NCBI RefSeq assembly: GCF_001895925.1
Contig: NZ_MPPI01000035.1
Span: 1 to 51,936 of the forward strand
Direction of reading: 5' to 3'
DNA: 51,936 bases
DNA from: Phormidesmis priestleyi ULC007
GTDB taxonomy: Bacteria > Cyanobacteriota > Cyanobacteriia > Leptolyngbyales > Leptolyngbyaceae
This document shows, one piece after another, positions 1-51,936 of this stretch. Within the stretch, counting starts at the first letter, position 1; the number at the start of each line of letters is the position of its first letter. The notes beneath the pieces were generated by a model. The model was not told the origin of the DNA. It saw only the letters and a list, made by a program, of their open reading frames with translations, and ran no database searches. A program made the translations under genes and the position numbers.

Positions 1-108
1 ATGTTCGATAATCAGTATGACTTAGCCAAGGTGGTGATGCGGGGGATGGAATCCCGGAGTCAATCGGGTGAGTACTCACTGGAGCGTTTTATATTTAATT
101 GCGCCTAG
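1..108 (+). CDS. short open frame at left edge, unknown
   Basis: An open frame runs from the first base (ATG) to a TAG at 106-108 and encodes 35 residues with no motif I recognise. It may be a genuine small protein or the in-frame 3' end of a gene that begins outside the window, because nothing upstream is visible. Its stop overlaps the TTG start of the next frame by about 10 bases, which would suit translational coupling. Confidence 0.3.
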   Translation: MFDNQYDLAKVVMRGMESRSQSGEYSLERFIFNCA

Positions 109-470
109 CTACTTATAACTGGGCGGAGGCAACTCAACGATTTGCCACTCAAATTGCAAGTCGAGAATCGACGTTAATTCCAGATTTGCTCGACGCATTA
201 CACACCGTTCTCGCATTAACTCAGCAAGTTGTAGACGCGCTGCAAACCGTTAATCAAGTGCAGTCTGCTGCCTATCGTCCCTTGGCGAGACAGCAGTTGC
301 AAGCAACCTGCGATCGCTTAGAGCAAACTCATAACGAACTCCAACAATTGCAGGATCAGATTTTGCTATCTGGCTGCGATCGCACTCTTTTAGAAGACAA
401 TTTGCCGTTGAGTTTGCGATTAGTGATCGAGACAAATCGGACAGTGTTGCGATCGCAAAACCCTGGCTGA
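99..470 (+). CDS. hypothetical helical protein, 123 aa
   Basis: I do not recognise the family. A TAA lies directly before the TTG at 99, so TTG 99 is the most upstream possible start. The product is predicted to be all-helical and rich in Gln and Leu, with heptad-like spacing in the middle (around residues 35-90). It has no signal peptide or membrane segment. It lies 51 bases upstream of the VWA lipoprotein gene on the same strand and could share its transcript. The frame is free of stops and uses normal codons for this genome, so I think it is real, but no function can be given. Confidence 0.55.
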   Translation: MRLATYNWAEATQRFATQIASRESTLIPDLLDALHTVLALTQQVVDALQTVNQVQSAAYRPLARQQLQATCDRLEQTHNELQQLQDQILLSGCDRTLLEDNLPLSLRLVIETNRTVLRSQNPG

Positions 471-521
471 AAATCTCCGATTTGGCATCATCAGTAAAAA
501 CTATATTCAAAAGGAACGCTC

Positions 522-2267
522 ATGAAACGTTTCAAAAACCTGCGGACGTGGTTCGGCTGGTGGTTTATCTGTGGAATCTGCTTGTCGTCACTTTGGGCGT
601 GTGGCGGCATCCCATCAGTTACCTCGGTTGAAAGCGCCGATCGTGTTTTACACGCCGATCTTCTGCCCAAAATCAACGTCGAAAAATCACTGATCTCAGA
701 TGCTGTTGCCCAACGCTATACCGTCCAAAAAGTTGCAGAACCCTTACCCAAGCTCGAAGATTTTCCCGTTTACGGTGCCCAGCCTTCAACTGATTCTAAA
801 ATTACCTATATCGAGATTTTAGGATCGGCTGAGAAATCAAACGGACAAAAACAAGATGAACGCTGGCTCGTCAGCGTTGCAGAAACCTTTAACGCCAAGC
901 GAGTGGCTACTCCTTCTGGGCAGACGATCCAAGTCGGCATTCGCAACGTTCCTTCGGGCACGGCAGCTCAACTGTTAGCCGCTCAAGCCGTTCGCCCAAC
1001 CGGATTTTCACCCTCTAATCATCTGTGGCTACAGCTTCTACAACAGCAAGGGTTGTCAAGCACGATCGTCACGCCTCGTTTAGTGCCCAACTCAGCCGGG
1101 TTTGTCGTCGAGTCAACCGCTTATCAAACTCTTGCCAAAGGCGGAGAAGTCACCTTTGAGCGACTTTTAGATGCGATCGTATCGGGCAAGCTCACGGTCG
1201 GCTATCCCAATCCTTACACCAGTTCGGCATCGCTCAATTTGCTCTATAGCCTCTTTTGGCGCAGCGCTGGACATCACCAAGACCGCAAGCCGCTCACCGT
1301 CGCCGAATTGCAGTCTCCGCAAGTCAACTCGGTGTTTGATGCCTTTCAGAAACAGGTTTTAGTGACGACCACTACCACGCTGGATCTGAAAGAGATCTTC
1401 ATCCGCGATCGTCAAAAGCTGCAAGCCTTTCCGCTCGAATATCAGAGTTATCAAACGCTCAAAAAACTACCTGGATTTGAGGATGTCGCCTTTGTGCCGT
1501 TTGGGGTGCCTCACGACAGTCCGTTAATCGGCTTTGCCTGGAATAGCCCCATTCAGAAAGAAGCCTTAAAGCAATTTGCAGACTTTGCGGAGTCCGCTGA
1601 GATGCAAAAACTGGCGATCGCGCAAGGCTTTGATCCCACCAATTCTTTAAAGAACACCGCCCCACCTCTTCCCTCTGGTGAAGTCCTCAAAGCAGCTCAG
1701 TCTTTTTGGAAACAGCGCAAAGATGGCGGACGGACTGTTTATCTATCCCTGGTAATCGACACCAGTGGCTCAATGGAGGGTGCCCGTATGCAAGCTGTGA
1801 AAAGCAGTTTACGAATTGCGGCTCAATCGATTAACCCTGGCAACTATGTAGGACTGACGGCATTTAGCGATCGTCCCACTGCGATCGTGCCGCTTGCCCC
1901 GTTTGACTCGCTGCAACATCAGCGTCTATTAGCAGCAGCAGACCAACTCAGAGCCGATGGGGGCACCGCAATGTATGACGGCATAATTTCTGGTTTATCT
2001 GATTTACTAGAACGCAAAAAAGCCGATCCTAACGGTCGATTTTATCTGATGTTGCTCTCCGATGGCGAAACCAATCAGGGACTTAAGTTTGACCAAGTGA
2101 AAGAGGTCTTAGCCCATAGCGAAGTGCGTTTCTATCCGATTGCCTACGGTGAAGTGAATCAAACTGAGCTGCAAGCGATCGCGCAACTGCGAGAAGCAAC
2201 GGTCAAATCAAGCGATCCTCAAAAGCTGCAAACGCTGTTCACAGAACTCTTTCAAACCAACCTATAA
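522..2267 (+). CDS. VWA-domain lipoprotein with substrate-binding-protein-like N-terminus
   Basis: The 581-residue product starts with a lipoprotein signal: a basic N-terminus, a hydrophobic stretch and a lipobox-like LWAC with Cys27. It should be anchored in the plasma or outer membrane facing the periplasm. Residues about 90-370 resemble an extracellular solute-binding fold. From about residue 405 there is a von Willebrand factor A domain with a complete metal-site motif, DTSGS at 413-417, a conserved Thr in GGTAMYDG near 480 and the third motif SDGE near 514. The metal site therefore looks intact and able to bind ligand or partner protein. The start is supported by AAAAGGA eight bases before ATG. 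The ligand is unknown. Tight neighbours on both sides (99-470 and 2278-2631) suggest a three-gene unit. Confidence 0.85.
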   Translation: MKRFKNLRTWFGWWFICGICLSSLWACGGIPSVTSVESADRVLHADLLPKINVEKSLISDAVAQRYTVQKVAEPLPKLEDFPVYGAQPSTDSKITYIEILGSAEKSNGQKQDERWLVSVAETFNAKRVATPSGQTIQVGIRNVPSGTAAQLLAAQAVRPTGFSPSNHLWLQLLQQQGLSSTIVTPRLVPNSAGFVVESTAYQTLAKGGEVTFERLLDAIVSGKLTVGYPNPYTSSASLNLLYSLFWRSAGHHQDRKPLTVAELQSPQVNSVFDAFQKQVLVTTTTTLDLKEIFIRDRQKLQAFPLEYQSYQTLKKLPGFEDVAFVPFGVPHDSPLIGFAWNSPIQKEALKQFADFAESAEMQKLAIAQGFDPTNSLKNTAPPLPSGEVLKAAQSFWKQRKDGGRTVYLSLVIDTSGSMEGARMQAVKSSLRIAAQSINPGNYVGLTAFSDRPTAIVPLAPFDSLQHQRLLAAADQLRADGGTAMYDGIISGLSDLLERKKADPNGRFYLMLLSDGETNQGLKFDQVKEVLAHSEVRFYPIAYGEVNQTELQAIAQLREATVKSSDPQKLQTLFTELFQTNL

Positions 2268-2277
2268 CAGTTCTTTT

Positions 2278-2631
2278 ATGGCTGCCCTCAACCGCTATTT
2301 GCTGCAAATTTTAGGCGCTGGCTGGATGCTCTTTCTCGTTGCCGGGTGGGCGATCGCCTACAGTTCTCCCGGCTCAGTGGTGTTAATCGATCGTAGCTAT
2401 TGTGCGCCGACTCAATGGCAACAAGTCGCCCAAGCCTATGAGCGACACTACCAAACCTCACGCCTGCAAACGGTGATTCTGTTTAATGACTTGAGTCAGG
2501 AGAACTTGTCGCCTGCCCCTACGCCATCTGTGGTTCGTAACTTGACCACTTACGGACGCTCAAATCCAGTCCGTTTGTCTGAATTACAGCGAATCTATCC
2601 AAATGCTCAATTGTTAAATTGCCGCTCCTGA
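2278..2631 (+). CDS. hypothetical protein with N-terminal membrane anchor, 117 aa
   Basis: The gene begins 10 bases after the VWA lipoprotein stop, so the two are probably cotranscribed. Residues about 8-28 form one hydrophobic segment ending in AIA, either an uncleaved anchor or a signal peptide. The rest is a small polar domain with two Cys residues, one near position 42 and one close to the C-terminus, that could form a disulfide outside the cytoplasm. No known family is recognised. From context it would act with the VWA lipoprotein at the membrane, which is inference only. Confidence 0.6.
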   Translation: MAALNRYLLQILGAGWMLFLVAGWAIAYSSPGSVVLIDRSYCAPTQWQQVAQAYERHYQTSRLQTVILFNDLSQENLSPAPTPSVVRNLTTYGRSNPVRLSELQRIYPNAQLLNCRS

Positions 2632-2636
2632 TCCCG

Positions 2637-3713
2637 CTATTTTCGCTCTGGGTGCGCCGAAACTTCTTGCGGGAGAGTTGGCGCTCCTAACTGGTTAATG
2701 GTCGCGATAAAGCGATAGAGCCGACCCAAATCTTTCTGATTAAAATACAGCAGCAGCCGTGGCAACTTAGAGGTTTCGTCTTGAGCTTCTTGAGGCAGTG
2801 CTTTACTGCGCTCGATCGTCCCTTTCACCAAAATATCGGCAAAGTTATCGTTCAGCAGCGCCACACTTTCATCCGTCAAGTCAGACTTAAGCCGAATCAC
2901 CAACTGCTCACCTACATAGCGGCTAGAGTGATAGACCCGATAAAAGCTAGAAATCGCATCACACGCGACATCGATATTTTCTGTGATCGTATACAAACTT
3001 GGATCGTCGGGACTGATCAGTCCTCGCTTCAGCAACTGCTTGTCAACATAATCTGCCCAGTCGTGCCAATAGCTGCCGCCTGGCTTGTCAATCAACACGA
3101 GCGGCACCGGAGCCGACTTGCCCGTCTGCGTCAGCGTCAAGCATTCAAACGCTTCATCTTGCGTGCCAAACCCACCCGGAAACAGCGCTAAGGCATCACT
3201 TTCTCTCAGAAAGAAAACTTTGCGCGTGAAAAAATACTTAAACGGCACCAGTTTAGGGTCGCCCTCGATAAACGAATTCGCGCCCTGCTCGAATGGAAGC
3301 TGAATATTTAGCCCAAAGGATTGATCTGCCCCGGCTCCCTCATTTCCAGCCTGCATGATGCCGCCACCTGCCCCAGTGATTACCATGTAGCCCTGAGCCG
3401 TGACGCAGCGCGCAAACTCCCGCGCCATCTGATATTCTTCGGTGTTGGGTGAAATTCGAGCAGAGCCAAAAATGGCAATTTTGCGAACGTGACGGTAAGG
3501 ATAAAACGTGCTAAATGCCCGCCCCATGTCTTGCAAAGATGCATTGAGAATTTTCCAATCTAGCCGATCAATGTCGTCTCCCGCCATTCGCACAATCAGC
3601 GCCAGCGACTGAGCAATTAATTCCCCGTGGCGCAAGTTAGGCAACTGCTGCAACAAGTCATTGACCGTGATCTGAAGCGAATCTATTGCCTGAACGGTGC
3701 GATCGGGGGTCAT
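2637..3713 (-). CDS. LOG family protein (lysine-decarboxylase-like fold)
   Basis: The 358-residue protein carries the LOG / YgdH signature PGGFGTQDEAFE at residues 179-190 and the glycine-rich nucleotide loop GAGGGIMQAGN near 114-124. It belongs to the Rossmann-like family that includes cytokinin riboside 5'-monophosphate phosphoribohydrolases, which cleave nucleoside monophosphates to base and ribose 5-phosphate. It is longer than plant-type LOG proteins (about 200 aa), with extra N-terminal (1-75) and C-terminal (about 270-358) parts, like the long cyanobacterial members. Substrate identity cannot be read from sequence. It is convergent with the 2278-2631 gene, with only 5 bases between their stops. 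Confidence 0.85.
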   Translation of the reverse strand: MTPDRTVQAIDSLQITVNDLLQQLPNLRHGELIAQSLALIVRMAGDDIDRLDWKILNASLQDMGRAFSTFYPYRHVRKIAIFGSARISPNTEEYQMAREFARCVTAQGYMVITGAGGGIMQAGNEGAGADQSFGLNIQLPFEQGANSFIEGDPKLVPFKYFFTRKVFFLRESDALALFPGGFGTQDEAFECLTLTQTGKSAPVPLVLIDKPGGSYWHDWADYVDKQLLKRGLISPDDPSLYTITENIDVACDAISSFYRVYHSSRYVGEQLVIRLKSDLTDESVALLNDNFADILVKGTIERSKALPQEAQDETSKLPRLLLYFNQKDLGRLYRFIATINQLGAPTLPQEVSAHPERK

Positions 3714-3787
3714 AACACTCCTCTAAACTGGGCTGGGCTATCTATTCTAGCGAGATCTTAGCCAAAGAGAATTCATACAGACAGTAA

Positions 3788-3818
3788 AAAACGCCTCCCT
3801 CATCAGAGCCGAGGCGTT
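3788..3818 (-). terminator. Rho-independent terminator downstream of trxA
   Basis: Read on the minus strand, an 8-bp perfect stem (AACGCCTC/GAGGCGTT arms at 3811-3818 and 3790-3797) with a 13-base loop is followed directly by a run of T. It lies about 150 bases past the trxA stop and would end the trxA transcript before the LOG gene. Confidence 0.75.
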
Positions 3819-3839
3819 ATCAGCATACTGCTAGTGCAT

Positions 3840-3918
3840 CACCAAAACCGTTTACTCCTCTCTTTCGAGTGTGCCCAACTCAAAGAGGAAGCCATCAGGA
3901 ACTCATAAACGGTTGGTG
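3840..3918 (-). other. long nested inverted repeat in the trxA 3' region
   Basis: Outer arms at 3840-3854 and 3906-3918 match over 13 bases except for a two-base bulge. Inner arms CTCTTT/AAAGAG with adjoining GAG/CTC form a second stem. On the trxA strand this lies between the trxA stop (3969) and the terminator at 3788-3818, so it would be a structured 3' UTR. It could be an RNA stability element or the body of a 3'-end-derived small RNA. I know no family name for it. Confidence 0.5.
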
Positions 3919-3968
3919 TGGCAGTTCGCTTGACGAAATTCCGAAGGGCGTAACGAAAAGAACGAAGC

Positions 3969-4292
3969 CTAGAGATGCTTTTCGAGGGTGTTAGAGAGAG
4001 TGGTTTTGGGCACGGCACCCACCACCATATCGACGCGTTGTCCTCCCTTAAAGATCATTAGCGTTGGAATGCTGCGAATCCCATACTTGCTAGCAATACT
4101 GGGGTTGTCGTCGGTGTTGACTTTAACCACCTTGACTTTGCCCTCAAACTGAGCTGCGATTTCATCGACGACGGGTGCCACCATGCGGCAAGGGCCACAC
4201 CAGGGTGCCCAAAAATCGACTAAAACCGGAACTTCGCTCTCAAGTACTTCTTGATCAAACGTAGAATCTGTAACTTGTGCGGCTGCTGACAT
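3969..4292 (-). CDS. trxA: thioredoxin
   Basis: A 107-residue thioredoxin with the canonical WCGPC active site at 31-35 (Cys32, Cys35) and the cis-proline segment SIPTLMIF. It reduces protein disulfides in the cytoplasm and in photosynthetic organisms relays electrons from thioredoxin reductases to target enzymes. The frame is open for 33 more codons upstream, but the ATG at 4292 gives the normal family length, is preceded by AAGGA, and starts the conserved sequence. The gene follows guaB3 and Yfr1 on the same strand, a conserved cyanobacterial neighbourhood. A terminator lies downstream at 3788-3818. Confidence 0.95.
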
Positions 4293-4478
4293 GCCTGAAA
4301 ATCCTTGCCTATACTCGTTTGAGGAAATTCTACCATAGCAAAAACGACAGGCTCTCATCGCAGTGCAGACATAATTAGATACAATTGGCACTTCTCTTGA
4401 GGCGTGAGCGTTTTCGACAATGCGAATTTGTTGTTAAGTTCTGAGCGGGGATCGGCTAAAGCCTGAAACCTGCTCTCT

Positions 4479-4551
4479 TAAAAAGGAACCGCCTAAACCG
4501 AAGTTCAGGCGGAGTGTGGTGTGAGGAGTGAACGGAAACTTGCGTCTCCGC
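4479..4551 (-). ncRNA. yfr1: Yfr1 small RNA
   Basis: All Yfr1 hallmarks are present on the minus strand. A 5' stem-loop with a GCAA tetraloop lies at 4550-4533. The invariant unpaired motif ACTCCTCACAC lies at 4529-4519. A 10-bp 3' stem with a TTCG loop lies at 4512-4489 and is followed by a T-rich stretch, so it also serves as terminator. A TACAAT -10 box at 4564-4559 predicts the start near 4551. Position between guaB3 and trxA is the known cyanobacterial context. Yfr1 is a trans-acting Hfq-independent RNA whose single-stranded motif pairs with mRNAs, including those of outer-membrane proteins in Prochlorococcus. Here it lies outside any ORF. Confidence 0.93.
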
Positions 4552-4558
4552 TTTTTCT

Positions 4559-4564
4559 ATTGTA
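4559..4564 (-). promoter_or_regulatory. Yfr1 -10 promoter element
   Basis: TACAAT on the minus strand lies 7-8 bases before the first base of the Yfr1 5' stem-loop, the spacing expected for a sigma-70 type start. No convincing -35 hexamer is seen 17 bases upstream. Confidence 0.6.
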
Positions 4565-4647
4565 GACGACGGATTTGGAATTACCAGGGTGTGTGTGAGA
4601 CTGAAAAAACTCTTAAGAATTTGTTCAGACGATCGGTCACTCAGGCT

Positions 4648-5811
4648 CTATTTGCCCATGCCTAACTGTTGGGCTTTTTGGTAAACTTTGCCTTCAGTCA
4701 GCAACGATGGCGCAATCACGACTTCGACCTGCTGCATCTCTTTGATGTCTTTTGCGCCCAAGGTGCCCATGCTGGTTTGCAGAGATCCTAAAAAGTTGTG
4801 GGTGCCATCATCGAGTTGAGCTGGGCCGCGCAGAATTTGTTGCAGGGTGCCAGTGGTGCCGACTCGAATGCGAGTGCCTCTAGGCAACACAGGGCTAGGC
4901 GTTGCCATGCCCCAGTGGAAGCCGCGTCCGGGAGCTTCTTGCGCTCTGGCAAAGGGAGAGCCAATCATCACGCCATCCGCTCCACAGGCGATGCACTTGC
5001 AGATGTCTCCACCCGTGATCAAGCCACCATCGGCGATAATTGGCACATAATTTCCAGTTTCGCGATAATAATCATCACGAGCGGCAGCACAGTCGGCGAT
5101 CGCGGTTGCCTGCGGCACTCCGACCCCTAAAACCCCGCGAGACGTACATGCTGCACCAGGGCCAATGCCTACCAGCACGCCAGCCGCACCCGCTTTCATC
5201 AAATTTAAGGTGACTTCATAAGTGACACAGTTACCCAAAATTACTGGAATCGGCATTTCTTGACAAAACTGAGCTAAGTCTAGCGGCGCGATCGATTCGG
5301 GTGCGAGGTGAGCCGTTGAGACGACAGTAGCTTGCACAAAAAATAGATCGGCTCCGGCTTTAGCTACAACTTGACCAAACTGAATAGCTCCTGCGGGAGT
5401 CGCGCTAACTGCCGCAATGCCGCCCTGTTGCTTGATTTCTTTGACTCGCTTCTCAATCAATTCCGGTTTGATCGGCTCTAAATAGAGTCGCTGCATCAGC
5501 GTCACAAACTCATCTTTACCCACAGCGGCGATCTCATCCAAAATGGGGTCAGGGTTTTCGTAGCGAGTTTGCACACCTTCTAAGTTGAGAACACCGATTG
5601 CCCCTAATTCCGATAACAAAACCGCCATCTTCACATCCACCACCCCATCCATCGCACTGGCAATGATGGGAATTTCGCGCTCAATGCCGCCGATCGTCCA
5701 GCGCGTATCTGCCAACTTTGGATCGAGGGTGCGTTGTCCGGGAGCCAGCGCAATCTCGTCAATTCCATATGCTCGACGGGCAGTTTTGCCTCTGCCAATT
5801 TGAATATCCAC
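4648..5811 (-). CDS. guaB3: GuaB3-type IMP dehydrogenase
   Basis: The 387-residue protein has the IMPDH/GMP reductase barrel, the phosphate loop GIGPG (215-219) and the catalytic Cys222 in the motif ACTSRG. There is no pair of CBS domains where canonical IMPDH (about 490 aa) has them, which is typical of the GuaB3 family of cyanobacteria and actinobacteria. The IMPDH reaction oxidises IMP to XMP with NAD+, the committed step to GMP. The catalytic Cys and loop argue for activity on IMP, but this subfamily is less studied than GuaB. The gene is divergent from sufU (165 bases apart) and upstream of Yfr1 and trxA. Confidence 0.9.
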   Translation of the reverse strand: MDIQIGRGKTARRAYGIDEIALAPGQRTLDPKLADTRWTIGGIEREIPIIASAMDGVVDVKMAVLLSELGAIGVLNLEGVQTRYENPDPILDEIAAVGKDEFVTLMQRLYLEPIKPELIEKRVKEIKQQGGIAAVSATPAGAIQFGQVVAKAGADLFFVQATVVSTAHLAPESIAPLDLAQFCQEMPIPVILGNCVTYEVTLNLMKAGAAGVLVGIGPGAACTSRGVLGVGVPQATAIADCAAARDDYYRETGNYVPIIADGGLITGGDICKCIACGADGVMIGSPFARAQEAPGRGFHWGMATPSPVLPRGTRIRVGTTGTLQQILRGPAQLDDGTHNFLGSLQTSMGTLGAKDIKEMQQVEVVIAPSLLTEGKVYQKAQQLGMGK

Positions 5812-5976
5812 GCTTCATCCCCCAAGACTTATTGAAATAGGGTATCAAATTTGCATCGGGAATGGGTTGAAGAGATTCTGAAACCAACGATGCAAGGGAG
5901 ATCGTAGACGGTGATCTCGACTGCTCGATCGCTTGAGACCCTGATAGGATGAAGATAGCCGTAACCAATCTAAACT

Positions 5977-6447
5977 ATGACGCTGGCAAATCTGCGTGAC
6001 CTTTATCAACAGGTCATTCTAGAACGCTATAAAAAGCCAAAACACCGAGGCGTGACCAACCCCGTGCATCGGCTACAACGAGGACACAATCCTTCGTGCG
6101 GAGACACGATCGAACTCACCGTCAGACTCAATGAAGCGGGCGACCACATTGAGGATGTCAAATTTGAGGGTGAAGGATGCGCGATCGCGATGGCATCGGC
6201 TGACTTAATGGCAGAAGCATTGCGTGGCAAAAGCACGGACGAAGCTTTAGAGATGGTGCAGCGCTTTCAGAGCATGATGCAAGGCAATGACGAGTTTCCG
6301 ACTGAGCAGCGCAAGCTGAATGTTATGAAAGGGGTGTCTCAGTTCCCAGTTCGCATTAAATGTGCGACGCTGACTTGGCACACGCTAAAAGCCGCTCTCG
6401 AATCTGCAAACGAGCCACAGCCCGCTGGGTTTGTCAGCAACGAGTAG
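5977..6447 (+). CDS. sufU: SufU / NifU N-terminal-like Fe-S scaffold protein
   Basis: The 156-residue protein matches the IscU/SufU fold. Three conserved cysteines are visible: Cys41 in SCGDT, Cys68 in EGCAIAMAS and Cys129 in RIKCATL, plus Asp43. The 18-residue insertion between the second and third Cys regions is the SufU feature that distinguishes it from IscU. It would receive sulfur from a SufS-type cysteine desulfurase, either as scaffold or as sulfur-transfer partner for SufBCD. Zinc binding by these residues is known in the Bacillus homologue. No other suf gene is in the window. Its stop overlaps the longest frame of ycf51, but the likely ycf51 start lies 55 bases further on. Confidence 0.88.
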   Translation: MTLANLRDLYQQVILERYKKPKHRGVTNPVHRLQRGHNPSCGDTIELTVRLNEAGDHIEDVKFEGEGCAIAMASADLMAEALRGKSTDEALEMVQRFQSMMQGNDEFPTEQRKLNVMKGVSQFPVRIKCATLTWHTLKAALESANEPQPAGFVSNE

Positions 6448-6502
6448 CCGAGACTCAGGCATTGCATCGCGTCTATTCACCTCATTCAAAAATTTTGCCT
6501 CC

Positions 6503-7036
6503 ATGTTTGAACCTGCACAACTTTTAACCGATGCCCAATGGTCAGGAATTCTGACGATCGTGGTGGCAATTCTAGCGGTGCTGGGGTTTGTCTTAAAGTG
6601 GGGAATTCGCTTTCGTTTAGTCGGCATTACTGGATTTATGGCAGTTTTGACGGCAGGCATTTTTGCCCTAAGTTTGTCAATCTACACCCGCCCCAACATC
6701 CCTGGCGCACTCCACTACTCCAGAATTTTCGATACGGCTTCTTCTCAAGTCGTGATTGTGGTGCCGCCAACTGTGACCGAACCGCAAGTCGAAGCAACAC
6801 TGCGTCAGGCGGCGATCGATCTTTATTCTCCAGGTCGCATGACTCAGGGAGAACCTCGCCTCACGATTCGACTGCGAACTAATGTGCATCCAGAACCCGG
6901 TGTTTCTGAGCCGCTCTATCTCGGTGAAATTCAGCGATCGCTTGCCGTTCGCGAAGATGCCAATGAGACGGTTCAACTTTATCGCGATAATCTTGCGAAG
7001 CTGGCTCGATCAACGGCTAAAGAGGGTCAAGGCTGA
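6503..7036 (+). CDS. ycf51: Ycf51 family membrane protein
   Basis: The 177-residue product has two N-terminal membrane segments (about residues 13-32 and 38-60) linked by a KWGIRFRLVGITGFMAV stretch characteristic of Ycf51, a protein conserved in cyanobacteria and some algal plastids with no established function. The soluble C-terminal part has a VIVVPPTVTE motif. I chose the ATG at 6503 because homologues begin just before the first membrane helix; a longer frame from 6431 overlaps sufU. Likely cotranscribed with sufU. Confidence 0.85.
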   Translation: MFEPAQLLTDAQWSGILTIVVAILAVLGFVLKWGIRFRLVGITGFMAVLTAGIFALSLSIYTRPNIPGALHYSRIFDTASSQVVIVVPPTVTEPQVEATLRQAAIDLYSPGRMTQGEPRLTIRLRTNVHPEPGVSEPLYLGEIQRSLAVREDANETVQLYRDNLAKLARSTAKEGQG

Positions 7037-7106
7037 GGTAGTCGAGGTGAGATTTGATCAGCGTGTATTAGCCAGTGGGCAGAATTAAGCGTAGTACCAT
7101 TGAACC

Positions 7107-7325
7107 TCACAGACGCTCAATGAACTCCTCGACTGAGACTTGTGCTTGCTTGAGAATGCCGCCCAACGTACCAACCTTCAATTCTCGATGCACAGGGACA
7201 ACGCAACCAATTTCGCCTGCTTCGGTTTCCTTCTTCATCACAACATGGCTGCCCGTTTGACGAACTGGCTCGAACCCTAAATGCTCAAGTGCCCGGATTG
7301 CTTCTCTGCTTGAGATGCGCGGCAT
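7107..7325 (-). CDS. hicA: HicA-type mRNA interferase toxin
   Basis: A 72-residue double-stranded-RNA-binding-like protein with the HicA signature TGSHVVM, in which the His is the catalytic residue of this toxin family, and an N-terminal SSREAIRALEHLGF helix. HicA cleaves mRNA when free of its antitoxin. I place the start at the ATG at 7325, two bases after the hicB stop. ATGs at 7334 and 7346 within the overlap are alternatives. The order here is antitoxin first, the reverse of the classical hicA-hicB arrangement but not rare in cyanobacteria. Confidence 0.88.
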   Translation of the reverse strand: MPRISSREAIRALEHLGFEPVRQTGSHVVMKKETEAGEIGCVVPVHRELKVGTLGGILKQAQVSVEEFIERL

Positions 7326-7326
7326 T

Positions 7327-7536
7327 CTAGGCATAGCTGACTTCAATACTAGTTACAAATCTGGGAGATGTTTCAGGCAGAGGAAATTCTTCTAGATAGA
7401 GCCGTGTTGCTTCTTTCAAACCTGCAAGTGCTTGCTCAATTGTCTCCCCCTGGTCAACCGTCCCAACTTCTGGACATTCAGCAACATACATATCGTCTTC
7501 TTTATAGACGATCGCTGTAAAAGTGTGAACTTTCAT
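7327..7536 (-). CDS. hicB: HicB-type antitoxin
   Basis: A 69-residue HicB N-terminal domain with the partly degraded RNase H-like fold (YKEDDMYVAECPEVG, then a helix with QALAGLKEATRLYLEE). It neutralises HicA by direct binding. The protein has no visible C-terminal helix-turn-helix or ribbon-helix-helix DNA-binding domain, so autoregulation by this short form is uncertain. It is immediately upstream of hicA on the same strand and almost certainly in one transcript with it. Confidence 0.88.
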   Translation of the reverse strand: MKVHTFTAIVYKEDDMYVAECPEVGTVDQGETIEQALAGLKEATRLYLEEFPLPETSPRFVTSIEVSYA

Positions 7537-7827
7537 AAGTCAACCTAAACATTACTTGCTAGTCAAAATAATAACCCTCTTGCTTGCTGAAGGGGCAGAA
7601 CTGAGATTTTCAGTCCGAAGCGCTTCAGTTAGGTAATTTCTGCTGGAGCCAAAGTATTGTAACCAAACCGTTAAAGTTTACTTTTTTACAGTTCTTATGT
7701 ACTATAAACGAAGTAATACACAGTAAAGCCCTCTAGGCATCTACAAAAGCTGACTTTTTGCACAGGTTAATTATCCTGATTAACTCGGCTGTCTTTGTAA
7801 AAGAAGATACTGAGTGAGAATTTTGCA

Positions 7828-8388
7828 ATGACCTTAAAAGAGATACTTGATAGCCTAAAGAAATTCATTGGAGATGCCGTGAGAAGCCTTGACCCATCTC
7901 AATATAGTAAGGAAGACTGTGAGACTGAGCTAGAAGAAATACGCTCGGCGTTGTCTAATGGTATCGAAGATACACAGAAGGAATATCGTCGTCTAGTGCA
8001 TAAATTCTACACAGCTCATAAGCCTTTTCGCACTGGCGATACTCAGAAGGATTTGGCTGAGTATCGCAAACTGCTTGTCCATTCTTTAGCTGCTGGAGAT
8101 GTGATTCTATTTTCCCTTTCCCGATCTTCAGCAGCTTTAGACGACGGAGATAGATGTTTACTTGACACATGGGGAGTTGAATTTCCTCACAATACCCCTG
8201 ATGCTCTTGCTAAAGGTTCCTTAGAATATTATTTCAAAATGTTCAGTTTTTTGTGCCAAGATCAAGAGTGGCAGCACTTTAGGAATAAGTACAATTTGCC
8301 AGACGGGGCAAAAGTATATTATGAGTATCTAGCGAAGAAAATGGCTATCGCTCTTAAGGTTACTGTTTCCGCTCAAAGCGTTCCATGA
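7828..8388 (+). CDS. hypothetical protein, 186 aa
   Basis: I do not recognise this protein. It is soluble, mostly helical, acidic at the N-terminus and contains three scattered cysteines (near 32, 111 and 147). It lies in a stretch without any CGATCG from about 7520 to 9277, unlike the rest of the window, suggesting transfer from another source. Its 3' end overlaps the convergent gene at 8360-9061 by 29 bases. Closeness to hicBA hints at an accessory island, but no function can be assigned. Confidence 0.65.
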   Translation: MTLKEILDSLKKFIGDAVRSLDPSQYSKEDCETELEEIRSALSNGIEDTQKEYRRLVHKFYTAHKPFRTGDTQKDLAEYRKLLVHSLAAGDVILFSLSRSSAALDDGDRCLLDTWGVEFPHNTPDALAKGSLEYYFKMFSFLCQDQEWQHFRNKYNLPDGAKVYYEYLAKKMAIALKVTVSAQSVP

Positions 8389-9061
8389 GTTCACGCTCGA
8401 AAGATGGATCAATTGCATCTAAATCTTCTGCATCTGAAAGCGATCCTTGTACTCTTTGAAGAGTATCTAATGCATCTTGAATCTGTTGAGTTAGAGAGAT
8501 CATTTGCCGATTGGTCTCTCTAACTTCATTATTAGTGATTTTATCACTCTGAAGTAGTACCTCAACTTGTTCCGCGATTTGGTTCGCTTGACTTTTTAAC
8601 CTAAATAAGAAAGCTCTTTGCTCTTTGGTTGAATCACGCAATTCGTCCCTACGCATTCTTAACTGCTTCTCAAGCTCACTCTTAGAGCTTTGCAAGTCAG
8701 TATTTGTGTTACGCAGTTCCTCATTCTCCACAACATTCTGTCTACCTTGTCTTTGTCTATATTTAATTAAGAGAAAGATAAGTAACCCCATAACCAGAAC
8801 CGAGCCGAGTGTCAAACACGCTAAAGTGAATCTCTGCTTCTCTGGTATGAAGGGAATAAGGGCAGTGAGTACAACCGGGATAGAAATGAGAATTCCGCCA
8901 ATTAATCGCTCATCCTCATGAAGAATTGCTGCAAACCCTGTTGCTCCTTTTAGAACAGCTTCAGCATTATTTGATGCTGATTGGGATGGCGGATCAGTTA
9001 CCGGAGCAGGTGTTCGCTGAGGCTCTTCCGAACCTGTTGGATTTGGTAGTCCCTGAGACAT
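8360..9061 (-). CDS. hypothetical two-helix membrane protein with coiled coil
   Basis: The 233-residue protein has a polar Pro/Ser/Thr-rich N-terminus (1-35), two hydrophobic helices at about 53-71 and 79-99, and a long charged coiled coil from about 108 to 205 with many Glu, Gln, Arg and Leu in heptads. With two membrane passes, both termini should be on the same side, probably cytoplasmic. No enzyme motif is visible. It could be a scaffold or effector anchor. It is convergent with, and overlaps, the 7828-8388 gene and shares its HIP1-free composition. Confidence 0.65.
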   Translation of the reverse strand: MSQGLPNPTGSEEPQRTPAPVTDPPSQSASNNAEAVLKGATGFAAILHEDERLIGGILISIPVVLTALIPFIPEKQRFTLACLTLGSVLVMGLLIFLLIKYRQRQGRQNVVENEELRNTNTDLQSSKSELEKQLRMRRDELRDSTKEQRAFLFRLKSQANQIAEQVEVLLQSDKITNNEVRETNRQMISLTQQIQDALDTLQRVQGSLSDAEDLDAIDPSFERELMERFERKQ

Positions 9062-9234
9062 TAATTGGCTCCAAGCTTAAAGATTTCTCTGGGGATAATA
9101 CTAACATTTCTATATTTGCGTGACTATTAAACAGTAAAAGTACTCGGCTGAGACAATCTGAACTTATCGCAAACAGGAACAGATGATCTTGTGAACTACT
9201 GGCAAAACTCGAAGGGCAAGCGGCACAACTGCTT

Positions 9235-10500
9235 ATGAGTCTTTACTTAGGTTTAGATTTTGGGACATCAGGGGCACGATCGCTAGTTCTCGATCGCAGC
9301 GGAACTATCCACTTTCAAGCCAATTATCCGTTCACAAATTGTTCATCTGTGGCAGAGTGGCAAACCGCTTTGATGAGTCTAATCGAACAGATTCCTCAAC
9401 CTTTACGATCGCAGATTTGCGCGATCGCCATTGACGGCACCTCATCCACAGTGCTGCTTTGCAATTCAGATGGGCAACCCGTTGCAGAACCCATTCTCTA
9501 TAACGATGCTCGTGCGATCGTGGTGTTGGATCAAGTCAGGGCGATCGTTCCCCCAAACCACACTGTTTTAAGCGCGACTTCTAGCTTTGCCAAGCTGATT
9601 TGGTCGAGTCAACAGCCCGATTTTTCATCGGTTCGTTACTTTTTGCATCAAGCCGACTGGCTGGCATTTTTGCTACATGGGCAATTAGGCATCAGCGACT
9701 ATCACAACAGTTTGAAGTTAGGCTATGACGTTGAGCGGCTTTGCTATCCCGATTGGATTGAGGCGCTGCCATTTCGAGATCTGCTGCCTCGCGTTGTTGC
9801 GCCAGGAACACCGATCGCAGAGATTGATTCCACGATCGCCGATCAAGTGGGATTGCCGCGCAACTGTATCGTTTGTGCAGGCACTACAGACAGCATTGCC
9901 GCATTCCTTGCCAGTGGCGTTAAAACTCCCGGTGAAGCGGTGACTTCTTTAGGGTCTACGCTGGTGCTGAAGTTAGTCAGCCAAACTCGCGTCGAAGATA
10001 GTCGCTACGGCATTTATAGTCATCGATTAGGAGACTTGTGGCTCGTCGGTGGCGCTTCTAACACTGGCGGAGCTGTGCTGCGGCATTTTTTTAGCGACGC
10101 GGAATTAGCAGATCTCAGTCAACAGATCCCGGTGCATCAAGAGAGTCCGCTCAATTATTACCCACTGCTTAGACCGGGCGATCGCTTTCCCGTGAATGAT
10201 CCTCATTTGCTGCCTTGGTTAGAGCCACGCCCTGACGATCGAGGTGCGTTTTTACATGGGTTATTAGAGAGCATTGCACGGATTGAAGCGGAGGGCTATC
10301 GCTTGTTACAATCCTCTGGCGCAAACGAGTTAAAGCGAGTTTACACCGCAGGCGGAGGAGCCGTTAATCAACCTTGGAGCGTGATTAGAGAACGTCATCT
10401 TAAGGTTCCGGTTCGTCGATCGAGGCAAACCGAGGCAGCTTATGGAACCGCTCAGTTGGCAATGCCATCAAGCAATTTGATCCCAAAATTGACCGCTTGA
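9235..10500 (+). CDS. FGGY-family carbohydrate kinase
   Basis: The 421-residue protein has the FGGY nucleotide motif GLDFGTSGAR at 5-14, a central CAGTTDSIAAFLASG segment with the catalytic-base-like Asp, a C-terminal AGGGAVN motif that contacts ATP, and GTAQLA near the end. FGGY kinases phosphorylate sugars or polyols with ATP. The protein is shorter than E. coli xylulokinase (484 aa) and resembles the cyanobacterial/plant group with D-ribulose kinase activity, though sequence alone cannot decide between D-ribulose and D-xylulose. It is a single gene with ATG at 9235 in a region with normal HIP1 density. Confidence 0.82.
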   Translation: MSLYLGLDFGTSGARSLVLDRSGTIHFQANYPFTNCSSVAEWQTALMSLIEQIPQPLRSQICAIAIDGTSSTVLLCNSDGQPVAEPILYNDARAIVVLDQVRAIVPPNHTVLSATSSFAKLIWSSQQPDFSSVRYFLHQADWLAFLLHGQLGISDYHNSLKLGYDVERLCYPDWIEALPFRDLLPRVVAPGTPIAEIDSTIADQVGLPRNCIVCAGTTDSIAAFLASGVKTPGEAVTSLGSTLVLKLVSQTRVEDSRYGIYSHRLGDLWLVGGASNTGGAVLRHFFSDAELADLSQQIPVHQESPLNYYPLLRPGDRFPVNDPHLLPWLEPRPDDRGAFLHGLLESIARIEAEGYRLLQSSGANELKRVYTAGGGAVNQPWSVIRERHLKVPVRRSRQTEAAYGTAQLAMPSSNLIPKLTA

Positions 10501-10602
10501 TCGTTCGTTTCAAGAGTTTTTCTGCTCATAGAGAGTTCAAGTTCACAGTGGGAATACTGAAAGCGGGCGAGGAGACCCCTTATTTTTAATCGTGTTTTTA
10601 GC

Positions 10603-11028
10603 ATGTGGCAAAGGCTAACTAATTCTATTCAAAGTTTGAAAACTTATGGGGATCTAAGTCCTGATCTGCGACTTAGATGTCGGGTCAATCTGGCTCTGCG
10701 CGATCGCCCCTATCACCGCTTAGAACGGTGGCATCAAACCTTTTGGCAACCTTTAGAGGTGTCTAGCGAGATTGCAGAATTTGTCTATCAGCAAATGGAA
10801 TCTTATTCTGGCTTAAAGTTTGCTTATGTGTTGCCGAGCGATCGCCTGACTGAAGATCTCAGTTTGCCGCTCGTGTGCTGGTTTGACTGGGAGTCAACGC
10901 TCTGCGATGATTTTTACGATCGCTTTGGGGTCGATATCAGCAGCCGCTTTAACGTGTCTCACCTGGCAACGATTCAAGAATTCGTCGTTTTTCTCAATCA
11001 ACAATCGCGCCTAGTAAACTACTCTTGA
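10603..11028 (+). CDS. hypothetical protein, 141 aa
   Basis: No known family is recognised. The protein is soluble, rich in Trp, Tyr and Arg, with a GDLSPDLRLRCRVNL segment near residues 20-35 and an acidic CWFDWESTLCDDFYD segment near 92-106. It has no signal peptide. It lies 102 bases after the sugar kinase and 24 bases before the next frame on the same strand, so it may be in an operon with the 11053 gene. CGATCG sites and codon use match the host. Confidence 0.65.
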   Translation: MWQRLTNSIQSLKTYGDLSPDLRLRCRVNLALRDRPYHRLERWHQTFWQPLEVSSEIAEFVYQQMESYSGLKFAYVLPSDRLTEDLSLPLVCWFDWESTLCDDFYDRFGVDISSRFNVSHLATIQEFVVFLNQQSRLVNYS

Positions 11029-11052
11029 AAGAGTGGTTAGTGGTTGTGGTGG

Positions 11053-11532
11053 ATGGATAAGCCATTGGATGTTGAGCAATCTCAAGCGGTTGCCAAACAG
11101 ATTAAAAGCAAAGGAAAAGCCAGTTTTGACAATGCTCACAGAGCAGCACTCGTCACCGAAGACGCGATTTATGTGCAGGGGTTTTTGGTTTATGAGGGGT
11201 CTCCGTTTAAGCCGATCGAGCATGGTTGGTTAGAGGTGAGCGATCACCTGATCGATCCAAACTTTCCCCATCTGAATCGCCGCGCCGATCAGCTTTTTTA
11301 TTTTCCGGCTCAACGACTCACCCTAAAGCAGCTTAAAAGGGCGATCGAAGACGCTCAAGAAGACTATCCCGAAGACGACTCGCTGCCGATCTATGGCAAG
11401 GCTCCTTACGAATATTATGGTGACGTGATGTTGGGCGGAAAGGACTATATAGAAGCGCATCAAGCTGCCGAAGCCAAGTGCAAAGAACTCAACAAACCAA
11501 AGTCGAGAAATAGCACGGGTGATGAAATCTAA
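11053..11532 (+). CDS. hypothetical protein, about 159 aa
   Basis: No named family is recognised. The middle has a HGWLEVSDHLIDPNFPH segment (around residues 56-75), as in small proteins in which a conserved His-Gly-Trp precedes an Asp; a catalytic role is speculative. The C-terminal quarter is charged and helical. I prefer ATG 11053 to ATG 11044 because the conserved-looking part begins with MDKPL, but the ribosome-binding evidence is weak for both. The gene follows 10603-11028 closely. Confidence 0.65.
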   Translation: MDKPLDVEQSQAVAKQIKSKGKASFDNAHRAALVTEDAIYVQGFLVYEGSPFKPIEHGWLEVSDHLIDPNFPHLNRRADQLFYFPAQRLTLKQLKRAIEDAQEDYPEDDSLPIYGKAPYEYYGDVMLGGKDYIEAHQAAEAKCKELNKPKSRNSTGDEI

Positions 11533-11599
11533 CCTTAGCGTGAAGCGCCGATCGCAATGCTCCGATGAAATGAACGTCAGGCGTTAGAGAGGCAACTTC

Positions 11600-12499
11600 A
11601 TGGAAACTCAAGATAGAGTCAGTCAACAACCCGCGATGAGACCTCTGGGGCAGACCTCAATTAGGCTCTCTCCGATCGCTCTCGGCGGGATGCCTTTGTC
11701 ACTGAGCGGCAGACCCGCAGAATCGCAAGCGATCGCCACCATTCACAAAGCGCTTGATCTAGGCGTTAACTTGATCGACACCTCAGATGCTTATTGCCAA
11801 GACGAGTCAGACAAACATCACAACGAGCGGTTGATTCACAAAGCTATTCAGCAATATTCAGGCGACACCAGTCGAGTTTTGGTCGCAACCAAAGGCGGAT
11901 TGATGCGCCCCAACGGTGCCTGGACTCAGAACGGCAACCCTCAGCATTTGCGAAAAACTATTCGTGAGAGCCATGCAGCGCTGGGTGGACAGGAACCGAT
12001 CGCGCTTTGGCAATATCACTCTCCTGATCCCAACTATTCGATCGAAGATTCGTTGACTCCGGCGAAAGAAGCGGTTGCCGAAGGGCTGATTCGATTAGTG
12101 GGTGTGTCTAACTTTTCGGTTGAGCAAATTAAACGCGCCCGCGAAGTTGTCGAAATCGTTTCGGTGCAAAATCAATACAACCCCTGGCATCGGCAACCAG
12201 AATCAGACGGGGTGCTGGAATATTGCCAATCCGAAGGCTTAACGTTTTTGCCGTGGAGTCCATTAGGGGGCAGTCGGCGGGTCAAAGAATTGAGTAAAGT
12301 GGGAGCGATCGCCAATCTCGCTGACGAAAAGCAAATCTCAGTCTATGCCCTAGTGTTAGCATGGCTATTAGCAAAGTCTCCCTGCGTTGTGCCGATTCCG
12401 GGGGCAACCAAACCTGAGAGCATTGCAGACTCAGTGACGGCGGCTCAGGTAACTTTGACGGATCAAGACGTAGAAGCGATCGATCGGGCAACTCAGTGA
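11600..12499 (+). CDS. aldo/keto reductase
   Basis: The 299-residue TIM-barrel protein has the catalytic tetrad of aldo/keto reductases: Asp60 and Tyr65 in LIDTSDAY, Lys98 in ATKGG and His140 in WQYH. The NADPH-contacting C-terminal segment (PIPGATKPESI) is also present. The family reduces aldehydes and ketones to alcohols with NAD(P)H. The specific substrate is not evident. It has no close co-directional partner in function. The ATG at 11600 follows a GAGAGGCAA stretch that could serve as ribosome-binding site. Confidence 0.9.
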   Translation: METQDRVSQQPAMRPLGQTSIRLSPIALGGMPLSLSGRPAESQAIATIHKALDLGVNLIDTSDAYCQDESDKHHNERLIHKAIQQYSGDTSRVLVATKGGLMRPNGAWTQNGNPQHLRKTIRESHAALGGQEPIALWQYHSPDPNYSIEDSLTPAKEAVAEGLIRLVGVSNFSVEQIKRAREVVEIVSVQNQYNPWHRQPESDGVLEYCQSEGLTFLPWSPLGGSRRVKELSKVGAIANLADEKQISVYALVLAWLLAKSPCVVPIPGATKPESIADSVTAAQVTLTDQDVEAIDRATQ

Positions 12500-12581
12500 C
12501 GCAGCCCACCCTAAACAATTCGTGGACGTGCTAACCTCTCTTCAATCCCTAATCTGCTGAGAAGCACCGCTCCCTACTGAA

Positions 12582-13406
12582 ATGTTCAACGCCACCGAAA
12601 TTTTTATCGATGCTTTTGTCGGGCAGCTTCAAGAAGGCTATCACCGCACTTATGGCAACCTAAAAACTAGCTATGCTGACATTTTGGGCTGGGCCGGCAG
12701 CATGGCATTAGAGAATATCGCCAATAGCGATGCCCTCTATCACGATGTCGAACACACGATTTTGGTGACGTTAGTCGGGCAAGAGATTTTGCGCGGCAGA
12801 CACATTCGCGATGGCGGGGTTTCGTGCGAAGACTGGCTGCACTGCATCATTTCGCTCAACTGTCATGATATTGGCTATGTCAAAGGGGTGTGTCGCGACG
12901 ATCGCGGCGGACTCTATGCGACAGGCGTTAACGACACGATGACCGACCTGCCGCCTGGTGCTAGTGATGCGGGTTTGACTCCTTATCACGTCGATCGGGG
13001 CAAACTGTTTATTGAGGAGCGATTTGGGGGACACAAGCTGATCGATGCCGACATTATCAAGCGCAACATCGAACTGACGCGCTTTCCGGTTCCCAATGCT
13101 GAAGATCACCGAGACACCATTCACTATCCAGGATTAGTGCGAGCAGCAGATCTGATTGGTCAACTGAGTGACCCGCGCTATTTGAAGAAAATCAACGCCT
13201 TGTTTTATGAGTTTGAAGAGACTGGAGTCAACAGAGCACTGGGCTATAACCATCCGGGCGACTTGCGAAAAAACTACCCAAAGTTTTTCTGGGATGGAGT
13301 TCACCCTTATATCCAAGACGCTTTGCGCTATTTGAATCTAACCCAACAAGGGCAGCAAATCGTCGCAAACCTTTACGCTAATGTGTTTGTCGTAGAACAC
13401 GAATAA
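12582..13406 (+). CDS. HD-domain metalloprotein (Npun_R2479-type)
   Basis: The 274-residue protein contains His-Asp metal motifs: YHDVEHT at 53-59 and NCHDIGY at 93-99, with further His residues near 125-180. This is the pattern of the cyanobacterial HD-domain family named after Npun_R2479. HD proteins are usually metal-dependent phosphohydrolases acting on nucleotides or cyclic dinucleotides. The substrate of this subgroup is unknown. No membrane segment or sensor domain is attached. It stands alone between an aldo/keto reductase and a repeat-containing gap. Confidence 0.8.
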   Translation: MFNATEIFIDAFVGQLQEGYHRTYGNLKTSYADILGWAGSMALENIANSDALYHDVEHTILVTLVGQEILRGRHIRDGGVSCEDWLHCIISLNCHDIGYVKGVCRDDRGGLYATGVNDTMTDLPPGASDAGLTPYHVDRGKLFIEERFGGHKLIDADIIKRNIELTRFPVPNAEDHRDTIHYPGLVRAADLIGQLSDPRYLKKINALFYEFEETGVNRALGYNHPGDLRKNYPKFFWDGVHPYIQDALRYLNLTQQGQQIVANLYANVFVVEHE

Positions 13407-13449
13407 AATCGCAAATCAGCCCCCGGATTCCCGCCCTACTGTGTACACA

Positions 13450-13611
13450 CAGATTGCTTCAAGTTCGGATTCCTTGGGGATCGCCCCCTAAATCCCCCAT
13501 TTTGGGGGACTTTGAAACTGGAATCTTAGCTCAAAGTCCCCCACCCGTGGGGGATTTAGGGGGCTTCCCGAATTCACAACCGAAGCAAACCACTTATGTC
13601 GAACTGACGTT
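13450..13611. repeat. dispersed palindromic repeat, family 1, copy A
   Basis: A GCCCCCTAAATCCCCC / GGGGGATTTAGGGGGC inverted core lies at 13483-13564, containing a second pair CCCCCA/TGGGGG. A right flank ends in TCGAACTGACGTT. The same core and right flank recur at 29129-29291, 37946-38073 and 46949-47092. It fills most of the gap between the HD gene and pcrA. Confidence 0.85.
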
Positions 13612-13646
13612 AAATTATTCCGCTATCCAACAATGCCTTAATTCTA

Positions 13647-15986
13647 TCAATCCACCCGCTGCAAAGGAGTCAATCTAGGGTCAATAATTCGTCGCCCGAT
13701 ATCAGGAAATTTGACCGCTAAACAGGTTTTATTTCCCGAATCGAAGACGTGAGTCACTTCGCCCACCCCAAATCGTTTATCCACAACCAGTTCGCCCACA
13801 CTCCAATCGGCTTCAACGCTGCTAGTTTGAGGCTGCGATCGTTCTGGTTTAGCAACCGCCGATTTAGTTCTTTGAACAGTCGCCGTAATGTTTGACTCCA
13901 TCAAATCTTTTGGCATCTCTTTTAGGAATGCCGACGGTTGAGCCATCTCACGGTTGCCATACAAGCGACGTTCGCGAGCATAGGAGATAAACAATCGCTC
14001 TTGAGCGCGGGTGATGCCGACATAGCAAAGCCGACGTTCTTCTTCGATCGCCGCCGGGTCATCCAGCGATCGAAAGCTCGGAAACAATCCTTGCTCCAAC
14101 CCCACCAAAAACACAACCGGAAATTCCAGCCCTTTAGAAGCGTGTAGCGTCATTAAAGAAACTTTGGTGGCTTCTTCGTCTTTGTCATCGAGATCTGAGG
14201 CGAGAGATGCCCCCGCAAGAAACGCAATCAGGCTCGTGTCTTCGTTTTCTTCTTCAAATTGCAGAACGGCGTTGTAGAGTTCCTGCACGTTTTGAAACCG
14301 TTCTTCGGCTTCGTCAGTGCCTTGAGCTTTCAGGTCTGTTAAATAGCCCGACTCTTCTAAAATGCCTTGCACTAGCTCAGAGGCAGAAACCGCATCCATC
14401 TGCGATCGCCACTTCTGAATCATTTGGGCGAAGCTAATCACCCCTTTTGAACTGCGCCCCGCCAAACTTTTAACCGAAGTTTCATCAATTAGAATCTCCC
14501 AAAGCGGAATATCTAACTCAACCGAGGCTTTTTGCAGCGCATCGATCGTTGTCTTGCCGACTCCGCGACGGGGAGCGTTAATCACCCGCAGCAAGCTTAA
14601 AGTATCGGATGGGTTGGCGATCGCTCTCAGATAACCCAAGACATCTTTGATTTCTTTACGATCGTAGAATCGCAATCCGCCCACGACTTTATAAGGCACA
14701 CCCCAACGCACGAGCGATTCTTCAAAGGCACGAGACTGAGCATTTGTGCGATAGAGAATCGCAAATTTGCCCCAGTTAAGTTCAGCATTCAGATGCTCTA
14801 ACGTGCGAATCTGTTGCACCACAAATTCGGCTTCGGCAACCTCGTCGTCAGCACGGTGACAATAAACAGGAGCGCCTTCTCCACGAGTCGGCTTGAGAAT
14901 TTTATCAATCCGTTCGGTGTTGTTGTCGATCAAATGATTGGCAAGTTGCAGAATGTTTTCGGTCGATCGATAGTTCTCTTCGAGCTTCACCATTGTGCGG
15001 GTGTCGTCATCGGGCAGACTATCGCCAAAGTCTTGCTGGAAGCCCATCAAAATCTTGAAATCTGCCATCCGAAACGAGTAGATCGACTGATCGGCATCCC
15101 CGACGACGAAGACCGATCGATAGTCCCATTCGTTAAACAACTCGGCTGATTCACCGTTGGTTACGAGCAGTCGCAGCAGATCATATTGAGTGCGATTGGT
15201 GTCTTGATATTCGTCTACTAAGATGTGGCGAAAGCGTTTGTGCCAATAGGCTCGAATCTGTTCATTTTGACGAAATAGCTGCACAGGTAGCCAGATTAAA
15301 TCATCGAAGTCTACTGCATTATTTTCAGCTAATTTATCTTGATACATACTATAGACATTTGCAATCACTCTGCCTCTAAAGTTAGGTTGCTCTTGTTCTA
15401 AATCTCGTGGCGACCAACCTTTGTTTTTAGCGTTACTGATGGCATAACGAACCGATCGCGGCTCAAATTTTTTGTCGTCTAAATTCAGTTTATTAATGAT
15501 GATGTCTTTGACTAAACTCTGAGCATCTGACTCATCAAAAATCGAGAAGTTCTTCGTCCATTTGCGTCCCTTTTCGTCCTGAAACTTCTCGATATCAAAG
15601 CGCAAAATACGACAGCAAAGGGCATGAAACGTGCCAATCCACAGATCTTTGATGATGGTTTTGTAGACCTTCGATCGGATGCTCGTTTGCTGCTGATTTG
15701 TCAACTCTAATAAAGGTTTGCCAAATTCGCTGTGGGCTTGACGATCGGCAAATAGCTTCTCGATCCGCTCTTTCATTTCTTTGGCGGCTTTATTGGTAAA
15801 CGTCACCGCTAAAATGCTTTCTGGATCGACGCGATGAGTCAGCACCAGGTTAGCAATCCGATAAGTGAGGGCGCGGGTTTTGCCAGAGCCTGCCCCCGCA
15901 ATCACTAAAAGCGGCCCACAAAAATGCTCGACGGCTTGCCGTTGCGAAGAGTTGAGGTGGCTGAGAAATTCGGTGCTTTGCGTCAT
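13647..15986 (-). CDS. pcrA: UvrD/PcrA-type ATP-dependent DNA helicase
   Basis: The 779-residue superfamily 1A helicase has Walker A AGAGSGKT at 30-37, Walker B / motif II LVDEYQDTN at 256-264, motif III GDADQSIYSFR and motif VI VGITRAQERL. These are all intact, so it should be an active 3'-5' helicase. PcrA/UvrD proteins act in nucleotide-excision and mismatch repair, in replication-transcription conflict and in RecA removal. The C-terminal VGELVVDKRFGVGEVTHVF segment is a Tudor-like RNA-polymerase-binding domain found in PcrA. The gene is convergent with the HD gene across repeat copy A. Confidence 0.93.
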   Translation of the reverse strand: MTQSTEFLSHLNSSQRQAVEHFCGPLLVIAGAGSGKTRALTYRIANLVLTHRVDPESILAVTFTNKAAKEMKERIEKLFADRQAHSEFGKPLLELTNQQQTSIRSKVYKTIIKDLWIGTFHALCCRILRFDIEKFQDEKGRKWTKNFSIFDESDAQSLVKDIIINKLNLDDKKFEPRSVRYAISNAKNKGWSPRDLEQEQPNFRGRVIANVYSMYQDKLAENNAVDFDDLIWLPVQLFRQNEQIRAYWHKRFRHILVDEYQDTNRTQYDLLRLLVTNGESAELFNEWDYRSVFVVGDADQSIYSFRMADFKILMGFQQDFGDSLPDDDTRTMVKLEENYRSTENILQLANHLIDNNTERIDKILKPTRGEGAPVYCHRADDEVAEAEFVVQQIRTLEHLNAELNWGKFAILYRTNAQSRAFEESLVRWGVPYKVVGGLRFYDRKEIKDVLGYLRAIANPSDTLSLLRVINAPRRGVGKTTIDALQKASVELDIPLWEILIDETSVKSLAGRSSKGVISFAQMIQKWRSQMDAVSASELVQGILEESGYLTDLKAQGTDEAEERFQNVQELYNAVLQFEEENEDTSLIAFLAGASLASDLDDKDEEATKVSLMTLHASKGLEFPVVFLVGLEQGLFPSFRSLDDPAAIEEERRLCYVGITRAQERLFISYARERRLYGNREMAQPSAFLKEMPKDLMESNITATVQRTKSAVAKPERSQPQTSSVEADWSVGELVVDKRFGVGEVTHVFDSGNKTCLAVKFPDIGRRIIDPRLTPLQRVD

Positions 15987-16607
15987 GGCGGGTGGAGGGT
16001 GGAACAGAAAAGCGCCTCCATGACCAGGTTATCGTATCTGGAGGGGAAGATTGAAGACTGAATGAGATCTCGCCTCATCAAGTAGCTGTCTCAAAATCCA
16101 CTCCAGCTTTAAGTAGCTACTTAAAAATCGTAACCAGCACAGGTCTAACGTTGAGGATGAAGCAGGCTGAATATGAGCAGAGAAACTAGCCAATTTTATG
16201 GTAGATTCGCAAATTTGGGTGACAAATCTTGCTTCTCCACGACGATTTGCACAAACCGAAATTGGCTCACCAGAGTCAGTCAAATCTTTAGTAGTATTTC
16301 TTACATCGGCTTCTAGTAGCGCTTAGAACCCTAATTTTTATTACACGAACCTCTAGGGATAGGAGGAATTCTCTTTAGTTAATAGGAAATTTGTTCGTTT
16401 TTACGAAAACAAATATAAATTTATTATAAACAGTTAAAAAATTCCTTGAAGTTACCGTATCATCTGTTCAACCTATTAATTGAGGCGAGAAAGAATATTG
16501 ACTTGTAAATAATTTTATGCATCAGAAATTCAGTTTCACTTGTGAACTGATGAACTGATCAGCGTACATCTACTGAGACGGTAAAAATTAGTGTGGTGGT
16601 GTTTTTG
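15987..16607. other. 620-base gap upstream of the surface-protein operon
   Basis: No convincing gene is seen. The left half has normal composition and an 18-bp perfect palindrome at 16108-16125. The right half, about 16330-16520, is strongly AT-rich with several TATAAA/TTGACT-like hexamers (TTGACT near 16499), so a promoter for the operon probably lies here, though no single pair has ideal spacing. A TTCG/CGAA hairpin lies near 16392-16405. Confidence 0.5.
16108..16125. repeat. 18-bp perfect palindrome
   Basis: TTTAAGTAGCTACTTAAA is identical to its reverse complement. It lies in the gap between pcrA and the surface-protein operon, about 480 bases before the first operon gene and 120 before the pcrA start. 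It could be a dimeric-regulator site for either gene. Confidence 0.5.
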
Positions 16608-17600
16608 ATGAATTTCCCGACAAAGCCGTTGGGGAGTGGACTCCTGCGTCTTCTACTAGTGCTTCTGTTTACAGGAGGCTTAAAGGGTCGGATTTTGCCT
16701 GCCAATAGTCAGACCGCGACTGATGTGGTTAATACAGCGACTGGCAACTTTCGCCCTGCGGCTGATCCCACTACTCCTGTTCAGGGTGTCACTTCTAACC
16801 CAACTTCTGTGACTGCAACGGTGGCAGGTCGCCCCGGTTTAGAACTCGTGAAAACAGGCGATCGAGCTGCCGCCGAACCCGGCGACACCGTGATCTATCG
16901 ACTGGTCATTCGCAATACAGGTTCCGCAACAGCCTCGAATATTACGGTTCGTGATACGTTACCCCTCGGACTTCAATTCATCTCAAAATCTCAAAAGGCT
17001 TCACTGACAACGGGTGGCACCACTAGCGATGTCAGCAGCACCCTGGCTCGACCTACGGTGAACCGATCGGTGATCACCTTCAACTTCCCCGGAACCCTAG
17101 CACCTCAGCAAACCTTGACGCTGGTCTACGCCGCCGTTCTCTCCCCTGACGCGATTCGCGGTACGGGACGCAACCTCGCCGTTGCCCAAGGAACTAGCCC
17201 GCTAGGGCCGTTAACGAGCAACACTGCCAGCCACTTATTGAGAATTCGCAACGGAATTTTATCGGATTGCGGCACCATCTTGGGTCGGGTGTTTGTCGAT
17301 AAGAACTTTGACGGCGAACAGCAAAAAGGAGAACCGGGCGTTCCCAATGCCGTGATCTTTATGGATGACGGTAATCGCATCACCACTGATGCAAACGGCT
17401 TATACTCGCTGCAATTTGTAATCGCAGGCTACCGCAATGGCACCCTCGACCTGACAAGTTTACCGGGGTATACCTTAGCGCCAAACCGTTATCGCATTGA
17501 AAACAATAGCCAATCACGGCTCGTCAAAGTCGCTCCGGGCGGTCTGGTCAGAATGAATTTTGCAGTGACACCAACCTTTGGGGAGGGACGACGCAAGTGA
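16608..17600 (+). CDS. exported DUF11-domain protein with SdrD-like module
   Basis: From the ATG at 16608 the product has 330 residues; an upstream GTG at 16593 adds five. A signal peptide covers the first 30 or so residues. A DUF11 Ig-like repeat follows (about 60-210), with the typical VKTGDRAAAEPGDTVIYRLVIRNTG start and a DTLPLGLQF turn. Then comes one SdrD B-like module (GRVFVDKNFDGEQQKGEPGVPNA) with Asp-rich calcium-type loops. Such domains form stalks and adhesive surfaces outside the cell. It is the first gene of a tightly packed operon, and its TGA overlaps the next ATG. A scaffold or ligand role for the barrel protein encoded next is inference. Confidence 0.8.
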   Translation: MNFPTKPLGSGLLRLLLVLLFTGGLKGRILPANSQTATDVVNTATGNFRPAADPTTPVQGVTSNPTSVTATVAGRPGLELVKTGDRAAAEPGDTVIYRLVIRNTGSATASNITVRDTLPLGLQFISKSQKASLTTGGTTSDVSSTLARPTVNRSVITFNFPGTLAPQQTLTLVYAAVLSPDAIRGTGRNLAVAQGTSPLGPLTSNTASHLLRIRNGILSDCGTILGRVFVDKNFDGEQQKGEPGVPNAVIFMDDGNRITTDANGLYSLQFVIAGYRNGTLDLTSLPGYTLAPNRYRIENNSQSRLVKVAPGGLVRMNFAVTPTFGEGRRK

Positions 17601-20600
17601 TGCACTACCTCTCATCAGTTAAATTTGGGCTGAGTTTAATTACCTCTACCTTTGGAGCGATTACGCTTGCCTCAGTCAGTCGAGCCGTTGAGTTACCTCC
17701 TGCGTCTGAAGCGCTGGCAGCCGTTAGCACAATCGGCAACTCCACAGAAACCGCGCCTCTGCTACCCAATTCTTTAGACCTCGCGGCGACCCTCAATCTG
17801 ACTCCTGTTAAGCCATCAGCCAAAAATTCTCAAACCGCACAGGTTCCAGAGCCGACCCCACGAGAGCAAACGCCGAGTCCGCGAGATGTCGCACCGATCG
17901 CGCCTCCGGCAAGTCCGCAAGCCCCTGCTTCGACTCCAACTCCACCTGGCGGATCGGTTGCACCTGTCGCTAATCCGACTTCGACAAAAGCGCCGATCGT
18001 TCGCGTCGAACTGATTCCCGCATCCACGTCTCGCGTTCCCGCCGATGGTCGCTCAACCGTCACCCTTTCTGGACAGATTGTGGATGAAAGCGGCGCTCCG
18101 GTAAACGTGGATGCAACGGTGACGTTGACCAGCAGTGCGGGTAAGTTTATTGGCGCAGATGCCGACACCGATCGGGCTGGGTTCCAAGTCATGGCTCGAC
18201 AGGGGCGGTTTTCGGTCGAGTTGCAGTCTACGCTAGAGCCGAAGAAAGTGCGAGTTCGGGCGGCGATCGACGAGCCGAAAAAAGATCTGAAGTTGACAGA
18301 GCCTCCTTTCGCGTTTCCGACCACCTTGCCAGGACAGTCTGATTCTGAAAATCTGGAAGCTTACACCGACGTTGAGTTCATCACAAATCTGCGTCCGTCT
18401 CTGGTGTCAGGGGTAATTAATGTTCGCATTGGGGCAGGCGGAACCGACTTCTATAGCCGATATCGAGATTTTCTGCCGCCTGGAGTAGACGGGACTCGAT
18501 TTGATGTCAGCACCGCTATTTTTGCCACAGGCAAAGTAGGCGACTGGCTGTTTACAGGGGCTTTTAACAATCAACGTCCGCTCAACGAAACCTGCGACGG
18601 CACGACGCGACTATTTCGCGATCTTCAGTTCTGCGACCAAAACTATCCAACTTATGGCGATAGCTCGACCGTTGATTATTTAACGCCTTCGATCGATAGC
18701 GTCTACTTCAAACTTGAGCAGACAGCACCCGGAGGCGGACAAAACTACGCCATGTGGGGCGACTATCGCACCGAGGAGTTTGCCACCGCATCGCAATATT
18801 TTACGGCGACGACTCGTCAACTGCACGGGTTTAAAGCCAACTATAACTTCGGCGATCTGCAAGCCACCTTAGCTTATGGCAATAATCTGGACGGCTTTCA
18901 GCGAGATACGATCGCCGCAAACGGCACGAGTGGTTATTACTTCTTGTCACGGCGGTTGCTGATCGGCGGTAGTGAAAACGTGTTTATCGAGACGGAAGAA
19001 ATCAACCGTCCGGGTAGCGTTGTTGAGCGAGTGCCGCTTTATCGCATTAAGGATTATGAGATTGACTACGATCGCGGCTCGATCATCTTCCGCCGTCCGA
19101 TTCAAGCGACTGAGTTTGATTTGTTTGGGCGGGTGCTAGTGCGGCGCATCGTCGTCACTTATGAATATGAAGGCATCGGCACAGGTGGCACTGACCTCTA
19201 CGCGGGGCGACTGCAATATAACTTCTCTCGCGAAGCCAAGCGAGAAAGCTGGGCAGGGTTGAGCTATCTGAGAGAAGACAAGGGCAGCCAAGACTTTGAG
19301 CTATTTGGAGTCGATGCACTGTACTCGTTTGGCAAAGATGGACAGATTGTGGCGGAATATGCCCGATCGAACAACGCCAATCCTTTTTCAGATAAGGTTT
19401 CGGGTTCTGCCTATCGAGTCGAAGCCAAAGCAACCCTAGCTCCGGGTTTGTTAACACGAGCCTATTATCGATCGACCGACGAGAATTTCTCAAACAACGC
19501 CACGTTTAGCTTTACGCCGGGGCAAACCCGCTTTGGGGCAAACGTCGCAGCAAAAGTGGGAGAAAACACTCAGTTTCGGGCACAGATCGATCGCGAAGTT
19601 AATTTCGGGATTGCTTCGGTCAACACGATCGGCTTGGTTGATGCGTTTGACCTCAGCACCAACGTTTTCTGTACGACTCCCGGTGTGTCACCCTGCGGAC
19701 AGGAACCGCTGCGGGCAGGTCGCGTTGACAACAGCCTGACCACGATCAGCGCGGGGGTCGAGCAGAAATTTGGCATCGTTACCGCTAGTTTAGATTGGGT
19801 TAACCGCAGTCGTGAAGATCGCGTTACCAACAATCTCGACGGTGACAGCAACCAACTGGTTTCGCGGTTATCGGTGCCGTTTAACGATCGCCTCACCTTT
19901 CGCGCTCAAAACGAACTTAGTTTAGGCAGCGACGATTCGCTTTACCCCGATCGCACCACGTTAGGGCTGGATTGGAAAGTCTATCCGGGTGTAACGATGC
20001 GACTGGCGCAGCAGTTTCTCTCTGGCGGTCAGTTTTCTAACAACTCGATCACTAGTTTAGAGACACTCGTCGATCAGCGGTTGAGCGACGACACCTCGAT
20101 CACTGGGCGCTATGCCGTGCTGTCGGGGGTGAATGGAGGCGTAACGGGGCAAGGCGCGATCGGACTCAATCACCGAATTGTGCTGTCGCCCGGTTTGCGA
20201 ATTAACCTCGGCTACGAGCGGATTTTTGGCGACATCTTTGCCTACACTGGCGCAGGTCAGCAGTTTGCTCAACCTTACGCAGTCGGGCAAAGTTCTGCCT
20301 CGCTGGGTGTGACTTCGGGCGATAGCTACAGCGTTGGGGTCGAATACACCGATAACCCAGACTTTAAGGCGAGTGCGCGGTTTGAGCGCCGCAACTCAGA
20401 CTTAGGTAACAATACCGTCTGGTCAGCCGGAGCCGCTGGAAAGGTTTCTCCTGCTTTGACGGCATTAGTCCGCTTCCAGCAAGCCAACGCCTCTAATCAG
20501 TTGCTTACCGGGTTGGGCGACACGTCAAATGTCAAAGTCGGCTTGGCTTACCGCGATCCCAATAGCGATAAGTTCAATATGCTGTTCCGCTATGAATATC

Positions 20601-21205
20601 GGCAAAATCCTGGAGTGAACCCGACCACGCTGTTGTTTGGCAGCGGCACTGGCTCAAAGGTGCATTTAGGCTCGATCGAAGCGATTTATGCCCCTAACTT
20701 TCGCTGGGAATTCTTCGGCAAATATGCCCTGCGAAGCACTCAATCTTACTCAGCGCGAGATTTAGTCGGCACGAACTTCATTTCCTTAAGCCAGCTACGG
20801 GCCACTTATCGACTCGGCTACAACTGGGATTTGGGCGGCGAAGTGCGGTGGATCGGACAATCAATCACAGGCTTTAACGAGGTCGGATTTTTGCTCGAAG
20901 TGGGCTATTACCTAACGCCCAATCTCAGAGTGGCAGCCGGATATAGCTTTGGAGACATCAACAACGATCGCGACTTTGATGGCAGCCGATCGCAAGGTGG
21001 CTTTTATGCAGCCCTCTCCTTCAAGGTGAACGAACTCTTTAATGGCTTTGGCTTGCAAAAAGTTGCGCCGCCGCAACAGCAAGAGTCACAGATTAAACCT
21101 ACGGCAACACTACCGCCCACGCAGTCACAAATTCCTGGGATCGCACCCGCAGCAACGCTGCAACAAACGCCGACGGCAAACGTGGTTGTGGGAGAAGGAC
21201 AATGA
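17600..21205 (+). CDS. large outer-membrane protein: Ig-like domain plus predicted beta-barrel
   Basis: The 1201-residue product has a signal peptide (1-33) and a Pro/Ala/Thr-rich linker (about 85-135). An invasin/Big_1-like Ig domain follows (about 137-235; RVPADGRSTVTLSGQIVDESG). A long region of alternating aromatic and polar strands (about 255-1145) has repeated short turns, as in outer-membrane beta-barrels or TonB-type receptors. No TonB plug or TonB box is recognised. A Pro/Gln-rich tail follows the last strand-like segment, so the tail is probably periplasmic or exposed. The ATG overlaps the upstream stop (TGATG). I do not recognise a named family; it may be an export pore or a surface adhesin. 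Confidence 0.75.
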   Translation: MHYLSSVKFGLSLITSTFGAITLASVSRAVELPPASEALAAVSTIGNSTETAPLLPNSLDLAATLNLTPVKPSAKNSQTAQVPEPTPREQTPSPRDVAPIAPPASPQAPASTPTPPGGSVAPVANPTSTKAPIVRVELIPASTSRVPADGRSTVTLSGQIVDESGAPVNVDATVTLTSSAGKFIGADADTDRAGFQVMARQGRFSVELQSTLEPKKVRVRAAIDEPKKDLKLTEPPFAFPTTLPGQSDSENLEAYTDVEFITNLRPSLVSGVINVRIGAGGTDFYSRYRDFLPPGVDGTRFDVSTAIFATGKVGDWLFTGAFNNQRPLNETCDGTTRLFRDLQFCDQNYPTYGDSSTVDYLTPSIDSVYFKLEQTAPGGGQNYAMWGDYRTEEFATASQYFTATTRQLHGFKANYNFGDLQATLAYGNNLDGFQRDTIAANGTSGYYFLSRRLLIGGSENVFIETEEINRPGSVVERVPLYRIKDYEIDYDRGSIIFRRPIQATEFDLFGRVLVRRIVVTYEYEGIGTGGTDLYAGRLQYNFSREAKRESWAGLSYLREDKGSQDFELFGVDALYSFGKDGQIVAEYARSNNANPFSDKVSGSAYRVEAKATLAPGLLTRAYYRSTDENFSNNATFSFTPGQTRFGANVAAKVGENTQFRAQIDREVNFGIASVNTIGLVDAFDLSTNVFCTTPGVSPCGQEPLRAGRVDNSLTTISAGVEQKFGIVTASLDWVNRSREDRVTNNLDGDSNQLVSRLSVPFNDRLTFRAQNELSLGSDDSLYPDRTTLGLDWKVYPGVTMRLAQQFLSGGQFSNNSITSLETLVDQRLSDDTSITGRYAVLSGVNGGVTGQGAIGLNHRIVLSPGLRINLGYERIFGDIFAYTGAGQQFAQPYAVGQSSASLGVTSGDSYSVGVEYTDNPDFKASARFERRNSDLGNNTVWSAGAAGKVSPALTALVRFQQANASNQLLTGLGDTSNVKVGLAYRDPNSDKFNMLFRYEYRQNPGVNPTTLLFGSGTGSKVHLGSIEAIYAPNFRWEFFGKYALRSTQSYSARDLVGTNFISLSQLRATYRLGYNWDLGGEVRWIGQSITGFNEVGFLLEVGYYLTPNLRVAAGYSFGDINNDRDFDGSRSQGGFYAALSFKVNELFNGFGLQKVAPPQQQESQIKPTATLPPTQSQIPGIAPAATLQQTPTANVVVGEGQ

Positions 21206-23325
21206 TGAGCAATCGAAGAAAGCAAAAAGGAAACAGGGTGAAGGGCGAACAAAGGCTAATCTCACTGCTGCTGTTAACGGTTTTTGGGTGGTTGCCAATG
21301 GCTCCACTACTGGCGCAAGAAGCAGCCTCGGCTCGGCTACGAGTGGTTGTCAATAGTGATCAAGATAGCGTTCAAGCCGATGGCGGGCTGACATTGCGAG
21401 AAGCGATCGAGCTAGTCAACGGAACGCTATCGGTCGATCGGCTCAGTGAGGCTGAAAAAGCTCAAGTCTCGGCGGCAACGGGGGAGACTTCAGAAATCGC
21501 CTTTCAGCTTCCAACTGGACAAACGGTGATTCGAGTTGCGCGGCAGTTGCCTGATTTAGCCGTCCCGCTGGTGATCGACGGCACGACGCAAACTGGATAT
21601 GCGGCAGACACTCCCGCGATCGCAGAACTGCCGCTGGCTGCTCCGATCGTCGAACTCACTGCCACTCAAGGCGCATTTGTTCCTCGTGGTTTAACAGTAG
21701 TTTCCGATAACGTCACGATTCGCGGTTTAAGCATTTACGGCTTTACTGACGACCATGACGACACAGCAAGAACGCCTCCGGCAGACATCTTTATCGCGCA
21801 TCGCTTGCCACCTCCCGATGTCAGTCAGCAAGCCATGCCTGCCAGCAACGCGCCTTTTTACGATCGTGACGTTCCTCCTAAAAACGTTCTGATTGAGAAC
21901 AACTGGCTAGGAATTCGCCCTGATCAAAGTGTTCCGCCGACAACTTCGGCGTTTGGCGTGTCGGTGTTTAACAGCACAGGCACCACGATTCGGCGTAACT
22001 GGATTGCGAATCATGATGGCAGCGCGGTGATTACTTCGGTGAGATCGGATAACTTAGTCGTCACCGAAAACGCGATCGTCGGCAACGGCATCGCTGGAAT
22101 GCCCGACGGCATTCGGCTTGAGGGCAACATCGCTCAAGCGCAAGTGACCGGAAATCTGATTTGCGGCAACGATGGCGCAGGAGTTTACCTGTTTAAGCCT
22201 CAAGGCGCGGCTCAGATTCGCGATAACCAAATCACCTATAACGGTCGGCGCTATCGTCGAGCGGCGGTTTACTTAATGGGCAATGACCATCAGGTGACTG
22301 GCAACACGATCGCGCATCAAGCCGGCCCTGGCGTAGTTGTGGCTTCCTTCCCGCGCAGCAGTCGCAATGTGATTCAAGACAATCGGTTTTCAGCACTTGA
22401 AGGACTCAGCATTGATTTAGTCACTCAGGATAATGTTAGTGTTCACGACTATCAGCGCGGCGACAACATTAACCCCAAGCGCAACTCGCCCAATCGTCGC
22501 AAAGACACTGGCAACGAGGCGATCAACGCCCCCGAATTTACTTCTAGAGACTTTATTCTTTCTGGCACTCAAGCCCAACTGACCGGAAAAGCTGACCCCG
22601 GCTCACAGGTTGAGATCTATCGCGTCACTGAAGGAGATTTTGCTTACGGCCCGTTAAGTGAACCACTCGGATCGACTTCGGCCGATAGTCAAGGACAGTT
22701 CACCCTCACGGCAGATGCTCTTAAGTCAGGAGAACGGGTGACAGCGATCGCTACTGATCCCCGGTATGGCACATCAGAGCCTGCGCGCAACGCTCTAGTC
22801 AGAACGGCAGATACGACCACCCCCGTTTTAACACCGACACCGAACGCAGTTCCACGCTGTACTAATCCGCCTGTTGCTCAAGTGCCACCTGTTCCGGTGG
22901 TGCCGCAGACGACCCCGATCGTGCTTAAAGTTCCTAAAAACGTTCACTTTGCACTCGATAAAGATTTCATCAGTCCCACGAGTGCCAAAGTACTCGATCG
23001 CATTGCTCAAGTCCTCTTAGAAAACCCCAACATTATTGTGGAACTTCAAGGACACACTGACCCCCGTGCGAGTGATGCTTATAACCTCGATTTGGGTAAG
23101 CGACGAACAATCTCGACGCGAAACTACCTGATCCGCAAAGGCATTGACCCCGCCCGGATGACGGTGCGATCGTTTGGAGAACGGCAGCGCATTTCTGATG
23201 GAGACACCCGCTTAGACTTTGCGCGCGATCGTCGCGTCGAACTGATCTACAAAGATGCCAGAAACATTGAAGTGATTGTTCAGGAAGAAGACCTGCAACT
23301 AGAACCCGCAGGAGGTGTGAGGTAG
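21202..23325 (+). CDS. beta-helix protein with C-terminal OmpA domain
   Basis: The 707-residue product has a signal peptide (about 1-39, ending LLAQ). Residues about 140-400 are a right-handed parallel beta-helix: repeated short units such as NVLIENNWLG, GTTIRRNWIAN, NLVVTENAIVGNG and QVTGNLICGN. After a Pro/Thr-rich linker, residues about 575-690 are an OmpA-C domain with the peptidoglycan-binding GHTDPRASDAYN segment and a second Arg-containing helix, so it should bind meso-diaminopimelate peptidoglycan. Its ATG overlaps the upstream stop (ATGA) after a GGAGAAGGA ribosome-binding site. It likely anchors the barrel complex to the wall. Confidence 0.82.
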   Translation: MMSNRRKQKGNRVKGEQRLISLLLLTVFGWLPMAPLLAQEAASARLRVVVNSDQDSVQADGGLTLREAIELVNGTLSVDRLSEAEKAQVSAATGETSEIAFQLPTGQTVIRVARQLPDLAVPLVIDGTTQTGYAADTPAIAELPLAAPIVELTATQGAFVPRGLTVVSDNVTIRGLSIYGFTDDHDDTARTPPADIFIAHRLPPPDVSQQAMPASNAPFYDRDVPPKNVLIENNWLGIRPDQSVPPTTSAFGVSVFNSTGTTIRRNWIANHDGSAVITSVRSDNLVVTENAIVGNGIAGMPDGIRLEGNIAQAQVTGNLICGNDGAGVYLFKPQGAAQIRDNQITYNGRRYRRAAVYLMGNDHQVTGNTIAHQAGPGVVVASFPRSSRNVIQDNRFSALEGLSIDLVTQDNVSVHDYQRGDNINPKRNSPNRRKDTGNEAINAPEFTSRDFILSGTQAQLTGKADPGSQVEIYRVTEGDFAYGPLSEPLGSTSADSQGQFTLTADALKSGERVTAIATDPRYGTSEPARNALVRTADTTTPVLTPTPNAVPRCTNPPVAQVPPVPVVPQTTPIVLKVPKNVHFALDKDFISPTSAKVLDRIAQVLLENPNIIVELQGHTDPRASDAYNLDLGKRRTISTRNYLIRKGIDPARMTVRSFGERQRISDGDTRLDFARDRRVELIYKDARNIEVIVQEEDLQLEPAGGVR

Positions 23326-26300
23326 TGCGATCGTTTGTTTCCCATAAGTTAGTGAGTCGTTTCTCTAAAGTTTGGTGCTTATTGGCTAGCAGCACCCTGG
23401 CTGTCTTGCTTTGCCCTCCTAACCCGGTAAAAGCTCAAACTGTACTCCCATCCTTCCCAGGACTCAACTTTCAAACGAGTGGGCCGTCTCGCCCTGCCAA
23501 CGTTGGCGACTGGTATACCACCAACCAAGCGGGTAAAGTAGGGGGCTATCAGCCTCACCAATTTTTTATCAACCTTACCCAGGCTGATATCACCAGCGCT
23601 GGAGGCAGTGTCACTATTTCGATTATTGACGCAGGTAGTGGCGGGCCTCGCGATGAGGTGAACGGCGGAACCATTGGCGCTGGCGGCCCTAACATTGATC
23701 CAACTCGCTTTCGGCTTCTTGACTCAGCGGGGACAGAGCTTAGTAATCAGACGCTTACGGGTCCCGCAGATATCAGCTTTCCGGCGATCACGGTGCCAGG
23801 GGTTTACACGGTCACCAGTGAGACGGGGGCACTTCCTATTTCCGGGGGCACTAACGTCCTCCTCAATAACGACGATAATGGCTTCCTGATCTCGATTCCA
23901 GGGGTTTCTAACCTGCTGATCGGTCAGGTGAAAGGCACGTTTCAGCAGGACACAGGCGGAAATATCACGGTTCCGTTTTTCGCACTCATTCCTCCCGGCA
24001 CCACTAATCTGTTTCTTCGCGACTTTGACCTAGACAGCCCCAACCTCAACCCCACTGTTACGCTTTCCTACACTAGCCCGACGGGCCCTGTCCCTGGTGG
24101 AACTATTTCAGGCAACGCGGTTTGGAACAACAATGGTGACCTCAACAATGGCGGTGATAGCATCCCTGTGGCAGGTCTTGCCAATGCAGGAATCTGGACA
24201 TTAACGCTCAGTAACTACAGCTCAAATAACCAAGCGCTGCTGGAAGCCAACATCGGCACCACACCGGGAAATCGAATTCCCTTGTTCGATCGTCAGCCCA
24301 CTAGAGCTGGAAACTTCACGATCACGCCCGATACGACTCTTGCAACCACGATCGGCACTGCGGTCGATCACCCGTTTACCGTCACCAACAACTTTTTTAC
24401 CTCCGATATTATCAATCTAGTAGTCACCGGAACCAACGGCAACTACACGGCGGTCTTACTCGACTCAGCCGGAAACCCGTTGCCTGAAAGTGATGGCAAC
24501 AATGTACCCGACACCGGGATTCTCACACCGGGGCAAACGCGCAGCTTTATTCTGCGGGTGACCCCCAACGCGGGCGCACCTCCCCAGGATGTCACCCTAA
24601 TTAACGCGACTTCTTTTCTAGACACCCGCGTTCGTCAACAGTCCAATTCTCCAGCACCGACCCCACAGGTTGTCACCAAAACCACCACGATCACCGCCAA
24701 TACGGGCACGGGCACGATCGGCGATACGGTCTTCAACGATCTCAATGGCAATGGCATTCAAGATCCCGGAGAAACCGGAGTTACAAGAGTCACCCTCACC
24801 CTTTCAGGGACAGACACCAACAACAATCCGGTTAACCAAACCGTCGTAACCAACGCTGCCGGAAATTATCAGTTCACCGCCCTCAATCCAGGAACCTACA
24901 CCGTCACGGCAACGCCGCCAGCGGGCTTTAGTGGCACCAATACTAACCCGCAAACGGTGACGCTAACCACAGGGCAAAACATTCCTACAGTAGATTTTGG
25001 GATTCGGCAGACTCCAGGTGCGATCGGCGATACGGTCTTCAACGATCTCAATGGCAATGGCATTCAAGATCCCGGAGAAACCGGAGTCGCAGGAGCCACT
25101 CTCACCCTGAGAAATTCGGCAGGAACCGTCTTAGCAACCCTGGTAACTGATGCCAATGGTAACTACCAGTTTACCAATGTACCACCGGGGAACAACTACA
25201 CGGTCACGGTCACGCCGCCGTCTGGGTTCTCAAATACGACCCCATTGGTGCAGACGATCGCGACCCTCAATCCTGGTCAAAACGTGCCAACGGTTGACTT
25301 TGGGTTAAGACAGCTTCCCGGCACGATCGGAGATTTCGTCTTCAATGATGCCAACAACAACGGCACTCAAGACCCCGGCGAAACCGCTGGAATTGCTGGA
25401 GTCACGCTGACGCTCCGAAACCAGGCAGGCGCAGTTGTCGCAACTACGACCACGAACGCAGGCGGAACCTACCAGTTCACCAATGTCACGCCTGGTAACT
25501 ACACCGTCACCGCTACCGCCCCGGCTGGCTCTAGAGTCACCACGCCTACGCCCCTCTCGGTCACGCTTGGCTCTGGTCAAACCATTGACACCGCAGACTT
25601 TGGGGTCTTTGCTCAAACGGGAACGCTGGGCGATCGCGTCTTTAACGACTTTGACGGCAACGGCATTCAAAACGGTACTGAGCCGGGTCTAGCTGGGGTC
25701 ACCGTCACCTTGACAGGCCCGAATATCGCTACCCAGACTACGACCACCAGTGCAACGGGAACCTACAGCTTTACGGGACTACCCGCTTCAGTCGGTGCGG
25801 GCTACACGGTGACGATTAGCACTCTCCCGGCTGGCTTCACGCCAACGACGACTTCCACAGGCGCACCCGCTCCCCCAGGCGCACCGAGTCTGACTCAGAC
25901 TGTGGTGTTTCCGGCAGGTGCCAACATTGACACCGTAGACTTTGGAGTCAGACAAGCCCCTGCGACGATCGGCAACCTGGTCTTTAATGACCTCAATGGC
26001 AATGGCGTGGCTGACCCCGGTGAGCCGCCGCTTCCTAACGTGCCAGTCACGCTGCTCGACCCTCAGGGCAATCCGTTTGCTAGCACTAACACTAACGCAG
26101 CAGGGAACTTTACCTTTACCAACGTGCCACCGGGCATTGCGTTTACGGTTATTGCCACACCCCCGGCTGGGTTTACGGGCACCACACCTAATCCACAGCC
26201 TGTTCCTGCCTTAACGCCAGGGCAAGTCTTCAACGTCCCGATCGGACTGCGAACTGCACCAGGCACGATCGGAACTCTGGTCTTTAATGACCTGAATGGT

Positions 26301-27044
26301 AATGGCACCCCTGACCCCGGTGATCCTGGCATTGGGGGAGTCACAGTCACGTTGAGAAACGCCGCAGGAGCCGTCGTCGGCACCACCATCACCGATGCCA
26401 ACGGCAACTACAGCTTCCAGAATGTGCCGCCCGGAAACTACACCGTGACAGTCACCCCGCCTGGAGGTGCCAATGCCACCACGCCAGTCACCCTTCCGGT
26501 GACGCTGGCCCCAAGGCAATCGGTCTTGACTGCTAACTTTGGTTTCGGAATCGGCGGTCAAGGGCTGCGGCTCGTCAAACGCATCACCAATGTGACTCGC
26601 AATGGTGCGTCTATTCCTGGATTTGACTTCAACGCCATTCAGGATGACCCCTCAACGCTGAACGATAATGCCCCCGGATGGTCACAAATTCCGCTTCGAG
26701 GGCAAATTAGAGTCACAGGAGGCAACCAGATTCGCACCGGAGACGAAATTACCTACACGGTTTACTTCCTATCCGATGGGCCAACCGTGGCATTTGGCAC
26801 TAACCTCTGTGACCAAATTCCGACGGGCACTGGCTTCTTAGCTAACACCGCGCAGATTCAACGGAACAACACCGCCCCAACTGCGGGAGGCACTCCGTTC
26901 TCGCCATTAGCTCCACTGCCTGCTGGAAACGCTTGCCAAAATCAAACCAATCCCAACGGATCGGTGATTTTTGGACTAGGAGACGTTCCTAACACCGCAG
27001 GCAACAACTTTGGTTTTGTGCGCTTCCGCGTCCGAATCAATTAA
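23325..27044 (+). CDS. secreted protein with six SdrD-type B repeats
   Basis: The 1239-residue product starts at GTG, whose G is the last base of the upstream TAG. It has a signal peptide ending VKA-Q near residue 38. An N-terminal region of about 420 residues is rich in beta-strand. Six B-type repeats of about 95-115 residues follow from about residue 463 to 1080. Each opens with a GD.VFND.NGNG..DPGE calcium-loop motif and ends in a VDFG-like strand. A C-terminal module of about 155 residues is shared with the protein at 27193-29130. It carries no LPXTG or other obvious sorting signal. The architecture suggests a long calcium-stiffened surface fibre. Confidence 0.82.
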   Translation: MRSFVSHKLVSRFSKVWCLLASSTLAVLLCPPNPVKAQTVLPSFPGLNFQTSGPSRPANVGDWYTTNQAGKVGGYQPHQFFINLTQADITSAGGSVTISIIDAGSGGPRDEVNGGTIGAGGPNIDPTRFRLLDSAGTELSNQTLTGPADISFPAITVPGVYTVTSETGALPISGGTNVLLNNDDNGFLISIPGVSNLLIGQVKGTFQQDTGGNITVPFFALIPPGTTNLFLRDFDLDSPNLNPTVTLSYTSPTGPVPGGTISGNAVWNNNGDLNNGGDSIPVAGLANAGIWTLTLSNYSSNNQALLEANIGTTPGNRIPLFDRQPTRAGNFTITPDTTLATTIGTAVDHPFTVTNNFFTSDIINLVVTGTNGNYTAVLLDSAGNPLPESDGNNVPDTGILTPGQTRSFILRVTPNAGAPPQDVTLINATSFLDTRVRQQSNSPAPTPQVVTKTTTITANTGTGTIGDTVFNDLNGNGIQDPGETGVTRVTLTLSGTDTNNNPVNQTVVTNAAGNYQFTALNPGTYTVTATPPAGFSGTNTNPQTVTLTTGQNIPTVDFGIRQTPGAIGDTVFNDLNGNGIQDPGETGVAGATLTLRNSAGTVLATLVTDANGNYQFTNVPPGNNYTVTVTPPSGFSNTTPLVQTIATLNPGQNVPTVDFGLRQLPGTIGDFVFNDANNNGTQDPGETAGIAGVTLTLRNQAGAVVATTTTNAGGTYQFTNVTPGNYTVTATAPAGSRVTTPTPLSVTLGSGQTIDTADFGVFAQTGTLGDRVFNDFDGNGIQNGTEPGLAGVTVTLTGPNIATQTTTTSATGTYSFTGLPASVGAGYTVTISTLPAGFTPTTTSTGAPAPPGAPSLTQTVVFPAGANIDTVDFGVRQAPATIGNLVFNDLNGNGVADPGEPPLPNVPVTLLDPQGNPFASTNTNAAGNFTFTNVPPGIAFTVIATPPAGFTGTTPNPQPVPALTPGQVFNVPIGLRTAPGTIGTLVFNDLNGNGTPDPGDPGIGGVTVTLRNAAGAVVGTTITDANGNYSFQNVPPGNYTVTVTPPGGANATTPVTLPVTLAPRQSVLTANFGFGIGGQGLRLVKRITNVTRNGASIPGFDFNAIQDDPSTLNDNAPGWSQIPLRGQIRVTGGNQIRTGDEITYTVYFLSDGPTVAFGTNLCDQIPTGTGFLANTAQIQRNNTAPTAGGTPFSPLAPLPAGNACQNQTNPNGSVIFGLGDVPNTAGNNFGFVRFRVRIN
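24715..24781 (+). repeat. 67-bp exact direct repeat, unit 1 (within SdrD-like gene)
   Basis: This DNA is identical to 25021-25087 and encodes the opening calcium-loop motif of B repeats 1 and 2. Perfect nucleotide identity over 67 bases, where the rest of the repeats differ, points to recent duplication or gene conversion. Confidence 0.85.
25021..25087 (+). repeat. 67-bp exact direct repeat, unit 2
   Basis: Second copy of the unit at 24715-24781, 306 bases downstream and in the same reading frame, so recombination between the two would remove or add exactly one B repeat. Confidence 0.85.
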
Positions 27045-27192
27045 CGAAATGGGGTGATGCCACGATCGAGTTAGGACTTGCTGACTGCGACTTGTGGCAT
27101 TACCTCAACGCTCAACCCGACTCAATTCCTCGTGCTCTATCAATCTGGGCAGCCGACGATCACTTCTGGTTGCTCAAAGGAGATCCTGAATC

Positions 27193-29130
27193 GTGCAATC
27201 TTCCCGACTCGGCTTATCAACTCGACGTTTATGTGAGCTAGTAGGTGGTCTTACTTGCCTCCTGCTGGCAACCCGCCCTACTTCTGTCAGTGCTCAAACC
27301 GTTCTCTTTCAAGAAACCTTTAAAGAATCTGCCACGATCTCGCCCTTTATTTCGGGGGGATCGGGCTTAGGGGTGGGCGGTCTTCCTTGCTTGACGGCAA
27401 CTCCACCAGTAAGCGGGTCTACAATCCCAAACTGTTCATCAGGCAACCTCGATCCGAATGGTTCGGGAGCGCTGCGGTTAACCACCAATGACCCAAATCA
27501 GCGAGGGTTTGTCATTTATAACCAGCCCATTCCATCGCAGTTTGGACTGTCTATTTCGTTTGATTTTTTCGCCTACAACGGCACGGGTGCCGATGGGCTG
27601 ACGTTCTTTTTGATCAATGCCAATGCCAACCCGACGCGGGCAGGATCGTTTGGGGGATCACTGGGCTACGCTCAACGCATTAATACGATCGTGCCCACTG
27701 AGCCAGTCAATCAGCCGGGTCTATTGGGGGGATATGTAGGAATCGGGTTCGACGAGTTTGGCAATTTTGCCAATGACACCGAAGGGCGAGGCAGCGGCAG
27801 CGACCCGACCTGTACGCCGTCTCCGTTTGGTAGCCGACTGATTCCAGATTCGGTGACGGTGCGCGGGGCGGGCAGTGGGCAGACAGGCTATTGCTATATT
27901 TCTAACTCAGGAACCCTAGCAGCAGGAATCGACAATAGCACGGCAACAACTCGAACTGTCGCCCGCAGAACTGCCCGCATCACACTAACACCGGGGGCAG
28001 CGCCGACGATTCGAGTCGAGGTAGATTTTGGCTCTGGGTTTCAAACCGTGGTCGCGGCCTTGCCTGCGCCATCAGGGTTTCCAGACGCATTTAAGTTTGG
28101 TTTTGCGGCTTCGACTGGCAACCAAAATAACGTTCACGAGGTTCAAAATCTGGTGGTGCAATCGCTGATCCCGGCACCACAGCCTCGATTGGGAATTGCA
28201 AAACAGGTGGGGGTTCCGGTCGATAACAACGATGGCACTTTCACGATCCCTTACTTGGTCACGGTGCAAAATAGTAGTGTGGTCGATTTAACCGCTGTGC
28301 AGGTGGCAGACGACCTGTCATCGACCTTTACCGGAGCCGTAGCTTTTACGATCGTTCCTGGCTCGGTCACCAGTCCGCGATTGCAGGTGAACCCGAATTT
28401 CAACGGACGTAGCGACGTGAATTTGTTAGCGGGCACTGACCGTCTTGGAGCAGGAGAAACCGCAACGGTGAGCTTCAACGTTCTGCTGACTCCGGGCGGC
28501 AAACAAGGGACTTATTTCAACACCGCGATCGGGACGGCGCGAGACCCTGGAGGCAACCCGCTTAGAGACACTTCGACCAGTGGGGTGACCCCTGATGCCA
28601 ACGGCAACGGCATTCCTGACGATGACAACACGCCAACCCCGATCGACTTGGCGACTCAATTTCGACTGGTGAAGCGGATTACGGCGACGACTCGCGGAGG
28701 TGTGCAGACTCGGTTTGATCGATTTGTAGACGACCCAAATGACTTAAACGACACGGCTCCTGGCTGGTCGCAGCTTTCTCCGGTCGGCGTTATCAGTGGC
28801 GATCGCGCCAACCCGCTGCAAAGTGGCGATGAGATTGAATACACGATTTACTATCTGTCAGATGGCACTCAGCCTTTGTTTGGTGCCAGCATTTGTGACG
28901 CAGTGCCGACTAACACGACGTTTGTCAGAGAGAGTCAGGCGATCCGATCGGGAAGTGCCCAACCCGCACCCGGAGGCGTTTTCTTTTCGCCGCTGGCCCC
29001 GTTGCCCCCAAATAACGCCTGCACCGATCGGCGGAATTTGAACGGGTCAGCGATTTTTGACTTAGGGACAGTTCCAAACACCCCGGCTAATAATGTGGGC
29101 TTTGCTCGGTTCCGCGTCAGAATTGATTAA
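27193..29130 (+). CDS. secreted lectin-like protein with DUF11 and shared C-terminal module
   Basis: The 645-residue product starts at GTG after an AAAGGAG ribosome-binding site and has a signal peptide ending SVSA-Q near residue 34. Residues about 45-325 resemble an L-type (legume-like) lectin sandwich: FGLSISFDFFAYNG, ADGLTFFLINANA and GYVGIGFDEFGNF match the usual strand motifs. A DUF11 domain follows (about 330-480). The last 155 residues match the C-terminus of the 23325-27044 protein (KRIT near the start, PGWSQ, SGDEIEYT, FSPLAPLP, ARFRVRI at the end). It probably binds glycans at the cell surface. It is 148 bases after the preceding gene and likely in the same transcript. Confidence 0.8.
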   Translation: MQSSRLGLSTRRLCELVGGLTCLLLATRPTSVSAQTVLFQETFKESATISPFISGGSGLGVGGLPCLTATPPVSGSTIPNCSSGNLDPNGSGALRLTTNDPNQRGFVIYNQPIPSQFGLSISFDFFAYNGTGADGLTFFLINANANPTRAGSFGGSLGYAQRINTIVPTEPVNQPGLLGGYVGIGFDEFGNFANDTEGRGSGSDPTCTPSPFGSRLIPDSVTVRGAGSGQTGYCYISNSGTLAAGIDNSTATTRTVARRTARITLTPGAAPTIRVEVDFGSGFQTVVAALPAPSGFPDAFKFGFAASTGNQNNVHEVQNLVVQSLIPAPQPRLGIAKQVGVPVDNNDGTFTIPYLVTVQNSSVVDLTAVQVADDLSSTFTGAVAFTIVPGSVTSPRLQVNPNFNGRSDVNLLAGTDRLGAGETATVSFNVLLTPGGKQGTYFNTAIGTARDPGGNPLRDTSTSGVTPDANGNGIPDDDNTPTPIDLATQFRLVKRITATTRGGVQTRFDRFVDDPNDLNDTAPGWSQLSPVGVISGDRANPLQSGDEIEYTIYYLSDGTQPLFGASICDAVPTNTTFVRESQAIRSGSAQPAPGGVFFSPLAPLPPNNACTDRRNLNGSAIFDLGTVPNTPANNVGFARFRVRID

Positions 29131-29291
29131 CGTGAATTCGACGACTTCGTTACTAGTCCATCGCGCCCCCTAAATCCCCCAAAATTGGGGGACTTTAAGC
29201 TAAAATTTCCGGTTCAAAGTCCCCCAAAATGGGGGATTTAGGGGGCAGAAGCCGCTCTTGACGAAGCGAAAAAACTCGTCGAACTGACGTT
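29129..29291. repeat. dispersed palindromic repeat, family 1, copy B
   Basis: The longest copy. Outer imperfect arms AACGTGAATTCGACGA and TCGTCGAACTGACGTT (two mismatches) enclose the G/C-rich core at 29165-29246. It begins at the stop codon of the lectin-like gene, so it may also serve as the operon's transcription terminator. Confidence 0.85.
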
Positions 29292-29316
29292 TGATTAGGG
29301 AATGCTGCCGTGATTT

Positions 29317-29913
29317 ATGCCCCATCGCTATCTACTGTTCTACAAACCCTTTGACGTTCTCAGTCAGTTTACTGACAGCAGCCAGCCGCCGCGACAGACG
29401 TTAAAAGATTATGTGCCAGTCCGATCGGTCTACCCCGTCGGTCGGCTAGATCAGGATAGCGAGGGGCTAATGCTGCTGACCAATCACGGCGCGCTTCAGC
29501 ATCGGTTAAGTGACCCCAAGTTTCAGCATCCCCGCACTTATTGGGTTCAAGTTGAGCGCATTCCTGACGAGGCAGACTTAGAGCCGTTACGTCAAGGCAT
29601 TCAGATTCAGGATTATCGCACCCGTCCTGCTGACGTTTTATTACTCAAGCAGGAGCCTGACTTGCCGCCCCGTAATCCGCCGATTCGCGATCGTAAAGCG
29701 ATTCCAACCTGCTGGTTAGCGATCACCCTGACTGAAGGGCACAACCGCCAAATTAGACGCATGACCGCCGCGATCGGGTTTCCGACGCTGAGACTGGTCA
29801 GGGTAGCGATTTCTCACCTCCGTCTGGAAGGGCTGCAACCCGGCGACTGGCGTGATTTGACAGCAGCAGAATTAGCTCCGTTGCTGTCTGAACTGCGACG
29901 CTCAAAGCCTTGA
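29317..29913 (+). CDS. RsuA/RluE-type pseudouridine synthase
   Basis: The 198-residue protein has the family motif [10 protein letters not shown] at 42-51 with catalytic Asp45, and the second motif [15 protein letters not shown]. It lacks an N-terminal S4 RNA-binding domain, which matches the RluE group that modifies 23S rRNA, though the target uridine cannot be told from sequence. It isomerises uridine to pseudouridine in rRNA. The ATG at 29317 starts the conserved [10 protein letters not shown] sequence. It lies just after repeat copy B and is probably transcribed separately from the surface operon. Confidence 0.9.
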
Positions 29914-29937
29914 ATGAGTGGATTCTACCAACGGGGA

Positions 29938-30378
29938 TTATTTAGGTTCGGGCTTTGCCTGATCTTTGGGTGTGCAGACATAATCAACAACTGCATAGGC
30001 ACTGCTTCCGGGTTTTGGCTGCGATAACGTTCCGTTATCTCCATACTCAAACTTTTGAATCAGCTTTCTATTTTTGGTATAAGCGTTGACCTTTCTTAAG
30101 CGCTGTGACTTGTTGGTGCAGTCTACTGACCATCGGATCACCGCTCCGTGTAGCGGCTGATCGACTTTCGTTTCTAAAAAGGCATTGTTTGCCTGGGGAA
30201 ATTCGCGATATTCCCAATACCACACGATCGAGCTATTGCGCTGGATCGAGCTTTCATCGACAAAAAACTTGTCGTTAACAGAATTTTCGGCAATCTTAGT
30301 CCATTCAACGGCAGACGCAATGGGGGCATAAGCCAGCATTGTGCCAACTATTAAGTAGTGAAAAAGTGGTTTGATCAC
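29938..30378 (-). CDS. exported surface-adhesin-E-like small protein
   Basis: The 146-residue protein has a signal peptide (1-23, ending ASA). The mature part fits the surface-adhesin protein E pattern seen in many Gram-negative genomes: Trp near the mature N-terminus, FVDESSIQRN, then Trp-Tyr pairs and two Cys residues (near 105 and 136) that may form a disulfide. The function of this family in cyanobacteria is unknown. It follows the 30385-31128 gene by 6 bases, so both are likely in one unit. Confidence 0.65.
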   Translation of the reverse strand: MIKPLFHYLIVGTMLAYAPIASAVEWTKIAENSVNDKFFVDESSIQRNSSIVWYWEYREFPQANNAFLETKVDQPLHGAVIRWSVDCTNKSQRLRKVNAYTKNRKLIQKFEYGDNGTLSQPKPGSSAYAVVDYVCTPKDQAKPEPK

Positions 30379-30384
30379 GATCGG

Positions 30385-31128
30385 TTAACGTTTAGGAGGG
30401 GACGGTTCGGTTGAGGGTTTAGGAGACGGTTTAGCGGTGCCACGAGCGCGCTCGACCGAGGCTTTGGCGTTTTGCATGGCTTGGATCGCAAAGGAGTCGT
30501 TGGGGCGCTCATCCAGCGCTCGTGTGAAGTAGAGCAGCGCAGTCGCGGCATCTTTCTGCTGATCGGCGGCATAGCCTGCTTTCATATAGCGATCGTAAAC
30601 CGAGTTTTGGCTGCCATTCGTCGCTGGAGCAGGCTTGGTCGCAGTAGTCGGAGTTCGCCACTTATAAAAGCTGACCACTTCTTCGACATAGGGGGCGATC
30701 GCAGGTTTGCCGTAGCTGGTCGCATCGCCCGTCATCCACCAGGCGGCCACTCGACGCACTGCCATAAACTCGTTGTTGCCACTGGCGCGATATTCGTCTC
30801 GCAAGACATCGCGAATCACGCAGGTGACGACTGATTTGGCGGCGGTGGCATTGGCTTCAAACTCAGTTGGCGAAAGCTCACGACCCGTACACTGTTTTGA
30901 CCAGCGCGCCAGCGTATCGGGTTTGACCTGCCATTCGCTATAGAGACCGTCATTTTTGGTTGCAGTTTTGGGGGCTGCCAGCCGCAACGCCTCGACCGTT
31001 TTTCCGACTTGAGTCTCTGAGACTTGCGCCTGAACTGGCATTGTGCTGAGACAAAGGCTGACCCCAAAACTGCCAATTATCCCAACCCATCGCAATTCGT
31101 GTGAAGCTCTAAAAGATAAAAGTTTCAT
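30385..31128 (-). CDS. exported protein with C-terminal TPR-like segment
   Basis: The 247-residue protein has a signal peptide (about 1-35, ending PVQA). The middle (about 60-150) has two Cys residues and is not recognised. Residues about 178-225 form a TPR-like pair of helices (AGYAADQQKDAATALLYFTRAL followed by DERPNDSFAI). The tail is Pro/Lys/Ser-rich. It is probably periplasmic and may act in protein-protein contacts. It is the upstream member of a two-gene unit with the surface-adhesin-E-like gene. Confidence 0.6.
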   Translation of the reverse strand: MKLLSFRASHELRWVGIIGSFGVSLCLSTMPVQAQVSETQVGKTVEALRLAAPKTATKNDGLYSEWQVKPDTLARWSKQCTGRELSPTEFEANATAAKSVVTCVIRDVLRDEYRASGNNEFMAVRRVAAWWMTGDATSYGKPAIAPYVEEVVSFYKWRTPTTATKPAPATNGSQNSVYDRYMKAGYAADQQKDAATALLYFTRALDERPNDSFAIQAMQNAKASVERARGTAKPSPKPSTEPSPPKR

Positions 31129-31210
31129 ATCGTAATGAGATTGAACGGTCTAAAAAATTTAAGAAATGGAGAAGTACCTGATCTAGAAGTGTCGCACTAA
31201 CAGGACGGAT

Positions 31211-32722
31211 TTAGATCCATCGCAGTAGCCAAAAATTGCCGATCGCAATCTGCCACATCCGTAAATTATATTGCCACCCCATCAGAGGGAGTCCTAAATA
31301 AACGGGCATCCAAAAGACAAAACCGACTAATACCAGCACGATCGTCCAGTTTGCCAAACGCCTGAGTCGAGGCGTGTTGCTGCGAAACCAGCGATCAACT
31401 AGCCAAGCCAGCGCCAGCGATGCAAAAACCGCAGACCCCATATAGTGATAGAGAAACACGCAGCGAGTCACGCGCACCCAGGGCAAAAGATTGGCGGCAT
31501 AATTGACGACGAGAAACAGCACAATCCAGACTTCTTGGATCGGCAACAAACCGATTTGCTGACGGGGCGTGAGCGTTTCGATCGGACTGAGCAATGCGTT
31601 GAGATTTTCGAGCAGAATCCAGATCAGAAGGGCGATCGCCCCTGTTGAAAACCACCACAAAACCGGATTGCCCATCGCGTGAACGTCATAAATGACGCTT
31701 CCCGATGTGATGGCCGAAGCCGTGCCACGCGTCGGAATCGGAGCCGTCAAACTGCTAGTAACTTGATAAAAATAAGCAACCGGACGCTGCATCCAAATCC
31801 AGCTCACCCACGTCGAACAATAGGGGTGAATGTTGGCACCGCTGCCGACCCGTTCGTGATAAGACAAAATCTGGTTTTGCACCTCCCAAAAGCCAAAATC
31901 GCGACTGAGATTGAGATGAGGAATCCAGATCAGGCGGTAGAAAATAGCGGGAACGGCTCCCAAACTCAGCAGCAGATAAAAGGAATTGAGCCGCGCCAGA
32001 CGGTAAAGCGGCGTGTTGGCAAATGGGTCAGGGAGTGGAGTCGCCGATCGTCGCATCTGTCTCACTAGCCGAATCGCCAGCGCAATGCCCCACAGCAAAT
32101 ATGCCCCCAACAAAAACCACAAGCCGTTCCACTTAATCGACGCGGAGGCTCCAAAAAATAGTCCTGCTAACGCCATCCACAGCAGCCATTTTCTGCCCGG
32201 TGCGTCAAGTGCTTTGAGAAAAAACCACTGTCCCAACAGCCCAAAGATCACTAAGTAGACGTTGTTCAAGGCATAGCGAGACTCGACTAAAAATAATCCG
32301 TCGGCGGCTGCAAACAGTCCGGCAATTAATGCGTAGCTGCGGCGATGACTGAGCTGATAAGCGATCGCCGCCACCACTAGTGGAATAAACGAGCCAGTCA
32401 GCGCATTTAACCAGCGATAACTCCAGGTGCTGAGGGGCGAACCCGCCAGTGAGTTAACCGTGTCTTTGCCAACGGGAAGTTGATTGCCGATCCAGATTCC
32501 GATCGCGATTAAATATTTGCTGAGGGGTGGATGCCCGTCAAAAAACGGGGTATGTGTCAAATAATTGTGAGCAAACTTGACATAATACACTTCGTCAAAG
32601 ACCAAGGCATTAAATCGTCCGAGTCCCCAAAATCGCAGACAGAGAGACCCGACCCATAGACCGAACAGCCCTAGCCACAGCCCAGATTTGTTTTGCTCAA
32701 TTGGCTTTGTGAACCCACTCAT
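31211..32722 (-). CDS. PMT-type (dolichyl-phosphate-mannose-like) glycosyltransferase, GT39
   Basis: The 503-residue integral membrane protein has about ten hydrophobic segments. A first loop carries the acidic motif FDEVYY (Asp43, Glu44) and HPPLSK at 64-69, the signature of the protein O-mannosyltransferase (PMT) / GT-C fold. In bacteria such enzymes transfer a sugar from a polyprenyl-phosphate carrier to exported proteins or glycans on the outer face of the plasma membrane. The gene stands close to exported proteins and downstream of the surface operon, so its targets could include those proteins, but this is inference only. Confidence 0.85.
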   Translation of the reverse strand: MSGFTKPIEQNKSGLWLGLFGLWVGSLCLRFWGLGRFNALVFDEVYYVKFAHNYLTHTPFFDGHPPLSKYLIAIGIWIGNQLPVGKDTVNSLAGSPLSTWSYRWLNALTGSFIPLVVAAIAYQLSHRRSYALIAGLFAAADGLFLVESRYALNNVYLVIFGLLGQWFFLKALDAPGRKWLLWMALAGLFFGASASIKWNGLWFLLGAYLLWGIALAIRLVRQMRRSATPLPDPFANTPLYRLARLNSFYLLLSLGAVPAIFYRLIWIPHLNLSRDFGFWEVQNQILSYHERVGSGANIHPYCSTWVSWIWMQRPVAYFYQVTSSLTAPIPTRGTASAITSGSVIYDVHAMGNPVLWWFSTGAIALLIWILLENLNALLSPIETLTPRQQIGLLPIQEVWIVLFLVVNYAANLLPWVRVTRCVFLYHYMGSAVFASLALAWLVDRWFRSNTPRLRRLANWTIVLVLVGFVFWMPVYLGLPLMGWQYNLRMWQIAIGNFWLLRWI

Positions 32723-32806
32723 AGCGAATGCCCAAGCACTTTTGACTTTTTAGCATACGTTAAGTCGGCAAGTTAGATGTACTTCATCTGTTCAGGAATT
32801 GCCATG

Positions 32807-32828
32807 TCAATATGTTGGAGTCTATTCA
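32807..32828 (+). promoter_or_regulatory. imperfect dyad resembling a LysR-type (NdhR/CcmR-like) box
   Basis: TCAATA, 10 bases, TATTCA forms an imperfect dyad similar to the published NdhR consensus TCAATG-N10-ATCAAT. It lies 195 bases before ndhF3 and upstream of the best promoter. Weak on its own. Confidence 0.35.
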
Positions 32829-32874
32829 AGCCATCAAAAAATCCAACGGTTTCTATTAATAAAGATGACTCTAT

Positions 32875-32904
32875 TTGACTTGAGGATGTGATAGAAATTG
32901 TAAT
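32875..32904 (+). promoter_or_regulatory. candidate sigma-70 promoter of ndhF3 operon
   Basis: TTGACT (32875-32880) and TGTAAT (32899-32904) are separated by 18 bases, a near-consensus pair predicting a start around 32911 and a leader of about 110 bases. The two LysR-type dyads below lie inside that leader. Confidence 0.6.
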
Positions 32905-32941
32905 GAGTTGCGAATCTTAAAAAAACATTAGTGCTGCCCAA

Positions 32942-32958
32942 ATTGCATTCTTTGCAAT
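32942..32958 (+). promoter_or_regulatory. perfect dyad ATTGCA-N5-TGCAAT (LysR-type box 1)
   Basis: A 17-bp perfect inverted repeat containing a T-N11-A core (32944-32956), the hallmark of LysR-family regulator sites such as NdhR/CcmR and CmpR. It is 65 bases upstream of the ndhF3 ATG and 28 bases from box 2. Confidence 0.55.
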
Positions 32959-32971
32959 CGATCGGCGATCG

Positions 32972-32984
32972 TTGTAGATTACAA
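32972..32984 (+). promoter_or_regulatory. perfect dyad TTGTA-GAT-TACAA (LysR-type box 2)
   Basis: A 13-bp perfect inverted repeat that is itself a T-N11-A box. It lies 28 bases (just under three helix turns) downstream of box 1, so both could be bound on nearly the same DNA face by a regulator tetramer. Confidence 0.55.
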
Positions 32985-33022
32985 ACCAGTCTTCCTCTAG
33001 CTTTATACTCTGAGATAACGTG

Positions 33023-34915
33023 ATGGCTCACCTGCTCCTCCAGTCCGTCTGGTTAATTCCCTGCTACTCACTTTTAGGCGCAGCCCTTTCTGCCCTTTGG
33101 TTTCCTGGCATCACTCGCCGCACTGGGCCGCGCCCTGCGGGGTATGTCAACGCCATTATGACTTTTCTGTCGTTTGTTCATGCGGCGATCGCGCTGACCG
33201 CAACCTGGAACCAACCTGCCCGACAGATCTTGATTCCCTGGCTGCAAGTAGCGGGGCTAGATTTAACCATTCCGATCGAGATTTCTTCACTGACGGTCGG
33301 CGTAATTGTCGTCGTCACGGGGTTGAATTTGCTGGCGCAAATCTTCGCGATCGGATACATGGAGATGGATTGGGGCTGGGGACGACTCTATTCGCTAATG
33401 GCAGTGTTTGAAGCCGGGATGACTGCTCTTGCTCTCTGCAACTCACTGTTTTTTAGCTACATCATTCTCGAAATTCTCACCCTCGGCACCTACTTAATTG
33501 TGGGCATTTGGTTTAACCAATCGTTAGTGGTGACGGGGGCGCGAGATGCCTTTCTCACTAAGCGAATTGGTGACTTATTTTTGCTGATGGGCGTGATTGC
33601 ACTGCTGCCGATTACCGGAACCTGGAACTTTTCAGAATTGGCAGAATGGGCGAAAACAGCAGAGGTTGATCAAGGCGTGATTACCCTAATCGGATTGGCG
33701 TTAATTGCTGGCCCGATGGGTAAGTGCGCTCAGTTTCCCCTGCACTTGTGGCTCGATGAAGCGATGGAAGGACCCGTTCCCGCTTCAATTTTGCGGAATT
33801 CTGTCGTGGTTGCCACAGGTGCATGGGTGCTTGTCAAGCTAGAACCCGTGCTGTCTCTGTCGCCTGTAGTGCTGTCTACGATGATGGTGATTGGGTCAAT
33901 TTCTGCGATCGGTGGCTCACTGATCGCCCTCGCCCAAATTGACATCAAACGAGCCTTTTCTTATCTGGTGACTGCCTACATGGGCATCGTGTTTATCGCG
34001 ATCAGCGCTCAACAGACCGAAGCGGCATTGCTGATTGTGTTAACGCACGCGTTGTCAATGGCGTTAATGATGATGAGTAGCGGTGCTGTTGTTTGGAATA
34101 GCATTACGCAAGATGTCACGCAGCTAGGAGGGTTGTGGGCACGTCGTCCGGTATCAGGCTTGGCGCTAGTGGTTGCCACGTTAGGGCTGATTGCACTGCC
34201 GCCCTTCGGGAGTTTTTGGTCAATGCTAAAACTTGCCGATGGTCTGCAAGAATCTGGGCATCCCTGGCTCGTCGGTGTATTGCTAATCGTGAATGCTCTC
34301 ACCGCGTTTGGACTGACTCGCGTGTTTAGCCTCGTGTTTGGTGGCAAACCCAAACAAATGTCAGAGCGATCGCCCGAAGTGCATTGGCCAATGGCACTAC
34401 CGATGATTATTCTGTCTGCCTTTACGCTGCATCTGCCGCTGATTTTGCAAGCGCTGTCGCTGCTGCCTGATTGGGCAAGTCTTAATAAAGACATGGCACT
34501 ATTGTTAACCTGGTCAAGCCTTTTTGGGTGCGGTCTGAGCGCAGCGATCTACTTAGGCAACTATATTCAAAAGCCTGTGCAGTTTCCGATTAAAGCGCTG
34601 CAAGATTTGGTTGCTTATGACTTCTACACGCCTAAACTTTATCGCAATACCGTTGTGCTTGGCGTTGCAATAATTTCTCAACTGACTTCTTGGATTGATA
34701 AATATTTAGTTGATGGCGTAGTCAATCTGTTTGGTTTAGCTACCCTGTTTAGTGGTCAAAGTCTCAAATACAGCACGTCTGGACAATCGCAGTTTTATGC
34801 GTTGACGATTTTGATTGGGGTGACTGTCTTGGGTGTCTTTTTATGTTGGTCTTCGCTCTCGCACATGGTGCTAGTGATGACTGCTAGCTTATCTCATCAG
34901 CAATTTTTAGGCTAA
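33023..34915 (+). CDS. ndhF3: NAD(P)H-quinone oxidoreductase subunit NdhF3 (CO2 uptake)
   Basis: The 630-residue protein is an antiporter-like complex I subunit with many transmembrane helices, the conserved Lys in the MGKCAQFPLHLWL segment and the TKRIGDLFLLMG segment. The C-terminal extension includes a lateral-helix region. NdhF3 forms the distal membrane arm of the NDH-1MS complex that couples electron flow to CO2 hydration at the thylakoid. Membership in the inducible (F3/D3/CupA) rather than the constitutive (F4/D4/CupB) set is inferred from the F-D-cup gene order and the 433-residue Cup protein downstream. ATG 33023 is preferred to GTG 33020. Confidence 0.9.
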   Translation: MAHLLLQSVWLIPCYSLLGAALSALWFPGITRRTGPRPAGYVNAIMTFLSFVHAAIALTATWNQPARQILIPWLQVAGLDLTIPIEISSLTVGVIVVVTGLNLLAQIFAIGYMEMDWGWGRLYSLMAVFEAGMTALALCNSLFFSYIILEILTLGTYLIVGIWFNQSLVVTGARDAFLTKRIGDLFLLMGVIALLPITGTWNFSELAEWAKTAEVDQGVITLIGLALIAGPMGKCAQFPLHLWLDEAMEGPVPASILRNSVVVATGAWVLVKLEPVLSLSPVVLSTMMVIGSISAIGGSLIALAQIDIKRAFSYLVTAYMGIVFIAISAQQTEAALLIVLTHALSMALMMMSSGAVVWNSITQDVTQLGGLWARRPVSGLALVVATLGLIALPPFGSFWSMLKLADGLQESGHPWLVGVLLIVNALTAFGLTRVFSLVFGGKPKQMSERSPEVHWPMALPMIILSAFTLHLPLILQALSLLPDWASLNKDMALLLTWSSLFGCGLSAAIYLGNYIQKPVQFPIKALQDLVAYDFYTPKLYRNTVVLGVAIISQLTSWIDKYLVDGVVNLFGLATLFSGQSLKYSTSGQSQFYALTILIGVTVLGVFLCWSSLSHMVLVMTASLSHQQFLG

Positions 34916-34931
34916 AGGATCATAAATCACT

Positions 34932-36485
34932 ATGCTGAGTGCATTAATTTGGTTGCCTGCGATCGGGGCAGCATTGGTCGGATTTCTCCCCGGTAATATT
35001 TCTGCTAGTCGGGCGCGAGTGGGCGCGATCGCTATTTCTGGCACCCTGTTGCTTTGGACGATCTATCTACTCACACAATTCAATCTCTCAACGCCGGGGC
35101 TACAGATGTCAGAATATCTGCCCTGGATTCCGACTTTAGGACTGAACTATAGTCTAGGAGTCGATGGCTTGTCGCTGCCGTTGGTGGCATTGAGTAACCT
35201 GCTGACTTTTTTGGTGATTTTTAGCAGCGATCCACAGTCTCCCAAGTCAACACCTCTCAAGCGTCCGCGATTATTTTATTCGTTAGTTTTGCTGATCAGT
35301 GCTGGTATGGCAGGCGCATTACTCGCGCAAAACTTACTGTTGTTCTTCCTATTCTATGAAGTGGAGTTAATTCCGTTTTATTTGCTGATCTCAATTTGGG
35401 GCAGCGAGAAACGCGATTATGCGGCGATTAAGTTTCTGCTCTACACGGCGGTTTCTGGGATTCTCATTTTAGCGGCGTTTTTAGCGATGAATTGGTTGAC
35501 CCATGCGTCTAGCTTTGACTATGACGCGATCGCCACTCAAGGGCTGTCTCAACGCACTCAATTAATCTTGCTAACGCTGATGATTGTCGGCTTTGGCATC
35601 AAAATTCCGCTTGTGCCGCTTCACACCTGGCTGCCCGATGCCTATGTTGAAGCCTCGACTCCGACTGCAATTTTGTTAGGCGGCGTTTTAGCCAAGCTGG
35701 GCACCTACGGCTTAGTCAGGTTTTGCTTGGGGCTGTTCCCCGAAACTTGGTCATTGGTTGCGCCTGGATTGTCGATCGTCGCCGCAGTTAGCGTCATGTA
35801 TGGCGCACTCGCCGCGATCGCTCAAAAAGACATTAAGCGCATGGTCGCTTATAGCTCGATCGGGCACATGGGTTATGTTCTCTTGGGGACGATCGCGTTA
35901 ACGCCCTTAGCCCTAGTCGGTGCCGTTTCTCAGATGGTCAGTCATGGTCTAATTTTGGCACTGTTGTTTTATCTCGTGGGCATCATCGAGTCAAAGGTCG
36001 GCACTCGCGATTTAGATGTGCTCAACGGGTTGCTCAATCCGATTCGTGGGTTGCCGATGGTTAGCGCACTGCTGATCTTGGCAGGCATGGGAAGTGCCGG
36101 AATTCCGGGTATGGCGGGCTTTATTTCAGAGTTTTTGGTGTTTCAAGGCAGCTTTTCTGCGTTTCCTTTACCGACGCTGCTGTGTGTGGTGGGTACGGCA
36201 TTAACCGCCGTTTATTTTGTGATTTTGCTGAACCGGACTTGTTTTGGCAAGCTTGACACGAAGACTGCCTACTATCCTAGAGTCACCTGGTTAGAACAAC
36301 TTCCGGCGCTGGCACTCACGGGTCTGATTATCTGGCTCGGTGTGCAACCCACTTGGCTCGTGCGCTGGAGCGAATCGACGACCACCGCTATGGCTTCGGC
36401 GACTTCAGTTTATGAGTCTCGGCAATTGGCAATGAAACCGATCGGGCATCTCAGTCAAGCATTTCCTTCTGGTGTTGCAGAATAA
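34932..36485 (+). CDS. ndhD3: NAD(P)H-quinone oxidoreductase subunit NdhD3 (CO2 uptake)
   Basis: The 517-residue antiporter-like subunit has about 14 transmembrane helices. The charged residues of the proton channel are visible in NLLLFFLFYEVELIPF (Glu) and in PLHTWLPDAYVEASTPTA, with a further Lys in AQKDIKRMVAYSSIGHMGY. It follows ndhF3 by 16 bases and should be cotranscribed. It assembles with NdhF3 and the Cup protein to make the CO2-uptake form of NDH-1. The gap to cupA is 143 bases and contains a palindromic repeat, unusual for this operon. Confidence 0.9.
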   Translation: MLSALIWLPAIGAALVGFLPGNISASRARVGAIAISGTLLLWTIYLLTQFNLSTPGLQMSEYLPWIPTLGLNYSLGVDGLSLPLVALSNLLTFLVIFSSDPQSPKSTPLKRPRLFYSLVLLISAGMAGALLAQNLLLFFLFYEVELIPFYLLISIWGSEKRDYAAIKFLLYTAVSGILILAAFLAMNWLTHASSFDYDAIATQGLSQRTQLILLTLMIVGFGIKIPLVPLHTWLPDAYVEASTPTAILLGGVLAKLGTYGLVRFCLGLFPETWSLVAPGLSIVAAVSVMYGALAAIAQKDIKRMVAYSSIGHMGYVLLGTIALTPLALVGAVSQMVSHGLILALLFYLVGIIESKVGTRDLDVLNGLLNPIRGLPMVSALLILAGMGSAGIPGMAGFISEFLVFQGSFSAFPLPTLLCVVGTALTAVYFVILLNRTCFGKLDTKTAYYPRVTWLEQLPALALTGLIIWLGVQPTWLVRWSESTTTAMASATSVYESRQLAMKPIGHLSQAFPSGVAE

Positions 36486-36488
36486 GGA

Positions 36489-36563
36489 GATGAAATGGCT
36501 GTAGGGGCAATCTCCCCGTGCCTACCCCGGACGGAGAGCAACCACGGGGGGATTGCCCCTACC
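36489..36563. repeat. dispersed palindromic repeat, family 2, copy 1
   Basis: Arms at 36501-36520 and 36543-36562 (GTAGGGGCAATC.CCCCGTG and its complement) pair with one mismatch around a 22-base centre. A second copy lies at 48415-48492. This one sits between ndhD3 and cupA, so the operon mRNA would carry a strong hairpin there. Confidence 0.85.
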
Positions 36564-36628
36564 TCATTCCTCTATTCAGTACACAAATAATCTCATTCGA
36601 TCGCTCTTCTACTCTGTGAGAAAATCCT

Positions 36629-37930
36629 ATGAACGTGACCGCAACCCGCACCAAACTGCCGCCTTCACAACATCAGTTTGCTGACATTATTCATCGCCTC
36701 GAAGCAGGGGGGTCGATGCTGCCTGACACGCCCGAAAACTTGATGCAAATCATCGGGTTATACAAAGCGTATGCAGTGCCGATGGATTTCTATTGGCGAG
36801 ATTTGCTTTATATTGGTGAACAGGTTTTTCTCAATCCGTTCCCATTCTTCAAATACTTCATCTCAGATGAGTATATGGATCGGCACAACCATTATGCGGG
36901 TGACGATGCTGATCTGCGAATCTGGCGTGGCCAAGCCGATGCCCACCCCGAACTGCGAGAATTTATGGACAAAGGGGAACTGAAGATGAAGCTTCCCCGA
37001 TTGGCGCATCACCTTTGGCACGATCGCATCAACATGGAATTTGCCGAAGAGTGTATGCGCTCAATGCTCTGGCATCGCGGTATGTATGTGCCCGTCAACC
37101 AGTTCGATCCGTTTTTGGATAGTGATGAATATAAGGCAAATGCCGATCGAGCGATCAAAGCTTATTTCAAGGGCAATCCGGCAATGCTGGCCCTACACAA
37201 AGCTTTCCCTGAGTTGTTTTTAGAGCAGTGTCGTCAATCGTCTTATTACGCCAACTTGGGGTTGTTTTGGGAAGTCATGGCTCCGGTGTTTTTTGAGATG
37301 TCCGATTTGTATGATGAGGGAAAAATGACCAGCGTTCCTCAAGCAATGGATTTTTTGGTGAACGGGATCTTCGCGATCGCCGGACGACCCATTTATCACC
37401 ACGTCTATATTCGAGGTGAATGCTACGAAATCATTCCCAAATCGAAAGGCTTTACCTGGCTCTATGAAGCGGCACTGCCCTATGTCGAAGCCGTGTTTTA
37501 TCGCACGTCTCCATTTCGCGGCACTAAGTCTTATAACGCTCAAGCGGGACAGGTTCCTGCCGATCAAAAAGACTTTCACTTCGGCGTGTTGTATGCCGAC
37601 AAGTTTCCGGTTGGGACGGCTGGCATTCCGCCGACGCTATTGGCGCAAGATATGTTGCACTTTTTGCCTCAATATCTCGTGGATTATTACCGGGAGCATT
37701 GCCGAGGTGAAGACGATATGCTGATCCAGTTAATCATTAGCTTTCAGCGATCGATGTATTGCGTCACGTCTGCCGTAATTCAAGCGCTGCGCGGTGCGTT
37801 GCTCTATCCCTTAGATGACCCGAATCCGAATCATTTGAAAGCAAATCGGGCATTTTTTGAGTCACAGATCGATCGATTCCTGCGCCCCGAAGCCCGAATC
37901 AAAGACATTCAGACCCCAGATTATCGTTAG
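36629..37930 (+). CDS. cupA: CO2 hydration protein CupA (ChpY type)
   Basis: The 433-residue soluble protein belongs to the ChpX/ChpY (CupA/CupB) family, which binds the NdhF3-NdhD3 end of NDH-1 and is thought to hydrate CO2 to bicarbonate without being a normal carbonic anhydrase. Its length matches CupA (about 51 kDa) better than the shorter CupB. Conserved His-rich segments include HHLWHDRINMEF and YHHVYIRGECYEI, likely near the metal site, though I cannot assign exact ligands. It is the last gene of the operon. The usual next gene, cupS, is not present; family 1 repeat copy C follows instead. Confidence 0.88.
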   Translation: MNVTATRTKLPPSQHQFADIIHRLEAGGSMLPDTPENLMQIIGLYKAYAVPMDFYWRDLLYIGEQVFLNPFPFFKYFISDEYMDRHNHYAGDDADLRIWRGQADAHPELREFMDKGELKMKLPRLAHHLWHDRINMEFAEECMRSMLWHRGMYVPVNQFDPFLDSDEYKANADRAIKAYFKGNPAMLALHKAFPELFLEQCRQSSYYANLGLFWEVMAPVFFEMSDLYDEGKMTSVPQAMDFLVNGIFAIAGRPIYHHVYIRGECYEIIPKSKGFTWLYEAALPYVEAVFYRTSPFRGTKSYNAQAGQVPADQKDFHFGVLYADKFPVGTAGIPPTLLAQDMLHFLPQYLVDYYREHCRGEDDMLIQLIISFQRSMYCVTSAVIQALRGALLYPLDDPNPNHLKANRAFFESQIDRFLRPEARIKDIQTPDYR

Positions 37931-37945
37931 GCTCGTGAATTAAAT

Positions 37946-38073
37946 AACGTGAGTTTGACGAGTTTTTTCGCTTCGTTCTCAGCGGCTTCTGCCCCCTAAG
38001 TCCCCCAAATTGGGGACTTAGGGGGCTTCCCGAATTCATCATCGGAGTGAACTACTTCTATCGAACTCACTTT
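37946..38073. repeat. dispersed palindromic repeat, family 1, copy C
   Basis: It has the same outer flanks as copies A and B (AACGTGAGTTTGACGA and TATCGAACTCAC) but a shortened core at 37991-38026, in which the inner spacer has been lost (GCCCCCTAAGTCCCCCAA/TTGGGGACTTAGGGGGC). It directly follows cupA and may terminate the operon. Confidence 0.85.
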
Positions 38074-38102
38074 GACTAGTGTTGGTTACTCGCAAAGTTA
38101 AT

Positions 38103-38123
38103 GGGCACGGCAGTGCCATACCC
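38103..38123. repeat. short repeat, family 3, copy 1
   Basis: GGGCACGGCAGTGCCATACCC is an imperfect palindrome that recurs exactly at 40463-40483. Confidence 0.8.
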
Positions 38124-38180
38124 GTACGGTACATCATCCTGATAGATCGCAACGAGAGCAATGGCACGTCCATACGGTAG

Positions 38181-38200
38181 GGGCACGACATGTCGTGCCC
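38181..38200. repeat. 20-bp perfect palindrome
   Basis: GGGCACGACATGTCGTGCCC equals its own reverse complement and ends one base before the murQ stop. It is close in sequence to the family 3 repeats and likely a variant of them. Confidence 0.8.
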
Positions 38201-39115
38201 TCATGCTCCATGGCTCGAAACGGCTTGCCGCAAGTTTCCTTGATGGTCTGCTAAAAGTCGATCGCTCTCTGCTTTTTCTAACCCTGTCCAGTGCATCAAG
38301 AGCGCAAGTTTCACCGATCGGCCACTTCGCTCTAATAAAAATCCAGCTTCTTCGCGACTCAAATCAGTCAGGTCTTGCAAAATGCCGAGGGCCCGATCGT
38401 GCAGCTTTTGATTGGTCACAGCGACATCGATCATGCGGTTGCCGTAGACTTTGCCTAGCTTCACCATGACGCTAGTTGAGAGAATGTTGAGTGCCAGCTT
38501 AGTGACAGTTCCGGCTTTGAGGCGAGTGGAACCTGCCACCACTTCTGCACCGACTAGCAATCGAATGTTGACATCGACATCAGCGCTCACCTGCTCGATC
38601 GGAACGCAAGCGATAAAAATCGTGGTTGCGCCTCGCTGTCGGGCGGCTCTCAGTGCCCCGTGAACATAAGGCGTTGTGCCACCTGCGGCAATGCCAACCA
38701 CTACGTCAAGCTGAGTGATGTGATGATGGGCGATCGCGGCGGCTCCATCGTCTGCCCGGTCTTCCAAGCCTTCAGAGCTTCGCACCAAAGCTGATGCGCC
38801 CCCGGCAATGATGCCTTGCACCAAGTCAGGAGGTGTGCAAAACGTGGGCGGACATTCTGCCGCATCTAGCACACCCAAACGTCCGCTAGTGCCAGCCCCG
38901 ACATAAAACAGCCGTCCGCCTTGGCGTAGAGACAGCGCGGTGCGATCGATCGCCTCTGCCAGCGATAATTTTGCATCGGCGATCGCGGTGATTGTTTTGG
39001 CATCTTCGCAGTTAAATAATTCAACTAGCTCGATCGCTGACAATTGATCCAGATTCAAGCTGTTGGAATTGACCTGCTCAGTCAGCAAGTGACCCCGCGT
39101 TTCGAGTGGTTGCAT
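38201..39115 (-). CDS. murQ: N-acetylmuramic acid 6-phosphate etherase
   Basis: The 304-residue SIS-domain protein has the MurQ signature GAGTSGRLGVLDAAECPPTF with catalytic Glu87 and the downstream GIIAGGASALVRSSEG. MurQ cleaves the lactyl ether of MurNAc 6-phosphate to GlcNAc 6-phosphate and D-lactate in cell-wall recycling. The second motif AGGTTPYVHGAL is intact, so activity is expected. The kinase or transport partner is not adjacent. The gene is convergent with cupA and separated from it by repeats. Confidence 0.93.
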   Translation of the reverse strand: MQPLETRGHLLTEQVNSNSLNLDQLSAIELVELFNCEDAKTITAIADAKLSLAEAIDRTALSLRQGGRLFYVGAGTSGRLGVLDAAECPPTFCTPPDLVQGIIAGGASALVRSSEGLEDRADDGAAAIAHHHITQLDVVVGIAAGGTTPYVHGALRAARQRGATTIFIACVPIEQVSADVDVNIRLLVGAEVVAGSTRLKAGTVTKLALNILSTSVMVKLGKVYGNRMIDVAVTNQKLHDRALGILQDLTDLSREEAGFLLERSGRSVKLALLMHWTGLEKAESDRLLADHQGNLRQAVSSHGA

Positions 39116-39127
39116 GGAGGTTAGTAA

Positions 39128-39526
39128 TTAGAGAAGTCCTTCTAGCTTGCGACGCATGCGCTCGATTTCGGGGTCGGGTGGCTCGACTTCTTCGATCGCA
39201 GTGTCGCCTTCGGGCTTCCAGTCAGTGGAGTCGAGATTTTTTTCGGGCGGAGAGAGCAAGACGCGATCGAACTCATCTTGAGGCACAAAGCCTTGAGGAA
39301 TCAGCTTGCACTCATAGCCTGACCCGTTGCAAAATTCCTCGACTTCATCTTGGTCGATCGCTTCGACCGCTGGTTCGGGGAAGTCTTGCGCCTCAAGCAG
39401 TAAGGCGTAGCGGATGGCATCGTCTTCTTCGGCAAACATTAAGACCACATTGCGATCGCCAATGCTAATGCTGTGAATTCCCTCATTTTCAGTTCGGGCG
39501 TTAAACAGGAGAACGAAAACTCGCAT
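39128..39526 (-). CDS. DUF3110 family protein
   Basis: The 132-residue protein matches the cyanobacteria/plastid-lineage DUF3110 family: N-terminal MRVFVLLFNARTENEGIHSI, then VVLMFAEEDDAIRYALLLEAQDFPEP. The function is unknown. The C-terminal 40 residues are acidic and low in complexity. The stop is 13 bases from the murQ start on the same strand, so the two probably share a transcript. Confidence 0.85.
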   Translation of the reverse strand: MRVFVLLFNARTENEGIHSISIGDRNVVLMFAEEDDAIRYALLLEAQDFPEPAVEAIDQDEVEEFCNGSGYECKLIPQGFVPQDEFDRVLLSPPEKNLDSTDWKPEGDTAIEEVEPPDPEIERMRRKLEGLL

Positions 39527-39670
39527 GGTTTAAGACAGGTGTGAATTGTTTTTACATTAGGTTACTGCAAGATCAGCCCCAATTTATTTTCTATCCAAAG
39601 AGGAGTCTAGTGCATCAATTTTTATTGGGTTTCAGTTAGAGCATCGAAGGAGTAGATCAGCGAGTTGAGT

Positions 39671-40420
39671 TCACTTTGTGGTGCAGCAAGGTGTGATGGT
39701 CGGTGGAGCGGTCAGGTTTTGTTGTTGAAGTAATTCATTCCAGGCGGCGATCGCATTGTTGTTTTTGGAAACGCGAATCTGGGTGCCTAATTCAGAGAGT
39801 GCATCGTACCAAATTCCATATTTTGCATAGTTTGTCGCGCGTTCTAGCGGGGTTTTGGCGATCGCGAGTTCTTGCTGTAATTTGGGAGAAGCGGTCATAT
39901 GTTCGATCGTGCCTCGACGAACTACTGGGGTGTCGATCGATTCATCACAAAAGATCGCCAGTTCCCAACGATAGGTTCCTTTGGTTAAAGGCGGGGCGGT
40001 TGTTGGCACCGAAAGACTAATAATTTGGGATGTCGAGGTTGTTTTAGGAATGCGGAGAATTGTCTTATAAATCAGCTTGCCTTTAGCATCTTGTAGTCGC
40101 CATTGGGCTGGCGCTTCTGTGTTGAGTTGGGCGGGAAGACTAAACCAAACCGTCGGACGATCGCGAACCGTTAAGCCCCATAAAGTATCTGGACGAATCA
40201 CTGGAACTAGTGCTGTGAAGCTTTGATAGCGTTCTTCACAAGGGCCCCTACTCCCGCCCCCTTGACCACGATCGCTCGGTTCACCCGGATCAGGAGGCGT
40301 GGGCGGATCGAACCGAATCCGCTGTGGAGTTTGAGGTTTTGCTTCGCTCAAATGAACGATTCCAAGCAAGCTCACGATTGAGAGAGTGAATGCTGCGACG
40401 GATGCTTTGATGAATGACAT
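39671..40420 (-). CDS. secreted DUF928 protein
   Basis: From the ATG at 40420 the product has 249 residues: a signal peptide (1-27, ending SEAK) and a DUF928 domain recognised by RIRFDPPTPPDPGEPSDRG, GGGSRGPCEE and WGLTVRDRPTVWFSLP, followed by helices with a KTPLERATNYAKYGIWYDALSEL segment. DUF928 proteins are nearly confined to cyanobacteria and often lie beside CHAT or CHASE2 genes. An open frame extends upstream to 40489, but it runs into repeat family 3, so I reject that start. The gene is last in the CHAT/sigma operon, 77 bases after the CHAT-CHASE2 stop. Confidence 0.82.
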   Translation of the reverse strand: MSFIKASVAAFTLSIVSLLGIVHLSEAKPQTPQRIRFDPPTPPDPGEPSDRGQGGGSRGPCEERYQSFTALVPVIRPDTLWGLTVRDRPTVWFSLPAQLNTEAPAQWRLQDAKGKLIYKTILRIPKTTSTSQIISLSVPTTAPPLTKGTYRWELAIFCDESIDTPVVRRGTIEHMTASPKLQQELAIAKTPLERATNYAKYGIWYDALSELGTQIRVSKNNNAIAAWNELLQQQNLTAPPTITPCCTTK

Positions 40421-40462
40421 GATTATACCTATTTGATTTGTGAATATGAGAGATCTGCAAGA

Positions 40463-40483
40463 GGGCACGGCAGTGCCATACCC
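40463..40483. repeat. short repeat, family 3, copy 2
   Basis: Exact copy of 38103-38123, located between the CHAT-CHASE2 gene and the DUF928 gene of the same operon, where it could affect read-through or mRNA processing. Confidence 0.8.
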
Positions 40484-40497
40484 ATACAAAAAAGGCG

Positions 40498-42834
40498 CTA
40501 TCTTAATTTTCTTTCATGAATCATGAAGCGGTAAGCAACCCCACCTGCGGTTAACCAGACAGCCCCCAACATCGGCACAAGCGGAACCCAGCCGCCCCAG
40601 ATCAGCAGACAATAGCATCCACCTATGACTACAACACTATTGAGTATAATCGCGATTATAAATCCCTTGGCGTGGCGAAACTTCCAGGCAATTAGTCCTC
40701 CTAGAATCGAGCCACTGCCAATCCACAGCACCTCAACCCAGGGCGACCACACCCACAGTAGAGGACGGTGATCTAACACAGCACTGAGCATCTGACTTAC
40801 CATCTGAGCATGAACAAACACACCGGGCACTCGCTGCGGAAAGCTCTTTCCGTAAGGTGTTGCAAAAAAATCGCCGCTACTGGGTGCAGTCATGCCAATT
40901 AAGACGACGCGATCGCGGATGGCTTCAAGGTTCATTTGCCCGTTGAGCACCTGACGCACAGTGACTTGTTGGGCAATATCTTGAGGCGGCAGCGATCGAT
41001 AGTTCAACAATATTTGACTTCCTCGCGCATCAAGGGACTGATATCCACTGGTGCGATCGCTCAATCCTAAAAAAACGGTGTTTGCTAGTTTGAGATGGCG
41101 CTCAGGGGTAAACGTCGGCAAAATAGGGCTGGGTTCCGCCGCGAGATATCGAAAGGCAAGCTGAACACTCAGCGCATAGGGTGTAGTACAGGTGGAAATT
41201 GTCTTGGGGCTAACAAACAACAAGTGACGGCGAATCACACTATCTTCGTCTTGCACAAAATCACTGAAGCCAATCTCGCTAGCGCGAATATTGGGCGGTG
41301 GCGCAACGCCGATTAAGTCACGGGACATCGGATCAGGACGCTTGCAAATAGCAATCAATTGATCGCGTTGAGTCAGTTGCTCTAATCGTTGTTTGAGAGA
41401 TGGATTTTGCGTGGGGAAGTCGCGGTAGAGGTCGAGTCCGATCACGCGGGGATGATGACGCGACAGAACGTCTAGCAATCGATCGAGCGTTGCATCTGAT
41501 AAAGATCCGGCATTCTGTTTTTCAATATCTTCTTCATCAATTCGCACAACTAACAATCGGGCATCGGGCGGCTCTGGTGGGCGATATTGCATCAAGCGAT
41601 CGAAAGTTTGTAGCTCTAGCGGCTGCATCCAACCCAACCAGCGCAGAGTTACGATCGCGAGGGTGATGATTAAACTAGACTGCGCGATCGTGATGGTTTG
41701 CGATCGCGTGAAATGGGGACGCGACGATCGAGGTGCAGACCAATCTGACCAGCGTGAAGGCACTTCTGCCGGGTTTTGACAAATCACAGGGAGCCACGTT
41801 GCACACGGAAAATCGCCTTCTAACGATTGCAGTTTTTCGCGCGCTTCTCGAACGGCAACATAGAGCGATTTGCCTTGGGCAAAGCCTGCTAAAAAGTGTT
41901 TGAGAAAGTCTTGCGCTACCCGATCGGGAACAGGTTCTCGCATTACAATTGTTTGCGTTAGCTGCAAATCTGCTAGATCATAGGCGAGTCCTAATCCATC
42001 ACAAGAATTAAAAATTGCCAATTTCAGCCCGTGAGCGATCGCGTGGCGCAATCCATATTTCAACTGTTCGATCGTGATCGTTTCAGTTTGGTTGATTTGA
42101 ATGCAGCCTTTTTTACGACTATCGCTATGACCTGCGAAAAATAGAATGTTCCATTCTGATTGCCAAAGATGATCTTGAACGGTTTGTAGCGTTGGTTCAA
42201 TTAACCATTGAATTTCGGCATTGGGTAATTGCTGAAGCAGTTGGCGATCGCGTTCGATTTCAATTCCTTTGGCGTTACCTAAAATGCTAAGGATTTTTAC
42301 TTTTTGACGATGTGTTTTTGATTGAAGTTGCGGCACTTCAATCGATCGAGCAAAAGTTGGCAGACTGAGCGCAATTTCAGCGATCGTATAATCGGTTAGA
42401 AAATCCCATAAATTCCACGGTAGCTGTAGGACTTGTGGATTTTCAGCCACAATAATCAATCGAATCGCATGGTGGGGAGAGAGTCGAGTTCTCAGCGATC
42501 GCTCGATCGGTTGAAACGAGGGAGCGTTCAGCCATTGATTGAGACGACGCTGAAGCGTTTTGGAAAGGACGTTAAATTCCGCCAGCGAAACATGAGTATC
42601 ATCGTCATTCTCGACTTCAAAATCAGGCAGCCGCCGCAACCCCAAATGAGCATACAGTGACGAATATTGCGATCGCCAACGTTGATGAGCATTCACAAGG
42701 TCAGGCATTGCAGGCAGACTGCCGCCAAACTGCATTGGGGTTGGGTGATTGGGTTCCCAAAGTTGCGCGAACACGCTAGGAAATCCAGTTTCCCAGTGTC
42801 CCTGCCCAAAATTGAGAACAATGACAAACTCCAT
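40498..42834 (-). CDS. transmembrane CHAT-CHASE2 sensor protein
   Basis: The 778-residue protein has an N-terminal CHAT (caspase-like) domain with a plausible His-Cys dyad: His236 in FFAGHSD and Cys278 in FNSCDG. A transmembrane helix follows at about 385-402, then a CHASE2 sensor domain (about 405-680; FDRLMQYRPPEPPDARLLVVRIDEEDI is a typical start), then three more helices to the C-terminus. This topology places CHASE2 in the periplasm and the protease-like domain in the cytoplasm. CHASE2 normally feeds kinases or cyclases; here the output would be proteolysis. The gene starts 3 bases after the DUF1822 stop, so it is in the same operon as the sigma factor. Activity and substrate are unproven. 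Confidence 0.85.
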   Translation of the reverse strand: MEFVIVLNFGQGHWETGFPSVFAQLWEPNHPTPMQFGGSLPAMPDLVNAHQRWRSQYSSLYAHLGLRRLPDFEVENDDDTHVSLAEFNVLSKTLQRRLNQWLNAPSFQPIERSLRTRLSPHHAIRLIIVAENPQVLQLPWNLWDFLTDYTIAEIALSLPTFARSIEVPQLQSKTHRQKVKILSILGNAKGIEIERDRQLLQQLPNAEIQWLIEPTLQTVQDHLWQSEWNILFFAGHSDSRKKGCIQINQTETITIEQLKYGLRHAIAHGLKLAIFNSCDGLGLAYDLADLQLTQTIVMREPVPDRVAQDFLKHFLAGFAQGKSLYVAVREAREKLQSLEGDFPCATWLPVICQNPAEVPSRWSDWSAPRSSRPHFTRSQTITIAQSSLIITLAIVTLRWLGWMQPLELQTFDRLMQYRPPEPPDARLLVVRIDEEDIEKQNAGSLSDATLDRLLDVLSRHHPRVIGLDLYRDFPTQNPSLKQRLEQLTQRDQLIAICKRPDPMSRDLIGVAPPPNIRASEIGFSDFVQDEDSVIRRHLLFVSPKTISTCTTPYALSVQLAFRYLAAEPSPILPTFTPERHLKLANTVFLGLSDRTSGYQSLDARGSQILLNYRSLPPQDIAQQVTVRQVLNGQMNLEAIRDRVVLIGMTAPSSGDFFATPYGKSFPQRVPGVFVHAQMVSQMLSAVLDHRPLLWVWSPWVEVLWIGSGSILGGLIAWKFRHAKGFIIAIILNSVVVIGGCYCLLIWGGWVPLVPMLGAVWLTAGGVAYRFMIHERKLR

Positions 42835-42837
42835 AAT

Positions 42838-43989
42838 CTACACAACAAAAGGTTCAACGATGGTTTCAGTCGCGATCGCAAGTTCGATCGTAAAGCGAGT
42901 TGCGATCGGGCATTTAAATCGCTTCAGTTGAATGAGATTGTCTTGATCGGTTGCTGTAATAGTTTGGATAATCTCATCGGTGCCCGATCGCAGCGTCAGC
43001 CGAACTCCACTCGGTAACGTGGACTGTGGATCAGCCGATCTAAGCTGAATACGAATCGTGAGGCGATCAGAGGAATCAGGGTCTATTTGCACAATCAGTA
43101 ACAGCGATCGGCGATCAAGATCAACCATTTTGACTCGCTGAACGGATAGTGCAGAGTCAGCCACTTGTCGAAAGCTATAGGCAAGTGTACTAGTGTTGTC
43201 GAACAAACTTTCTAAACTCTGCCAACTTGTTTCAAAGCTCTGCTGTAGCCAACGGCTTAAATTAACAATAGGTGTTTGCGATTGGCGTTGAAGTCTCACC
43301 AAGCGATCGCGCCAATCAGCTTGTTCGACTAATGCGCCCCATTGGACAAACGGCAACACTGAGCGAGGCTCAATGACTAAGGGATGCGCTAATTGTTGCA
43401 AGAGCGCTTCCGCTTGAGTTGCAGAAATCGGATTGAGCGGCGCAACCGTTGAGCGAGTGACTTCATTCAATTCTGCCTGCTGTGCCACCCAAAACACGCC
43501 GATATCTCGAATTAGATAGGCGGCATCTAGCGAGTAAGTACGATCGTCTGCATCATACGTCCCCAATGTTTTAATTTGTTCGTGGGTTGTATATCCCCAG
43601 ATCCGCAATGTTGCGTCATCTGGATTAATCTGAACTGCAAAATAATAGTCTCCAACCCAACTTGGAATATCCATCCATTCTTGGGGCACTCGCAGCTCAG
43701 AAGTGTCGATCGAGCGAGTGGGAATCAGAATCGCTCGACAGTTATTCCAGACGATCGAGGTGCCATTCACCAGTTGCCAAGCCGAAGCCAGTTGCGAACC
43801 CGACAACCCGCTTTGAGCATGAGGAATATATTCTGTTTGTATCCAGGGCAACACGGTCTGCAAACACACTTGATTGAGATAAGCGCTCCAACTCGCTTGC
43901 CCTTGAAGCGGCTGCCATGCAGCATCATGGACAGACGGTGGAATCTCTAAACTCAGTTCAGTCAGACAGTCTAGAAAGGTCATAGTCAT
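42838..43989 (-). CDS. DUF1822 family protein
   Basis: The 383-residue protein fits the cyanobacterial DUF1822 family: an N-terminal LEIPPSVHDAAWQPLQGQ-like opening, WNNCRAILIPTRSID and WVGDYYFAVQINPDD in the middle, and a beta-rich C-terminus. No signal peptide or membrane segment is seen, so it is probably cytoplasmic. The ATG overlaps the stop of the sigma factor gene (ATGA), a sign of translational coupling and near-equal production. That arrangement is typical of sigma/anti-sigma pairs, so an inhibitory or adaptor role for DUF1822 is a fair hypothesis but not established. Confidence 0.82.
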   Translation of the reverse strand: MTMTFLDCLTELSLEIPPSVHDAAWQPLQGQASWSAYLNQVCLQTVLPWIQTEYIPHAQSGLSGSQLASAWQLVNGTSIVWNNCRAILIPTRSIDTSELRVPQEWMDIPSWVGDYYFAVQINPDDATLRIWGYTTHEQIKTLGTYDADDRTYSLDAAYLIRDIGVFWVAQQAELNEVTRSTVAPLNPISATQAEALLQQLAHPLVIEPRSVLPFVQWGALVEQADWRDRLVRLQRQSQTPIVNLSRWLQQSFETSWQSLESLFDNTSTLAYSFRQVADSALSVQRVKMVDLDRRSLLLIVQIDPDSSDRLTIRIQLRSADPQSTLPSGVRLTLRSGTDEIIQTITATDQDNLIQLKRFKCPIATRFTIELAIATETIVEPFVV

Positions 43990-45194
43990 TGCTCCGAAGC
44001 TTGATTTGACGGGCGATCGCTGGAGTCGTGGTTAGCGTAATAGTGCTGAAGCCATTCATCCAACTCAGCCCCCATGACATTTATCACGTTGGAACTAACA
44101 GAAATATGTAAGTCCTGACTCCAACGCACTAATTTCAGCAATAATGTTTCTCGCGTTTTCGTCAATTTGCGAGAAACGGTATATTGCTGTATCTCAAGTT
44201 GTTTGGCAATTTGTTGTTGGGTCAACTGCTGCTGATAATAAAGCGCTAATAGTTTTTGCGTTGTGGCATCCAGCGAGGCAATGCCATCCACCAACACTTG
44301 AGCAATCTCACTGTGTTGGGTCTGACGCTGCTGATTTTCTTCTTCAACAATCAGCGTTTCTAACAGTGAATTGCTGTCATTGACCAAATTATCCTGCAAC
44401 TCACTCGATTCGCGATCGCCCCTGGGTGCATTCAGCGAGGCCACTGAGGGATACAGACTATTTCGCACTCGACTCGCACAGTACAACAGCCAGCGCTCTA
44501 ACTCAACCGCAGTCGTCATCGTCCATTCTGGCGATCGGGCATGATTATAGCGATCGACCATCACTTGCCAGGTTTCCGAGTCAGGCGCAGTCGATCGCCG
44601 CAAACCAGGCGTTTTCGCAGGTTTATAACTTGCCTCAAAGCATTGCCATGCCAACACAAGCTGATCAATTCTCATGCGGCTCAGTCCTTCTTGCTGCAAC
44701 ACTTCGATTAATCGCTTGCGGCTAAGTTTGAGCAACAGTCCCCACTCGTTGCACAGATCAATTTCGCGCCGTTGTCTGAGCCAATCGCGAACCACATTTC
44801 CAAAAGCAGTACTCGCGTAGGTTTTTAGGGTTGCTCGACCACTGACTTCACAAGCTTTGAGAATTTTGGGAACGGACGCGATCGCAATCTGAAAAAAATC
44901 TGCAATCTGACTGGCTCTTTGAGACTGAATGACTTTTTGAACGCTCCAATAGCAAGCTTCTTGTAGATAAGCAGAGAGATGCCCGATCGCCAGCGATCGT
45001 GGCTCTTCGGCTTCTGCCTGAGCGCATTGATGCCAAAATCTTTCCCAAAAGGCAGGTTCCGCCTCTGGTCGGTTTTGAATCTGCTGCTTGATACTGCGCT
45101 GAAGTTTTGCATCCACACTCCAGCAAGTCGCTACATTCGATTCAAACTGAAGAAATGTCGAAAACAGATCGGTGATGCTGTGACGAGCGTGCAT
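43986..45194 (-). CDS. sigma-70-like factor, divergent
   Basis: The 402-residue protein ends in a clear sigma region 4 helix-turn-helix (about 303-355: LDATTQKLLALYYQQQ, then LTQQQIAKQLEIQQYTVSRKL). Residues about 70-145 resemble a diverged region 2 with YASTAFGNVVRDWLRQRRE. It is larger than a typical ECF sigma factor (about 200 aa) and has no region 1.1 or clear region 3, so it is an atypical cyanobacterial group 3-like factor. It should direct RNA polymerase to a special promoter set. I choose ATG 45194 (after GGTGAGG) over the TTG at 45200. It begins 10 bases after the upstream CHAT gene. Confidence 0.8.
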   Translation of the reverse strand: MHARHSITDLFSTFLQFESNVATCWSVDAKLQRSIKQQIQNRPEAEPAFWERFWHQCAQAEAEEPRSLAIGHLSAYLQEACYWSVQKVIQSQRASQIADFFQIAIASVPKILKACEVSGRATLKTYASTAFGNVVRDWLRQRREIDLCNEWGLLLKLSRKRLIEVLQQEGLSRMRIDQLVLAWQCFEASYKPAKTPGLRRSTAPDSETWQVMVDRYNHARSPEWTMTTAVELERWLLYCASRVRNSLYPSVASLNAPRGDRESSELQDNLVNDSNSLLETLIVEEENQQRQTQHSEIAQVLVDGIASLDATTQKLLALYYQQQLTQQQIAKQLEIQQYTVSRKLTKTRETLLLKLVRWSQDLHISVSSNVINVMGAELDEWLQHYYANHDSSDRPSNQASEQ

Positions 45195-45204
45195 GATCAA
45201 AACC

Positions 45205-46527
45205 TCACCACGGATTTCCTACTAGGGTAAAGGCTGCCCAGTGATAGGGGTGAGATAAGTTTGTACTAGATGCGATCGCTTGAGTCGGTAAATCTTTGGG
45301 GTGCAGCCGATTATGCAGCATCTCAAGCTGGGCAAATCTGAGCGCTTCCGCCTTGATGGTCGCAGTTTTGAGCTGACGATAAAATGCCTGCATCAAGAGT
45401 GGAGTGCTGAGATCGCTGACTGACCATAAGGACGCGATCGCCGCTTTGCTGCCTGCTTGCACCGCTAATCCTGCAAATCCTAGCTCGGCGTTGCGATCGC
45501 CTAAGGCAGTTCGACAAGCACTCAAAACCAGGAGTTGCACGGGCGGCTGCTGCAATCCTAATTCTTGAAGCTGATCGAGGCGAAGCTGTTGATTCCAAAA
45601 CTGAATATAAGAGCGATCGATCGTTCCGGCGGCAAACTCAGCGTGAGTCGCAAAATGCACAATGCTATAGGGAAAGCTGGCTCTCTGTTGACGGAGATTT
45701 TTGAGCGTAAAGTCTTGATTGAGCAGTTGTTTGCCATTCCAGGGCGGTTGAGTGATGGCCGCGAGTTCGAGCGGCACACCGGGCAAGGCAGGCTGATTGT
45801 TAAACGTTGAGGCTCCCATTGCCAACACTTGAGTTTGAGAAGAGTTGCGAGCTGCGCGATCGAGCAAATTAAAAGCGGGAATGATTGCCAATTGATATTT
45901 CTCAATCAAAAACTGTTTTCCGTCGTGCAGCGCCGCGATCGGGAGGCTCCGCAGCCCGCTTCCTAAGCAAAAAATCAGGAGATCGGTATTCCCTAACTCT
46001 GGGGCAATGGAGCCAATCAGCCATTGATATAGCTGTTGTCCTGGCTGAAGATATTCATCGGGTTCTGAATCGGGACGCAGAATGCCCATCCGAAATGCCT
46101 GAATCGTTTCCAGCAATCGCGCTTGATTAGCGGCGGGCACTTTTTTCTGAATCAGCTTTCCAGTCTCTAAAACGAGAATTACGTCTAAGCGATCGGGCTG
46201 CGGAATTGCATAGATCAGGGCCGCATGATGCTTCGTTTGTTGATTAATTTGTGCCAGCGATCGCGCAATCTGTGCTGCCGGAAGAATCTCACTGGTCAGT
46301 TTTCCTTGAAAGTAGTCTTCATACTGCTTTTTCCAACGTTGCTCAACTTGCTCGATCGTCGCTGCAACATCAGAAGACTGAGCAGGTTGCGAAATAGGGG
46401 ACGGGGCGATCGGCGGGTCGCATAACTCTGAGTTAGCCGCAAATTCAGCCTTTCCACTCTGAGCCAGAATTCCCACAAGAAGGCAGATTACCAAAGACAG
46501 CAGCACCCAAGGTTGAAGTTTTCGCAT
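45205..46527 (-). CDS. exported or membrane-anchored CHAT-domain protease-like protein
   Basis: The 440-residue product has a signal peptide or anchor (about 6-27, ending AQSG) and a helical spacer (about 50-100). A CHAT domain follows with the dyad His295 in HFATHAEF and Cys338 in LSACRTALGD, both well conserved. It lacks the TPR repeats that usually precede CHAT in cyanobacteria. CHAT proteins are caspase-like cysteine peptidases. With its signal sequence this one would act outside the cytoplasm, unlike the CHAT domain of the CHAT-CHASE2 protein. ATG 46527 is preferred to the codon at 46542. It is the first gene of the five-gene operon. Confidence 0.85.
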   Translation of the reverse strand: MRKLQPWVLLSLVICLLVGILAQSGKAEFAANSELCDPPIAPSPISQPAQSSDVAATIEQVEQRWKKQYEDYFQGKLTSEILPAAQIARSLAQINQQTKHHAALIYAIPQPDRLDVILVLETGKLIQKKVPAANQARLLETIQAFRMGILRPDSEPDEYLQPGQQLYQWLIGSIAPELGNTDLLIFCLGSGLRSLPIAALHDGKQFLIEKYQLAIIPAFNLLDRAARNSSQTQVLAMGASTFNNQPALPGVPLELAAITQPPWNGKQLLNQDFTLKNLRQQRASFPYSIVHFATHAEFAAGTIDRSYIQFWNQQLRLDQLQELGLQQPPVQLLVLSACRTALGDRNAELGFAGLAVQAGSKAAIASLWSVSDLSTPLLMQAFYRQLKTATIKAEALRFAQLEMLHNRLHPKDLPTQAIASSTNLSHPYHWAAFTLVGNPW

Positions 46528-46624
46528 TGCATTAAACAGCAAATTGAAGATATAGATCTACGTCGTATTCTATCTAAAGATTTTTTACCCTCGCTGATTC
46601 AAACACAATTGTTGAGCATAGTGG

Positions 46625-46816
46625 TTAGGGCTGTTCAATCCTAGTGCGATACATGGGTGGCACTCTAACGCAATGAGGGTCAAGGAAATCGATTAAATCG
46701 ATCAGCTTGCTGTGAAGTACCACAAGCCTCTCCGCCTCAACTTTTGGCATATTTGCCATCACGTCAATATCCTCTCTTAGCTTTGTGAACCAACTCGCAA
46801 ACTCTGGATCGCTCAT
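46625..46816 (-). CDS. small hypothetical protein, 63 aa
   Basis: A frame with ATG at 46816, preceded by a GAAGAAG ribosome-binding sequence (a GTG at 46825 adds three residues), gives a helical, amphipathic product with Trp near residue 9 and a Leu-Ile-rich centre. No family is recognised. It lies upstream of the CHAT operon on the same strand, with about 100 bases between, and could be a small regulator or a spurious frame. Confidence 0.45.
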   Translation of the reverse strand: MSDPEFASWFTKLREDIDVMANMPKVEAERLVVLHSKLIDLIDFLDPHCVRVPPMYRTRIEQP

Positions 46817-46913
46817 CTTCTTCACACTTCATCGCAGTTGGCTTACTGCTATAATTACTTGCATCGTACTTGATCTCGAACACAAGCATATAGCTTTGAA
46901 AATAAAGAATGGA

Positions 46914-46945
46914 AAGCGATCGCTCCCTGCAAGGAACGATCGCTT
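46914..46945 (-). terminator. strong hairpin downstream of hcp
   Basis: On the minus strand AAGCGATCG and CGATCGCTT arms, extended to a 13-bp stem with a 6-base loop, are followed by TTTCCATTCTTTATTTTC. It could be a terminator for hcp, though the T-run is broken. The arms contain the HIP1 octamer, and the hairpin lies right beside repeat copy D. Confidence 0.5.
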
Positions 46946-46948
46946 CAT

Positions 46949-47092
46949 TAGACCTCCTGCATGAATAAAATTCTCGACGTAAACCACCCTGCGATCTCGC
47001 CCCCTAACCCCCAATTCTGGGGGAACCGGAGTTCAAAGTCCCCCAGAATTGGGGGATTTAGGGGGCGTTCCCGAATTCGTGCAGGAGGTCTA
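46949..47092. repeat. dispersed palindromic repeat, family 1, copy D
   Basis: The core at 46999-47066 is as in copies A to C. This copy has its own outer arms at 46949-46966 and 47075-47092 (TAGACCTCCTGCATGAAT and complement, one mismatch), so the whole 144 bases can fold into one long hairpin. It ends 7 bases before the hcp stop codon. Confidence 0.85.
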
Positions 47093-47099
47093 TTAGTGT

Positions 47100-47600
47100 T
47101 TACAAACCTGTTTCGGGGTCGTGTTCAACTGCTGTGGGGTCTACTCCCATTGGGGAAACAATATCGCGGAATAGCGTAATTTGTTGATCAAAAGCTAACC
47201 CTTTGATCTGGTTAAGCAAATCGTTTGCTTCAGAAGAAAGCTCATAACCCGCAGGCATCGGCACGATCGTGCTGTTCTCCATGCCTTGAGCGAGACGATA
47301 CCAAAATAGCAGTTTGGTGGTGTCGCCAAATGCCCCATACATGCGCGTATATTGCGTGTTTTTGCGATTAATCAGATCCCGTTGCACTTCTAACTGTTGC
47401 TCGTGAGATAAGTCTTTGACTTGATTAAAAAGCCCCTCAGCAATATCCGGAGAAACGGTGCTGGCTCCCGGAGCAGCCGGAGTAATTGAGTCACCCATTT
47501 CAGTATAAATAAACCAGAACAAAGCTAGCTGCTGGTCTGTGTCTAAGCTCTGAAAGGCGCTGACTGACTCGTTTTCAGTGTTTGATGTGGTGTATGTCAT
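47100..47600 (-). CDS. hcp: helical carotenoid protein (OCP N-terminal-like)
   Basis: The 166-residue protein matches the N-terminal all-helical domain of the orange carotenoid protein and its free-standing HCP paralogues: DTDQQLALFWFIYTEMGD, TKLLFWYRLAQGME and VPMPAGYELSSEANDLL are characteristic. HCPs bind a keto-carotenoid; most clades quench singlet oxygen and a few interact with phycobilisomes, but the clade cannot be assigned here. There is no C-terminal-domain homologue (CTDH) or full OCP nearby. GAGG five bases before the ATG supports the start. Copy D of the repeat lies immediately downstream. Confidence 0.92.
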   Translation of the reverse strand: MTYTTSNTENESVSAFQSLDTDQQLALFWFIYTEMGDSITPAAPGASTVSPDIAEGLFNQVKDLSHEQQLEVQRDLINRKNTQYTRMYGAFGDTTKLLFWYRLAQGMENSTIVPMPAGYELSSEANDLLNQIKGLAFDQQITLFRDIVSPMGVDPTAVEHDPETGL

Positions 47601-47751
47601 AAAAACCTCATAATTTACCTTCTGAAAGTTATCAAGAGAGTCAACGGTCTTCGCCTCGCTAAGGGGTGACTCTATAACCTAACTTCAGATGGAGGTATCT
47701 ATTACTTTGCTCGATGACAGTTTGAGAGAAACCTTAATCTACAAAAGAATA

Positions 47752-48395
47752 ATGACTCGAAGATTAGAAAATAAAGTAGTGATCGTCACTGGGGCCGGAA
47801 CCGGAATCGGCGAAGCGATCGCCCACAAGTTTGCTAAAGAAGGCGCGAAAGTTATAGTCAATGGATTGCCCAGCGATCCGATCGAAGAAGTTGCAAACGC
47901 CATTCGTCAGTCGGGCGGAACTGCGATCGCCTATGCAGGTGATGTCACTCAAGAAGCAAGCGCTCAAGGAGGGAATTGCGACGATCGCCGATGTCTCTCA
48001 ACCTGAGCAAGTGCAGTCAGCGATCGATAAAATTGCACAACAGTTTGGCACGATCGATATTGTATTCGCCAATGCTGGAATTAATGGAGTTTGGGCACCG
48101 ATCGAAGAACTCACACCCGAAGAATGGGATAAAACCATCAACACGAATCTTAAAGGCACATTCTTAACTGTGAAGTATGCGGTGCCTTATCTTAAGTAAC
48201 AGGGCGGAGCAATTATTGTAACAGCTTCGGTTAACGGCACTCGAATTTTTAGCAACAGTGGCGCGACAGCATATTCCTGCACAAAAGCGGCTCAAGGTGC
48301 GTTTACTGGTAGCATTTTTAGCGTCTGATGCATCGAGTCACATCACGGGCACAGAGGTCTGGATTGATGGCGCAGAATCGCTGTTAAAAGGTTAA
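47752..48395 (+). pseudogene. decayed, apparently chimeric SDR oxidoreductase gene
   Basis: The gene starts MTRRLENKVVIVTGAGTGIG with an intact Rossmann motif. It then shifts frame near 47955, continues as a second SDR-like segment (FANAGINGVWAPIEELTPEEW), and hits TAA at 48197-48199. It carries on in frame with GGAIIVTASVNG and AYSCTKAAQ (the active-site Tyr/Lys region), loses about 60 codons near 48300, and finishes in another frame with LASDASSHITGTEVWIDGAESLLKG. Several hits of this kind rule out a working enzyme. The two halves resemble different SDR subfamilies, so an ancient recombination or a deletion joining tandem SDR genes is likely. The frame count is by eye. Confidence 0.8.
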
Positions 48396-48414
48396 TTTAG
48401 CGTTGCACAATGAG

Positions 48415-48492
48415 AAGATGAAATGGCTGTAGGGGTAGCGCCCCCGTGCCTACCCCTGACGGAGGGCAACCACGGGGGGATTGCTCCTACCC
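48415..48492. repeat. dispersed palindromic repeat, family 2, copy 2
   Basis: About 85 percent identical to 36489-36563, beginning GATGAAATGGCTGTAGGGG in both. It sits between the SDR pseudogene and the GH31 gene. An open frame from 48446 that continues into GH31 is an artefact of this repeat. Confidence 0.85.
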
Positions 48493-48541
48493 AAATCATC
48501 CGTCCGTTCGCAATGCTGTTAAATCATTAGAACTATTCTTC

Positions 48542-50890
48542 ATGCCACAAGTCTTTGGAAAACTGCCGACTACCGATCAGCCCTGGTCAATTTTAGGAGA
48601 TTTACAACGCTTCAATCTTGAGAATCGCCACCTTCACCTTGACTGCGGAGAGGCTCAACTTAGACTCAGCATTCTCTCTCCTAAGTTGATTCGAGTTCGG
48701 TTAGCGCCCCAGGGAGAGTTTTTGCCCCGGCGATCGTGGGCAGTCACCCGTGACGATGATCAGTGGGAGATCCCTCAATTCGAGGTGCAGCAAACCGATG
48801 ACGCGATCGTCATTCAAACCGATCAAATCTGCGTCAAAATTCAGCGACATCCTTGCCAAATTACCTGCTATGACTTGCAGGGTCAACCATTTGCTCACGA
48901 TGCTGAAATGGGCTGGAGAACCGGGCAAGTTGCGGCTTGGAAAACGATTCACACAGACGATCACTTTTATGGGTTTGGAGAGCGATCGGGGCTTTTAGAC
49001 AAACGCTACGAAATTAAAACTAATTGGACGATTGACGCATTAGATTATTCGTCAATCAATGATGAAATGTATCAAGCGATTCCGTTTTTTATAACGCTGC
49101 GGACTGGTTTGGTTTATGGCATTTTTCTCAACTCAACTTATTGGAGTCAGTTTGATTTAGGAGCTACAAAATCAGATGTATGGCAGATGCAAACCAACAG
49201 TCCTGAACTGGACTATTACATTATTTATGGAACAACTCCTGCCGACATTCTCGACACCTACACTCAACTGACTGGACGGATGCCCCTGCCGCCAAAATGG
49301 GCGTTGGGCTATCACCAATGTCGCTGGAGTTATGAATCAGAAGAAGTAGTACAGAAAATTGCCCAAGAGTTTCGCGATCGTCAAATTCCTTGTGATGTAA
49401 TTCACTTGGATATTGACTATATGCACGGCTATCGGGTGTTTACTTGGAGTCCGAAGCGATTTCCTGATCCTGCTAAACTGATCGGCGATTTGAAGCAGGC
49501 AGGATTTAAAGCGGTGACGATCGTCGATCCAGGCGTTAAATACGAACCCGATGGTGACTATTCGGTCTATCACGAAGGGTTAGGAAACGAGTATTTTGTT
49601 CGTGGTGCTGACGGCAAATTGGTCTATGGCTATGTTTGGGCAGATAAGTCTGTGTTTCCCGATTTCTTGCGTCCAGAAGTGCGCGAGTGGTGGGGCAACT
49701 ATCAAAAAGTGCTGACCGATGCGGGCATTGCTGGCATCTGGAACGACATGAATGAGCCGACTTTAGACGAGCGTCCGTTTGGTGACGAAGGCAAGAAAAT
49801 CTTCTTTCCGTTAGATGCGCCTCAAGGCCCGATCGCAGAAGGGGGAACACACGCCGAAACGCATAACCTGTATGGATTAACGATGTCACGATCGGCCTAT
49901 CAGGGCTTAGAACAACTGCGCCCCAACCAACGATCGTTTGTGTTGACCCGATCGGGCTTTGCCGGAATTCAGCGCTGGTCTGCGGTGTGGATGGGCGACA
50001 ACCAATCCCTTTGGGAGCATTTAGAAATGTCGCTGCCAATGCTCTGCAATACGAGTTTGTCGGGGGTCGCTTTTGTGGGGGCAGACATCGGCGGGTTTGC
50101 TGGAAACGCAACACCAGAGTTGTTCGCTCGATGGATGCAGATTGGAATGCTGTATCCCTTTATGCGCGCTCATTCGGCACTGAAATCAAACCTTCATGAG
50201 CCGTGGATGTTTGGCGATCGCGTTGAGCAAATTTGCCGACAATACATCGAATTGCGCTATCAACTGTTGCCCTATCTCTACACGCTATTTTGGCAATCTA
50301 CTACGACTGGCGCAGCAATATTACGTCCGTTGCTTTATGACTATCACAACGATCCTAAAACCTATGCACTACACGATCAGGTAATGTTGGGCGCGTCGAT
50401 TATGGCGGCTCCGATCTGCCGTCCTGGAGTAGAGTATCGGGCAGTTTATCTACCCGAAGGCGTTTGGTATGACTGGTGGAGCGGCGATCGCTACCAAGGC
50501 AACACTTCTATTCTCGCCCACGCCCCACTCGAACGAATGCCGCTCTATATCAAAGCTGGGTCAATCATTCCGATGCAGCCTGTAATGCAATTTGTAGATG
50601 AACACCCGATCAAGCAACTGCGCCTAAAAGTTTGGTCAGGCGATGGAGAATTCACCTTGTATGAAGATGACGGGGAGAGTTTTGAGTTTCGATCGGGTGC
50701 TTGGGCAACCACAACCTATCGAGTCAGAGAAGTAGACACAGCAGTGATCGTTGAAGTTGAAGCGCGTCAGGGTGACTGGAATGTTGGCGATCGAGCAGTC
50801 ATCGTAGAGTTAGTCGGCGTAGGAGAACAATCCTTTATCGACAACGGCAACATCCAGCGATTAGAATTCATCGCATTGAATGCGACTTGA
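48542..50890 (+). CDS. GH31 alpha-glucosidase
   Basis: The 782-residue protein has the GH31 catalytic nucleophile Asp402 in GIWNDMNEPT and the acid/base region RSGFAGIQRWSAVWMGDN with Asp486. The N-terminal galactose-mutarotase-like domain (about 25-235) and a C-terminal beta domain (about 640-782) complete the usual fold. GH31 enzymes hydrolyse terminal alpha-1,4 and related glucosides, or alpha-xylosides, with retention. It has no signal peptide and so should act in the cytoplasm, perhaps on glycogen-derived oligosaccharides. ATG 48542 is chosen because the upstream open frame (from 48446) lies in repeat family 2. A long hairpin follows the stop. Confidence 0.92.
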   Translation: MPQVFGKLPTTDQPWSILGDLQRFNLENRHLHLDCGEAQLRLSILSPKLIRVRLAPQGEFLPRRSWAVTRDDDQWEIPQFEVQQTDDAIVIQTDQICVKIQRHPCQITCYDLQGQPFAHDAEMGWRTGQVAAWKTIHTDDHFYGFGERSGLLDKRYEIKTNWTIDALDYSSINDEMYQAIPFFITLRTGLVYGIFLNSTYWSQFDLGATKSDVWQMQTNSPELDYYIIYGTTPADILDTYTQLTGRMPLPPKWALGYHQCRWSYESEEVVQKIAQEFRDRQIPCDVIHLDIDYMHGYRVFTWSPKRFPDPAKLIGDLKQAGFKAVTIVDPGVKYEPDGDYSVYHEGLGNEYFVRGADGKLVYGYVWADKSVFPDFLRPEVREWWGNYQKVLTDAGIAGIWNDMNEPTLDERPFGDEGKKIFFPLDAPQGPIAEGGTHAETHNLYGLTMSRSAYQGLEQLRPNQRSFVLTRSGFAGIQRWSAVWMGDNQSLWEHLEMSLPMLCNTSLSGVAFVGADIGGFAGNATPELFARWMQIGMLYPFMRAHSALKSNLHEPWMFGDRVEQICRQYIELRYQLLPYLYTLFWQSTTTGAAILRPLLYDYHNDPKTYALHDQVMLGASIMAAPICRPGVEYRAVYLPEGVWYDWWSGDRYQGNTSILAHAPLERMPLYIKAGSIIPMQPVMQFVDEHPIKQLRLKVWSGDGEFTLYEDDGESFEFRSGAWATTTYRVREVDTAVIVEVEARQGDWNVGDRAVIVELVGVGEQSFIDNGNIQRLEFIALNAT

Positions 50891-50940
50891 GTTGAAACGC
50901 GATCGCTTTTAGGGACTTGCTGAGAAATAAAGTCCCAGGC

Positions 50941-50995
50941 ATTCTAGAAGGTAGGAGATGGGGAATTACCCTGCTCCTAATCCAACCTCTAGAAT
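50941..50995 (+). terminator. long imperfect hairpin after the GH31 gene
   Basis: ATTCTAGAAGGTAGGAG and CTCCTAATCCAACCTCTAGAAT arms pair with one bulge and an internal loop, starting about 50 bases past the GH31 stop. There is no T-run. It could be a terminator-like element or part of an insertion-sequence end. Confidence 0.4.
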
Positions 50996-51009
50996 AGGAA
51001 ACTTTAGGA

Positions 51010-51936
51010 ATGATGTTCAGCGAATCGGTCAAAGTCACTCTCAAAGATGCCGCTCAGAAACTGACAAGTCACCGCAAACGAGACTTCATGGCAAAGGTCG
51101 CCGAAGATTACTTGGATGGGTCAGCCCGAAAAGCAGAAACGGTTTTGGGATGGAATCGCGATGGGGTTCAACTAGGCTTGCATGAAAGACGAACCGGGAT
51201 GATTTGTGTCGATAATTATCGGGCACGAGGACGACACAAAAGTGAAAGGGTGCTGTCTGATTTAGAAGCAGATATCCGCAGCTTAGGGGATGGACAGGCT
51301 CAGGCAGACCCAAAGTTTCAATCCACGTTCTTGTTACTCGCATCAGTGCTAGAGCCGTGCGAGCAGCCTTAATGAGCGAGAAGGGGTACGCCGAGCCGCA
51401 ATTACCCACGCGTCAAACCATCGGTGCGATTCTTAATCGCATGGGATATCGCCTAAAAAAACACAGAAGACCAAACCCTTGAAAAAGATTGCTCAAACCG
51501 ATGCGATTTTCGAGAATGTGTTCCGAGAGAATCAGACCTCGGATGACAACCCCAAATCGTTGCGACTCTCCATTGATAGCAAAGCCAAAGTCAAGATTGG
51601 CAACCTCTCCCGAAATGGGAAAGCACGAACCTTGGAGCCGAAGGCTGCCGATGACCACGATACAGCGTGGCAAGCCGTTTTAGTCCCCTTTGGCATTCTT
51701 AATACCGATACCAACCAGTTGTCGATTTACTTGGGACAATCTGCTGAGACCAGTGATTTTATCGTTGATTGTTTAACGACTGGGTGGGATGACCATCAAT
51801 CCCACTACCCTGAACTAGATGGGGAGCATCCCACCTTTGCGATGAGTATTCATACTCAGTGCCAACCTCGCCATTCAATTGGACAATCTAATAGAAGTCG
51901 TTCTGAGAACCCGCGAAATGACCCCTGAACAAGGGG
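51010..51936 (+). pseudogene. frameshifted ISAzo13-type transposase, reaching the window edge
   Basis: The first frame encodes the N-terminal part (SVKVTLKDAAQKLTSHRKRDF, GLHERRTGMICVDNYRARGRHK) typical of ISAzo13-family transposases. The frame is lost near 51335, resumes one frame over (AVRAALMSEKGY, TIGAILNRMGYRLKK), ends at TGA 51479-51481, and continues in a third frame from about 51460 (KKIAQTDAIFENVF, RLSIDSKAKVKIG). The second shift is a single-base loss in an A-run, so at least two frameshifts disable it. The family's catalytic DDE acidic residues cannot all be located, and the last 80 or so bases no longer match the family well. No terminal repeats were recognised. Confidence 0.75.

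Follow-up and report, generated by a model that had tools for sequence, protein, structure and literature searches.

A candidate CHASE2-gated, CHAT-cleaved anti-sigma switch outside CRISPR in a cyanobacterial operon

What wiring joins two CHAT proteins, a sigma factor, DUF1822 and DUF928 in one cyanobacterial operon? The window analysed here, the whole 51,936-nucleotide stretch at positions 1-51,936 of contig NZ_MPPI01000035.1 (Phormidesmis priestleyi ULC007, GCF_001895925.1), holds five minus-strand open reading frames at 39671-46542, encoding in order CHAT, sigma, DUF1822, CHAT-CHASE2 and DUF928 proteins (Table 1). Measured from ATG starts, the intergenic gaps are 10, -4, 3 and 77 bases, with the stop of the sigma gene overlapped by the DUF1822 start in an ATGA. 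The open reading frame list and ATG starts thus confirm the spacings given in the initial annotation, and Pfam and TIGR02937 uphold the protein identities that it had claimed. A neighbourhood check also found conserved linkage beyond this genome; the gene order recurs across the phylum, which indicates that the arrangement is more than chance.

On balance, we consider it probable from sequence comparison that this single operon specifies an envelope-to-nucleoid switch outside CRISPR, gated by CHASE2 and released by CHAT cleavage of an anti-sigma factor. On the outer side of the inner membrane, the secreted DUF928 protein and CHASE2 would encounter or sense something, and CHASE2 would activate the CHAT cysteine protease located in the cytoplasm at the opposite end of its own polypeptide. 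CHAT would then cut DUF1822, a soluble anti-sigma factor holding the sigma factor encoded just before it, and the freed sigma factor would transcribe its targets. We infer the binding and inhibition of the sigma factor by DUF1822, the cleavage of DUF1822 rather than of the sigma factor or CHAT itself, the signal and the targets. If true, the scheme would give a function to DUF1822, which is present in at least 81 of 117 genomes of the phylum (up to 11 per genome among the matches listed), explain the purpose of many cyanobacterial CHAT proteases, turn many partnerless sigma factors into pairs with testable inputs, and make the caspase-like-protease/anti-sigma/sigma switch of type III-E CRISPR a more general signalling design.

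Table 1 Genes and protein domains of the operon
Feature	Position	Strand	Basis or remark
Secreted CHAT protein	ORF 45205-46542; from ATG 45205-46527	-	Pfam CHAT 3.5e-65
Sigma-70 family factor, S1 class	ORF 43986-45200; from ATG 43986-45194	-	TIGR02937; Pfam region 4
DUF1822, 383 aa	42838-43989	-	Pfam DUF1822 1e-83
Membrane sensor-protease, 778 aa	40498-42834	-	Pfam CHASE2 7.2e-67 and CHAT 3e-14, one protein
N-terminal constant domain, residues 4-163	42346-42825	-	Profile match limits
CHAT protease domain, residues 178-362	41749-42303	-	His236 at 42127-42129; Cys278 at 42001-42003
CHASE2 sensor domain, residues 390-714	40693-41667	-	Pfam; predicted extracytoplasmic
Secreted DUF928 protein	ORF 39671-40489; from ATG 39671-40420	-	Pfam DUF928 1.3e-40

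The sensor-protease and the exported proteins

The CHAT-CHASE2 protein consists of an N-terminal constant domain, CHAT, CHASE2 and C-terminal transmembrane helices. Its His236 and Cys278 are invariant in all 86 aligned proteins, each of which matches both the N-domain and CHAT profiles. By hydropathy, a transmembrane segment directly follows CHAT in 55 of 56 CHAT-CHASE2 proteins, and 53 of the 56 have at least two C-terminal ones; the CHAT domain of the CHASE2 protein is predicted to be cytoplasmic and able to reach DUF1822. The earlier designation of CHAT as the cutter could stand for this domain but falls for the first-gene CHAT protein (445 aa from a TTG at 46542, with an ATG at 46527), which shares with DUF928 a signal-like hydrophobic N-terminus in the hydropathy scan and, being secreted, cannot reach cytoplasmic DUF1822. 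Most probably the operon makes this protein for export. Loci L006 and L008 also have a short CHAT gene of this kind immediately ahead of the sigma gene, and in L004, where DUF1822 and CHAT-CHASE2 are both present, a CHAT fragment truncated at the start of the contig precedes DUF1822 with no sigma gene between them.

DUF928 tracks CHASE2. With contig ends excluded, it is found among the next two genes for 39 of 51 CHASE2-type proteins and for none of the 24 other CHAT proteins. Of 30 DUF928 genes chosen by DUF928 alone, 20 have CHASE2 no more than 1.5 kb away; these 30 come from 66 listed matches, one of them being the window's own and some being already in the DUF1822 set. We propose DUF928 as an extracytoplasmic partner of CHASE2. 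The CHAT-CHASE2 protein has no sequence match in the PDB up to E 1, and a literature search joining CHASE2, CHAT domain and cyanobacteria, which covered few subscription papers, found nothing.

In outline the gene set is known in print and widespread; what we propose, by comparison, is its likely wiring. Kaur 2021 (PMC8195603) has already described EACC2-caspase neighbourhoods with ECF sigma and DUF1822. In the available text of that paper, such systems carry a constant N-terminal domain with a caspase-fold protease, a variable C-terminus including CHASE2 and STAND, and neighbouring sigma and DUF1822 genes. All of these recur here, the first in the same 86 proteins; context, as opposed to sequence comparison, suggests that our N-terminal constant domain is EACC2. 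Among the 69 loci with CHAT, 51 have a CHASE2 C-terminus and 18 another type; nSTAND1 C-termini occur in L010, L054 and L099, and some nSTAND1 come with WD40. Section 9, in the available text the only section naming DUF1822, labels it a TPR protein, which our predicted model does not show, and mentions neither DUF1822 as an anti-sigma factor nor DUF928, nor the pairing and f23 evidence given below. The same paper groups EACC2-caspase systems among conflict systems, and an anti-phage or programmed-death system with CHAT as effector, in which sigma only amplifies expression, would suit both that grouping and the nSTAND1-WD40 C-termini. We regard this as very improbable, since none of the five proteins matches a PADLOC family below E 0.006, and CHASE2 and the secreted DUF928 would seem to point outward.

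The sigma factor, DUF1822 and known switches

The 404-residue product counted from the TTG at 45200 belongs to the sigma-70 family (regions 2 and 4) by its match to TIGR02937 over residues 77-356 (3.9e-30; 104.7 bits against a cut-off of 42.9), while Pfam recognizes region 4 (residues 305-353; 4.7e-6). Cyanobacterial r4-only sigma families (SigJ.1 and others) are alike in that Pfam sees only their region 4, according to the available text of PMC11119718. Region 2 is divergent (about residues 74-150, by eye) and poorly modelled, with pLDDT below 50 over residues 56-142, and in the predicted model an additional helical domain, at about residues 152-249, separates it from region 4. Foldseek gave no match to this model at E 0.001; the only part that superposes closely is region 4, as on region 4 of sigma-E (2h27; rmsd 1.2 over 61-64 columns, Foldseek E about 1). 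Neither the sigma factor nor the window's DUF1822 has a transmembrane-like segment by hydropathy.

DUF1822 is modelled as an alpha/beta N-terminal domain and an Ig-like C-terminal sandwich, joined by a low-confidence linker (residues 230-282) that carries an NLxxWL...WQ segment. No match was found among PDB chains by sequence up to E 5, to known anti-sigma factors or Csx30 in the Pfam and PDB sequence searches, or in Foldseek at E 0.001. The best VIA-align match is an Ig-like domain (Z 7.0, 81 residues) and that of the N-terminal part a restriction enzyme domain (Z 6.1, 110 residues), both too weak for homology. The Ig-like C-terminal domain dominates the fold-match list, and Csx30 is not among the matches listed, which excludes no relationship. 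We propose DUF1822, from its genomic context, as a soluble anti-sigma 'lock' that would bind and inhibit the sigma factor.

The initial annotation drew a parallel with type III-E CRISPR, in which Csx30 inhibits CASP-sigma and the CHAT protease Csx29 cuts Csx30 (PMC10028731, available text). As an analogy of parts the parallel holds, both systems combining a CHAT protease and a sigma factor with a third protein of two domains that occupies the place of the inhibitor. Sequence searches add no link to this analogy: DUF1822 has the blank PDB search described above, and the sigma factor reaches 27.1 bits (E 3.4e-6) of the 100 required by the III-E sigma model NF041236 and fits the general sigma model far better. 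The III-E system has an RNA input and that of the window a membrane CHASE2 input, and Csx29 fuses TPR to CHAT, whereas neither CHAT protein of the window contains a TPR family at E 1 (Pfam). No CRISPR-like array was seen in the 22 kb scanned (30000-51936). Envelope signal, protease, anti-sigma and sigma also make up the RseA/sigma-E and RsiW/sigma-W systems (partly from the available text of PMC10028731); there the anti-sigma factor spans the membrane, whereas in this operon a soluble DUF1822 would take that role and the protease-sensor is predicted to be membrane-spanning.

Inheritance of the sigma-DUF1822 pair and its neighbours

Two sets of loci were compared: 27 found with this DUF1822 as query, and thus its relatives, and 98 regions from the phylum comprising most of the higher-scoring DUF1822 matches listed and 18 weaker ones picked by hand. 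Outside f23, another family of the phylum, 113 of 126 DUF1822 genes are immediately preceded, on the same strand, by a sigma-like gene, the others having a different gene (nine), an opposite-strand neighbour (three) or a contig end (one). A search of 59 genomes gave 12 full-length S1 sigma matches, two of which belong to the present genome, and every one adjoins DUF1822. On the DUF1822 tree (FastTree, as for all trees; long branches, S1 support 81), the sigma class changes twice across 114 labelled tips, the minimum being 2, compared with a mean of 46.5 for shuffled labels, and 0 of 200 shuffles were as low. These comparisons indicate that the sigma factor and DUF1822 are inherited as a stable pair.

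The downstream state changes 23 times on the same tree. An N-domain and CHAT protease lies directly downstream of 75 of the 126 genes, 53 times with CHASE2, and 43 of the 114 labelled pairs, among them the other pair in this genome (L003), have no EACC2-type gene in the next two genes (contig ends included), so CHAT is not obligatory. Secreted trypsins (L070, L072 and L073) and TPS exoproteins (L063, L110 and L119) also occur in the downstream slot. Neither could cleave a lock that sits in the cytoplasm, and both resemble outputs; the same may be true of CHAT-CHASE2. The variation, these secreted proteins and the missing EACC2-type genes would suit a self-contained sensing sigma/anti-sigma module whose regulon products, kept in the operon as envelope or defence outputs, include the protease, CHASE2, DUF928 and the secreted CHAT. 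We consider such a module unlikely, given that sensor modules form part of EACC2-CHAT proteins (CHASE2, or nSTAND1 alone or together with WD40), that their protease side is predicted to be cytoplasmic, and that DUF1822 and CHAT covary given sigma. As alternative cutters of the lock, the trypsins were dropped for their signal-like N-termini (that of L073 by eye, the hydropathy scan being negative); the C14 caspase of L104, which has no transmembrane-like segment, lies 261 bases off and is a single case.

In the 69 loci with CHAT, the sigma class changes eight times on the CHAT tree compared with two on the DUF1822 tree. Partial distance correlations there are 0.818 for sigma-DUF1822 given CHAT, 0.622 for DUF1822-CHAT given sigma and -0.146 for sigma-CHAT given DUF1822, which yields a chain sigma-DUF1822-CHAT. 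This chain matches the gene order, so chromosomal linkage could produce it; the pattern blurs inside single sigma classes, and the chain fails in the nine S3 loci (DUF1822-CHAT 0.009, sigma-CHAT 0.691). The S3 values would suit a reading near that of Kaur 2021, where the available text of PMC8195603 proposes self-cleavage of the EACC2-caspase (an autopeptidase) with sigma as a later step: CHAT would act on itself or on sigma (the S1 factor, modelled with an extra helical domain, could itself be a substrate), and DUF1822, instead of inhibiting, would serve as an adaptor or co-activator. We find this doubtful, as sigma-CHAT covariation is gone given DUF1822 across the 69 loci, many sigma-DUF1822 pairs have no CHAT, and a DUF1822 with one transmembrane segment beside sigma, as in f23, fits an anti-sigma factor.

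The sequences ahead of sigma in 13 Nostocales loci show no clear common promoter. With duplicates between the two sets removed, for this test only, an exploratory motif TGC[AG]TAA precedes sigma in 23 of 87 non-redundant loci and 64 of 751 other genes (p 4.8e-6, uncorrected for the many motifs tried); it does not precede the operon of the window. In the S2 class, TAAAGTTTTGTAA occurs upstream in 6 of 39 against 1 of 751. TGC[AG]TAA is commoner on the opposite strand too (14 of 87 against 36 of 751), and its spacing to -10 is loose. We set both motifs aside as promoter evidence.

A membrane-anchored DUF1822 in family f23

Support for DUF1822 as a lock comes from comparison: the stable pairing, the position of DUF1822 between sigma and CHAT in the covariation chain, the invariant His and Cys, and the membrane-anchored DUF1822 of f23. 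The secreted CHAT drops out as cutter of this lock, and the PDB sequence search gave no relationship of DUF1822 to Csx30. Tentatively, and short of calling it probable, we suggest a joint reading in which DUF1822 is an ancient anti-sigma domain predating the split of cyanobacteria and f23. It would be membrane-spanning in f23, with a soluble cyanobacterial counterpart unlocked by interchangeable CHAT sensor-proteases (CHASE2, nSTAND-WD40 and others), and the whole would form a phylum-wide, non-CRISPR counterpart of the Csx29-Csx30-sigma switch.

Family f23 is presumably Vampirovibrionia-like. All five of its complete loci (L112-L116) encode a DUF1822 domain in a protein with one transmembrane segment, and the next gene is a sigma factor of about 190 aa. 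A one-segment protein that starts with DUF1822 beside an ECF-size sigma factor has the topology of an anti-sigma factor, and it spans the membrane as the RseA and RsiW anti-sigma factors do in the available descriptions.

The sigma-DUF1822-CHAT neighbourhood

The ORF listing and domain searches confirmed the strands, order, overlaps and domain contents of the five operon ORFs in the initial annotation, and its sigma-70-like call is borne out by a TIGR02937 match of 104.7 bits. Pfam detects region 4 alone in this sigma, region 2 is legible by eye in the sequence, and the structural model shows a confident helical domain between them. The linker, at ~150 residues, differs from that of ECF sigma factors, for which the available part of PMC11119718 cites a figure under 50 residues. 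The CHAT-CHASE2 protein has both named domains, and a further conserved domain at residues 4-163 (N-domain, taken as EACC2) had not been separated. The operon's separate secreted CHAT is likely an exported product; short CHAT genes similar to it precede sigma in two other loci (L006 and L008).

The EACC2-caspase/ECF sigma/DUF1822 neighbourhood is already in print. The available part of Kaur 2021 (PMC8195603) describes EACC2-caspase proteins with variable C-termini including CHASE2, reports that most TRADD-N-independent cases also have genes for an ECF sigma and DUF1822, and proposes autopeptidase activation. New here is the function proposed for DUF1822 within this known neighbourhood: neither a statement that DUF1822 is an anti-sigma factor nor a DUF928-CHASE2 link was found in the literature searched, a limited part of the published record.

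With the window DUF1822 as query, 27 cyanobacterial loci were recovered, all 27 encoding N-domain+CHAT downstream of the DUF1822 match and 25 a sigma directly upstream. The exceptions are L009, cut by the contig start before DUF1822, and L004, in which the expected sigma position ahead of DUF1822 and CHAT-CHASE2 holds a CHAT fragment together with an ORF of 77 residues, and the sigma gene has possibly been lost. CHASE2 is present in 25/27, another C-terminus being found in L010 (nSTAND1 + WD40) and L023 (apparently alike, by eye), and DUF928 comes next in most. Across the phylum sample, DUF1822 occurs in 81 of 117 genomes. Profiles built from the window proteins were used to annotate 98 regions of the phylum sample and the query-recovered loci, giving 133 DUF1822 genes, 7 in genome family f23 and 126 others. 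In the neighbourhood comparison proposed in the initial annotation, 113 of these 126 are immediately preceded by a sigma-like gene in the same orientation (the other 13 positions hold another gene in 9, an opposite-strand gene in 3 and a contig end in 1). N-domain+CHAT follows DUF1822 directly, with CHASE2 in 53/126 and with another C-terminus in 22/126. In Calothrix and Dulcicalothrix (L024-L028), two nearby DUF1822 genes of differing types each have their own upstream sigma-like gene, and an additional CHAT protein (878-880 aa) is encoded there.

The upstream sigma-like genes form three classes: S1 (like the window sigma), S2 (for the most part shorter proteins, at about 190-390 aa) and S3. 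S1 is related to S3 across 306 columns (hhalign 97.4%) and to S2 across 50 columns, in region 4 (94.3%), with 1.3% for S2 versus S3. Because only 23 of 60 upstream proteins missed by the S1 profile match TIGR02937 individually (E 0.01), the sigma label of many S2 members derives from the shared profile only. Conversely, the S1 profile gave 15 matches at E 1e-10 across 59 genomes, of which 12 are full-length, spread over 8 genomes, and the other 3 are confined to region 4; all 12 full-length matches, two of them in the window's genome, adjoin a DUF1822 match. One of these 12 (L165, G008:C25:14717-15898), decayed or misread, has one in-frame TGA and adjoins a DUF1822 open frame.

Inheritance of sigma, DUF1822 and CHAT

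Phylogenetic comparison ties DUF1822 closely to its sigma. On the tree of 126 DUF1822 proteins (114 labelled tips) sigma class changes twice, the minimum possible, against a mean of 46.5 changes for shuffled labels, with as few as 2 in 0/200 shuffles. What lies downstream (a CHASE2-type protein, another EACC2 type or neither) changes 23 times. When both trees are limited to one set of 69 loci, the protease tree needs eight changes of sigma class and the DUF1822 tree two, and C-terminal type changes nine times on each.

Distance correlations over these 69 loci are 0.938 for sigma-DUF1822, 0.883 for DUF1822-CHAT and 0.805 for sigma-CHAT; with the third gene held constant they become 0.818, 0.622 and -0.146, the pattern expected of a chain sigma-DUF1822-CHAT. 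Since the genes lie in this same order, chromosomal linkage alone is a rival cause of the covariation. The tree result is less open to that explanation, as CHAT moves between sigma classes whereas DUF1822 stays. Within classes, the partial correlations (same order of pairs) are 0.688, 0.580 and 0.155 in S1 (35 loci) and 0.445, 0.565 and 0.283 in S2 (25 loci); those of S3 (9 loci; 0.657, 0.009 and 0.691) do not fit the chain.

DUF1822 as a candidate lock

In cyanobacteria DUF1822 looks soluble, a TM-like segment being found in 2 of 126 proteins. Family f23 comprises small genomes within this phylum, and their size and kinship suggest a Vampirovibrionia-like identity. In L112-L116 of this family the DUF1822 match stands at the head of a long protein (1019-1294 aa) whose single strong TM segment lies 191-223 residues from the C-terminus, and in 5/5 a sigma gene encoding 187-198 aa comes next; the L112 tail matches the TonB C-terminal family (Pfam E 4.5e-7). 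The DUF1822 gene of L117 is split into two ORFs, then followed by sigma, and L111 is truncated at a contig end. This arrangement fits the usual anti-sigma layout, namely a cytoplasmic domain, one TM segment and an outer domain, with the sigma gene adjoining. Profile comparison of the seven f23 N-termini with cyanobacterial DUF1822 gave 97.1% over 156 columns, and the L117 ORF matches Pfam DUF1822 at 8.7e-9; the long L112 protein does not reach that family at E 0.001, yet its domain scored 45.3 bits in the genome search. CHAT profiles had no match among near neighbours of the f23 loci. In L112-L117 sigma is followed by a gene for a large protein, which Pfam identifies as zinc-ribbon/AAA in L112 and in L117, the order being alike in the six uncut loci.

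Catalytic His236 and Cys278 of CHAT are kept in 86/86 proteins. Of 56 CHAT-CHASE2 proteins, 55 carry a TM segment after CHAT and 53 have at least two C-terminal TM segments, a placement that predicts CHAT to be cytoplasmic and CHASE2 outside. DUF928, whose N-terminus is signal-like, is encoded within two genes downstream of 39/51 CHASE2-type proteins versus 0/24 of other types, and 30 loci picked by DUF928 alone have CHASE2 within 1.5 kb in 20, CHAT only in 3 and neither in 7; both counts indicate that DUF928 goes with CHASE2.

The best-supported reading, which we favour by a modest degree, is the one first proposed from sequence, here with DUF928 joined to the trigger: DUF1822 would act as a lock on sigma, CHAT as its cutter and CHASE2, with DUF928, as the trigger. 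In the DUF1822 model (mean pLDDT 82.8), an alpha/beta part at the N-terminus leads into a helical region, after which come a low-confidence linker carrying the conserved NLxxWL...WQ segment and, at the C-terminus, an Ig-like sandwich. The model is not TPR-like, in contrast to the TPR protein named in the available part of Kaur 2021 (PMC8195603). Csx30 binds sigma through its N-terminal domain and is cut in its C-terminal domain, according to the part of PMC10028731 available. By analogy, sigma would be held by the N-terminal half of DUF1822, which f23 shares, and CHAT would cut the linker or C-terminal half. No EACC2-type protease lies within two genes in 43 of 114 labelled sigma-DUF1822 pairs, including the second pair of the window's genome (L003); such pairs may be served in trans (this genome has 14 CHAT matches) or triggered otherwise.

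Alternatively, though we think it unlikely, the genes downstream of sigma-DUF1822 are outputs rather than triggers. Secreted trypsins and TPS exoproteins occupy the slot after DUF1822, which suggests that it often holds outputs; the lack of a sigma gene in L004 and the misfit of S3 to the chain slightly raise this alternative and slightly weaken the lock reading. The trypsin-like proteases, probably secreted, lie directly after sigma-DUF1822 in L070, L072 and L073, with two trypsin stretches and, in the latter two, TPR. TPS secretion-domain exoproteins, possibly another output or input class, directly follow DUF1822 in L063, L110 and L119, in L119 with a CHAT gene next.

Upstream motifs and other window features

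In an exploratory search, TGC[AG]TAA occurred upstream of 23/87 sigma genes versus 64/751 other genes (opposite strand, 14/87 versus 36/751), and TAAAGTTTTGTAA upstream of 6/39 S2 sigma genes versus 1/751, possible if weak signs of autoregulated promoters. A 25-base repeat runs into the TTG at which the DUF928 ORF opens, which makes an ATG start more likely.

Features located in the window
Feature	Position	Strand	Remark
Yfr1 small RNA	4487-4551	minus	Rfam RF01116, 53.5 bits
99-base repeat	36474-36572; 48402-48500		two copies, 85% identical
25-base repeat	40463-40487; 38103-38127		first copy extends into TTG start
DUF928 start, more likely ATG	40420	minus	
Overlapping ORF pair	47689-48199	plus	different frames, jointly resembling one short-chain dehydrogenase; frameshift or pseudogene
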